Assembly (NCBI GenBank): GCA_025352785.1
Contig: JANXSD010000125.1
Span: 1-47,158 of the forward strand
Length of the DNA: 47,158 bases
Origin: Bacteroidota bacterium
Lineage (GTDB): Bacteria > Bacteroidota > Bacteroidia > AKYH767-A > OLB10
Reading direction: 5' to 3'
Of this stretch, positions 1-47,158 are shown piece by piece. The position numbers and the translations under genes are program-made. The notes under the pieces were generated by a model. It searched no databases and had not been told where the DNA came from. It saw only the letters and a program-made list of their open reading frames with translations. Position 1 is the stretch's first letter, and each line of letters begins with the position of its first letter.

Positions 1-108
1 TCCAATCTACTTGTCCTTTTTCATCAATACTTCTTAAAAAAATAGTTCCGTAGGCAAAGGCTATGCAACGATTTTTTAAATCGTCTTGATAAAAAAATTA
101 CATCGCAT
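1..108 (-). pseudogene. Partial, probably frameshifted coding fragment at window edge
   Basis: On the minus strand the frame running off the window edge reads through to base 1 and includes the peptide AYGTIFLRSIDEKGQVDW. It loosely resembles BNR/Ycf48-type propeller repeats (pattern GTI..RS.D..G..W), but this is only a resemblance. An ATG at 106-108 opens in another frame and enters the coding frame only if one base is added to the T7 run at 91-97. The fragment is therefore either a frameshifted gene or a decayed remnant. Bases 16-100 are similar to 19785-19868 in the opposite orientation. Most of the gene, if real, lies outside the window, and I do not assign a function. Confidence 0.35.
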
Positions 109-248
109 CTTTGGACTAAAATATATTTGCAATTGGTATTAAATACGAGTACTCCATTTTATAGATCTCTTAATTGGAACTCAATAATATGGATTTCGAT
201 AATTAATATTAACTATTAATTTAATTGGGGGTACTAGTAATCAATAAT

Positions 249-1343
249 TTAAGGAAGCCTCTCAGTAAGATAGAGGTATGGTTCTATAAAATGATGAACA
301 AAGATATTCTCTTTACTATCAGGGAAAAGTTTATAATAGGCATCGTCGGCTTTAAGGATTATGAAGTTTCCTGCGCGTGTATAATTTGTTGTATTTGCAT
401 ATAATGGCTCAACAAATTGTGGTAATGTTTTGTGAACAAATTTGAATGCTTTACTTCCTAAATATTTTTCATATTGTCGATGTGCTTTTTGCGATGGTCG
501 ATTTAGTTTATTGTAAACATGTTTTAGAACTAAATTGATTGGGAATTTTTGTCGCTTGAAAAGTTTTTTTGCATCAGTAAAAGGATTGGTATTATTAATA
601 TCAGAAACGATCTGAATCGACATTGGCGTTTCAGGAACCCAATCAGCAGTACTTACAATATTGAAAGCCCATCCACCTGCTGTTGTACTTTCATAATCAT
701 AAGCAAAGTATAGGTTACCAGGTTTAGGTGCTGCACTGCAGTATGTTTTTAATCGAATATCATTAGGAAGGATATTTCTTTTTATCAAATCATACAAGTG
801 AGCGGTTAATAAATAATCAATTCCACCACCTTGGCTATGTCCTAATAAAATATAATTTTTAATTCCTTTTTTATAGCAAGAATCAATTTTAGGAATGATG
901 TCGTTTGCGAGAAATCCTGTTGCTACGAGCCAACCAACGTGAACTGTCGCTTTAGGATTATCTGCAACATGATAGTTGAATTTCAAGCTATCATTTAATA
1001 TTAATTCTCCTTGAGCGGGAACCATTGCCGAATAAAAATTTGCTAGCCAACTTAATGCATTTCCATTTGTTCCCCTTATACTAATCACAGCAATGGAGTC
1101 ATCATTAATCCATAAGTCCCAACGATTATCAAGCCCCATCGTAGGAGAGCGATATACCATTTTAAAATTTTCAGGATATGGAATATTGTGTTTATATTTT
1201 TCCCTATTTACTTGATAGGTTGTAATTTTTAACATCTCGATATACTCCTGTTTATCAAATCCCGGCTTTAACTTTTGCGCGTTTGAAGATTGATTAGAAA
1301 AAGAAAAAATTATTATTATTAAGAATAAATTACGTGCTTTCAT
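249..1343 (-). CDS. Secreted class 3 lipase-like alpha/beta hydrolase
   Basis: This 364-residue protein starts with a signal peptide (hydrophobic 5-15, likely cleavage after SNA at about residue 22), so it should be exported. The nucleophile elbow GHSQGGG has Ser170 in a GxSxG motif. An RGT motif at 90-92 matches the oxyanion-hole strand of class 3 lipases. A NIVSTADWVPETP stretch near residue 230 is a good candidate for the catalytic Asp. The family hydrolyses ester bonds of acylglycerols or similar lipids; the substrate here is unknown. It stands alone, downstream of the ALDH7 gene and separated from it by a strong hairpin. The start is the ATG directly before the signal peptide. Confidence 0.8.
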   Translation of the reverse strand: MKARNLFLIIIIFSFSNQSSNAQKLKPGFDKQEYIEMLKITTYQVNREKYKHNIPYPENFKMVYRSPTMGLDNRWDLWINDDSIAVISIRGTNGNALSWLANFYSAMVPAQGELILNDSLKFNYHVADNPKATVHVGWLVATGFLANDIIPKIDSCYKKGIKNYILLGHSQGGGIDYLLTAHLYDLIKRNILPNDIRLKTYCSAAPKPGNLYFAYDYESTTAGGWAFNIVSTADWVPETPMSIQIVSDINNTNPFTDAKKLFKRQKFPINLVLKHVYNKLNRPSQKAHRQYEKYLGSKAFKFVHKTLPQFVEPLYANTTNYTRAGNFIILKADDAYYKLFPDSKENIFVHHFIEPYLYLTERLP

Positions 1344-1436
1344 TTAATAAATGACATTTTTATTAGAACAATTTTATAGGGAGGTAACAATTTTTTTCTA
1401 AACTTGTTTACGCCGAAATTAAATTTAAATATAACA

Positions 1437-1473
1437 AAAAGCTGATCATGGAAATAAATCCATGATCAGCTTT
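1437..1473 (-). terminator. Rho-independent-type terminator of the ALDH7 gene
   Basis: There is a perfect 14-base inverted repeat (1438-1451 with 1460-1473) and an 8-base loop AAATAAAT. Read on the minus strand it lies 20 bases beyond the ALDH7 stop codon and is followed by a T-rich run (TTTTTG). It should end ALDH7 transcription before the lipase gene. Confidence 0.75.
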
Positions 1474-1492
1474 CATTTAATGCATAACGTTT

Positions 1493-3058
1493 TTAGAAAT
1501 CAAATTTTATTCCTTGTGCCAATGGAAGTTCTGTTGAATAATTTACAGTATTGGTTTGGCGACGCATATAAATTTTCCAGCTATCAGATCCTGATTCTCT
1601 TCCTCCGCCGGTTTCTTTCTCTCCACCGAATGCCCCACCAATTTCTGCACCTGATGTTCCGATATTAATGTTTGCGATTCCGCAATCTGAACCTTCAGGA
1701 CATAAGAAAGCTTCTGCTTCCAACATATCTCTGGTAAAAATAGACGATGACAATCCTTGAGGAACATCATTTTGCATTGCAATTGCTTCATCAATAGTTT
1801 TATATTTCATCAAATATAAAATTGGTGCAAATGTTTCTTCTTGAACGATATGAAAACTATTTTTAGCTTCGATCAAACAAGGAACAACATAACATCCTGA
1901 TTCGTATCCATCGCCACTTAATACTTCACCACCAAAAACAACTTTACCACCTTCTTGTTTTGCTTTTTCTATTGCATTCGTAAAGTCATTCACTGCATTT
2001 GTATCGATTAAAGGACCAACTAATGTTTTTGCAGCTAACGGATGTCCAATGCGAATATGTGTGTATGCAGTTTTTAATTTCTCCACAAAGCCAGTATAAA
2101 TACTTTCATGAATTATCAATCTGCGAGTTGTAGTACAGCGTTGTCCTGCTGTTCCTGCTGCGCCAAATAATGTTGCACGCAATGCCATATCAAGATCTGC
2201 TTTTTCGCTGATGATAATTGCATTATTACCTCCTAATTCCAATAAAGCTTTCCCTAATCGTTCGCCAACAATTTTTCCTACACGACGACCCACTCTAGTT
2301 GAACCAGTTGCAGAAATTAATGGAACACGTTTATCAGCAAGGAAATTATCCCCAACATATTTAGAACCACCTGCAACAAGATTTACAACACCTTCAGGCA
2401 CTTCATTTTTCTTCAACACATCTTGAATAATATGATGAACAGCGATGGAACACAACATCACTTTTGAACTTGGTTTCCATACAACAACATCTCCACACAC
2501 CATTGCTAACATCGCATTCCAACTCCAAACTGCCACTGGAAAATTGAATGCTGAAATCACCCCAACGATTCCCATTGGATGCCATTGTTCAAACATACGG
2601 TGACGAACACGTTCACTTGCCATTGTTAATCCGTATAGTTGACGAGAAAGACCAACTGCAAAATCGCAGATATCGATCATCTCTTGAACCTCACCTAATC
2701 CTTCTTGATAAATTTTCCCCATCTCATACGACACTAATCTTCCGAGCGGTTCTTTATTTGCGCGTAATGCATCACCAATCTGACGAACAATTTCGCCTCG
2801 TTTAGGAGCTGGAACCATTCTCCATGTTTTAAATGCTTCTTGTGAGGTGAGAATAATTTTTTCATAATCATCGGCTGTTGCCTGCTGAATTTTAGCAATC
2901 AGTGCTCCGTCTGCTGGCGAATAAGATTCAATGATATCACCTGATGTGTTGAGCCATTTTGTGCCTGTACAAGCACCGTTATTTATTTCCTGAATACCCA
3001 ATTGTTTTAGTGTTTCAGCAATTTGGAAGTCGTTTGCAACCATCGTTTCCTGTTTCAT
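1493..3058 (-). CDS. ALDH7-family dehydrogenase (2-aminoadipate semialdehyde / piperideine-6-carboxylate type)
   Basis: This is a complete 521-residue aldehyde dehydrogenase. The general base lies in LELGGNNA (Glu274) and the catalytic Cys in GTAGQRCTT (Cys308). LELGGNNA, in place of the usual LELGGK, is characteristic of the ALDH7/antiquitin group. Members of this group oxidise 2-aminoadipate 6-semialdehyde (in equilibrium with piperideine-6-carboxylate) to 2-aminoadipate with NAD+, a late step of lysine degradation. The substrate is inferred from the family. The protein is cytoplasmic with no signal peptide. It is a single-gene unit: a TAACTTTG box lies 25 bases upstream of the ATG and a hairpin terminator follows the stop. 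No other lysine-degradation gene is nearby. Confidence 0.88.
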   Translation of the reverse strand: MKQETMVANDFQIAETLKQLGIQEINNGACTGTKWLNTSGDIIESYSPADGALIAKIQQATADDYEKIILTSQEAFKTWRMVPAPKRGEIVRQIGDALRANKEPLGRLVSYEMGKIYQEGLGEVQEMIDICDFAVGLSRQLYGLTMASERVRHRMFEQWHPMGIVGVISAFNFPVAVWSWNAMLAMVCGDVVVWKPSSKVMLCSIAVHHIIQDVLKKNEVPEGVVNLVAGGSKYVGDNFLADKRVPLISATGSTRVGRRVGKIVGERLGKALLELGGNNAIIISEKADLDMALRATLFGAAGTAGQRCTTTRRLIIHESIYTGFVEKLKTAYTHIRIGHPLAAKTLVGPLIDTNAVNDFTNAIEKAKQEGGKVVFGGEVLSGDGYESGCYVVPCLIEAKNSFHIVQEETFAPILYLMKYKTIDEAIAMQNDVPQGLSSSIFTRDMLEAEAFLCPEGSDCGIANINIGTSGAEIGGAFGGEKETGGGRESGSDSWKIYMRRQTNTVNYSTELPLAQGIKFDF

Positions 3059-3362
3059 GAATTCTTAGTTTTTTAAGCGCTGCAAAGTTACAAATAATAA
3101 GAGGTAGAAATACATTTCCTATCCTCTTGAACAATTAAAAACTAGTTTTTTACAATATCCATGAAAATCAATGATTGAACATCTGCCCTTTTAACCCATT
3201 CACATCAAAAAATGCCTTATTCAGATGCCATTTTTAAAAGTGATATCAAAATTAAACTATCTTGTACTTATTAAAATGAATGCTTAGTAGAAACTAATTA
3301 TGAAGTTCTTATCAAGAGAAATTAATCACCTTTCATAATTGTATCAGCTAGAAAATGTCATC
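3059..3362. other. Divergent intergenic region
   Basis: About 300 AT-rich bases lie between the ALDH7 gene and the divergently transcribed surface-protein gene. Apart from the ALDH7 -7 box, I find no convincing promoter for the plus-strand gene and no open frame or structured RNA. Confidence 0.5.
3083..3090 (-). promoter_or_regulatory. -7 box (TAACTTTG) for the ALDH7 gene
   Basis: This is a perfect match to the Bacteroidota TAnnTTTG box, with 24 bases between it and the ATG at 3058. I see no clear TTTG partner at the -33 position. Confidence 0.5.
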
Positions 3363-6300
3363 ATGTTTCAACGAAATTATTTTTTTTATTATGTAATTTG
3401 TATCCTCTGCTTTTGCGGATTGAAAAGTCATGCTCAATTAACAGTAACACCATCCATTTCTGCGTATCAGATGGCTACGATAATTGCTGGTCCTGGCGTC
3501 ACTGTTTTTAATGCTTCGTATGTTGGAATGCCAATTGCTTCAGGGAGTTTTAGCTCTACAGGAACAGTTTTAGGTCTTAATTCTGGAATTGTACTTACTA
3601 CTGGTGAAGCTGTACAATCAATTGGCCCAAACAATGATGATGCTTCGAGTACGGCCTTTAATTCCATTGGTGATAGTGACCTTGAATCGCTTACAGGAAT
3701 ACAAACTTTTGATGCAGCCGTTTTAGAATTTGATTTTATACCACAAAGTGATACACTAACATTTCGTTATGTTTTTGCGAGTGAAGAATATCCTGAATAC
3801 GTATGTTCGGAGTTCAATGATTTATTTGGATTTTTTATTAGTGGCCCAGGCATAGTTGGGAAATCAAATTTAGCATTGATTCCAGGTACCACATCGCCAG
3901 TTGCAATAAATACTATTAATAATGGGAGTATTGGCACATCTATCAATGGGCCACCCAGCACAAATTGTGGCCTAGCTAATGCTGCTTTTTACATCGACAA
4001 TACTGGAGGTATAGATATTCAGTATGATGGGTTAACAACCATCTTTACAGCAGAAAAATTTGTAACGAAATGTCTTACCTACCATTTAAAAATTGCGATT
4101 GCAGATGGCGCTGATTCTGCGCTTAATTCAGGAGTGTTTATTGAAGCCGGAAGTTTGTCATCGACACCGATTGTTACTGCAGGAATTGATTTGAATGCTT
4201 GTGTTAATTTAAATTCTTTTATTGGTGGGGCATCAACAATCGGATGGAATTATACTTGGAATCCTTCATTAGGATTAAATAATGCAGCAATTTCAAATCC
4301 GAGCATAATGTTAACAAACAATACAACTTTGCCTGTAAGTTATAACTATGTAGTTACTGCTGATAATGGTACGACTTGTATTTTGCATGATACCGTTGTT
4401 GTAACGATAAACCCATTTCCGACATCTCCATTTTCTGTTTCAACACTTTCAATATGTCAAGGCGATACGGTAAACATTAATTATTCAGGAAACACACTTA
4501 CAGGAAATTATAATTGGAATTTTACTGGAGGAATTATTATTTTAGGAACAGGAGTTGGACCCTATAAAATTGCGTATCCTAATTCAGGAAATTATCCAAT
4601 AGCATTATCTGTTTCAAATAGTACCTGTATTTCCGCTGCAAGTAATCAAGTTGTTCATGTAAAAGCTGCACCTAATAGTACTTTTTTAATTCCATCAAGA
4701 GTTTGTTCGAACGATATTTTTAATGCAAGTTACATTGGAAATTATATTAGCACTACTGCAAATTACTCATGGAACTTTGGGTCAAGTACGATACTTTCAG
4801 GATCAGGAAAAGGACCCTATCAACTTAATGCCATCGGTAGCGGAATCTCCAATTATTCATTGACAGTTTCTGATAGTGGTTGTACAACGTCAAGTATAAA
4901 ACCGATAACAATAAATGCTTTGCCCGTTGCTTCCATCAGTGCAATACCTGATTTTTGTACAGGTGATACCATTACTATAAATTATACTGGAACCGGAAGT
5001 GCCATTTCAATATATAATTGGGACTTAGGAAATGGACATTTAATTTCAGGGTCCGGTGGTGGTCCTTATCAAATATTTTGGTCAAATCAATTCAGTGATT
5101 CCGTAAAAGTTATTGTTAATGATAACGGATGTATTGATACCGCTTTCACTCTTTTCCATTCCTATCAACAACCGATTGCTGCGTTATCATTTACTCCTTC
5201 TATCTGCGAATTAGCCAAAATTGCTGTTACGTTTAATGGTAGTGCCGCAGCTGGATCAGTTTACACTTGGATGCTGAATAATCCATTTTCACAACAAGGA
5301 AGTGGGGCTGGCCCAATCGTGGCTAATTGGAATTCTCCAGGTAAAAAGGCAATATCATTAACGATCAATAATCATGGCTGTACCTCATCCGTAATAGATA
5401 CCCTTACAGTTTTACCTAATCCCATTGCTTCAATAACTTCTGTATCGAAACTTTGCACTAACGATTCACTTGTTATTAGTTCCACTAGTATTGCAAGTAC
5501 GAATGCAATTTACAACTGGAATTTTGGAAATGCTCAATCTCTTTTTGGATCCGGACAAGGACCCTATAATTTGAAATGGAATACTCAACGTAGAGATTCG
5601 ATTCAACTTATTATAAATGATAATGGATGTCGTGATACTGCGTTTAAAATTGTCGATGTTTATCAACAACCAGTAGCAATAATAAATACTCCATTTGCAT
5701 TATGTGAAAAAGAAAAAGGTTCTATATCATTTGTGGGATCAGCATTTACTGGAACAGTATTTAACTGGTCGTTTAGTAATCCTAGTTCTCAAATTGGAGC
5801 TGGACCCTACCTTACTAGTTGGAATAATGCAGGAATAAAAACTATTCGACTTTCGCTAAATAATAATGGTTGTATAGATACTATTAGTGCGAAGATTAAA
5901 ATAAATCCTAATCCTATTTCCCAGTTTACTGCTGATGGAGTTTGCAATGGTTTCCCTGTAATGTTTCATGATACCAGCAGTATCCTAGGAAGCACGATAA
6001 CAAATAATAGTTGGAACTTTGGAGATGCTCAATCAACAACAAATATCCCGAATCCCATCCATTATTATGCAAAGGATTCTACCTACAATGCTGAATTAAT
6101 AGTTCAATCAATTGAGGGATGCAAGGACACAATTAGTAAACTAATTACAATATATGCAAAACCAATTGCGCAATTTTATTCAGATACAGTATGCCAAGGA
6201 ACAGCAACTACTTTAAATGATTTAAGTACCGTTATTAATAGCACTATTAATAAATGGAAATGGATGACAGGAGATGGTGATTCAATAAATTTAAAAAATC

Positions 6301-7181
6301 CAAATCACATTTATTCAGCAGCCGGAATCTTTACTACATCGTTAGTTGTTACAACACTTCATGGCTGTGCGGATACTATCATCCATCCTACGAGAGTGTG
6401 GTATTTACCTACTACTTCATTTATACCAATATCAACATCTGGCTGTCAGCCACTACTTGTGAACTTTAACAATACATCAATTTCAGTAGATGGTTCCATT
6501 TCATTAATACAATGGGAATTTGGTGATGGAGAGGGAGATTCCATAAATAACCCTTCACACTTATACAACAGCTCTGGTAATTATACTGTTTCATTATTTG
6601 CGACTACAAATTTAGGATGTAAGAATGATACTGTAATAAATAATTGTGTTACTGTTTTTCCAAAACCAGAGGCCTCATTTTATTATACACCAACGGAACC
6701 GGATATGCTATTTCCAAAAATGTTTTTCATAAACACATCAACGTATAATACAATAAATAAATGGATCTTTTCAGATGGTGCTACATCCATAGTTGAAAGT
6801 CCGGATCATACTTATAAAAATTCTGGCATTTACCCGGTAACTTTATATGTTACAAGTGATGATGGATGTAAAGACACCTCAGAGCAAATCATTACTATAA
6901 AAAATGTTTTTACAATTTATATACCGAATGCATTTACACCAAACAACGATATAGTGAATGATCAATTTATTGTACTTGGATATGGAATCACTTCCTATGC
7001 AATAAATATTTTTGATCGATGGGGGAAATTAATATTTTCAAGTGACTCGATGATTAATTCATGGGATGGAACTATAAATGGAAAAGAAGCTCCTGAAGAC
7101 ACTTATGTCTACCAAATAAACATTCGTGACTTCACCACAATGAAGCACGAATACGTTGGTCGTGTTTCAATAATTCGATAA
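3363..7181 (+). CDS. T9SS type B surface protein with choice-of-anchor L and PKD/Ig-like domains
   Basis: I chose the ATG at 3363 because it directly precedes a signal peptide (hydrophobic core, then SHAQ); an upstream TTG at 3339 only adds eight residues. The first third carries a choice-of-anchor L domain, visible from the acidic motif ASEEYPEYVCSEFNDLFGFF. About six Ig-like modules follow, each with a Cys near its start and a GxGxGPY motif. Then come PKD domains (motif W.FGDG) and finally a CHU_C / gliding-motility-associated C-terminal domain beginning IYIPNAFTPNNDIVND. That C-terminal domain is the type B T9SS sorting signal, so the protein is expected to be secreted and held at the cell surface or released. 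Proteins of this kind act in adhesion or gliding; the ligand is unknown. Confidence 0.88.
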   Translation: MFQRNYFFYYVICILCFCGLKSHAQLTVTPSISAYQMATIIAGPGVTVFNASYVGMPIASGSFSSTGTVLGLNSGIVLTTGEAVQSIGPNNDDASSTAFNSIGDSDLESLTGIQTFDAAVLEFDFIPQSDTLTFRYVFASEEYPEYVCSEFNDLFGFFISGPGIVGKSNLALIPGTTSPVAINTINNGSIGTSINGPPSTNCGLANAAFYIDNTGGIDIQYDGLTTIFTAEKFVTKCLTYHLKIAIADGADSALNSGVFIEAGSLSSTPIVTAGIDLNACVNLNSFIGGASTIGWNYTWNPSLGLNNAAISNPSIMLTNNTTLPVSYNYVVTADNGTTCILHDTVVVTINPFPTSPFSVSTLSICQGDTVNINYSGNTLTGNYNWNFTGGIIILGTGVGPYKIAYPNSGNYPIALSVSNSTCISAASNQVVHVKAAPNSTFLIPSRVCSNDIFNASYIGNYISTTANYSWNFGSSTILSGSGKGPYQLNAIGSGISNYSLTVSDSGCTTSSIKPITINALPVASISAIPDFCTGDTITINYTGTGSAISIYNWDLGNGHLISGSGGGPYQIFWSNQFSDSVKVIVNDNGCIDTAFTLFHSYQQPIAALSFTPSICELAKIAVTFNGSAAAGSVYTWMLNNPFSQQGSGAGPIVANWNSPGKKAISLTINNHGCTSSVIDTLTVLPNPIASITSVSKLCTNDSLVISSTSIASTNAIYNWNFGNAQSLFGSGQGPYNLKWNTQRRDSIQLIINDNGCRDTAFKIVDVYQQPVAIINTPFALCEKEKGSISFVGSAFTGTVFNWSFSNPSSQIGAGPYLTSWNNAGIKTIRLSLNNNGCIDTISAKIKINPNPISQFTADGVCNGFPVMFHDTSSILGSTITNNSWNFGDAQSTTNIPNPIHYYAKDSTYNAELIVQSIEGCKDTISKLITIYAKPIAQFYSDTVCQGTATTLNDLSTVINSTINKWKWMTGDGDSINLKNPNHIYSAAGIFTTSLVVTTLHGCADTIIHPTRVWYLPTTSFIPISTSGCQPLLVNFNNTSISVDGSISLIQWEFGDGEGDSINNPSHLYNSSGNYTVSLFATTNLGCKNDTVINNCVTVFPKPEASFYYTPTEPDMLFPKMFFINTSTYNTINKWIFSDGATSIVESPDHTYKNSGIYPVTLYVTSDDGCKDTSEQIITIKNVFTIYIPNAFTPNNDIVNDQFIVLGYGITSYAINIFDRWGKLIFSSDSMINSWDGTINGKEAPEDTYVYQINIRDFTTMKHEYVGRVSIIR

Positions 7182-7184
7182 TTA

Positions 7185-8048
7185 TTAATACACTTGAATT
7201 GAATACGAGTATGAAAATTCATCTTTTGGCTTGAGTGTAATAATTCCCTCTTTAGAAATTAATTCGTGGTTGCAATCCACTGAATCAGCTATACCATGCC
7301 AAGGTTCAATGCAAATAAAATTAGCGTCTTTTGCCGCCCATAAGCCTAAAAATGGTGGTCCATTCAAATTAAATTTCATCCCATGTGCATGATTTTTACT
7401 TTGAATTTGAATTGATGCACTATCAAAATTTTTAAATACTAATGCATCTTTTTCAAACAACTCCTTAGTGAGTGGGAGATCCTTCTTTTTATTTAAAAAC
7501 TCTTTGGAATCATCCATTAACAATCCTTTATCTAAAGACCAAATATCCGCAGTAACCTCTTTATCAAAAACCAATTTATAATCGTTGTAATTTTCATTTT
7601 CCATCAATGGAACTTTGAATGCTGGATGTGCTCCTATAGAAAAATACATATTCTCTGAATTAATATTTTCTACAACATAAGTTATAACTACAGTATTTTC
7701 ACGTAAAGCATATTCCACTTCTAAGTTAAAATGAAATGGATAAACTTTTAATGTTTCTTCATCGTGTGTTAATTTAAAGACAAGACGATTTGGGCCTTGT
7801 TCAATAAGTGAGAAATTTTTTTCCCTAGCAAAGCCATGTCTCGGCAATACAAATTTTTGATCATTATATTTAAAATAATTATCCTTCAGTTGACCAACGA
7901 TAGGAAATAATAATGGTGAATGCTTTGGCCAATTGCTACTAGCTTGCCACATATATTCAAGTTGATTGGCTTTGCGGAAAACACTACAAAGTTCAGCACC
8001 AAGAGGTTTTACCTTAATTTGTATCTGATCGTTTTGAAGAGTAATCAT
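7185..8048 (-). CDS. Aldose 1-epimerase family protein
   Basis: This 287-residue cytoplasmic protein resembles the LacX/YphB-like branch of the aldose-1-epimerase (galactose mutarotase) superfamily. The motifs PRHGFAR (about 88-94) and IGAHPAF (about 148-154) place the family's sugar-binding Arg and His residues, and a C-terminal CIEPWHGIAD segment is also typical. The family interconverts alpha and beta anomers of sugars or sugar phosphates; the substrate is not predictable. It lies 97 bases downstream of the ALDH8 gene on the same strand and may be cotranscribed. Its end nearly meets the end of the convergent surface-protein gene (3 bases between). Confidence 0.8.
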   Translation of the reverse strand: MITLQNDQIQIKVKPLGAELCSVFRKANQLEYMWQASSNWPKHSPLLFPIVGQLKDNYFKYNDQKFVLPRHGFAREKNFSLIEQGPNRLVFKLTHDEETLKVYPFHFNLEVEYALRENTVVITYVVENINSENMYFSIGAHPAFKVPLMENENYNDYKLVFDKEVTADIWSLDKGLLMDDSKEFLNKKKDLPLTKELFEKDALVFKNFDSASIQIQSKNHAHGMKFNLNGPPFLGLWAAKDANFICIEPWHGIADSVDCNHELISKEGIITLKPKDEFSYSYSIQVY

Positions 8049-8145
8049 GATAATTAATTTTTAAGAATTAGATTAGAAAATTCGATATAAATAATAGTGC
8101 CTATTTAACAAATAGAATTATTTGCGAGAAGTGTATTCATTGTTT

Positions 8146-9591
8146 CTAAGCTAAACGAATACAAACATTTTTTTCTTCTGTAAAAAACCTTAGTGCTTCA
8201 AAACCACCTTCACGACCGACACCAGAACTTTTTACTCCTCCAAAAGGAGTTCGTAAATCACGCAGCAACCAACAATTCACCCATACAATTCCTGAGTGTA
8301 ATCTAGCAGCAACAGTATGTGCACGCGTTAAATTCTCCGTCCATACAGTTGCTGCCAAACCATACGTCGTGCTATTTGCATACATTAAAACTTCGTCTAT
8401 TTCATCGAATGGTTGTATTGTAACAACTGGTCCAAATATCTCTTCTTGATTTGTTCGGCAATTATACGATAAGCCTTCGATAACAGTTGGCTCTAAAAAG
8501 TAACCGCTACTATTTTCACCCATTAATGATATTTGATTTCCACCACAAAGAATTTTCCCTCCTTCTTGTTTTGCTAAATCGATATAATATAAAACTTTTT
8601 CAAGATGTGGTTTTGATACAATTGCACCCAGCCAACTTTCATCTTGTAATGGATCTCCCACTTTTATTTTTTTTATTTCTTCAACAAATGCGTTTTTAAA
8701 TTTATCATAGATCGATCGTTCAATAAATATTCTCGACCCACACAAACATATCTCGCCTTGATTAGAAAAGGAAGAGCGAACAGTTGTCAACAAGGCTTTT
8801 TCAAAATCACAATCAGCAAAAATAATATTGGGATTTTTTCCACCTAACTCCAACGATAACTTTTTAAACATGGGTGCGGCAATGCGGGCAATATCTTCTC
8901 CTGTTTTTGTTCCACCAGTAAAAGAAATTGCGGGAATTTTTGGATGAGAGACAATTGCTTTTCCTACTTTATGTCCGTAGCCATGTACAATGTTTAATAC
9001 TCCTGGGGGAATGCCTGCTTCTATTGCCAACTCCGACAATAAAAAAGCTGTCATTGGTGTTATTTCAGAAGGCTTTGCAACAACGCAATTTCCTGAAGCC
9101 AATGCAGGTGCAATTTTCCAAGTGAAAAGATACAATGGAAGATTCCATGGCGAGATACATCCTGCGATTCCTACGGGTGTTCTCAAAGTATAATTTAGTG
9201 CCGTATCTCCCATCGAATGAGTTTCTGTTGAGAGATGCAAAGCAGCGGTAGCATAAAAATGAAAGTTAGCAACTGCTCGAGGAATATCTACTTGTCGCGC
9301 TAACCAAACGGGTTTTCCATTATCAATTGATTCAGCAATAGCAAAGCGTTCTATATGTTGACTGATAAGTTCACTAAGTTTAATTAATAACCCAGATCTT
9401 TTTTCGGAAGACATTGCACTCCATTTTGGAAAGGCTTTCGAAGCAGCACTAACAGCAAGTTCGACATCACGTTCATCACTATCAGGAATATAACAATAGA
9501 CTTTCCCCGTTGCTGGATTAATATTATCGATGTATTGATTACTTTGTGGAGCGACCAATTCACCATTAATATAATTTTGAATTTTCTGCAT
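8146..9591 (-). CDS. ALDH8-type aldehyde dehydrogenase (2-aminomuconate / 2-hydroxymuconate semialdehyde type)
   Basis: A full-length 481-residue NAD-dependent aldehyde dehydrogenase has general base Glu248 in LELGG and catalytic Cys282 in NQGEICLCGSRIF. The GEICLC sequence around the nucleophile is characteristic of the ALDH8 group, which includes 2-aminomuconate 6-semialdehyde dehydrogenase of the kynurenine pathway and 2-hydroxymuconate semialdehyde dehydrogenases. A 3-hydroxyanthranilate dioxygenase gene 5.7 kb away supports the kynurenine role by inference. A strong promoter sits between this gene and the efflux gene upstream, so it is probably transcribed independently of the pump. Confidence 0.85.
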   Translation of the reverse strand: MQKIQNYINGELVAPQSNQYIDNINPATGKVYCYIPDSDERDVELAVSAASKAFPKWSAMSSEKRSGLLIKLSELISQHIERFAIAESIDNGKPVWLARQVDIPRAVANFHFYATAALHLSTETHSMGDTALNYTLRTPVGIAGCISPWNLPLYLFTWKIAPALASGNCVVAKPSEITPMTAFLLSELAIEAGIPPGVLNIVHGYGHKVGKAIVSHPKIPAISFTGGTKTGEDIARIAAPMFKKLSLELGGKNPNIIFADCDFEKALLTTVRSSFSNQGEICLCGSRIFIERSIYDKFKNAFVEEIKKIKVGDPLQDESWLGAIVSKPHLEKVLYYIDLAKQEGGKILCGGNQISLMGENSSGYFLEPTVIEGLSYNCRTNQEEIFGPVVTIQPFDEIDEVLMYANSTTYGLAATVWTENLTRAHTVAARLHSGIVWVNCWLLRDLRTPFGGVKSSGVGREGGFEALRFFTEEKNVCIRLA

Positions 9592-9613
9592 AATGTTATT
9601 GCTATTGTTGCCT

Positions 9614-9642
9614 CAAAAATACACAGAATTCGCTTTACTCAA
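9614..9642 (-). promoter_or_regulatory. Promoter of the ALDH8 gene
   Basis: On the minus strand, TTG (9640-9642) is separated by 18 bases from a perfect TATTTTTG box (9614-9621), with 22 bases to the ATG at 9591. The -33 part overlaps the end of the emrB-like gene. It would uncouple ALDH8 from the efflux operon. Confidence 0.6.
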
Positions 9643-11186
9643 TGAGCATCGATTGGTATTGGGACTCCGCGTTTTACCTTTTGAAGCCAAATGATTGGAA
9701 TACTCAATAACAGAACAATTCCCACAAACCAAAAAGCATCAATATAACTCAAAAGAAATGTTTGTTTTAGGATTGAACCTTCCATTGCTTTTAAAGCTAA
9801 TTGTTGAGCCTCCATATCAGCATACCCTTTAGATTTAAAATTCTGCAAAAGCAAATTCATCCTTTCCTGAAAGGCAGGATTGTAAATATCAAATTGACTT
9901 AATAAAGTATTTCGATGAAAGCCTTGTCGTAGATGTAATAACGTTGTAATAATTGCAATTCCGAAGGAACCACCTAATTGTCGCATCATATTATTTAATC
10001 CTGTTCCTTGAGCAATATCTTTTGGTTCTAGACTACCAAGAGCTAACGTAGTAAGGGGCACAAACAATAAACTTAATCCAACACCGCGCATAATTAATGG
10101 TAGATAAAAATCACTTTCACCTGAACTAAGATTTGATTTTGAAAGTAAATAAGTGAAGAGGAAAAACATTAGAAATCCCAATGACGCCATTATTTGTGGT
10201 GGAAATTTTTTCTGTAACATCTTTCCAACAAATGGCATCATCAATATTGTTGCTAATCCGCCAGGAATTAATAGCATTCCTGTTTGTTGTGCACTGAAGC
10301 CTAATAAATTTTGACAAAAAACTGGGAAGATAAATACCGAACCAAACAATCCGAAACCCAACACAAATGTTGTTAGCATCCCTAATCCTAAAGAGCGATT
10401 TTTTAGAATTCGTAAATTAACTACTGGTGATGATGTTCTTAATTCGTGCCACACAAATGTTACACAGGATATGATAGAAAGAAATGTTAGCGCTGATATA
10501 TAAGTTGTTTCAAACCAATCTTCACTCTCTCCTCTTTCTAAAACTATTTGTAATGAACCAACACCAACTGTCAATAAAATAATTCCAAGCCAATCAACCG
10601 TAGTACTTTTAAATTGCAAAGCAGAATCTTTAATGTATTGTAAGGCGAGCAACATTGCAATGATTCCTAGCGGAAGATTTACATAAAAAATCCAAGGCCA
10701 TGAAAAATGATCCGTGATGTATCCTCCTAACGTAGGGCCTAAAGTTGGCCCCACAACAACACCTAATCCAAAAATTGCTGTAGCCATTCCATGTTGATCC
10801 TTTGGCCAAGTTTCGAGTAAAATTGCCTGTCCAGTTCCTAATAATGCACCGCCACCAATTCCTTGGATAAAACGAAATGCAACAAGTTCCCAAATAGTAT
10901 GTGCGTTACCACAAAAGAAAGATGCAACGGTAAATAGTATTATTGAAAATGTGAAATAATTTTTTCTTCCAAAACGTGCTGATAACCAACCTGACATTGG
11001 CAAGATAACAACATTCGCAATTGAATACGCAGTAATAACCCAACCAACATCTTCAAGCGTAGCTCCCAGATTTCCCATGATCTGTGGTAACGAAACATTC
11101 ACTACCGTAGTATCGATGAGCTCTAGCAAAGACGCCATAATCACAGTTAGTGTGATGATCCATTTTTGAAAACCAGTGACTGCCAT
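9639..11186 (-). CDS. DHA2-family MFS drug efflux permease (EmrB/QacA type)
   Basis: This 515-residue inner-membrane protein has about 14 predicted helices. Family motifs are present: ELIDTTVVNVSLPQI at 22-36 (motif D1), GWLSARFGRKNYF at 66-78 (motif A) and a long GxxxGPxxGPxxGG segment around 145-160 (motif C of antiporters). DHA2 transporters export hydrophobic drugs or other small molecules in exchange for protons. It is the last gene of a three-gene operon: the membrane-fusion gene ends 29 bases upstream and the outer-membrane channel gene comes first. Together they can form a complete tripartite pump. Substrates cannot be told from the sequence. Confidence 0.9.
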   Translation of the reverse strand: MAVTGFQKWIITLTVIMASLLELIDTTVVNVSLPQIMGNLGATLEDVGWVITAYSIANVVILPMSGWLSARFGRKNYFTFSIILFTVASFFCGNAHTIWELVAFRFIQGIGGGALLGTGQAILLETWPKDQHGMATAIFGLGVVVGPTLGPTLGGYITDHFSWPWIFYVNLPLGIIAMLLALQYIKDSALQFKSTTVDWLGIILLTVGVGSLQIVLERGESEDWFETTYISALTFLSIISCVTFVWHELRTSSPVVNLRILKNRSLGLGMLTTFVLGFGLFGSVFIFPVFCQNLLGFSAQQTGMLLIPGGLATILMMPFVGKMLQKKFPPQIMASLGFLMFFLFTYLLSKSNLSSGESDFYLPLIMRGVGLSLLFVPLTTLALGSLEPKDIAQGTGLNNMMRQLGGSFGIAIITTLLHLRQGFHRNTLLSQFDIYNPAFQERMNLLLQNFKSKGYADMEAQQLALKAMEGSILKQTFLLSYIDAFWFVGIVLLLSIPIIWLQKVKRGVPIPIDAH

Positions 11187-11215
11187 CGTATTTATAATTC
11201 GAGAAGGATAGATCC

Positions 11216-12253
11216 TTAGTCGATAGTTACTGAAACTTTTACACTCATTCCAGGTCGTAGATTATTAATCAACTGTTGATTTTCGTCAAATTTAATTTTC
11301 ACAGGAACACGTTGAACAACTTTAACAAAATTTCCTGTTGCATTATCTGGTGGAAGCAAACTAAATTTTGCTCCAGTAGCTGCCGACAGTCGATACACTT
11401 TCCCGGAAAATTTATTCTCCGAAAAGGCATCAACAATAATTTCAGCATGTTGTCCTTCTTTCATTTTATCCAACTGGGTTTCTTTGAAATTCGCCATCAC
11501 AAATACTCCTTCATTTGAAACAATAACGCACAACGGACTTCCTGCATTTACTAATTGGCCAAGTTGTATATTCTTTTTTGATGCACGTCCTGATGCAGGA
11601 GCAACAATTGTTGCATAAGATAATTGTAAGTTTGCATAATTTAAATCTGCACTACGTTGTACTTTCTGTGCTTGTGCAGATGCGATTTGTTGCTGAGCAG
11701 CGATCACTTGTTTTTGAGAAACTTGCAATTGATTATTTGCTATAAGTAATGCAACTTCATCGGATTCCTTTTCGGCTTTCGTAGCATCAAATTGAACTTC
11801 CGTAATTGATTTGGTCTTCAATAAATGATCATAACGATTAAAATCTTGCGTCGCTTTCCACAATCGTACTCTTGCATTCTCAATCCCTGATTGCATAACA
11901 CTAACATTACTTTGAGCAGTTCCAACAGTTGCTTGTGCAATTGAAATTCCAGCGTCAGCATTTTGAATAGCAGCATTAGCTTGGGCTACTTTTATTGATA
12001 AGTCACGGTCATCAAGTTTAATAAGGGTATCACCCTTTTTTATTAGGGCATTATCCTCAAAATTAATTTCCTGTACGTAGCCAGTAACCCGACAAAGAAC
12101 AGGGCTTATATCTGCATCAATTTGTGCATCATCAGTATCTTCATGATGTAAAGAATATATATATTTACTTACCCCATAACCAATAGAAGTTAATACAATT
12201 AGTATTAGAATAATGGGCATTAATTTACTTTTTGATTTTTCCTTTGACGACAT
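11216..12253 (-). CDS. HlyD/EmrA-family membrane-fusion (periplasmic adaptor) protein
   Basis: This 345-residue adaptor has one N-terminal membrane anchor (about 11-30) and a periplasmic remainder. The segment DDAQIDADISPVLCRVTGYV opens the barrel-sandwich hybrid domain. A long Ala/Gln-rich coiled-coil hairpin spans about 85-205, and the second lipoyl half-motif (APASGRASKKNIQLGQLV) lies near 215-235. It should link the permease to the TolC-like channel. It sits 23 bases after the channel gene and 29 before the permease gene, as expected for a pump operon. Confidence 0.9.
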   Translation of the reverse strand: MSSKEKSKSKLMPIILILIVLTSIGYGVSKYIYSLHHEDTDDAQIDADISPVLCRVTGYVQEINFEDNALIKKGDTLIKLDDRDLSIKVAQANAAIQNADAGISIAQATVGTAQSNVSVMQSGIENARVRLWKATQDFNRYDHLLKTKSITEVQFDATKAEKESDEVALLIANNQLQVSQKQVIAAQQQIASAQAQKVQRSADLNYANLQLSYATIVAPASGRASKKNIQLGQLVNAGSPLCVIVSNEGVFVMANFKETQLDKMKEGQHAEIIVDAFSENKFSGKVYRLSAATGAKFSLLPPDNATGNFVKVVQRVPVKIKFDENQQLINNLRPGMSVKVSVTID

Positions 12254-12276
12254 AATATTGGAAAGTATTTACTAGA

Positions 12277-13605
12277 TTAATATGTTTTTGAGAGCAATCC
12301 TGATGCTTTTAATAATCGATAATATGCATACTGAGTATCGGCAGTAGCATTTACTTTTTCGATACGTGACTTTAACAAAGCATTATCTGCCTCTTGCAAT
12401 TCAGTTTGCAAAACAAGTTGACTTCTATATTTATTTTCTGTAATACGGAAATTTTCCTCAGCCAAATCAACAGTGCGTAACAAAACTTTTTCTCTTACTT
12501 TAGATTGAGAATATACGATGAATGCTTGATTCACTTCGCTTCGAATTGCATCACTTAACTGTGCTTGTTGCGCTTTTGTTTGATCGATGTTTGCTTGTGC
12601 TTCAGTAATTATATGATGATTGCTATATAAATTTATTATATCAAAATTTAAATTAATCCCAACATCCCAAGTTGAGTTCCATTCATCTACCAAAGGAAAT
12701 ATTCTAGAATTAGGGCGAGAATAATAATAATTTGCACCAACACTTACTATAGGCCAATAACTGTTTTTTGCAATGTTATAATAATTTAAAGCAGTTTCGT
12801 TTTTTAATAAAAGCGATTGGATTTCTGGTCGTGATTTCAATGCAGCTGCATCGTATAAAGCAAAGGATTCAGTGGTAACAGGAATGAACAAACTCAGTGA
12901 ATCGACATCCAACTTTTGATTACCATCAAATCCAAGTAATAAGTTCATATTAAAATTTGCAACTTCATACGTATTATCAAGATCAATTTTTGCGAGCTCT
13001 GTATTCGATAATTGCAATTGCCATTTTAACACTTCATTATGTGTTGCGATTCCGTTTTTCTCCCAGTTAATTGCTTCATCAACTCTTTTTTGAGCAAGAG
13101 CAATATTCTCATTAACAATTTGATGAGTTTGACTAATTTTATAGAGATTGAATAATCCATTTATAACATTTATAACTACCTCTTGTGAATCTTTTACAGC
13201 ATCCACTTTTGACGCATCACGTAATAACTGTTGAGAAGCCATTGCATATTTTAATCTAAATCCACTAAAAACAGTTTCCCCTAAAGCAAGACGAGATGAA
13301 TAATTATTGGGGATGTTGGGAAATAATGCAACAGGATTTCCTGTGTTACCAAAATCAACTTTAAATTCTTCAATATCGCTTAAGCGAGTATAACCTGCCG
13401 ATAATTTAAGTGTTGGTAACGTTTGATCTATTGCTTGTTGAAATTTTGCTTTTGATGCATCCATTTTTGCTTTTGAGATTTGTAAAGTGTGGCTATTCGT
13501 TAATCCCATTGTTACAGCCTCTTGCAAAGTAATTTTATGAGGAGATTGAGCTGATGAATTTACAAATGACAATAAACCAAATAATAAAAAGAAGAAGCGA
13601 TTCAT
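12277..13605 (-). CDS. TolC-family outer-membrane efflux protein
   Basis: A 442-residue protein has a signal peptide (cleavage about after SSA at residue 19). It shows the two-fold repeated helical architecture of the TolC/OEP family: paired long Gln/Ala-rich helices, starting ITLQEAVTMGLTNSHTLQISKAKMDA and repeated in the second half before LQEADNALLKSRI. TolC proteins form the trimeric outer-membrane duct of tripartite pumps. Being first in the operon, it probably carries the promoter upstream; no regulator gene is adjacent. A dyad at 13673-13711 is a candidate operator. Confidence 0.88.
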   Translation of the reverse strand: MNRFFFLLFGLLSFVNSSAQSPHKITLQEAVTMGLTNSHTLQISKAKMDASKAKFQQAIDQTLPTLKLSAGYTRLSDIEEFKVDFGNTGNPVALFPNIPNNYSSRLALGETVFSGFRLKYAMASQQLLRDASKVDAVKDSQEVVINVINGLFNLYKISQTHQIVNENIALAQKRVDEAINWEKNGIATHNEVLKWQLQLSNTELAKIDLDNTYEVANFNMNLLLGFDGNQKLDVDSLSLFIPVTTESFALYDAAALKSRPEIQSLLLKNETALNYYNIAKNSYWPIVSVGANYYYSRPNSRIFPLVDEWNSTWDVGINLNFDIINLYSNHHIITEAQANIDQTKAQQAQLSDAIRSEVNQAFIVYSQSKVREKVLLRTVDLAEENFRITENKYRSQLVLQTELQEADNALLKSRIEKVNATADTQYAYYRLLKASGLLSKTY

Positions 13606-13966
13606 GATAATTTTATTTTTAAAGAGTTCATAAATTGTCCCTTCAATTTTTATTTTTCTGATTAAACTATTTATAATACTCAGTACATTATGTTACATCT
13701 TTGAGTACTATAATAGATTCCAATCTTATGGTAAAATTAGAACATTATAATACATGAGAAATAATTTTAATTCTCCTACATTTTCTTATTCATACTTCAT
13801 TTTACAAAAATTATTTAAATCATTTCCTATTCATTCCATTTATTAAAATGTATCTCAACAACTTCAAATCTTCTCATTTTTAGACTTTTTAAAAATCATC
13901 CTAGAAAAAATTAAACTATTGTTAATTAGTCACATAGGCATTTTCATCTTCTTGTTTCTAGGTGAT
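13606..13966. other. Intergenic region upstream of the efflux operon
   Basis: About 360 very AT-rich bases lie between the DUF4258 gene end and the TolC-like gene start. The only structure I can support is the imperfect dyad at 13673-13711. No open frame, RNA-like fold or clear TAnnTTTG promoter is visible, so the pump promoter is not located. Confidence 0.5.
13673..13711. promoter_or_regulatory. Imperfect dyad, possible operator of the efflux operon
   Basis: Ten-base arms ATAATACTCA (13673-13682) and TGAGTACTAT (13702-13711) match as inverted repeats at 9 of 10 positions across a 19-base spacer. They lie 68-106 bases upstream of the TolC-like start. A TetR- or MarR-like repressor site is possible, but no regulator gene is adjacent. 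Confidence 0.25.
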
Positions 13967-14380
13967 CTATTTACAATCACAGTTGAAATCATGATCTAAA
14001 TCTATCACTGTAATTATGCTTGCATCCGTCTTGCAATCACCTACTATAATTCTAACATGCTGATGATCGTGCGTCATTCCTTCTAAAGCGTATTTAGGAC
14101 AAGGACTTGCATTAGTTTCACTTTTAGCATAATTGATTTCACCATCGTGTAAAATATCTTTTATTTCTGATTCATCGATATGACGGCAATCCATTCTGCA
14201 TCTAGCATGCTTTGTAAAATAAAGATGATGATGCCTAAATTCTTTTTCACGATGATCAATTTTATCAGAATTACCAAGTTGATTTAGCTTATTTGATTTT
14301 CTAAAAAAAATCAAATAGATAATAACCATTATGATTAATAGTATAAGTTTTAAGTAACTACTTCTCGTTTTAGTATTCAT
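13967..14380 (-). CDS. Membrane-anchored DUF4258 protein
   Basis: This 137-residue protein has one N-terminal hydrophobic segment (about 11-26) followed by a DUF4258 domain (about 52-135). The domain shows the family pattern: FTKHARCRM near the start, a central I(K)DILHDGEI, and a terminal strand VRIIVGDCK followed by TVIDLDHD. DUF4258 proteins are small and mostly uncharacterised; some sit in toxin-antitoxin-like contexts, but I see no partner here. It has eight Cys, mostly in the domain and the CDCK end. It starts 32 bases after the SDR gene on the same strand and is probably cotranscribed with it. Confidence 0.7.
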   Translation of the reverse strand: MNTKTRSSYLKLILLIIMVIIYLIFFRKSNKLNQLGNSDKIDHREKEFRHHHLYFTKHARCRMDCRHIDESEIKDILHDGEINYAKSETNASPCPKYALEGMTHDHQHVRIIVGDCKTDASIITVIDLDHDFNCDCK

Positions 14381-14412
14381 TTAATCCTAATAAATAATTT
14401 TAAAAATTTCAC

Positions 14413-15201
14413 TTAAAGTGAACCCGTTCTTCCGCCATCAACAGGGAGATTAATTCCATTGATATATCCTGCTATTGGGCTAGCTAAAAATGCTATTACA
14501 GAACCAATTTCTTCAGGCATACCAAATCGTGCTGCAGGAATTTCATGTAGCATCTCTTGCTCCAAAGCCTCGTAAGGTCTTCCAGTTTGTTTCGATTTTG
14601 CACCTAACAATGTTGTTAAGCGGTTTGTTCCTGTTGCTCCAGGCAAAACATTATTCACTGTTATGCCGAATGGTGCTAGTTCAACAGATAATGTTTTCGA
14701 CCAATTTGCAACTGCTGCTCTTATAGTATTTGAAACACCAAGTCCTTTTAATGGTTGTTTTACAGATGTAGAAATTACATTAATTATTCTTCCGTAACGA
14801 GCTTGTTTCATCCCATCTACTACTGCTTGCATTAACAAATGATTACAAAGTAAATGTTGTTGAAATGCATTTTCGAAAGCCTCTGATGTCGCATTAACAA
14901 TGGGACCTCCTGGAGGACCGCCAGTATTATTTATTAAAATATGAATTTGATTTCCCTCCAAAATATAGGCTTTTGCAACTTGCGAAACTTGGTGAGGTTG
15001 CGTAAAATCCGCAATCAAATAATTATGTTTTTGTTGATGATTCGTTGCTAACTCCGTATAAACCGCTTTAAGTTGCTCTTCGTTTCTTGCCATCAATACA
15101 ATAGTTGCACCTAAAGCTGCTAATTCTATTGCGGCCGCTTTTCCAATTCCTTGTGTACTTCCACATACCAATGCGGTTTTCCCTGCCAGATTTAAATCCA
15201 T
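14413..15201 (-). CDS. Short-chain dehydrogenase/reductase lacking the YxxxK motif
   Basis: This 262-residue Rossmann-fold protein has the nucleotide-binding GSTQGIG loop at 14-20 and the structural NNTGG motif at 91-95. The usual catalytic Tyr-x-x-x-Lys is replaced: the aligned segment SNTIRAA puts Ser157 and Arg161 where Tyr and Lys normally stand, while Ser144/Ser146 could supply the usual Ser. The C-terminal PVDGG is typical of SDRs. A divergent SDR subgroup shares this change, so the reaction is uncertain. The gene is divergent from the 3-hydroxyanthranilate dioxygenase gene across 137 bases. A role near the kynurenine pathway is possible, but that is inference. Confidence 0.8.
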   Translation of the reverse strand: MDLNLAGKTALVCGSTQGIGKAAAIELAALGATIVLMARNEEQLKAVYTELATNHQQKHNYLIADFTQPHQVSQVAKAYILEGNQIHILINNTGGPPGGPIVNATSEAFENAFQQHLLCNHLLMQAVVDGMKQARYGRIINVISTSVKQPLKGLGVSNTIRAAVANWSKTLSVELAPFGITVNNVLPGATGTNRLTTLLGAKSKQTGRPYEALEQEMLHEIPAARFGMPEEIGSVIAFLASPIAGYINGINLPVDGGRTGSL

Positions 15202-15309
15202 AAATTATAAATTTTGGCTAATATCGGACAATAATCCCATTTGCCCTTTTTGAAAATCAGATATCTAGAATAGAAATTCATTTTGTTTCATTTTAGGCCA
15301 ACAGTTTAA

Positions 15310-15317
15310 TATATTTG
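15310..15317 (+). promoter_or_regulatory. -7 box (TATATTTG) for the HAAO gene
   Basis: This is a perfect TAnnTTTG box with 21 bases between it and the ATG at 15339. A TTTG at 15282-15285 could be the -33 element, but the 24-base spacer is longer than in the other promoters here. Confidence 0.5.
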
Positions 15318-15338
15318 TGAAGCAAAAAAAACTAATCT

Positions 15339-15866
15339 ATGGCACTTGCAGCACCTTTCAATATACAAAAGTGGATTGATGAAAATCGTCATTTGTTAAA
15401 ACCTCCTGTTGGTAATCAACAACTTTTTAAAGTAAGTGATGACTTTATTGTGATGGTTGTGGGCGGGCCAAATGCGCGTAAAGATTATCATTACGAAGAT
15501 GGTGAAGAACTTTTCTATCAATTAGAAGGTGATATAGTTGTTAGAACAGTTCAAGACGGCAAACAAGTTGATATAACAATTCGAGAAGGTGAAATGTTTT
15601 TACTTCCACCACACATTCCTCATTCACCACAACGTAAAGCAAATACTATAGGATTAGTTATTGAACGTGTTCGTAAAGAACATGAACAAGATTGCTGTAT
15701 GTGGTTTTGTGAAAAATGTGATCATAAACTTTATGAAGAATATTTTCAATTAGATGATATCGTTGTTCAACTTCCTAAAGTGATGAATAAATTTTATGAC
15801 AATTTAGATTTACGTACTTGCAAAAAATGTGGTGCTATAATGGAGCCACCAACTAAAGTGAATTAA
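15339..15866 (+). CDS. 3-hydroxyanthranilate 3,4-dioxygenase
   Basis: This 175-residue cupin opens the ring of 3-hydroxyanthranilate with O2, giving 2-amino-3-carboxymuconate semialdehyde in the kynurenine pathway. Iron ligands His51, Glu57 and His95 are all present in the expected spacing, with substrate-binding Arg47 and Arg99. The bacterial-type second metal site is complete: CEKC at 124-127 and CKKC at 161-164 form a rubredoxin-like knuckle. Length is normal for the bacterial enzyme. Other kynurenine genes (monooxygenase, kynureninase, ACMS decarboxylase) are not in the window; the ALDH8 gene may act downstream. The gene has its own promoter. Confidence 0.95.
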   Translation: MALAAPFNIQKWIDENRHLLKPPVGNQQLFKVSDDFIVMVVGGPNARKDYHYEDGEELFYQLEGDIVVRTVQDGKQVDITIREGEMFLLPPHIPHSPQRKANTIGLVIERVRKEHEQDCCMWFCEKCDHKLYEEYFQLDDIVVQLPKVMNKFYDNLDLRTCKKCGAIMEPPTKVN

Positions 15867-15868
15867 AA

Positions 15869-15889
15869 ATTACGAATTACGAATTACGA
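15869..15889. repeat. Three tandem ATTACGA units
   Basis: Three exact copies of the 7-mer ATTACGA begin 2 bases after the HAAO stop codon, in the short convergent gap before the flippase-like gene. It is a simple-sequence repeat with no visible function. Confidence 0.7.
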
Positions 15890-15914
15890 AAAAAAATCTT
15901 TTACTTTTTTATTA

Positions 15915-16979
15915 TTACAATTTTAGTTTCCCAATTTTAATGTGACCTCTCACCCATTTTGGCAAGAGAATAGCACCAATTAAGAGATAAGGATAATAGC
16001 TAATCATTCTCCAAAGCAATCCTAATGTTGGAGCTAATCCTTTGCTGATAAATTCTCCTAAGAAACCATTAAACATTACTTCTGCGATGCCACTTCCTCC
16101 AGGTGTTGGACTAAGTAAAATAATAATTCCCATCACTACTTGTTTTCCATAAACAACAAAATCAGCAAGCGGTTCTTGATTGTGAAATGCATGAATAATG
16201 CAATTCACAATTGAATAACGAGCCGTCCAAGAAATAAATGTTGTTGCCATTGAAATTATCCAATAACGCATATTTTTATTTTTTAATCCTTCAGATGCGA
16301 TGACCAATTGATCACCAGTTTCTAGCGCACCAGCTTTCCATCTTTTTAATAATCGTGTAGAAAATAAGGAGATAAGAATTCCTTTGATAAAATATGGATT
16401 TATAAATAATGCATACGCTACAAATAATTTATAAGCAAGTATTACAAAATAGATAACCCAAAATGTATAAAAGATACTTTCTCCTAAAACAGTATTAAGT
16501 TGTATTCCAGAAAAAAGAGCAGTTTTCCCTGCTACCAAATAAACTAATGGTGCCATCACTGCTAAAAATATTCCATCCAAAAAGGAAGAATTTAATATTG
16601 CCGTAATACTTTTTCCCATATTAATTCCTTCACGACTTAAAATCAGGATGGCGAAAAAAAATCCTCCACCAATCAATCCGGGTGCTAGTGCTGAGCTAAA
16701 TTCCCATAACATAATTACGATGAATGAACGATACCAATCTAATTTTTGATCCGTTAAAATTTTAATACGAATCATGTATGCAAAATCCCGTATGAAAACA
16801 GAAACCACGGCAAGCGATAACCAGAAGGTGGTGGAATTAGTCCATGTTACTGCATTAAAAGCATTGATATCAAATTCTCTAAAAAAAAGCCAAGCTGCCA
16901 CCATCACTCCAATTAATACCGGCCATAAGATCCGTTTAGGAGATAAATGGCGTAGTATTTCTCGGTGATCAGTCTGCAT
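15915..16979 (-). CDS. Flippase-like / LPG-synthase transmembrane-domain protein
   Basis: A 354-residue integral membrane protein has about eight hydrophobic segments. It fits the UPF0104 / lysylphosphatidylglycerol synthase TM family: a positively charged N-terminus, an internal FIRDFAYMIRIKILT segment, and a Gly-rich SPTPGGSGIAE motif near residue 300 that is highly characteristic. Only the membrane part is present, with no C-terminal aminoacyl-transferase domain, as in the flippase-like members. The cargo lipid is unknown. Its start overlaps the end of scpA by 11 bases, so the two are probably translated from one mRNA. Confidence 0.82.
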   Translation of the reverse strand: MQTDHREILRHLSPKRILWPVLIGVMVAAWLFFREFDINAFNAVTWTNSTTFWLSLAVVSVFIRDFAYMIRIKILTDQKLDWYRSFIVIMLWEFSSALAPGLIGGGFFFAILILSREGINMGKSITAILNSSFLDGIFLAVMAPLVYLVAGKTALFSGIQLNTVLGESIFYTFWVIYFVILAYKLFVAYALFINPYFIKGILISLFSTRLLKRWKAGALETGDQLVIASEGLKNKNMRYWIISMATTFISWTARYSIVNCIIHAFHNQEPLADFVVYGKQVVMGIIILLSPTPGGSGIAEVMFNGFLGEFISKGLAPTLGLLWRMISYYPYLLIGAILLPKWVRGHIKIGKLKL

Positions 16980-17784
16980 TGGTATTTGCTGGTGGTTGTG
17001 GTGCGCTTTCTAAAGTACATATAACAAAATCATTATATCCAGATTCACCCATGAATATTACAATGATTCTACTTTGCAATAATTCCAATAATGCAAGGAA
17101 AGTGAATACAGCATGTAAACGATTGTTACACTCTTCAAATATCTCCATGAAATTTAACTGTGGCTTTCTTGTCAAGCGGGTTGTGATATATTCACGTTGA
17201 TTTTCAATAGTATATTTAGGTTGAATAACAGTATGAATGACGCGATTTTGGCTATCATCAAATCGTGTCATAACCTTTTCGAAAGTGGCAATAAGTTTAT
17301 AGAGCGTGAGGTAATTAAGTTCCCCAGCATAACCTGTTTCCGTCGTTGTCGAAAGCTTAGAAATCTCTTGTTGAATATTTCCTCTAGCAAAGCGCATCAT
17401 CCGATCGTCTTCCATTACACGTAGATCTTCGGCTGCTGCTTTAAATTGTTTATAATCGAGAAGTTGTCGAATTAAATCCTGTCGAGGATCTATTTCATTC
17501 CCTTCCTCATCCTTTTCATAACGTGGTAGAAGAAGCCGAACTTTTATGCGCATCAATGTTGCAGCAACTAGTATAAATTCACTAGCTAGTTCTATATTTA
17601 AGGATTGCATTTGCTGCATGTACTCGAAAAATTCATTTGCTATTCCTGCAATTGGAATATCATGAATATCTAGTTCATCTCTTTCTATAAAAAATAGAAG
17701 GAGATCGAAGGGGCCTTCGAAGTGGGGTAATCTGATTTCAAAACTTTCGCTCACGGACATTTGGGGAATAATAAAAAAGGACAT
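16969..17784 (-). CDS. scpA: Segregation and condensation protein A (ScpA)
   Basis: This 271-residue protein is the kleisin subunit that bridges the heads of SMC and binds ScpB, helping chromosome condensation and segregation. The ScpA signature FEGPFDLLLFFIERDELDIHDIPI begins about residue 24. The C-terminal winged-helix part has the usual FLALLELLQSRIIVI segment. I prefer the ATG at 17784 over the internal one at 17760: it has a GGAAGG ribosome-binding sequence just upstream and lies 20 bases from a TAACTTTG box. scpB is not in the window. A 19-base palindrome covers the start codon. Confidence 0.92.
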   Translation of the reverse strand: MSFFIIPQMSVSESFEIRLPHFEGPFDLLLFFIERDELDIHDIPIAGIANEFFEYMQQMQSLNIELASEFILVAATLMRIKVRLLLPRYEKDEEGNEIDPRQDLIRQLLDYKQFKAAAEDLRVMEDDRMMRFARGNIQQEISKLSTTTETGYAGELNYLTLYKLIATFEKVMTRFDDSQNRVIHTVIQPKYTIENQREYITTRLTRKPQLNFMEIFEECNNRLHAVFTFLALLELLQSRIIVIFMGESGYNDFVICTLESAPQPPANTNAD

Positions 17785-17795
17785 TGAATGTCCTT
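17777..17795. promoter_or_regulatory. Palindrome over the scpA ribosome-binding site and start
   Basis: The arms AAGGACATT and AATGTCCTT (9 bases each) are perfect inverted repeats around one central base. In the mRNA this can fold as a 6-base stem (AAGGAC/GTCCTT) with a 7-base loop running into the start codon. It could be a translational hairpin or an operator. Confidence 0.4.
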
Positions 17796-17804
17796 CCTTT
17801 CGTA

Positions 17805-17812
17805 CAAAGTTA
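17805..17812 (-). promoter_or_regulatory. -7 box (TAACTTTG) for scpA
   Basis: A perfect TAnnTTTG box lies on the minus strand, 20 bases before the ATG at 17784. It supports the upstream start choice for scpA. Confidence 0.5.
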
Positions 17813-17836
17813 CAAAAAAGAGCTTTCCTGAAAAAT

Positions 17837-17874
17837 AAAAGAGGCTGCCTCGTTAACGAGACAGCCTCTTTTAT
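17837..17874 (-). terminator. Terminator after the beta-barrel gene
   Basis: A long GC-richer hairpin has an 11-base outer stem (17837-17847 with 17862-17872), one mismatch, then CTCG/CGAG around loop TTAA. On the minus strand it begins 16 bases after the beta-barrel stop codon and is flanked by TTTTATTTTT. It separates that gene from scpA. Confidence 0.85.
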
Positions 17875-17889
17875 TTTATTCTGTTGAAA

Positions 17890-18468
17890 TTAAAACTTCA
17901 TTCCTAAACGGATACCAGAATTAGCACCTAATCTAAATCCTGATGAAGTTGTTTTTTCACCAGTCTCTGGAGTTGATGTTCCTGAAGAAAATCCCCAAGC
18001 AACTTCAGCACCTACATAAACTGATTGCCAAACATAATAATCTCCACCGAAGATGAAATTCACACCGAATGAAGATGTTTTATCTGTTGTAGAACTTGTA
18101 GGTGTTTTGTGTTCAACTTTTCCACCAGAAATTGGAATTTCTGCTCCAATGTATGGAGAAAGTTTATCCGTTCCTTTGAAGTGCTTCTCAATTCCAGGAG
18201 CAAAACTAAAGTTTGAAGTCTTGTCTTCATTATCCCCAGTTTTGTCTTTGTTAGAAGTAATTGAAAGTTTAAGACGAAGCGCTAAATCATCCATTAAGAA
18301 GTAACGGAAATTTAATGATGGTGCTACAACACCAATTGCAGCTGTACCCGTTTGAAAGTTTAATTGAACTTCTCCAGTTACACTTCCTTTTACAGGCTTT
18401 TGCGCAAATGCCACCGAAGAGAAACTCAACGCAGCAATGGTCATAAAAATTGATAAGGTTTTTTTCAT
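17890..18468 (-). CDS. Small outer-membrane beta-barrel protein
   Basis: This 192-residue protein has a clear signal peptide (MKKTLSIFMTIAALSFSSVAFA, cleavage about residue 22). Alternating polar/apolar strands follow: LNFRYFLMDDLALRLKLS, KLSPYIGAEIP, FGVNFIFGGDYYVW and a C-terminal SGIRLGMKF ending in Phe. These fit an eight-stranded barrel of the OmpA/OmpW-like porin-family fold seen in many Bacteroidota. Loops are rich in Ser/Thr/Lys/Asp. Function is unknown; a structural or adhesion role is possible. It is a single-gene unit with its own -7 box and a strong terminator. Confidence 0.8.
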   Translation of the reverse strand: MKKTLSIFMTIAALSFSSVAFAQKPVKGSVTGEVQLNFQTGTAAIGVVAPSLNFRYFLMDDLALRLKLSITSNKDKTGDNEDKTSNFSFAPGIEKHFKGTDKLSPYIGAEIPISGGKVEHKTPTSSTTDKTSSFGVNFIFGGDYYVWQSVYVGAEVAWGFSSGTSTPETGEKTTSSGFRLGANSGIRLGMKF

Positions 18469-18488
18469 AAGTTAAGGTTTTAGAACTT

Positions 18489-18496
18489 CAAATTTA
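18489..18496 (-). promoter_or_regulatory. -7 box (TAAATTTG) for the beta-barrel gene
   Basis: A perfect TAnnTTTG match lies on the minus strand, 20 bases before the ATG at 18468. No clear -33 TTTG is seen. Confidence 0.45.
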
Positions 18497-18652
18497 AGTT
18501 TATAGTTAAGTGAATATTTTATCTTAATGAAAGTTAAACCAACAGTTAAATGTTAATAACTATTGAGTTTTTTTGAAATAACTAAACACGATTTATTGAC
18601 GATTGACTTCTCCTAACATTGTATCATTTAATTATATTTTTTGATGTTCTAC

Positions 18653-18754
18653 TTAAAAAAAAAGGTCTTGATCAACAACTAAGAAGTGGTTCCTCTTTTC
18701 CAATATAGTTGGAAACAAGTTGTCTTTGATTTCAAACAGTAACTTTTCAAACAT
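18653..18754 (-). CDS. Candidate 33-residue small protein (or small RNA)
   Basis: The ATG at 18754 opens a 33-codon frame beginning MFEKLLFEIKDNLF and ending in VVDQDLFF at a TAA formed at the end of a T9 run (18655-18663). The start lies 23 bases from a canonical promoter, the same geometry as for the recognised genes in the window. The composition is protein-like and amphipathic. No family is recognised. The region can also fold (TTTCCAA/TTGGAAA hairpin inside ACAACT/AGTTGT) and ends in a T-run, so a small noncoding RNA is an alternative reading. Confidence 0.3.
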   Translation of the reverse strand: MFEKLLFEIKDNLFPTILEKRNHFLVVDQDLFF

Positions 18755-18777
18755 AATTAACTATTCATTTCTGGGAG

Positions 18778-18808
18778 CGAAAGTAAAATAAAAACAAATA
18801 CATCCAAA
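18778..18808 (-). promoter_or_regulatory. Promoter TTTG-N19-TACTTTCG upstream of the small ORF
   Basis: On the minus strand, TTTG (18805-18808) is separated by 19 bases from TACTTTCG (18778-18785). This is among the best promoter matches in the window, and the only frame it directly serves is the 33-codon ORF at 18754. Confidence 0.55.
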
Positions 18809-18873
18809 TCGAATTTATACTAAAATTAGTTAAATCATTGTTTTCAAAGTATTTCCAAAAAATATTTATTATT

Positions 18874-19650
18874 TCATTTTAATAAATCTATAATAGAACT
18901 TTTCAACATATTAGCTATCTCTGGAAATACACGCTCAGCAATGTCTATATCTCGATTTGAATTGGAAGGAAAATAAGTTGTTACAAAATTTCCTTGAACT
19001 ACTTTCCCATTGGCATCGAGCAATGAATAATGTATCATTAACTCTCGACGATAAATTCTATTTGCAATATCGATACATGATTTATAATTTGTTTTTATTT
19101 CGAATTGATTTATCGACAATAAATAATCAGCATGATATTTTGTAAGAAGTGATTTGAAAAATGTAGTATCCGTAACGGTTGAATTCATGAACTTAGAATC
19201 GCCCTTTAAGGTAGCATATTGTGGAGCACTATGTTGATTTTCTATTTCTTTCGAAGTACCCTCTGATTTACTTTTCATCGATTTAATTTGTTTGGATGCT
19301 ATTGGAAATTCATATTTCATTGCTGCTTTTGAATAATAGCGTTCCATATCATTTCTAACAGATTGAATTGTATCCTGCATCAAGCTGCTACAAGGGATTA
19401 GTGTAGACAACGTTGCTTCAATCTTTAAATCTAATATGCGACGAAAATATGCCCGATATTCATCAGGAGTTTTATGCGTTTGTTGCATGATATCTTGCTC
19501 GGCATCACTTAAATAATATTCAGGCTGAAAAGGTATTAGGAGTATGCGATGCTGTTGTGTGGTATCACTCAATTGAGCCATACACTTACTATAACACACT
19601 ATAAAAATAAAAATTATTAGGAAAGAGTGTTGGAAGATTTTCATTTTCAT
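18874..19650 (-). CDS. Secreted protein of unknown function
   Basis: This 258-residue protein has a signal peptide (hydrophobic 8-19, likely cleavage after CMA at about residue 25), so it is periplasmic or on the surface. After it comes HRILLIPFQPEYYLSDAEQDI, then a helical region, a charged Lys/Ser/Glu linker around 120-145, and a C-terminal part with TKYHADYLLSINQFEIK that reads like a mixed alpha/beta domain. I recognise no characterised family. Several Cys remain in the mature protein. It is isolated from its neighbours by more than 300 bases on both sides. Confidence 0.65.
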   Translation of the reverse strand: MKMKIFQHSFLIIFIFIVCYSKCMAQLSDTTQQHRILLIPFQPEYYLSDAEQDIMQQTHKTPDEYRAYFRRILDLKIEATLSTLIPCSSLMQDTIQSVRNDMERYYSKAAMKYEFPIASKQIKSMKSKSEGTSKEIENQHSAPQYATLKGDSKFMNSTVTDTTFFKSLLTKYHADYLLSINQFEIKTNYKSCIDIANRIYRRELMIHYSLLDANGKVVQGNFVTTYFPSNSNRDIDIAERVFPEIANMLKSSIIDLLK

Positions 19651-19784
19651 GGAGATACTTATTTTGAAACAAATATCATCAATTGCAAATTGAAAAAAAA
19701 TGATTCCAAATTAATCTTTAAACAAAAACATAAACGTTACGATTTATCCCAAATATATCAATGATCTTGTAATAAAATTCAAAT

Positions 19785-19883
19785 TAATTTTTTTACAAGA
19801 CGATTTTTAAAGGTTGCTTCATAGCATTGCCTACGAAACTATTTTTTTAAGAAGTATAAATGAAAAAAAAGATTTGGACTAAA
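19785..19883 (+). pseudogene. Decayed fragment related to the window-start fragment
   Basis: Bases 19785-19868 align with the minus strand of 16-100 at roughly 80 percent, including an identical 21-base stretch (19839-19859). The best frame reads IAYETIFLRSINEKKDLD and then a stop at 19881-19883, matching the AYGTIFLRSIDEKG peptide of the other copy. The frame is broken upstream (stop codon and indels) and has no plausible start, so this is a remnant rather than a gene. The parent family is not identified. Confidence 0.5.
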
Positions 19884-19909
19884 TATAAATATTTATGGCA
19901 TTAACAATT

Positions 19910-19943
19910 CCCTATTGATTTCCTCACGAGGAATTCAATAGGG
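19910..19943 (-). terminator. Long hairpin downstream of rseP
   Basis: CCCTATTGA (19910-19918) pairs with TCAATAGGG (19935-19943), and TTCCT pairs with AGGAA inside, with one mismatch between the stems. It lies 24 bases beyond the rseP stop on the minus strand. There is no T-run, so it may be a terminator, an mRNA 3' stabiliser or another palindromic element. Confidence 0.5.
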
Positions 19944-19967
19944 TAATGAAGTATCGTTAAAACAACA

Positions 19968-21305
19968 CTAATTAATAACATGTTTCCAAACATCATTTCC
20001 AATTGCGAATACCATCAATGAAAGTAAAAGAACCATTCCAACAATTTGAGCACGTTCCATAAATTTATCTGATAGTTTTTTACCTGTAAGGCTTTCTATC
20101 GTTAAGAAAACAACATGCCCTCCATCTAAAGCAGGAATTGGCAACATATTCATGAATGCTAATACCATTGATAGAAGTCCTGTAATTCCCCAAAAACGTT
20201 CCCAATCCCAAACACCGCCATAAATTTGTGCAATACCTATTGGACCTTGTATAGAATCTGTAGCTTTTTCATCTCCTGAAAATATCTTTTTCAATCCTTT
20301 TACATTTGACACAAGGGCTTCTTTTGCATCGCTTGCCCCGAATGAAATCGCAGATCCTAAAGTATAAACTTGCATTGGATAATTATCGGTTGGAAGTGGT
20401 GCAGCATGAAAGTCAATGCCTATTAATCCTTTATCCGAAACACCACAATTTAGTTCCATATTTTTCTTTTCGCGCTCAATAGTAAGCTTTACTTTTTGTC
20501 CTTTAATGGTGCTTAATTTATTTTTCAAATCATCATAGTCAGCTATTTTTTGCCCATCAATTCCAATAATAATGTCACCACCTTTCAGACCAGCTTTTTG
20601 CGCTTCACCATCAGGACTAACGTTTCCAATTACATATTGAAGGTAACCGGCACCGATGAAATTTCCTCTTCCAGCTTTAGCAACTGTTTTATAGAAATTA
20701 TCCGGTACAGTAACTTCCATTGTTTGGCCATTTCGTTCTATTGTTAAAGTAGCACCAAACAAAACACGAGTAGAAAGTGCATCATCAAAACGTTCAAATT
20801 TATGTCCATTAATCGCAATAATTTTATCGCCATTTTGCAAACCCAATTCACGTCCTAATCGATACGCATAAATTCCTTCACCGTTATTTACTGATGTTAC
20901 GGGAAGATATTCTTGTTTAAAATGTAGCAAACTGTAAGAGAATATCGCGATTCCTAGAATTACATTCATCGTTACACCAGCCACCATTACGATTAAGCGT
21001 TGCCAAGCTGGTTTAGCGCGAAACTCCCAAGGTTGTGGTTCGGTACTAAGTTGGTCTGTATCCAAACTTTCATCAATCATACCGGCAATTTTTACATAAC
21101 CACCAAGAGGTAGCCATCCCATTCCATATTCGGTATCGCCTCTTTTAAAGCTAAAAAGTTTCACACCCCAAGCATCAAAAAACAGATAGAACTTTTCCAC
21201 TTTTATTCCGAAAGCACGAGCGGCTAAAAAGTGCCCTAGTTCATGTAATGTTACGAGTATTGAGAGTCCCAGAATTAACTGGGCAGCCATTATTAATTGA
21301 GTCAT
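19968..21305 (-). CDS. rseP: RseP-type site-2 intramembrane metalloprotease
   Basis: This 445-residue inner-membrane zinc protease has the HExxH motif as HELGH (His21, Glu22, His25) in the first helix and the second zinc/catalytic motif PALDGGH near residue 395. Two PDZ domains lie in between (about 125-215 and 215-295). The family cleaves membrane-spanning anti-sigma factors or leftover signal peptides within the bilayer, as in envelope stress signalling; the substrate here is unknown. It follows dxr by 98 bases on the same strand, a common pairing. It has a TAnnTTTG box of its own overlapping the dxr stop. Confidence 0.92.
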   Translation of the reverse strand: MTQLIMAAQLILGLSILVTLHELGHFLAARAFGIKVEKFYLFFDAWGVKLFSFKRGDTEYGMGWLPLGGYVKIAGMIDESLDTDQLSTEPQPWEFRAKPAWQRLIVMVAGVTMNVILGIAIFSYSLLHFKQEYLPVTSVNNGEGIYAYRLGRELGLQNGDKIIAINGHKFERFDDALSTRVLFGATLTIERNGQTMEVTVPDNFYKTVAKAGRGNFIGAGYLQYVIGNVSPDGEAQKAGLKGGDIIIGIDGQKIADYDDLKNKLSTIKGQKVKLTIEREKKNMELNCGVSDKGLIGIDFHAAPLPTDNYPMQVYTLGSAISFGASDAKEALVSNVKGLKKIFSGDEKATDSIQGPIGIAQIYGGVWDWERFWGITGLLSMVLAFMNMLPIPALDGGHVVFLTIESLTGKKLSDKFMERAQIVGMVLLLSLMVFAIGNDVWKHVIN

Positions 21306-21398
21306 TTGTTTTGAGAACTATTTATTAGAATTATGAAAACGTATGGTTGAAAGAATTATTTTCAACTGTAAGGGAATTGATGAAGGTATTATTTTATG

Positions 21399-21406
21399 CA
21401 AAGCTA
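21399..21406 (-). promoter_or_regulatory. -7 box (TAGCTTTG) for rseP
   Basis: A perfect TAnnTTTG match lies on the minus strand and overlaps the dxr stop codon. It would give rseP a leader of about 85-90 bases in addition to any readthrough from dxr. Confidence 0.4.
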
Positions 21407-22567
21407 CGAATTTTTGACCCTTAAATTATCGATCAACCACTCTCTAGTTTGAGCATCTGTTAAACAATAATCGTCCAAAGTTGGGTGAGCTATAAAGTTG
21501 ATTTCATCCATACATTGTTCGATGAGTTCACCAATTTCTAAAAATCGAACTTCATTTTTAAGAAAGGCAGCAACGGCAATTTCATTTGCGGCATTTAAGA
21601 TACAAGGCATATTTCCTCCTCTTATCATCGCTTTGCGTGCTAGTCCTAAACATGTAAAAGTATTTTCATCAGCAGGTTCAAACGTTAACGAAGGGTATTT
21701 TAAGAAATCGAAACGTGGAAAATCCGAATAAAGTCGATAGGGGTGTGCGAGTGCAATTTGAATGGGCAATTTCATATCTGGAAGACCCATTTGCGCTTTC
21801 ATCGAGCCATCCACAAACTGTACAATACTATGTATAATTGATTGAGGATGGACTATTACATCAATCTGATCCGGACGTAGATCAAAAAGCCATTTCGCTT
21901 CGATCATCTCCAATCCTTTATTCATTAAAGTTGCTGAATCGATGGTTATTTTTGCTCCCATTGTCCAGTTGGGATGCTTAAGTGCTTGATTTTTAGTAAT
22001 TTTTTGAAGATCATTTGTTTTCATCCCACGAAAGGGACCACCAGAAGCAGTTAGAATAATTTTCTCAATTGGATTATGTTGCTCCCCCAGTAAGCATTGA
22101 AAAATGGCCGAATGTTCGGAGTCCACTGGCAATAATTGCACATTATTTTCCTTTGCCATTTTCGTAACGAGATCACCAGCAACAACAAGCGTTTCCTTAT
22201 TTGCTAAGGCAATGTGCTTTTTATTTTTGATAGCAGCAAGTGTTGGTTTTAATCCAGAAAAGCCAACCATCGCTGTTAAAACCATATCGATTGAATCCAT
22301 TTCCATTAATTGGGAAATAGCTTCATAACCTGCATAAACTTTTATGGGCTCTGCAGATAGTGCCTCTTTTACGAATGAATATTTGCGCTCATCAACAATT
22401 ACAACTGCATTTGGCTTGTGAATTATAGATTGTTGAATTAATAAATCTGCATTGCTATTTGCAGTCAAAACTTCTGTCTCGAAAGCATCAGGATGAGCTG
22501 CAATTACTTCTAATGCTTGAGTTCCGATTGATCCTGTGGATCCTAATATGGCAATTCTACGTTTCAA
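21404..22567 (-). CDS. dxr: 1-deoxy-D-xylulose 5-phosphate reductoisomerase
   Basis: This 387-residue cytoplasmic enzyme of the MEP pathway rearranges and reduces 1-deoxyxylulose 5-phosphate to 2-C-methylerythritol 4-phosphate with NADPH, toward isoprenoids. The N-terminal NADPH-binding loop is ILGSTGSIG (7-15). The metal and substrate motifs LLPVDSEHSAIFQCL (around 145-160), LTASGGPFRG (around 173-182) and ATLMNKGLEMIEA (around 211-223) are all intact. Length is normal. It sits between the M23 peptidase gene (68 bases upstream) and rseP (98 bases downstream). A CATCTTTG sequence 18 bases before the ATG may be its -7 box. Confidence 0.95.
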   Translation of the reverse strand: MKRRIAILGSTGSIGTQALEVIAAHPDAFETEVLTANSNADLLIQQSIIHKPNAVVIVDERKYSFVKEALSAEPIKVYAGYEAISQLMEMDSIDMVLTAMVGFSGLKPTLAAIKNKKHIALANKETLVVAGDLVTKMAKENNVQLLPVDSEHSAIFQCLLGEQHNPIEKIILTASGGPFRGMKTNDLQKITKNQALKHPNWTMGAKITIDSATLMNKGLEMIEAKWLFDLRPDQIDVIVHPQSIIHSIVQFVDGSMKAQMGLPDMKLPIQIALAHPYRLYSDFPRFDFLKYPSLTFEPADENTFTCLGLARKAMIRGGNMPCILNAANEIAVAAFLKNEVRFLEIGELIEQCMDEINFIAHPTLDDYCLTDAQTREWLIDNLRVKNS

Positions 22568-22635
22568 TGCTTATTAAATAGAGTTCAAAGATGTAAATTA
22601 TTTGTCTTTACCTACAAAAATTAGATATCTGACCT

Positions 22636-23511
22636 CTAAAAATTAATATAGTCGATGGGATTTACAGGACTTCCATTATACCACAGTTCGAAATGCAAAT
22701 GCGGCCCAGAAGAATATTCACCAGTATTTCCGATAATTGCCAACACTTCTCCAGCCTTCACATAATCTCCAACATCTTTTAAAAGCGCCGAATTATGTTT
22801 ATATAAGGTGAATAGATTATTACTATGTTGAACTCCAATAACATAACCCGTTTCCGAGGTCCAATTTGCGATTACAACCGTTCCATCCAAAGCGCTTTTA
22901 ATTACTTCATTCGGACCTGCGACGATATCAATACCATAATGCTTTTGAGTAGTATTAAACTTGGTAGTGATAGCACCTTTAAGAGGAGTAAAAAACGAAT
23001 AGCTTCCAATTCCAGAAGAAAAAGCTTTTTCATTTCCGGATGATAATTCGTAACGATCGCCTGATTCAATTTGTTTTCTTAGTTGGGAGTCTTCTTCCGA
23101 AGATTTCAAACTTTTAATGCTATCATAAAGTGGGGCCACTAAACTATCGCGTGTTGGACGAGCGGTACTAATGCGATCGTTCATTACATCCATAATTTGG
23201 GATAGAAACTTATTTTGAGCCGCCATTTTATATGATAGAGAGTCTGCACGAAGTGTCATGGAAACTAGATTTCGGCGCATAGTCACATCTGAATAGCCAG
23301 GAATATACTCTCGCAAAGGCGTAAATGCAATTACATAAAGTGTGATAGTAATTAAACTCAGACCGATTGTTCCTCCAAAAACGATCACATTCATAGGTGA
23401 TAATCGCAATGAAAAGCGTTCCTCGAAAGTTTGATCGTTTAACACTACAAACCTGAATTTACTTTTTAATTTCCTAACAATTCTTTTACGCTTTTTTACT
23501 TCGGTAGCCAT
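22636..23511 (-). CDS. M23-family (LytM) endopeptidase, membrane-anchored
   Basis: I place the start at the ATG at 23511 (MATEVKKRKRIV); a GTG at 23547 would add 12 residues with no support. The protein has a basic N-terminus, one membrane segment (about residues 41-64), a periplasmic helical linker, and a C-terminal LytM domain. The zinc motifs are present: HYGIDIVAG (H...D) and GPHLHFELW (HxH). The usual YAHLS is YKHNS, a common variant in Bacteroidota. The family cleaves peptidoglycan cross-links or acts as a regulator; with the zinc ligands intact this copy is probably active. It leads the M23-dxr-rseP group and is divergent from the porW-like gene. Confidence 0.87.
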   Translation of the reverse strand: MATEVKKRKRIVRKLKSKFRFVVLNDQTFEERFSLRLSPMNVIVFGGTIGLSLITITLYVIAFTPLREYIPGYSDVTMRRNLVSMTLRADSLSYKMAAQNKFLSQIMDVMNDRISTARPTRDSLVAPLYDSIKSLKSSEEDSQLRKQIESGDRYELSSGNEKAFSSGIGSYSFFTPLKGAITTKFNTTQKHYGIDIVAGPNEVIKSALDGTVVIANWTSETGYVIGVQHSNNLFTLYKHNSALLKDVGDYVKAGEVLAIIGNTGEYSSGPHLHFELWYNGSPVNPIDYINF

Positions 23512-23698
23512 TACGGCAAATATCGGAAAAGGAGAACGCACTGGCACTGTTCTAACAAATCTGTTTAATATTCCTTTTTGAACGGAACTTTTCAGCAGTT
23601 ATATTGGTAAAAATTAATGATATTTGCTTGTTTACACTAAAACCTTCGATTTTTAGTTATTGTTTAACTAATCTTGAACCCCCGACTCTGCCAAATCT

Positions 23699-26362
23699 GT
23701 GAAAAAAATTCATATTTTATTCCTTCTACTTGGGCTGGCCATTTGGTCGTCATGTAGCGTGAAAAAGAACAATATTGTTAGTCGTAATTATCACGGCACC
23801 ATTACGCATTATAATTTTTATTTCAATGCGCGTGAAAGAATGAAGCAAGGTGCTCAAACTTTGGCCGAGGGAACGGAAGACAAATACGATCGTATTTTAC
23901 CCATCTTTAAATATGGTGATCTATCAAAAGCGAAGGCTATTTTTCCTGATATGGACGAAGCCATCAAAAAGGTATCTATCGCCATTTCGCGCAACTCGAT
24001 GGTTGTAAAAGGAAAGCGCGATAAGAAAACTATTGAGCGTAATAAATGGATTGACGATTGTTATCTGTTAATTGGGAAATGTCAGTTTTACAAACATGAT
24101 TACTGGACGGCCATTGAAACTTTTCAATATACTTCATCTGAATACAAAAATAGTCCGATACGTCCTGTTGCTTTATTGTGGTTAACAAAAACGTATCTTG
24201 AATTAGGAAAGACGACGGATGCAGTTTATTTGCTTGATTATCTAAAAAATGATAAAAAATTTCCAATCGAAATGAAAGGAGATTACAATGCAACATTAGC
24301 TCAGTACCACTGGCTAAGAAATGATATTCCAAGAACGATTGAGGCATTAGCTGCTGCTTCGGCAACAGCATCAAAAAAAGATGATCGTGCACGTTATAAT
24401 TTTATACTTGGACAACTTTATCAAAAGCAAGGATATTTAGATAGTGCATTTACTGCTTATCAAAAAGTTATTAAGCTCAACCCAAGTTATGAAATGGCAT
24501 TCAATGCGCGTATCAATCGTGCTCGTTGTTATGATATTAAAAGCGGAAGCGGAGATGTAGTAAAGCGTGAGTTAAATAAAATGTTAAAGGATGAAAAGAA
24601 CAAAGAGTATCGTGATCAAATATATTATGCATTAGCAGGTGTGGCTCGTCAGGAAAAAGATGAATCATTAGCTGTTGCGTATTTAAACAAATCATTACGC
24701 ACGGGATCAAGCAATACAGCACAAAGCGCTTTAAGTTATTTAGAACTTGCTGATATTTTTCTTAAACGTCCAGAGTATATGCCCGCTGCAGCGTATTATG
24801 ATAGTTGCCTTACCAACTTAAGTAAAGATCATCCTGACTACATTGACATTGAAGAAAAAAGAAATAGCTTAGATAGATTAGTACGTAATTTAAAAGTTAT
24901 TGTTCTTGAAGACAGTTTGCAACGATTAGCATCGTTAAGTCCTGAAGAACGCAAAACAAAAATTGATTCTTTAATCTCATTTGAGAAAGCAGAAAAGGAA
25001 AGAATTGCACTTGCAGTAAAAGAAAAACAGAAGCTAGAAGAACAACAAGTAATAGAAGAGAAACAATTAAAAAGTCAACCACGAAGTTTAACTCCTGCGG
25101 GAAGTACAACACAAGGTGCTTGGTATTTTTATAATCAATCGGCAATTAGTTTTGGGTTTAACGAATTCTTAAAAAAGTGGGGCACACGTAAGCAGGAGGA
25201 CAATTGGAGACGAAGTGAGAAAACCATTGAGATTGATGGTGCAACATCTTCAGAAACGGATGCAATTGATAGCATCTCAAAAAAGAATGATGTACTCAGT
25301 GATTCGATTTCTAAGTTAGATGGTGACCATCGTAAAGATGCTTACCTAGGGCAAATCCCAACCACAGCACAACAAATTAAAGAATCAAACAGTAAGATTA
25401 TTGAGGCATATTATAACGCAGGAATTATTTATCGTGAACAGTTAAGTAACTATCCTGAGAGTGTAAATAGTTTTGAAAAATTAGATATGCGCTTTCCTGA
25501 TAATAAATATAAGCTTCCCTCTTATTATAATTTGTATCGAACATATTTGTTGATGAAAGACACTGTGAAAGCAAATTTTTATAAAGATTATCTTATAACA
25601 AATTTTCCAGAATCGGAATACAGTAAATTAATTTTAAACCCCAATTTTTTCAAAGAGATTCAGAAAAAAACTGCTGTCCTGGAAGTGTTTTATGAAAACA
25701 CTTATCGTTCATATACCAATGAACAATATGAATTGGTGATTAATAGAAAAGCTGAATCTGATGAATTATTTCCTGGAAATAAACTTGCTCCTAAATTTTC
25801 ATATCTCAAGGCTTTAGCCATTGGCAAAACAAAACCAGTAGCCGATTTTGTTTTATCATTAGAAGATGTCGTTCGTTCGTATCCAAAAGATTCAGTAAGT
25901 ATTCGAGCGAATGAAATTTTAGAATATATCAAACATCGTAGTGATTCTCCAGATACCTCCAAGGCTCTTTCCAATGTTATTGATTCCTCTGCAATATTTA
26001 CTTTCAAGCCAGAATCACCGCAGTATTTTATGATACTATATAAAAATAGTGCGTTAAATACTCCTGATATAATTTCAAAATTGAAAGCTTATAACACGGT
26101 AAATTTTCAAGAAGAAAATTATGCTATCACAAATGGAAATCTTGATCTAACGTTTCAATATATTTCAGTACTTACTTTTAAAGATAAAGAAGCCGCAATG
26201 AATTATTATATTGGGGTGATGAATGAGGATGGATTGTTAAACAAAATTCAAGATTCGGAAGTGAAGTTTGTAATTATCTCTCAAGATAATCTTGTTCAAC
26301 TTTCGCGCAACAAATTAATTGATTCGTATAATCGATTTTTTCAAAGAAATTATATTCAGTGA
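23699..26362 (+). CDS. PorW/SprE-like T9SS lipoprotein with TPR repeats
   Basis: The gene starts at GTG 23699, directly at a lipoprotein signal (basic KK, hydrophobic stretch, lipobox WSSC with Cys19). The 887-residue protein matches PorW/SprE-type proteins: the N-terminal segment VSRNYHGTITHYNFYFNARERMKQG is characteristic, then come TPR repeats (about 140-340), a Glu/Lys-rich coiled stretch (about 410-460) and further helical repeats. PorW and SprE are outer-membrane-associated lipoproteins needed for type IX secretion and, in gliding species, motility. The two surface proteins in this window carrying T9SS sorting signals fit an active system. The LytTR gene follows after 30 bases. Confidence 0.85.
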   Translation: MKKIHILFLLLGLAIWSSCSVKKNNIVSRNYHGTITHYNFYFNARERMKQGAQTLAEGTEDKYDRILPIFKYGDLSKAKAIFPDMDEAIKKVSIAISRNSMVVKGKRDKKTIERNKWIDDCYLLIGKCQFYKHDYWTAIETFQYTSSEYKNSPIRPVALLWLTKTYLELGKTTDAVYLLDYLKNDKKFPIEMKGDYNATLAQYHWLRNDIPRTIEALAAASATASKKDDRARYNFILGQLYQKQGYLDSAFTAYQKVIKLNPSYEMAFNARINRARCYDIKSGSGDVVKRELNKMLKDEKNKEYRDQIYYALAGVARQEKDESLAVAYLNKSLRTGSSNTAQSALSYLELADIFLKRPEYMPAAAYYDSCLTNLSKDHPDYIDIEEKRNSLDRLVRNLKVIVLEDSLQRLASLSPEERKTKIDSLISFEKAEKERIALAVKEKQKLEEQQVIEEKQLKSQPRSLTPAGSTTQGAWYFYNQSAISFGFNEFLKKWGTRKQEDNWRRSEKTIEIDGATSSETDAIDSISKKNDVLSDSISKLDGDHRKDAYLGQIPTTAQQIKESNSKIIEAYYNAGIIYREQLSNYPESVNSFEKLDMRFPDNKYKLPSYYNLYRTYLLMKDTVKANFYKDYLITNFPESEYSKLILNPNFFKEIQKKTAVLEVFYENTYRSYTNEQYELVINRKAESDELFPGNKLAPKFSYLKALAIGKTKPVADFVLSLEDVVRSYPKDSVSIRANEILEYIKHRSDSPDTSKALSNVIDSSAIFTFKPESPQYFMILYKNSALNTPDIISKLKAYNTVNFQEENYAITNGNLDLTFQYISVLTFKDKEAAMNYYIGVMNEDGLLNKIQDSEVKFVIISQDNLVQLSRNKLIDSYNRFFQRNYIQ

Positions 26363-26392
26363 TAGATTGTTTCTCCAATTAACTAATTTTAT

Positions 26393-27256
26393 ATGAGGGG
26401 ACTGTTATCCCAACCTTACCCTATTTATGATTCACCTAAACGTAGGTGGATTATCATTTTAGGGATGGGTATTTTTGTTTATCTTTTTTTATTTTTCTTT
26501 CGACCATTTGAATTAAACACACTCCCTAGCGACTCCGCTCATATTATTCTGTTGGGTTACGGATTAATTTGTAGCAGCATTTTATTTATAGATTTAATAG
26601 TGATTCCATTTTTATTTCCATCGATATTCAGAGAAGAAAAATGGATCGTTGGAAAGGAAATTTTATACATCCTTTGGAATATTTCAACAATAGGATTGGG
26701 AAATGCATTCTATACCTATTGGCATTGGAGAACTAATTTCACACTACAATGGCTTATACATTTTCAATTAATGACATTGATGGTTGCTGTTCTTCCAGTG
26801 TTCGCTTTAGTTCTCATTAAGCAGAACACTTTACTTCGAAAAAATTTAAAGGAAACGCGTGCATTAAGTCAAATGATGAATTACAAGAAACGTTTGGATG
26901 CCTTTAAAGAGGAGATGATAATGCTTAGTGCAGAAAATCCGCGTGACAATATGATGCTTCCCGCTAATGATTTAATGTTTATTAATGCAGCAGATAATTA
27001 TATTGAAGTTCATTATTTAGAAAATGGAAAGGTGAAAAAAAAACTGATTCGTTCTAGCCTTAAAAAGGCTCGAAACGATTTGAAAGCATACACTGCGTTT
27101 TATCGGTGTCATAGAGCTTGGATTGTAAATCTCGATATGGTAAAATCCATCACTGGCAATTCGCAAGGTTATCGACTACTAATAGAAAATTGCGATTTTC
27201 AAATCCCAGTTTCTCGCAATTTGAATTTAGAGATTGGACAACGGCTGGCGAGATAA
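26393..27256 (+). CDS. Membrane-bound LytTR-family transcription regulator
   Basis: This 287-residue protein has four predicted membrane helices (about 18-37, 49-75, 90-110, 120-143), a short linker with coiled-coil character, and a C-terminal LytTR DNA-binding domain (about 185-285). LytTR landmarks are visible: FINAADNYIEVHY, FYRCHRAWIVNL and IPVSRN. There is no receiver domain and no histidine kinase beside it, so it may sense a membrane signal directly. It lies 30 bases after the porW-like gene. Three direct repeats that look like LytTR sites lie just after it, before the next gene, which is the best target candidate. Confidence 0.88.
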   Translation: MRGLLSQPYPIYDSPKRRWIIILGMGIFVYLFLFFFRPFELNTLPSDSAHIILLGYGLICSSILFIDLIVIPFLFPSIFREEKWIVGKEILYILWNISTIGLGNAFYTYWHWRTNFTLQWLIHFQLMTLMVAVLPVFALVLIKQNTLLRKNLKETRALSQMMNYKKRLDAFKEEMIMLSAENPRDNMMLPANDLMFINAADNYIEVHYLENGKVKKKLIRSSLKKARNDLKAYTAFYRCHRAWIVNLDMVKSITGNSQGYRLLIENCDFQIPVSRNLNLEIGQRLAR

Positions 27257-27292
27257 AATTCGAATAAGATAAAACCCTCCGAATTCATCTTT

Positions 27293-27345
27293 CCATTCAT
27301 CCCTAAAATACTTTTTCCATCCCTAATATTACCATTCAGCCCTAA
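27293..27345 (+). repeat. Three direct repeats, candidate LytTR binding sites
   Basis: Copies are CCATTCATCCCTAA (27293-27306), CCATCCCTAA (27317-27326) and CCATTCAGCCCTAA (27332-27345). Their CCCTAA cores begin 20 and 19 bases apart, about two helical turns. The CCATTCATC part resembles the AlgR/LytTR-type site CCGTTCGTC. They sit immediately upstream of the -33 element of the following gene. Confidence 0.6.
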
Positions 27346-27349
27346 GTAC

Positions 27350-27380
27350 TTGCTTAACTCTTTTGTAGCGACTTTATTTG
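27350..27380 (+). promoter_or_regulatory. Promoter of the DUF2306-like gene
   Basis: TTG (27350-27352), a 20-base spacer and TTTATTTG (27373-27380) form a near-consensus promoter, with 19 bases to the ATG at 27400. The -7 box differs from TAnnTTTG at one position, as often seen for activator-dependent promoters. Confidence 0.5.
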
Positions 27381-27399
27381 CACCATAAATTTTAGCGAT

Positions 27400-28083
27400 A
27401 TGGAAACACTCTTTATTATACTTCGTAACATACATATTGTGGCAGGCGGATTAGCACTTCTTTCAGGACCCGTTGCAATGTTCAATCAAAATGGTGGAAC
27501 GCTACATCGACGTAGTGGTACTATTTATTTTTATTCGATGATGGTGATTGTGGTGAGTTCAATTTATATGGCGTTTTATAAAGAGAACTGGTTTTTGTTG
27601 ATGATTGCAGCTTTAACATTTTACTTAATAAGTACAGGGGTAAGAGCTTTAAAGCTGAAGAAATTGCATCTTGGACAGCGTCCTGAAAAAATTGATTGGA
27701 TAATTTTGTGGATCTCTTCTATTTCTGGATTATGTTTATTCATTTGGGGGTTATGGATTGTGTTTATTGCGAAAAATAGTTTTGGTTTTGCAGCTATCTT
27801 TTTTGGTTCGATTATGCTGCGAGGTATTTATAGAAATTTCAAAAGTTTTCGTGTTCCACCCACCGAAAAAAATCATTGGTTACTGATACATATTGGGAAC
27901 ATGATGGGCGCTTATATCGCAACATTAACAGCATTTTTAGTGCAGAATATACATACAAATCCACCTGTAATTGTTTGGATTGCACCTGCGGCATTATTTC
28001 TTCCTATGTTGTATTACACTTTAGGGAAATTCAGAAAAAAAACAGCGAAAGGTCAGCCGTTAGGTTTAAAAATTACAGAATAA
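27400..28083 (+). CDS. Multi-pass membrane protein, DUF2306-like
   Basis: This 227-residue protein has about six or seven hydrophobic segments. It has the DUF2306-type beginning RNIHIVAGGLALLSGPVAMF, with His in the first helix, and a HRRSGTIYFYSM segment at about 45-56. Such proteins are inner-membrane and uncharacterised; conserved His residues in helices (NIHIVAG, LLIHIGNMMGAY) could hint at a heme or metal, but that is inference. It lies 144 bases after the LytTR gene, with LytTR-like repeats and a promoter between, suggesting direct control by that regulator. Confidence 0.7.
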   Translation: METLFIILRNIHIVAGGLALLSGPVAMFNQNGGTLHRRSGTIYFYSMMVIVVSSIYMAFYKENWFLLMIAALTFYLISTGVRALKLKKLHLGQRPEKIDWIILWISSISGLCLFIWGLWIVFIAKNSFGFAAIFFGSIMLRGIYRNFKSFRVPPTEKNHWLLIHIGNMMGAYIATLTAFLVQNIHTNPPVIVWIAPAALFLPMLYYTLGKFRKKTAKGQPLGLKITE

Positions 28084-28084
28084 A

Positions 28085-29347
28085 TTATTGTCCTGTATAC
28101 AGATCAAAAAGATGAGGTGAAAGTGGTTCTGAATTATTTACAAAAAAATATTCGCCTCCCCAATTATAAACGATGTGACGATATTCCGTTGTGTGATCGC
28201 CATTGGTAATTCGTATGGTAGTAATAATACGATTTGATTCCACTTTCTTTTCAATCGTACGATTAAAAGTAGTGTATGGAGGAAGTGGTGTTGAAGCGGA
28301 TTCATTTCCAGCTTTCTTCGTATTTATCACTTTATGAAATTCAATTCCTTTATCAGATTTACTATTTGCTTCCCTTTTTTTTTCTGATGGTGCAATAGAA
28401 GAATCTGTCTCAATTAAAGATGCACTTTTTTCGCGCTTAAAATGAACGATAGGCAAATCATTAATGTTTTTACTTTCAGAAAAATGTACCGTATCTTGAT
28501 CATGTTGAATTGCAATTTTTTCATTTGGCATCTCTTCTCCACCTGTTGGAGGATTAGAAAACAATTGTTCTACACCATCAATATTGGTGGCTAACTTTTG
28601 GGGATCTTCCCCTACTAATTGTTTACTCTTTGGCTTTATATTTTCACCAGCATTGAAAGGATGCTCGTTGGGCTTATCACTTTGTGGAGTTCCACTTTGT
28701 ACAGAATGATTTTCTACAGGAAAATTTATTTCTGCGATTGGGCTATTGAAAATAACGGTGTTTGGATTATTTTTTCTTTTAGAATTCTCTTCTTTTAATG
28801 AAGCATTTAATTTATCAGAAGCTTCTTTTTGTTGAGCACGCTCCTCCGCCGCTTTTGCTTCTAAAATATTTTCTGTAGTTGTAAGTTCCGATAAAATCGA
28901 TTTTGTATAATCAACATCATAACCAAAAGCATCAATACGTGCTTGATAGTTTACAATAGCTACAGGTTGATTATAAACCACAATGTTTACTCCTTCATAT
29001 TGCTTGAAAAGTCGTACTCCAATTTTGTAGGGTTCAAAACCTTGTTTGCCATGCTCTACTGCTACATTCGTTTTGACTTCAATTTTCTTGGTGATATATC
29101 CTGGCTTACTGAAAGAAAGTAAATACTCATTTCCATATTCCAATTTAAGACGCATGTTTTTTTCGCCAAGCATACTCAATACCAACTCCCCATTCTTTTT
29201 GACATTAACAGTGCTATTTGTAAAATCACCATTTTCAATAATAAATTGAACAGGCATATTCAAACTCCCAAAAGGTATGGCTACCGCCTTTGTCATCAAG
29301 AATGATAAAAATAAAAGAATATAAATACGATTTTGCCAGAATTTCAT
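28085..29347 (-). CDS. Secreted protein with PEGA-like N-terminal region
   Basis: This 420-residue protein has a signal peptide (hydrophobic 8-22). The N-terminal third (about 30-115) contains beta-rich segments such as FTNSTVNVKKNGE and YLLSFSKPGYITKKIEV, which resemble PEGA/carboxypeptidase-regulatory-like surface domains. A Glu/Lys/Ala-rich coiled segment (about 155-195) follows, then a long low-complexity charged stretch to about 360 and a short final beta-rich part (TIRITNGDHTTEYRHIVYNWGGEYFFV). Function is unknown. Its end is 1 base from the convergent DUF2306-like gene. An AATCTTTG sequence 23 bases before the ATG may be its -7 box. Confidence 0.65.
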   Translation of the reverse strand: MKFWQNRIYILLFLSFLMTKAVAIPFGSLNMPVQFIIENGDFTNSTVNVKKNGELVLSMLGEKNMRLKLEYGNEYLLSFSKPGYITKKIEVKTNVAVEHGKQGFEPYKIGVRLFKQYEGVNIVVYNQPVAIVNYQARIDAFGYDVDYTKSILSELTTTENILEAKAAEERAQQKEASDKLNASLKEENSKRKNNPNTVIFNSPIAEINFPVENHSVQSGTPQSDKPNEHPFNAGENIKPKSKQLVGEDPQKLATNIDGVEQLFSNPPTGGEEMPNEKIAIQHDQDTVHFSESKNINDLPIVHFKREKSASLIETDSSIAPSEKKREANSKSDKGIEFHKVINTKKAGNESASTPLPPYTTFNRTIEKKVESNRIITTIRITNGDHTTEYRHIVYNWGGEYFFVNNSEPLSPHLFDLYTGQ

Positions 29348-29633
29348 ACAGTATAAAAGTAGTAAAAAGGCAAAGATTAAGCAAATGAAGAGATGTGAAA
29401 GTTCATTTGAAATAGGTAAACAGGTAATATGAGCTCTTGAATAGTCAGTTTGACACTTTTACCTTCGTTCAATCGACTAGAAACGCTTACAAACGACAAC
29501 AAATAATTACTTCCGAAAGTAAACGACTAACAACCGAATAAAAATAATTGGCACCTACATCTTTGCCCTTCCAACGAAAAGAAGCGCTTCAAAAAATTTC
29601 GTTATATTAATCACAATTAAAAAAGAAACAAAG
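29348..29633. other. Divergent intergenic region upstream of ssb
   Basis: It holds a promoter-like TTG-N20-TACCTTCG (29437-29467, plus), which would give ssb a leader of about 160 bases. Two AAACGAC direct repeats and a GAAGCGCTTC palindrome (29581-29590) lie in that leader. A second box-like CATCTTTG (29558-29565) is closer to the gene. No open frame is visible. Confidence 0.4.
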
Positions 29634-29984
29634 ATGAGTAACATGCAAAATTCAATTCAGTTAATTGGCAACCTGGGTAAAGATCCTGAAATAGTACACA
29701 TGGATGGCGGTAAAAAAATGGCTCGAGTAACGATAGCAACAAACGAAACAATGATCAACCAAAAGGGAAATGAGGTTCAAGAAACGCAATGGCATAATCT
29801 GGTTGTTTGGGGGAAGCTTGCAGAAGTACTAGAGAATTTTACTCGTAAAGGAAGTAAACTTGCCATTGAAGGTATGATCGTTAATCGGAATTACAAAGAT
29901 AAAAACGGACAAGATAAATTTATTACTGAAATTAAAGTTGACGACCTTATTTTATTTGGTGATAAAAATGGGGAGATCGTGTAA
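29634..29984 (+). CDS. ssb: Single-stranded DNA-binding protein, short form
   Basis: This 116-residue protein is almost only the SSB OB-fold. The family start NSIQLIGNLGKDPEI, the ETQWHNLVVWGKLAEVLENF core and the KGSKLAIEGMIVNRNYKDKNG strand are all clear. It binds single-stranded DNA in replication, repair and recombination. The long glycine/proline-rich linker and acidic tip (DDDIPF type) that recruits partner proteins are missing; the protein ends ILFGDKNGEIV. It may therefore be an accessory SSB, with a longer housekeeping copy elsewhere, but that cannot be seen here. A good terminator follows. Confidence 0.9.
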   Translation: MSNMQNSIQLIGNLGKDPEIVHMDGGKKMARVTIATNETMINQKGNEVQETQWHNLVVWGKLAEVLENFTRKGSKLAIEGMIVNRNYKDKNGQDKFITEIKVDDLILFGDKNGEIV

Positions 29985-30021
29985 TACATTTTAAACAAAA
30001 AAAATCCTGCCTGTATGTTAA

Positions 30022-30055
30022 AGTCTCCCTGAAAGATGGGAGGCTTTTGTTTTTT
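30022..30055 (+). terminator. Rho-independent terminator of ssb
   Basis: AGTCTCCC (30022-30029) pairs with GGGAGGCT (30038-30045; one G-U) around an 8-base loop, followed directly by TTTGTTTTTT. It lies 38 bases after the ssb stop. Confidence 0.85.
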
Positions 30056-30164
30056 GAAGGTCAATTGAAATACAAATGATAACCTATTAATTTACAACCA
30101 ATTTATTGCTAACTAATACAAGTGTGAAAAAATCTCTTTTAATTCTTTCTAAAAATAAAATCAA

Positions 30165-31169
30165 ATGAAAACAAAAAAGAATAAATATGACGAACTGCTA
30201 AACAATATTGGAACTACTTTGCAAAATGCAAAGGAGAATGCGATGGATTTAGTTCAACAAGAATTACTAATAGCAAACTGGCAAATTGGTAAGTATATTA
30301 TTGTATTCGAACAAGGTGGTAAAGACAAAGCTGATTATGGAACTGCACTTTTAGAAAGACTTACCATTGATTTAAAAGCAAGATTTGGAAAAGGATTTAG
30401 TAAAAGTAATATTTATTTGATGAGACAATTCTATTTGAAGTTCCCAATATTCCAGACGTCTGGAAAATTGGGATGGAGTCATTACGCTGAATTACTGACT
30501 GTTACAAATGATTTATCTAGGAAATTCTATTTAAAACAATGTATAAAAGAAAATTGGTCGGTAAGAGAATTAAAACGACAAATTGATTCATCCTTATTTG
30601 AGCGATTAGCGTTAAGTACAGATAAAAAAGGCGTTTTGAAATTAGCTGAAAATGGGCATTCAATAAATTCATCAAAAAATGCAATTAAAGATCCTTATGT
30701 GTTTGAGTTTCTAAACATGCCAAAAGATGCCATTTTAAAAGAAAGAGGACTTGAAAAAAAACTAATAACTAATTTACAAGAATTTTTATTAGAATTAGGA
30801 AAGGGATTTACATTTGTTGCAAAACAATTTAAAATTACCATTGACAATGAGCACCTTTTTATTGATCTAGTATTTTATCATCGCATTTTAAAGTGCTTTG
30901 TACTTATTGATCTTAAAGCTAAAAAAGTAAAGCATCAAGATATTGGACAAATGAATCTTTATTTAAATTATTTTAAAGAAGAAGAAAATTCCATAGATGA
31001 CAAAGATCCCATAGGAATTATTATCGCAGCAGATAAACATGAACTGTTGGTAAAGTATGCTACTGGAGGTTTATCCAATAAAATATTCGTTTCTAAATAT
31101 CAATTACATCTACCAAAACAAAAAGTATTAGAAGACAAAGTAAAAGAAATTATTCATAGCAATAAATAG
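30165..31169 (+). CDS. DUF1016 (YhcG-like) PDDEXK nuclease-domain protein
   Basis: This 334-residue protein has the two-part DUF1016 layout. An N-terminal helical domain (about 10-150) carries the conserved WSHYAELL, and a C-terminal PD-(D/E)xK nuclease-like domain has LFIDLVFYHR (Asp234), FVLIDLKAKK (Asp249 and Lys251) and GQMNLYLNYF (Gln262). The usual ELK is DLK here, which still fits D/ExK. Such proteins are widespread in accessory regions, sometimes beside restriction-modification genes; the function is not well established. None of those partners is present, and no mobile-element gene is beside it. A 32-base inverted repeat lies inside the coding region. Confidence 0.85.
   Translation: MKTKKNKYDELLNNIGTTLQNAKENAMDLVQQELLIANWQIGKYIIVFEQGGKDKADYGTALLERLTIDLKARFGKGFSKSNIYLMRQFYLKFPIFQTSGKLGWSHYAELLTVTNDLSRKFYLKQCIKENWSVRELKRQIDSSLFERLALSTDKKGVLKLAENGHSINSSKNAIKDPYVFEFLNMPKDAILKERGLEKKLITNLQEFLLELGKGFTFVAKQFKITIDNEHLFIDLVFYHRILKCFVLIDLKAKKVKHQDIGQMNLYLNYFKEEENSIDDKDPIGIIIAADKHELLVKYATGGLSNKIFVSKYQLHLPKQKVLEDKVKEIIHSNK
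30442..30473. repeat. 32-base inverted repeat inside the DUF1016 gene
   Basis: Fifteen of sixteen positions pair around the centre 30457/30458, including the 16-base perfect palindrome TTCCAGACGTCTGGAA (30450-30465). It encodes FPIFQTSGKLG, just before the conserved WSHY motif. Confidence 0.8.
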
Positions 31170-31209
31170 AAATTTTTAATCTAATCTTTCTACTCAGGAC
31201 CGATAAAAA

Positions 31210-32526
31210 TCACATCAAATAATTTTTTAAATTATTAAATCCTGTATCCATTTTTTCAGCAACTTTTTCTTTATCAATAACACTTAAAAGTTGTGAAGGA
31301 ATTTCTGGCTCAAAACCTATAACTTCTTTTACAGAAGGAAGAAATTTTACTGGATGAGCTGTTTCCAAAATAATTCCTAAGTGTGAATTTGAGGTAGTAC
31401 TCTTAGCAATTACATTTTTTTTCTGATGATCTCTCCAAGCACAAACACCAATAGCAGTATGCGGATCGACGATGTAATGATTACTTTCGTAAACAGCTTT
31501 CATCATACTTCGTGTTTGAGAATCATTGTAAGAATAACCAGAAATCATTTTACGCATTTCTTCTACAGAATCGTGAAATAAATCTGTCATGCGCCAGAAA
31601 TTACTGGGATTACCAACATCCATTGCATTTGAAATTGTTGCCACAGAATTCTTAGGTCCAAACTTTCCACTTGATAAATATTCAGGAACTACCGCATTAG
31701 CATTTGTTGCAGCAACAAAACTATGAATCGGCAAACCCATCCGTTGAGCAAATAATCCGGCTGTGAGATTTCCAAAATTTCCGCTTGGAACAACAAACGA
31801 AAATTTTGTCTTCAGATGTTTTAATTGAGCAGCTGCTCTAAAGTAATAAAAACATTGCGGAACCAATCGTGAAATGTTTATGCTATTTGCAGAAGTGAGT
31901 TGATATTTACTTTTTAATTCGGGATCTAAAAAAGCAGATTTCACCATTAACTGACAATCATCAAAAGTCCCATTTACTTCAATTGCACGAATATTTCCAC
32001 CCCATGTAGTTAATTGTTTTTCTTGCAATGCACTTACTTTTCCTGAAGGATAAAGTATGATAACTTCAATGCCTGGAACATTAAAAAAGCCACTAGCAAC
32101 GGCACTTCCAGTATCGCCAGAAGTTGCGACCAATATGGTTAATTTTTCTTTTTCATCTTTCACCATCCAACCCATTAACCTCGACATAAACCGAGCGCCA
32201 AAATCCTTGAAGGCTAAGGTTGGTCCGTGAAAAAGTTCTTGAATATATGTTTCATCATCAATATAAATTAATGGAGCATCAAAGGGATATGCATCCCCCA
32301 CCATCGACCTTAATTCACTTGCAGGAACATCATTCACAAACCATGCATTAGCAACTTCGTAAGCGATAGTCCGAATATCCATTCCTTTTAAATTATCAAA
32401 AAATGTTTTCGGCAAAACAGGAATCGACTCTGGCATAAATAATCCATTATCATCAGGCAAACCTTTGATAACGGCATCACGTAAGGAATAAAAACTATTT
32501 TTATTTTTGGTAGAATAATACTTCAT
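31210..32526 (-). CDS. thrC: Threonine synthase
   Basis: This 438-residue PLP enzyme converts O-phosphohomoserine to threonine. The PLP lysine is Lys107 in HGPTLAFKDFGARF, and the phosphate-binding region VATSGDTGSAVASGF is intact. Length fits the longer bacterial/fungal-type threonine synthase. It is the third gene of the thr operon: its start is 5 bases after the thrB stop, so translation is probably coupled. It ends convergent with the DUF1016 gene, with about 40 bases between. Confidence 0.95.
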   Translation of the reverse strand: MKYYSTKNKNSFYSLRDAVIKGLPDDNGLFMPESIPVLPKTFFDNLKGMDIRTIAYEVANAWFVNDVPASELRSMVGDAYPFDAPLIYIDDETYIQELFHGPTLAFKDFGARFMSRLMGWMVKDEKEKLTILVATSGDTGSAVASGFFNVPGIEVIILYPSGKVSALQEKQLTTWGGNIRAIEVNGTFDDCQLMVKSAFLDPELKSKYQLTSANSINISRLVPQCFYYFRAAAQLKHLKTKFSFVVPSGNFGNLTAGLFAQRMGLPIHSFVAATNANAVVPEYLSSGKFGPKNSVATISNAMDVGNPSNFWRMTDLFHDSVEEMRKMISGYSYNDSQTRSMMKAVYESNHYIVDPHTAIGVCAWRDHQKKNVIAKSTTSNSHLGIILETAHPVKFLPSVKEVIGFEPEIPSQLLSVIDKEKVAEKMDTGFNNLKNYLM

Positions 32527-32531
32527 ACAAA

Positions 32532-33482
32532 CTATTTTTTATTAAGCACTCTCGCACCTTTTAAATCGATGGGAGAAATATAAACTTGTGATTTTATTTT
32601 ATTTTTATTGAAGACATCCTGCATAGCGTCACCTACTTTTTTAGCGATCGATAATCCATCACAGATTGCTACTATGGATGGTCCAGCTCCTGCAATGGAA
32701 CATCCCGAGGCCGCATTCAACAGTGCTTGTTCTTTTACTTTTTCATAAAAAGGAATCAATGATTTACGAGCAGGTTCGATGATAAAATCTTCCATCGATC
32801 GTCCTACTAATGCAATATCATTGGAATACATTCCAGCAATTAACGAAGCAGTATTTCCCCATTGCCTAATAGCAGTTTTGAGTAAAATATTTTTTGGCAA
32901 AACTGCTCTGGCGTCACTAGTTCTCACGTGTACATACGGGTGCACCAAAGCAATATACATTCGCTTAGGGACTGGAATTTGTATTACTTCAAATGGATCC
33001 ATCGAACGAACTATAGTAAATCCTCCTAACATGGATGGCGCAATATTATCTGCATGAGCGACACCACTTGCAACTCGTTCTCCTTCCATCGCCCAACGCA
33101 CTAATTCTGCTTTTTTCAAAGGAGATCCATACAATACATTAGCAGCGAAAACCGCTCCTACTGCACTTGCTGCACTTGATCCCATTCCACTTCCTAAAGG
33201 CATTTTCTTGTGTATGCGTACATCCAACGATATTGGTTTTCCAATTGCTTGTAAAAATGATTTCAATGCAACTGTTGCAGTATTTTCTTCTGCCACTTTA
33301 CTCAACAATCCTTTATCACCAGTAATTGCCTTTATAATTAATCCTTTTCCTGAATTATTTGCAACAGAAATAATATCACCAGGTCCTGTTAATGCTAATC
33401 CGAATACATCGAATCCTGAACCAAGATTCGCAACCGATGCTGGGGCGAAAACTTTTATACTACTCCATTGTTTTTTTGCCAT
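32532..33482 (-). CDS. thrB: Homoserine kinase
   Basis: This 316-residue GHMP-family kinase phosphorylates homoserine with ATP to O-phosphohomoserine. The N-terminal FAPASVANLGSGFDVFGLA and the ATP loop MPLGSGMGSSAASA (94-107) are both clear, and the C-terminal GCSIAGAGPSIVAIC motif completes the family set. It lies 8 bases after thrA and 5 bases before thrC in the same operon. Confidence 0.95.
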   Translation of the reverse strand: MAKKQWSSIKVFAPASVANLGSGFDVFGLALTGPGDIISVANNSGKGLIIKAITGDKGLLSKVAEENTATVALKSFLQAIGKPISLDVRIHKKMPLGSGMGSSAASAVGAVFAANVLYGSPLKKAELVRWAMEGERVASGVAHADNIAPSMLGGFTIVRSMDPFEVIQIPVPKRMYIALVHPYVHVRTSDARAVLPKNILLKTAIRQWGNTASLIAGMYSNDIALVGRSMEDFIIEPARKSLIPFYEKVKEQALLNAASGCSIAGAGPSIVAICDGLSIAKKVGDAMQDVFNKNKIKSQVYISPIDLKGARVLNKK

Positions 33483-33490
33483 AATATATT

Positions 33491-35962
33491 TTAGTTTCCT
33501 CCTTCGAAATAATTTCCAATACTGATTATTTGAGCAAAAACTCCAGCTGCTGTCACTTCTGCCCCAGCCCCAGGGCCTTTCACAACAAGCGGACGATCAT
33601 GATAACGATCGGTGGTAAAGGAAACTATATTATCACTTCCTGACAAATGATAGAATGGATGAGTCGTATCCACCTCGAGTAATGAAACAGTTGCTTTTCC
33701 CTTTTCAAGTTTTGCAATGAAACGCAAATGCTTGTTTTTAGCTGCAGCCTTTTTTCTACGCTCTTCAAACACCGCATCCGAAGCTACTAATTCTTTCATG
33801 AAATCTGCAACTGTTTTTGCTTTTAAACAATTTGGAGGAAGAATTTGTTCCACCTTAATATCTTTTAACTCAAGTGCTAATCCTGTTTCACGAGCAAGTA
33901 TTAATAATTTTCTTGCGACATCAGTTCCTTTCAAATCATCTCGAGGATCAGGTTCTGTATAACCTAACTCTTTTGCTTTAATTACTACGTCACTAAACTT
34001 AACACCCTCTTTATAATTATTAAAAATATAGGAGAGAGTTCCTGATAATACTGCTTCGATAGATATTATTTTATCGCCACTTGTTAGTAAATCATTTAAA
34101 GTGCTAATGATTGGTAATCCTGCTCCAACATTAGTTTCATACAAAAAACGAACATTACGTTTGCGTTCTATTTCGCGGACTTGCTTATATTGTGCATAGC
34201 TACCCGCATTTCCAATTTTATTAGGAGTCACAACTGAAATACTTGCATCTAAAATTTTTGCATAATACGATGCCACATCTTCACTTGAAGTGCAATCAAC
34301 AAAAATACTTTGCGGCAAATTTAATTCTTTCATGCGTTCTATAAATCCTTGCATGGTCATTTTCACGCCATCATTATCAAAATATTCACGATAACGTTTT
34401 AAGTTAATTCCATCAGCATGAAAAAACATTTTCTTACTCGTTGCAATTCCCGCAACACTTATCTCTAGCATTCGTGCTTCTTTTAAAAACTGCTTATGCT
34501 TTTCAATTTGTTTGATTAAAGTATTTCCAATCAATCCTGCTCCTACCAAATAAACCGAAAGTGTTTTCACATCTGACAAAAAGAAAGTTTGATGCAATGC
34601 ATTCAATCCCTTTATCAAATCAACTTTATGAATTACTGTAGAAATATTTAATTCGGATGAACCTTGAGCCGTTGCAACAATGCTAATTCCATTTTTTCCA
34701 AGTGCTTGAAATAATCTTCCAGAAACACCAGGAGTATTGCGCATATTTTCACCAATCACCGCAATGATGCTTAATTCATTTTCAACTTTGATAGGTTCTA
34801 ACAAATGATTTTTTATCTCTAATAAAAATGCCGAATCAATTGATTTTTTAGCGTACGCTGCGTCACCGGGTTTAACAGCAAAAGTGATGGCGTGTTCTGA
34901 TGAGCCTTGCGTAATTAAAATTACATTTACTTTCGATAATGACAATGCATTAAATAGTCGAGCTGAAATTCCAGACACACCAACCATTCCACTTCCTTGT
35001 AACGTAAGCAAACTAATCTCATCAATAGATGAAACTCCTTTAATTAAAAAAGGACCCCCATTTGATTTTGTAGAAATTAATGTCCCTTCCGCTTCAGGAC
35101 GGAAAGTATTTTTTATACGTAATGGAATTGATTTTTCTAATGCTGGTTGAATCGTTGGCGGATGAATAACCTTGGCACCGAAATGCGACATCTCCATTGC
35201 TTCCTCATACGTCATGGTAGGAATTGAAAATGCTTTTCTAACTTTACGTGGATCAGCTGTCATCACTCCATCAACATCCGTCCATATTTGAATTTCAGTA
35301 ACATTTAAAGCAGCACCAACTATTGCAGCAGTATAATCAGAACCTCCTCTTCCTAATGTTGTTGTTTCATTTCGTGATGTTGAAGCAACGAATCCTGTTA
35401 GTACTTCAACTTCATTTTTTGTCGTACGAAAATGTGATCGCAAATTTTTATTTGTCAATTCGAAATCAACTAATGCAGATCCAAATGTCTCATCGGTTTT
35501 AATAAAATTACGTGCGTCCATAAAACCTGCGCGCATTTTTTGATTCTTAAAACTTGAAGCAACCATTTTAGCACAAAGCAATTCTCCATGTCCGCTAATA
35601 AAATCAAGTGTGCGTGACGAAAGTTCACCAACCAAAAATACTCCGTGAAGAATGTCATGTAATCCAGAAAATAATTCTTCCACATGATCGTGAACCGATT
35701 TGTCTTTCATCAATCCTAAATCACGAATTGCATGTTGATGTCTAGTTCGAAGTTTATTAAAAAGGTCGGTATAAGCTACTTCATGATTAGCAGCCATCCT
35801 ACTAATTTTAATCAGTTCATCCGTAACGCCAGTCATTGCTGAAACAACAACTGCAATCTTTTCCTTCTTATTCTTCTTAAGACGTTGGATAATTATATTT
35901 CCAACTTTTTGGATATTGCGGGCATCGGCAACCGATGTTCCACCAAATTTTAATACGATCAT
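33491..35962 (-). CDS. thrA: Bifunctional aspartokinase / homoserine dehydrogenase
   Basis: This 823-residue fusion carries the first and third enzymes from aspartate toward threonine and methionine. The aspartokinase half begins KFGGTSVADA and includes GRGGSDYTAA. A pair of ACT regulatory segments follows (about 310-455, with SGISARLFNAL and PGVSGRLFQAL). The homoserine dehydrogenase half starts at the nucleotide-binding VYLVGAGLIGNTL (about 468) and includes TPNKIGNAG and DDLKGTDVARKLLIL. Length equals the E. coli-type ThrA. ACT domains suggest threonine feedback. It leads the operon; a TTTG-ending box (AATATTTG) sits 17 bases before the ATG. I see no leader-peptide attenuator. Confidence 0.95.
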   Translation of the reverse strand: MIVLKFGGTSVADARNIQKVGNIIIQRLKKNKKEKIAVVVSAMTGVTDELIKISRMAANHEVAYTDLFNKLRTRHQHAIRDLGLMKDKSVHDHVEELFSGLHDILHGVFLVGELSSRTLDFISGHGELLCAKMVASSFKNQKMRAGFMDARNFIKTDETFGSALVDFELTNKNLRSHFRTTKNEVEVLTGFVASTSRNETTTLGRGGSDYTAAIVGAALNVTEIQIWTDVDGVMTADPRKVRKAFSIPTMTYEEAMEMSHFGAKVIHPPTIQPALEKSIPLRIKNTFRPEAEGTLISTKSNGGPFLIKGVSSIDEISLLTLQGSGMVGVSGISARLFNALSLSKVNVILITQGSSEHAITFAVKPGDAAYAKKSIDSAFLLEIKNHLLEPIKVENELSIIAVIGENMRNTPGVSGRLFQALGKNGISIVATAQGSSELNISTVIHKVDLIKGLNALHQTFFLSDVKTLSVYLVGAGLIGNTLIKQIEKHKQFLKEARMLEISVAGIATSKKMFFHADGINLKRYREYFDNDGVKMTMQGFIERMKELNLPQSIFVDCTSSEDVASYYAKILDASISVVTPNKIGNAGSYAQYKQVREIERKRNVRFLYETNVGAGLPIISTLNDLLTSGDKIISIEAVLSGTLSYIFNNYKEGVKFSDVVIKAKELGYTEPDPRDDLKGTDVARKLLILARETGLALELKDIKVEQILPPNCLKAKTVADFMKELVASDAVFEERRKKAAAKNKHLRFIAKLEKGKATVSLLEVDTTHPFYHLSGSDNIVSFTTDRYHDRPLVVKGPGAGAEVTAAGVFAQIISIGNYFEGGN

Positions 35963-36295
35963 AATGCTTATTAAGAGAACAAATATTACGGAAAAATTAG
36001 ATTTATGTTCCTAAAGTCCAATCTTTCTCCAATTATTTTTATTGTCACTTCAAGATAGAGCCTTTTTAATCAAAACTATTTAAACAGGAAATAATACTTT
36101 ACTCTTTAAAGTACATAAACACTAACCATTTCAGGTCATTTACGTATGAAATCCCCTCTTAGGATTTTGGTTTATAAACAAATAAATGGGCTAAAGTTCT
36201 GATTCTAATTATCTTAGTATTAATATGCTAGGAATTTAAAATTTGTCCTCTTTGTTCAAAACAACTACCTTCGCAGCCCTAAAAATTTGAGTTTT
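35963..36295. other. Divergent intergenic region thrA / pyrophosphatase
   Basis: About 333 bases lie between the two divergent starts. It contains the near-canonical pyrophosphatase promoter and a weak -7-like AATATTTG for thrA. No attenuator, riboswitch-like fold, small ORF with a promoter or repeat was found in the middle. Confidence 0.45.
36242..36273 (+). promoter_or_regulatory. Promoter of the pyrophosphatase gene
   Basis: TTTG (36242-36245), a 20-base spacer and TACCTTCG (36266-36273) form a near-consensus promoter, with 22 bases to the ATG at 36296. Confidence 0.6.
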
Positions 36296-38821
36296 ATGCA
36301 AAATTTAATTTATCTAATTCCCCTACTTGGTATCATCGGTCTGATCGTAATGGCCATTAAATCAGCATGGGTAAGTAAGCAAGATGCTGGCGATGCAAAG
36401 ATGCAAGAGTTGGCAGGCTATATTGCCGATGGAGCAATGGCATTTCTAAAAGCAGAATGGAAAGTACTTGGTATTTTCGTAACATTCGCAGCTATTTTAT
36501 TAGCTTATTCAGGCACTATTCACGAGGTGAATGGTAAAGAAATCCACTCAAGTTGGATTATAGCGATCGCCTTTATTATTGGGGCAGTATTTTCGGCTAC
36601 CGCTGGTTATATTGGGATGAAAGTCGCTACGAAAGCAAATGTACGTACTACACAAGCTGCTCGAACAAGTTTAAAACAAGCTTTAAAAGTATCTTTCACG
36701 GGTGGAACCGTAATGGGATTAGGTGTTGCTGGTTTAGCAATACTTGGTTTAGGAGGATTATTTATTGCATTCCTAAACATTTTTGCAGGCTTAGGTGCCG
36801 ATACTGTTAGAACTTCCATCGAGGTACTTACGGGATTCTCCTTAGGTGCTGAGTCGATTGCATTATTTGCACGAGTTGGTGGTGGTATCTATACGAAAGC
36901 AGCCGATGTAGGTGCTGACCTTGTTGGTAAAGTAGAAGCAGGAATTCCTGAAGATGATGTTCGTAATCCAGCAACAATTGCGGATAATGTAGGTGATAAT
37001 GTTGGTGACGTTGCGGGTATGGGAGCCGATTTATTTGGTTCGTATGTAGCAACGATTTTAGCTACCATGGTATTAGGACAAGAGATTACGGTAACAGATA
37101 ATTTTGGTGGAATGTCGCCAATTTTATTACCAATGGTAATATGTGGTTTAGGAATTCTTTTCTCGATTGTTGGGACTTGGTTCGTTTCTATTAAGGATGA
37201 TAAATCAAATGTTCAAAGTGCTTTAAACCTCGGTAATTGGGCTTCGATGCTCATTACTGTTGTAGCATCTTACTTTGTTGTGATGTGGATGTTGCCCGAT
37301 GGCGATATCACTTTACGTACAGTAACTTTTACGAAGATGGGCGTGTTTATGGCAATTATTGTAGGTACTATCGTTGGTGCAATTATGAGCATTGTTACCG
37401 AGTATTATACTGCCATGGGCAAAGGCCCAGTAAATTCTATTATTCAACAAAGTTCAACCGGACATGCTACTAATATCATTGGTGGTTTATCGGTAGGGAT
37501 GAAATCAACTGTTGTCCCAATTTTAACTTTAGCAGCTGGTATTATGGCATCATTTCATTTTGCCGGATTATATGGAGTAGCAATTGCTGCTGCTGGTATG
37601 ATGGCTACTACTGCGATGCAATTAGCCATTGATGCTTTTGGACCTATTGCTGATAACGCAGGTGGTATTGCTGAAATGAGTCAACTACCTCCAGAGGTTC
37701 GTGAGCGTACCGATAATTTAGATGCTGTTGGAAACACAACTGCTGCAACAGGAAAAGGATTTGCGATAGCTTCTGCTGCATTAACATCATTAGCATTATT
37801 TGCGGCTTTTGTTGGAATAGCTGGTATTCATGCAATCGATATTTACAAGGCGAATGTACTTGCCGGATTATTTGTTGGTGCAATGATTCCATTTATTTTC
37901 TCAGCATTATGTATCCAAGCTGTTGGTAAAGCAGCTATGGACATGGTTCAAGAAGTTCGTCGTCAATTTCGCGAGATTCCAGGAATTATGGAATACAAAG
38001 CAAAACCTGAATATGAAAAATGTGTTGCCATATCTACTAAAGCATCACTTCGAGAAATGTTAATGCCTGGTGCAATTGCTTTGATTACTCCTTTAATAGT
38101 TGGATTCACTTTTGGCCCTGAGGTTTTAGGTGGTTTATTAGCCGGAGTGACTGTAAGTGGAGTCTTGATGGGGATTTTTCAATCGAATGCTGGTGGTGCT
38201 TGGGATAATGCAAAGAAATCATTCGAAAAAGGAGTGATGATTAATGGAGAAATGTTTTACAAAAAATCGGAGCCACATAAAGCTTCTGTAACGGGTGATA
38301 CTGTTGGTGATCCATTTAAAGATACCTCTGGTCCGTCAATGAATATTCTAATTAAATTAATGTCGATTGTTTCATTGGTTATCGCTCCTTATATTGCGGT
38401 AACTGGTGGGGATGAAGGGAATATGATGGGTTCTGATTGCTGTAAGGATAAAGCCAATACAGAATGTATGATGGGTCATGATATGCAGATGGGAATGAGC
38501 TGTGAGATGGACTCAGCAGGCAACTGTGTGATCGATACAGCAACGTGCAACAAATGGATTGCTGAAGGCAAATGCGATAGTACTGATTGTTTAAAGATGG
38601 AGAACGGCAAATGCACCATGAAACATGATGCTTGCTCAAAAGCCGCGATGGGCGATTGTTGTTCAAAAGAAAAAATGAAAGAATGCAAAGAACACGGAAT
38701 GCAGTGCAAAGGTGATATGAAAAATCATGATTGCTCTAAAGGTTGTTCCAAAGAATGCATGGAACAATGCAAAGCACATGGAATGCAATGCAAAGGCGAA
38801 ATGAAAGACTGCTGTAAATAA
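36296..38821 (+). CDS. hppA: Membrane-bound ion-pumping pyrophosphatase with Cys/Met-rich tail
   Basis: I use the ATG at 36296; a TTG at 36287 would add three residues. About 700 residues form the 16-helix pump that couples PPi hydrolysis to Na+ and/or H+ export. The catalytic motif [18 protein letters not shown] and the Asp-rich [21 protein letters not shown] are intact. [12 protein letters not shown] carries Ala rather than Lys, which marks the K+-dependent class. After the last helix ([12 protein letters not shown]) comes an unusual tail of about 130 residues with 21 Cys, 17 Met and 5 His, including two copies of an HGMQCKG(D/E)MK unit. The known topology puts the C-terminus on the periplasmic side. 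Metal binding is inferred. A terminator follows. Confidence 0.93.
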
Positions 38822-38840
38822 TTAAAAAATATAGATTGAT

Positions 38841-38872
38841 AAGAAAGGCTACCTGAGAGGGTAGCCTTTCTT
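38841..38872 (+). terminator. Terminator of the pyrophosphatase gene
   Basis: A 13-base perfect stem (38841-38853 with 38860-38872) has a 6-base loop TGAGAG, 19 bases after the hppA stop, followed by ATTT. It is a strong hairpin with a short T-tract. Confidence 0.8.
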
Positions 38873-38873
38873 A

Positions 38874-38906
38874 TTTGCATTAGAAATTCAATATCTACTA
38901 TCTTTG
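38874..38906 (+). promoter_or_regulatory. Promoter of the TMTC-like gene, touching its start codon
   Basis: TTTG (38874-38877), a 21-base spacer and a perfect TATCTTTG (38899-38906) end only 4 bases before the GTG start at 38911. The expected transcription start falls at or next to the start codon, suggesting a leaderless mRNA or a later true start. Confidence 0.5.
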
Positions 38907-38910
38907 ACAG

Positions 38911-41028
38911 GTGCAGAAAAAACCACAAAGACCAATTCCCGCCCAACCGAAAAGTAGTGTGCCGGAAGTAAAACCTATTCAACAGAAATGGATTTATTTA
39001 ATCGTTGCAGCTTTCGCATTCTTGCTTTATGCAAATACTATTAAATCAGATTATACTGTTGATGATGGAACAGTTTTGAAAAGCAATAAATATACTACAG
39101 CAGGAATTAGTTCCTTAGGAAAGATTTTTACGTCTCCTTATCGAGCAGGATTTTGGAATCGTAAAGAAGGTTTATACCGTCCACTTTCAGTGGCGATGTT
39201 TGCTATTGAATGGCAGATTGCACCAGGAAAACCAATGTTAAATCATAGCATCAATGTTTTGCTATATGCGCTAACTGCCGTGGTTTTATTTTCAGTAATG
39301 AAAAAATTATTACATGCTCAGCATCCATTAATTCCGCTTATCGCTACGTTATTATTTATTGCGCATCCACTCCATACAGAAGTTGTAGCAAACATTAAAA
39401 GTCGTGATGAGATTTTAAGTTTATTATTCGGATTATCATCCGTATACTTTTTGTTGAAATATGTTTCATCCAATCAAATGAAATGGATCATCATATCGGC
39501 ATTCGTTTATTTTCTCTGCTTACTTTCTAAGGAGAGCTCAATTACATGGATTGGTGTTTTTCCTCTCGTATTGTGGTGTTCAAAAAAATTAGATGTAAAA
39601 AAAATTGCGTTGAAAATGCTCCCATTCATTGGTGTAATTATTATCTTTTTTATCATCCGACATTTTGTTCTGGGGACAATAATCAGCACCGATTTTCAAC
39701 TGTTGCTGATCAATAATTCTCTTCTGGCATCAACAAGTTCCATCGACAGATTTGCAACTGCATTATTCATTCTTGGAAAATATTTATGGTTATTATTTTT
39801 TCCGATACATTTAGTTTTCGATTATTCTTTTAACACAATTCCTATTGTTAAAATCAGCAGTATGGAAGCCATTGTTCCTTTGCTAACCTTTACTGGATTA
39901 TTTATTTATGCGTTGGTAAAATTTAAAGAGCGAACCATGATTTCATTTGGGATTCTCTTTTTCATTGGAACGGTAATTTTAGTTTCCAATATTTTTTTCC
40001 TGATAGAAGCCACAATGGCGGAAAGATTTTTATATACTCCTTCACTAGGCTTTTGCATTGTAATTGCAATTCTTGCATCTAGTTTAATCTCAAAAAAATC
40101 AAGTAAAACAAAAAAGGAATTGACAGTAAGTGATTTTAAAAGTAACACTTTATTGCTCGTTCCATTCGCAATAATATTATTTTTATTTAGTGCTAAAACG
40201 ATAGCTCGAAATGCTGATTGGAAAAACAATCTTACCCTTTTAGCAAAAGATGCTAAAACATCTCCTAACTCAGCTCGTATTTGTTATGCTTATGGAAGTG
40301 CGATTTTAATTGAGCAAGCCTTAATTGAAAAAGACCTTACTGTAAAGCAGCAATATTTAGATCAAGCAATAGAGCAATTAAAAAAGGGAGTGAGTATTAT
40401 TCCAAATTATAATGATGCGTGGTATCATTTAGGGATTGCCTACAAAGAAAAAGAAGACGCCAAAAATGCTGTAATGGCTTTCGAGCAAGCTCGAGCATAC
40501 AAACCATTTGATGATGCGGATCACCTTACAAGCTCCGGCATTGCTTATGGAATGGCAGGACAATACGACAAAGCTATTGCTGATCTTCAACAAGCAATTC
40601 ATTATGATTCTACCTCCGCAGATGCGTATAATAATTTAGGACTATATTTAAGTGAATCAGGAAATTTAGAAGCTGCATTAAAAGCCTTTGATCGAGCATT
40701 ACAATTGAAGAAAGATTTTGACAAAGCATATTATAACAGAGGTAATGCATGGGCAAAAGCAAATGATTTTAACAAGGCAATTATTGATTATAAAAATGCA
40801 TTAATTAGTCATCCCGATTATGGAGATGCATTAAATAATATTGGAAATTGTTATGCAGCGATGCAAAAACCAGATTCGGCAAAACCATGGTTTGAGAAAG
40901 CTGTTATTGCAGATCCACAAAATATGAAAGCTGCACTTAACTATGGCATCACCTTAAAAATGCTTGGTGATAGTGTTGAAGCCATGAAATATATTCAACG
41001 TGCTCAATCATCAGGATTAATACACTAG
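38911..41028 (+). CDS. TMTC-like membrane protein with C-terminal TPR repeats
   Basis: This 705-residue protein starts at GTG. The first 420 residues hold about ten membrane helices. A DD motif after the first helix (YTVDDGTVLKSNKY) and an NxRxEILS-like segment (NIKSRDEILSLLFGLSS) resemble the glycosyltransferase-C fold of TMTC/DUF1736-type proteins, which use lipid-linked sugars. The C-terminal part has about six TPR repeats (about 450-690, e.g. ADAYNNLGLYLSESGNLEAALKAFDRAL), probably facing the periplasm. A protein glycosylation or envelope-assembly role is inferred. It leads a tight three-gene group (gaps of 8 and 2 bases). Confidence 0.78.
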   Translation: MQKKPQRPIPAQPKSSVPEVKPIQQKWIYLIVAAFAFLLYANTIKSDYTVDDGTVLKSNKYTTAGISSLGKIFTSPYRAGFWNRKEGLYRPLSVAMFAIEWQIAPGKPMLNHSINVLLYALTAVVLFSVMKKLLHAQHPLIPLIATLLFIAHPLHTEVVANIKSRDEILSLLFGLSSVYFLLKYVSSNQMKWIIISAFVYFLCLLSKESSITWIGVFPLVLWCSKKLDVKKIALKMLPFIGVIIIFFIIRHFVLGTIISTDFQLLLINNSLLASTSSIDRFATALFILGKYLWLLFFPIHLVFDYSFNTIPIVKISSMEAIVPLLTFTGLFIYALVKFKERTMISFGILFFIGTVILVSNIFFLIEATMAERFLYTPSLGFCIVIAILASSLISKKSSKTKKELTVSDFKSNTLLLVPFAIILFLFSAKTIARNADWKNNLTLLAKDAKTSPNSARICYAYGSAILIEQALIEKDLTVKQQYLDQAIEQLKKGVSIIPNYNDAWYHLGIAYKEKEDAKNAVMAFEQARAYKPFDDADHLTSSGIAYGMAGQYDKAIADLQQAIHYDSTSADAYNNLGLYLSESGNLEAALKAFDRALQLKKDFDKAYYNRGNAWAKANDFNKAIIDYKNALISHPDYGDALNNIGNCYAAMQKPDSAKPWFEKAVIADPQNMKAALNYGITLKMLGDSVEAMKYIQRAQSSGLIH

Positions 41029-41036
41029 ATTTAATT

Positions 41037-41567
41037 ATGCGATTATCAATAATTTTTATTTGGGTAGTTTTCAGCTCCTGCAATAATTCAGAAGGAATAA
41101 AAACATCGAATCAATTTTTTCAGGTGAAAGAATATTTCATTAAGCAAGCTGAAGCATTACAGAATAATAATATTCATCTGCAAAAAAGTATTATGAGAGA
41201 TCATAAAGAAGAAAGTAAAAATATTGTTTCTGTAGATTGGAAAAAAGAATTACGTCCTTTCGAAGACTGTGATTTGAATAAGCCAGCATGGAAAAAATCA
41301 TATAAAGCAGATACATTTTATTTATCCAATCAAAAGTACCTCATCTATGATGCACTGGAACCAAAACTTTCAGTACGGAAATTAGAAGTGATATTTCGTG
41401 CTGATACGGTTTTTATGGTTAAGATAAGTATCGAGAGAAAAAATGCCTATTACCAATCTAGTCAGCAGTTACAATATGAACCATGGAAAGGATATACTGT
41501 CATTGGTTCACAAAAGGTAATTCTTGCAGATCCTACCAATTTTAATATCAATGCTATCTTCCATTAA
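41037..41567 (+). CDS. Small lipoprotein of unknown function
   Basis: This 176-residue protein has a short lipoprotein signal: hydrophobic 3-12, then lipobox FSSC with Cys15. The mature part is charged and helical at first (FFQVKEYFIKQAEALQN), then beta-rich (SVRKLEVIFRADTVFMVKISIERK). No family is recognised. It begins 8 bases after the TMTC-like gene and ends 2 bases before the thioredoxin-like gene, so the three are probably one transcript with a shared envelope role. Confidence 0.65.
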   Translation: MRLSIIFIWVVFSSCNNSEGIKTSNQFFQVKEYFIKQAEALQNNNIHLQKSIMRDHKEESKNIVSVDWKKELRPFEDCDLNKPAWKKSYKADTFYLSNQKYLIYDALEPKLSVRKLEVIFRADTVFMVKISIERKNAYYQSSQQLQYEPWKGYTVIGSQKVILADPTNFNINAIFH

Positions 41568-41569
41568 CT

Positions 41570-42721
41570 ATGGTAAATTCACTACAACTTTTATTTGGAA
41601 TCTGGTTAGGGATGTTATCATTACCAGGTGAAAAGCTGCCATTTAATTTTGATTTACAAAAAGTGAATGGTAAAATTGTGATGATCATTCATAATGCAGA
41701 AGAAAGAATTAAATGTGATGAAGTTACAGCGAGTGGAGATTCTTTATTCATTCGCATTCCTGTTTTTGACTCCGAATTTAGAGTAAAAATTTCGGACAAA
41801 ACGATGAATGGTATTTGGATAAACTATGGAAGAAAAGGAAATCCTTCGATTCCTTTTGAAGCGGAATATAATAATGCGAATCGATTTCCTATTACAAAAA
41901 AACCTGCTGTTGATGTGAGTGGAAGATGGGAGGTTTGGTTTGATGAAGGCACTCCCGATTCATCACTTGCGATTGGCGTGTTCAAACAAATTGACGAAAA
42001 AGTTAGTGGAACATTTTTAACAGAAACAGGTGATCATCGATTTTTAGAAGGCATTGTAAATGGCGATTCATTAATGCTAAGTGTATTTGATGGATCACAT
42101 TGTTGGTTATATAAATCGCATGTTACCAATGATCATATCCATGGAGTGCAATGGTCGGGATTAACTTACAAGGGTTCATGGAAAGCAAAGCGGAATGATA
42201 CTATTCAATTGCGAAATCCTGAAACTATTTCTCATGTTGAAGGTACATTAGCCTTTACATTTCCTGATGTTGATAGCAATCTAGTTTCATTAAGTGATTC
42301 GCGTTTTAAAAATAAAGTGGTAATCATTCAGATCATGGGATCATGGTGTCCAAACTGTATGGATGAAACTGCATTCTTATCTGAATATTACAAAAAACAT
42401 CATGAGGAAGGATTAGAAATAATTGGATTGGCATTCGAACGATTCCCTGAGTTTGCAAAAGCAAGTTTGAATGTCAAGCGTATAGCGAAACGTTATGATG
42501 TAAACTATCCATTATTAATAGCTGGCGTTTCAGGAAAAGAAAATGTGGGAAAAACAATCCCGCAATTGAAGGATTTCATAAGCTTTCCTACGTGTATTTT
42601 TATTGATCGAAATGGCAAAGTTCAAGAAGTGCATGCTGGATTTTCAGGACCTGCTACAGGAACTGATTACCAGCAGTATATTAGAAAATTCACACTCAAA
42701 GTGACGCAAATGTTACGGTAG
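41570..42721 (+). CDS. TlpA-like thioredoxin-domain protein
   Basis: This 383-residue protein has a hydrophobic N-terminus (about 4-18) that may be an export signal, an N-terminal beta-rich region of unknown kind (about 25-215), and a C-terminal thioredoxin-fold domain (about 225-380). The redox motif is WCPNC (Cys260 and Cys263), with FPTCIFIDRNGKV as the cis-Pro side. TlpA/ResA-type proteins reduce disulfides in exported proteins. It closes the operon of the TMTC-like protein and lipoprotein. The extra N-terminal region is common in Bacteroidota homologues. Confidence 0.8.
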   Translation: MVNSLQLLFGIWLGMLSLPGEKLPFNFDLQKVNGKIVMIIHNAEERIKCDEVTASGDSLFIRIPVFDSEFRVKISDKTMNGIWINYGRKGNPSIPFEAEYNNANRFPITKKPAVDVSGRWEVWFDEGTPDSSLAIGVFKQIDEKVSGTFLTETGDHRFLEGIVNGDSLMLSVFDGSHCWLYKSHVTNDHIHGVQWSGLTYKGSWKAKRNDTIQLRNPETISHVEGTLAFTFPDVDSNLVSLSDSRFKNKVVIIQIMGSWCPNCMDETAFLSEYYKKHHEEGLEIIGLAFERFPEFAKASLNVKRIAKRYDVNYPLLIAGVSGKENVGKTIPQLKDFISFPTCIFIDRNGKVQEVHAGFSGPATGTDYQQYIRKFTLKVTQMLR

Positions 42722-43017
42722 TTTTTTAATAAATTAAGTTCCAAAAACAAATCGCCTAAAGCAAGTAGCAAGATTTCTACATTTTTCTTATAAACATCAC
42801 AATGAAAAACCTTAATTTCGCCAACTATTTAGGTCAGTTTGCCTAATATTTCATTGCTTTTTGCCAATCATTACTCACCTTTGAGAGAATAATCCAATTT
42901 GATGGATTTAAACACAGATTATCTAATAGAAAAGAGGCTAAAAATTCCATATCAATTATTGGTGGTCTTCTATTAACTTATCATTAAAAACACAAAACAA
43001 AATTATATTTTAAGTCT
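42722..43017. other. Intergenic region before the lysyl-oxidase-like gene
   Basis: About 296 AT-rich bases. I see no terminator hairpin after the thioredoxin-like gene, no clear TAnnTTTG promoter near the next start, and no open frame. Confidence 0.4.
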
Positions 43018-46000
43018 ATGAAAAAACTATTACTCGCATTCATTTCAATGTTAATGCCCTTTCTGATGGCAGCGCAGTGCACTACAAACAATTCAACATC
43101 TTGTAATTGCAAGGACGGTACTACAAATTGTGATTTATTACCTGATATTATTGTTGGTCGTCCAACATTATTGGTGAATGGAACAAGTGGTTATATCGAA
43201 TACCCACAAGTTTGTCCTGGTGGATGTAGTGGAAATGATGGTCGTTTACGTATTTCAGTGTCGAGTCCAAATATTGGTTTTGGCCCATTAGAAGTGCGCG
43301 CTATAAATACAATTATTTGTGGTACAGATACTTTTGTTAACCCAGCTTCTGGTTTTGTTTGTCCGAATGGAGATCCTCTTAAACAATTAGTAAATCAACG
43401 TATCTATCATAAGAATGGTAATACGATGACGTATTATGATCGTCCCGCAGGTAGTATGACTTATCATCCTTCACATGGTCACATGCACGTTGACGATTGG
43501 GGTATCTATACTTTACGCACAGCAACAACTAATCCCGATCCGTTGACGTGGCCAATTGTTGGAACAGGTTCGAAGCTTGCTTTTTGTTTAATGGATTATG
43601 GTAGTTGCTCAACCTATAATGGTCATTGTGTAGATTCAGTAAATAATATTTTAACGAATAGCAATTTTCCGAATTTCGGATTAGGTGGTGGCGCTTATGG
43701 ATGCTCCCCTACAATACAAGGAATTTCTTCTGGATATACCGATATATATTATCAATCATTAGATGGAATGTGGATTAATCTTCCTCCAGGATTATGTAAT
43801 GGACAATATTGGGTTGTTGTTCAGTTAGATCCTAAAGGATACTTTTTAGAGAGTAATGAAAATAATAATGTGATAGCGGTTCCGATTACTTTAACGCAAC
43901 AAAATGGTGTTGTTCCTACTGTTACTGCATCAGGTGCTACCACATTTTGTCAAGGTGGAAGTGTAATACTTACATCATCTGCAAGTGCAAATTATTTATG
44001 GTCGAATGGTGCAACAACACAGGCCATAACAGTTTCGCAAAGTGGTTCGTATTCCGTTACAGTAAATTCTACTTCTAGTTGCCCTACAACATCTTCTCCA
44101 AAAGTTGTTACAGTAAATCCATTAACGGTTTCAGCTACTGCAACACCAGCAGGAATTTGTCCAGGTGAAACAGTTCAATTAAATGCAGTTGCTACATCCA
44201 ATGGAACAGTAACCCAAACAGCAAGTTTTTCGAACAATACAATTTATGCTATACCCGATAACAATCCAACAGGAGTTACTTCAGCAGTAACAGTAAGTGG
44301 ATTAAATCCAACAACACTACTTTCGAATTCAGTAGTTTCTGTTACTATAAACATAACACATACTTACGATGCAGATTTAATTATTTCATTAATATCTCCA
44401 TCAGGAAATACGATTAACTTATCAAATAGTCGTGGTGGCAATGCTGATAATTTTGTGAATACCGTTTTCAGTGCCAGTGCAACAACATCTATCTCTGCTG
44501 GTACGGCACCTTTCACAGGATCTTATTTACCCGAAGCAGCCTTCAGTTCTTTAACAGGAAATCTAAATGGTACGTGGTCTTTAAAAGTTGTTGATCATGC
44601 AGGAACTGATCAAGGAACAATTAATAATTGGACATTACAACTTAATCAATCTTTACCAACGACCTTATCGTATGCCTGGACATCTAATCCCGTTGGTTAT
44701 ACTTCTTCATTAGCAAGTGGAACAGTGAATCCACTTACGACAACGAATTACATTGTAACAGTTACCGAAAGTTCGACAGGATGTACTGGAACACAAACAA
44801 TTCCTGTTACAGTTGGTAATTCATTGCACGTTACAACAAATTCTCCTAATGCAATTTGTGCAGGAGGAAGTACAACATTAACTGCAAGTGGTGCACCTTC
44901 TTACACATGGAGTCCAGCTATAGGATTAAGTGCTACAAGTAGTTCAACTGTTACTGCAAATCCAAGTCAAACTACTACTTATAAAGTTGTTGGAACAAAT
45001 GGTGGATGTAAAGATTCAGCAACTGTAACAGTTGTAGTTAATCCATTACCACCTGTTGCTGTAAATACTCCTGCGGCAATTTGTGCGGGGTCATCAACAA
45101 CGTTAAATGCAACTGGTGCATCAACCTATAATTGGGCTCCTTCTTTTGGTTTAAATATTTATACTGGTCCTACAGTTGTAGCAACAGCGAATCAAACTAC
45201 TACATACATTGTTACTGGAACTGATGCAAATGGATGTACTGCTTCTGCATTAACTGTAGTTGGCGTAAATCAAATTCCAGTTGTAAATTTAAACAGCAAC
45301 GCATTAATAGTTTGTAGTGGACAACCTACAACATTAACGGCAAGTGGTGCAAGTAGTTATTCATGGAGTCCATCATTAGGATTAGATGTATCAACAGGTT
45401 CAACAGTAATTTCTACTGTTACATCACCAATTACTTATACAGTTACTGGAACAAGTAATAATTGTTCATCTACTGCTTCTGTAACAATATCAATAAATAA
45501 TATTCCTGCAACACCCTCTGCAATTAATACTACTGCAACAACTTTTTGTGCTCCATTTAATGCAAGTTACAATATCACCTCAGTAACAAATACAAATGGA
45601 TATACCTGGACCGTTCCTGCAGGATTAACAATTGTTTCAGGACAAGGAACAGAATCTATAACTGTAAGTGGAACAGTTGCTGTATCAGGAAATATTTGTG
45701 TTACTGCTGATAATGTTTGCGGAAGTAGTTTACCATCATGCATTGCAATTAATATTACATCAGGAGTTCCTGGAGCCATAGGCACCATACTTCCAACAAC
45801 TGGTAAAGCTTGTCCAAATGATATAGTTACTTATAGTATTTCTCCAATAGCAAATACTACATCTTATAAATGGATAGGTCCAATTGGTTCAACAATTCTA
45901 TCTGGACAAGGTTCAACATCTGTTGTTGTACAATATAATCCTTCCTTTACTGGTGGTACTTATTTACAAGTTCGAGGTTCGAATGCATGTGGATTAGGTC

Positions 46001-46824
46001 CTAATAAATCAAAATTAATTTCATTAAATATACCAAGTACTCCAGGAGCAATTACAGGTTCTAATTCAGGAGTTTGTTTAAGCACCTTAAATTATTCTGT
46101 TACTTTGGTAAATGGGATGACTTATGTTTGGAAAGTACCCGCAAATGCGTCCATACTTTCTGGACAAGGAACAAATGCAATTTCAGTTCAATATGCAGCA
46201 GGATTTGTTTCCGGTAACATAACAGTATTTGCACAAAACGGTTGTGGAAATAGTGGTGTCCGAACAAAATCCATTAGCGCCGCACCAGTAAAAGTTACTT
46301 CAATAACTGGCCCTTTAAGTGTATGTACTGCACAAAGTGGTGTTACCTATTCTATAGCAGCTGTACCTAGTGCAATATCTTATGTATGGGCAGTGCCAGG
46401 AGGAACTATCACAAGTGGACAAGGATCAACAAGCATACAAGTAACATTCGCTGCAAACCCTCGAAATGCGTATGTACAAGTAACTCCAATAAATAGTTGT
46501 GCTGCTGCTCCTATTAAAACAATTACAGTTGTAGTGAATGCATGTGCTAAGGTTTATGATTTCAATTCAAATGGTGCAGCATTAAATCTTCAACCAAATC
46601 CTGCAAATAATTATGTAGAAGTACTCTATAATACCGACCTAACTACTCCAGGAAAAATTACTTTAAATAATATTCTTGGTCAAGTACAATATAGTCAAAT
46701 AATAAATCCTGAAGAAGGTAAAAATTCATACATGATTGATCTTCGTAAATTTCCTTCAGGGATTTACATGTTGAATGTACATCAAGGTGATAGAAATTAT
46801 ACCCAACGATTAGTTATAGAATAA
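43018..46824 (+). CDS. Secreted lysyl-oxidase-like protein with P-domain, Ig-like repeats and T9SS type A signal
   Basis: This 1268-residue protein has a signal peptide (cleavage about after AAQ at residue 20). Residues about 35-285 look like a lysyl oxidase domain: HGHMH at 153-157 matches the copper-binding HxHxH; GSKLAFCLMD keeps the Lys (Lys186) and SGYTDIYYQSLDGMW keeps the Tyr (Tyr244) that form the lysyl tyrosylquinone cofactor; ESNENNNV follows as in the animal enzymes. Then come an Ig-like module, a proprotein-convertase P-domain (about 400-545), several Cys-paired Ig-like repeats, and a T9SS type A sorting domain starting LNLQPNPANNYVEV. The enzyme class oxidises peptidyl lysine to aldehydes; activity here is inferred. 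Confidence 0.85.
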   Translation: MKKLLLAFISMLMPFLMAAQCTTNNSTSCNCKDGTTNCDLLPDIIVGRPTLLVNGTSGYIEYPQVCPGGCSGNDGRLRISVSSPNIGFGPLEVRAINTIICGTDTFVNPASGFVCPNGDPLKQLVNQRIYHKNGNTMTYYDRPAGSMTYHPSHGHMHVDDWGIYTLRTATTNPDPLTWPIVGTGSKLAFCLMDYGSCSTYNGHCVDSVNNILTNSNFPNFGLGGGAYGCSPTIQGISSGYTDIYYQSLDGMWINLPPGLCNGQYWVVVQLDPKGYFLESNENNNVIAVPITLTQQNGVVPTVTASGATTFCQGGSVILTSSASANYLWSNGATTQAITVSQSGSYSVTVNSTSSCPTTSSPKVVTVNPLTVSATATPAGICPGETVQLNAVATSNGTVTQTASFSNNTIYAIPDNNPTGVTSAVTVSGLNPTTLLSNSVVSVTINITHTYDADLIISLISPSGNTINLSNSRGGNADNFVNTVFSASATTSISAGTAPFTGSYLPEAAFSSLTGNLNGTWSLKVVDHAGTDQGTINNWTLQLNQSLPTTLSYAWTSNPVGYTSSLASGTVNPLTTTNYIVTVTESSTGCTGTQTIPVTVGNSLHVTTNSPNAICAGGSTTLTASGAPSYTWSPAIGLSATSSSTVTANPSQTTTYKVVGTNGGCKDSATVTVVVNPLPPVAVNTPAAICAGSSTTLNATGASTYNWAPSFGLNIYTGPTVVATANQTTTYIVTGTDANGCTASALTVVGVNQIPVVNLNSNALIVCSGQPTTLTASGASSYSWSPSLGLDVSTGSTVISTVTSPITYTVTGTSNNCSSTASVTISINNIPATPSAINTTATTFCAPFNASYNITSVTNTNGYTWTVPAGLTIVSGQGTESITVSGTVAVSGNICVTADNVCGSSLPSCIAINITSGVPGAIGTILPTTGKACPNDIVTYSISPIANTTSYKWIGPIGSTILSGQGSTSVVVQYNPSFTGGTYLQVRGSNACGLGPNKSKLISLNIPSTPGAITGSNSGVCLSTLNYSVTLVNGMTYVWKVPANASILSGQGTNAISVQYAAGFVSGNITVFAQNGCGNSGVRTKSISAAPVKVTSITGPLSVCTAQSGVTYSIAAVPSAISYVWAVPGGTITSGQGSTSIQVTFAANPRNAYVQVTPINSCAAAPIKTITVVVNACAKVYDFNSNGAALNLQPNPANNYVEVLYNTDLTTPGKITLNNILGQVQYSQIINPEEGKNSYMIDLRKFPSGIYMLNVHQGDRNYTQRLVIE

Positions 46825-46843
46825 GATTATGAAAATTATTAGA

Positions 46844-46869
46844 AAGCCGGGCTCATTTGAATCCGGCTT
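46844..46869 (+). terminator. Terminator of the lysyl-oxidase-like gene
   Basis: AAGCCGG (46844-46850) pairs with CCGGCTT (46863-46869) around a 12-base loop, 19 bases after the stop and followed by CTTAATTT. Confidence 0.65.
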
Positions 46870-46897
46870 CTTAATTTAGTACTCTATTTAAATTACC

Positions 46898-47158
46898 ATG
46901 CATAAATTATTATCAGTTGTCTTTATCCTTATTGGATTCATAGCTAACTCACAAGTAATTCCATTAACAAATTACGACAGAATAAATTCTCAATTACCTG
47001 AGAACTCTGTTCGTTGTATCACCTTTGAAAATGATTCAACAGTTTGGATGGGTACAGATGCTGGTCTTGCTAAATTAGAAGGGACAACATGGACAATATA
47101 TCATCCAACTAATTCTGGATTACCTTGGGATGATGTTAGAGCAATAACGATTGATAAA
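46898..47158 (+). CDS. Start of a two-component-regulator-type beta-propeller protein (truncated by window)
   Basis: An ATG at 46898 opens a frame that runs off the window (87 codons visible). It has a signal peptide (MHKLLSVVFILIGFIANSQ). The mature part reads LPENSVRCITFENDSTVWMG, then TDAGLAKLEGTTW and SGLPWDDVRAITID. These are Reg_prop-type propeller repeats, as found in hybrid two-component sensors and in secreted T9SS proteins of Bacteroidota. Which type it is depends on the missing C-terminus. Confidence 0.8.
   Translation, partial: MHKLLSVVFILIGFIANSQVIPLTNYDRINSQLPENSVRCITFENDSTVWMGTDAGLAKLEGTTWTIYHPTNSGLPWDDVRAITIDK

Follow-up and report, generated by a model that had tools for sequence, protein, structure and literature searches.

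An intact open reading frame in the window, by which we mean the whole 47,158-nucleotide stretch of Bacteroidota DNA analysed here, probably encodes a copper- and LTQ-dependent amine oxidase of the lysyl oxidase (LOX) family that is exported by the type IX secretion system (T9SS) to the cell surface or beyond, a reading that draws on sequence comparison and a structural model. Prokaryotic LOX is itself already known; what appears to be new is its combination with T9SS export, and this combination is common within the class. The frame begins with ATG, has no internal stop codons and is laid out as follows:

43018–46824, + strand: open reading frame of 1268 residues, with LOX domain, P-domain, Ig_7 and PKD_6 repeats and T9SS tail
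43018–43077, + strand: putative Sec signal peptide (MKKLLLAFISMLMPFLMAAQ), judged by eye from the sequence
43078–43905, + strand: LOX catalytic domain, about residues 21–296
43465–43467, + strand: His150, aligned with LOXL2 His623 and LOX His289; present in 75 of 83 relatives
43474–43488, + strand: H153-G-H155-M-H157, putative copper-site motif, aligned with LOXL2 His626, His628 and His630
43573–43575, + strand: Lys186, aligned with LOXL2 Lys653 (the LTQ lysine); present in 83 of 83 relatives
43747–43749, + strand: Tyr244, aligned with LOXL2 Tyr689 (the LTQ tyrosine); present in 83 of 83 relatives
44332–44643, + strand: P_proprotein domain, residues 439–542 (Pfam, 59.2 bits)
45049–45279, + strand: Ig_7 domain, residues 678–754, the best among three stretches (Pfam)
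46285–46530, + strand: PKD_6 domain, residues 1090–1171, the best among five stretches (Pfam)
46594–46818, + strand: type A T9SS C-terminal sorting domain, residues 1193–1267 (Pfam Por_Secre_tail, NCBIfam TIGR04183)

Identification of the lysyl oxidase domain

The Pfam families that score above cut-off in the frame are Lysyl_oxidase, P_proprotein, PKD_6 (five times), Ig_7 (three times) and Por_Secre_tail, with CARDB as a weak extra match. Lysyl_oxidase (PF01186) reaches 31.1 bits against a cut-off of 20.4 with the whole protein, and 35.2 bits with the domain alone. Because this match is partial, covering only the tyrosine half of the domain (residues 226–296), we examined the copper and lysine half independently of Pfam, by comparing a profile with PDB sequences and by hhalign. 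Among PDB sequences, LOXL2 (5ze3) was the sole significant match of a profile of 23 relatives (E 2.2e-5). The alignment keeps the HxHxH, GxK..FCL and DxY segments in register; its opening stretch is weak when taken alone (3.7 bits). The profile was needed here, as phmmer with the single sequence against the PDB found nothing real. Alignment of the 83 relatives by hhalign to a classical LOX encoded elsewhere in the same genome gave a probability of 96 (E 3e-9) and placed HGHMH on HNHWH, lysine on lysine and tyrosine on tyrosine. PF01186 also matches the domains of 81 of the 83 relatives.

The structural comparison with LOXL2 that the first-pass annotation had proposed points the same way. An AlphaFold2 model of the domain (pLDDT 85.9, pTM 0.82) retrieved two LOXL2 chains as the only Foldseek matches below E 0.001 (best 4.6e-5), and VIA-align superposed it on 5ze3 with a Z score of 13.5 (175 residues aligned, rmsd 3.2 Å), the next entries, at Z 6.5, being a glycosidase and CARDB domains. 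The assignment to the LOX family made in that annotation is thus upheld by the Pfam score, the profile and hhalign registers and the model, and its placement of HGHMH at residue 153, Lys186 and Tyr244 is correct as to position and in register with both LOXL2 and the second LOX of the genome. We note that the distance of Lys186 and Tyr244 from the HxHxH motif in the model would not be decisive, because Lys653 and Tyr689 lie 16.6 Å apart in the LOXL2 precursor crystal (PMC9694262).

The domain shares with human LOXL2 and LOX (PF01186; 5ze3) the fold, the HxxHxHxH spacing, the LTQ lysine and tyrosine and the calcium-site glutamate (E278). Identity with LOXL2 is about 22% over the 175 structurally aligned residues, and LOXL2 His652 is replaced by Ser185. 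Two LOXL2 cysteines, which we take to be C657 and C673, align with C190 and C229, whereas the cysteines on either side of the LTQ tyrosine in animal LOX have no equivalents here; C197 and C204 are conserved inside the clade, and Tyr245, adjacent to Tyr244, varies among the 83 relatives. The protein also lacks the SRCR domains of LOXL2 and carries a T9SS tail instead.

Export

The sorting domain scores 36.5 bits with TIGR04183 against a cut-off of 23, and the N-terminus looks by eye like a typical Sec-type signal, so that the mature protein likely starts near C21. Since the genome also encodes the sortase PorU (1219.7 bits), SprA (2328 bits) and at least 150 T9SS-tailed proteins (150 being the number scored), export of the window LOX by the T9SS, as originally proposed, is likely and well supported.

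Distribution and relation to known prokaryotic lysyl oxidases

Homologues were collected from a GTDB scan (22 loci) and from 395 whole genomes of the same class. LOX homologues occur in 80 of these 395 genomes at E 1e-5, and in 66 the match is strong (better than 1e-30); a census with PF01186 across the phylum was positive in only 4 of 296 genomes, a different genome sample whose count is not comparable with 66 of 395. A T9SS tail is present in 65 of the 74 relatives with complete C-termini. The architecture had been described as unusual, which is only partly right, since LOX domains combined with Ig-type repeats and a T9SS tail occur commonly across the class. At two loci, L084 (G089:C344) and L069 (G111:C1), tandem LOX duplicates lie side by side, and at a third, L024 (4932–7228, in a complete MAG), the LOX frame is split between two frames of 278 and 501 residues, by a frameshift or a sequencing error.

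That LOX exists in some bacteria, as had also been stated, agrees with a report from 2015 that lists prokaryotic members, Bacteroidetes included, most of them bare LOX domains (Grau-Bove, PMC4448552); the window LOX domain, in contrast, sits on a multi-domain T9SS cargo. Known bacterial and archaeal proteins resemble it in keeping the copper and LTQ residues (PMC4448552, PMC6452851). The first histidine (LOX H289) is missing from bacterial LOX according to Grau-Bove et al. (PMC4448552), unlike in the window protein and in 75 of the 83 relatives. A literature search that covered part of the literature found no description of LOX as a T9SS cargo and turned up no measurements of activity for a Bacteroidota member.

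Apparent repeated loss of the copper site

Only 8 of 276 columns are invariant across the 83 aligned domains, and Lys186 and Tyr244 are two of these eight, which argues that the conservation of this pair goes beyond chance. The HxHxH motif is whole in 75 of the 83 relatives, and all of the other eight keep the lysine and the tyrosine. In the tree, these eight fall as L050, L051, L053 and L054; as L083 and both copies of L084; and as L052, so that copper-less groups adjoin copper-intact members in three separate places. The copper ligands therefore seem to have been lost in three separate lineages in which both cofactor residues were retained, a number read from the drawing of the tree without a formal test, with backbone support partly below 95 and L052 on an open fork; the single change counted on the tree itself considers labelled rows only and ignores the copper-intact rows in between. 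This apparent loss of the copper site with the lysine and tyrosine kept is the least expected of our results.

In LOXL2 the three histidines are required for LTQ formation (PMC9694262), so LTQ probably does not form in the copper-less relatives, which would have kept the Lys/Tyr pair for another reason; conservation of the pair may be partly structural. It follows that its invariance does not by itself prove that the window protein forms LTQ. The copper ligands mark LTQ more reliably, and the window protein has all of them, plus His150.

A second lysyl oxidase and the gene neighbourhood

The genome's second LOX (L001, at G000:C4, minus strand, 472–2898; 809 residues) resembles the window protein in having a LOX domain (98.6 bits), an HNHWH motif, the lysine, the tyrosine and a T9SS tail. 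It differs in being nearer to animal LOX, in keeping the cysteine pair around the tyrosine, in lacking the first histidine and in its N-terminal extension.

Two genes flank the LOX gene:

41570–42721, + strand: redoxin (TlpA/ResA-like, WCPNC), directly upstream of LOX
46898–47158, + strand: beginning of a Reg_prop protein, truncated where the contig stops

A TPR/TMTC-like membrane protein is also encoded upstream, and a similar Reg_prop gene lies downstream of LOX in several relatives. In about ten loci from several families the redoxin gene immediately precedes LOX, an adjacency that is not obligatory. The redoxin family is present in 46 of the 66 LOX genomes and co-occurs modestly with LOX (Fisher p 7e-4, kinship ignored). 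That the redoxin is a partner specific to LOX, for copper or thiols, was considered and rejected, as its family occurs in 198 of 395 genomes and the majority of these have no LOX; the adjacency is read as retained synteny. Elsewhere in the window, the product of 36287–38821 (+ strand) looks by inspection like a membrane H+-pyrophosphatase and ends in a long C-terminal tail, rich in Cys, Met and His and apparently metal-binding; a similar tail is found in the relative L003.

Possible function

We envisage that the protein would be exported by Sec and then fold in the periplasm, where copper would be bound through H153, H155 and H157 and Tyr244 would be oxidised with O2 and joined to Lys186 to give LTQ. 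It would then pass through the T9SS and be attached or released, held by its stalk of Ig, PKD and P-domains, and outside the cell it would oxidise protein lysines or primary amines, yielding aldehydes, H2O2 and NH3. The genome encodes a cytochrome oxidase, consistent with use of O2; across the class, the comparison of cytochrome oxidase with LOX had no power, 375 of 395 genomes being positive (p 0.22).

The role that we tentatively prefer, and only weakly over the scavenging of amines, is to cross-link proteins of the cell's own surface or matrix. The first-pass annotation had also considered a host-like substrate; no finding of this analysis points to a host or host-like matrix. Scavenging, in which LOX chemistry would act on small amines in nutrition, detoxification or antagonism of neighbours and would yield H2O2, is a somewhat unlikely alternative that competes with cross-linking for the role and leaves the identity of the enzyme unchanged. 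HTU-LOX, a distant archaeal LOX that is active in vitro and sensitive to 3-aminopropionitrile, has a broad amine range that includes many primary amines, taurine, glycine and aminoglycosides (PMC6452851), and no candidate for a cross-linking substrate was found next to the window LOX gene; the long Ig/PKD stalk and surface sorting nevertheless fit a fixed position in a matrix, from which small amines could still be oxidised.

The identity of the protein as an oxidase faces two further challenges. The LOX fold might lack oxidase activity and give a surface protein a module for binding or scaffolding, in line with the three places in the tree where the copper ligands are lost while the fold signature and the Lys/Tyr pair persist, and with the likeness of the C-terminal half of the domain to the CARDB Ig-like fold. 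We regard this as unlikely for the window protein, which, like 74 others, keeps the three copper ligands, most of these proteins also having the fourth histidine, so that loss is the exception. That same likeness, together with the weak CARDB match and the confinement of the Pfam LOX match to the CARDB-like half, could even suggest a CARDB or Ig-like domain with an HxHxH motif arising by chance; this is very improbable, since LOXL2 stands far above CARDB in both Foldseek and VIA-align and the register of the motifs in the profile and hhalign comparisons spans both halves of the domain. A T9SS-exported copper/LTQ amine oxidase thus remains our preferred reading.

LOX cross-links the connective tissue of animals, and this activity on proteins is seen as a trait of the animal matrix, the prokaryotic relatives of the enzyme being enigmatic. 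It is conceivable, if quite a long shot, that LOX proteins exported to the surface form a widespread, as yet undescribed group in Bacteroidota, in which they covalently modify the matrix of the cell that makes them, and that some members are active and others copper-free. If this were so, retention of the lysine and tyrosine in the copper-free lineages would imply that a cofactor or a Lys-Tyr bond forms there with no need of copper, or that the pair has a second function. A large bacterial clade with surface-exported LOX would provide many test cases for the role of LOX outside animals, and the natural losses of the copper site in which the cofactor residues are kept would offer a direct handle on what the lysine and tyrosine are needed for.
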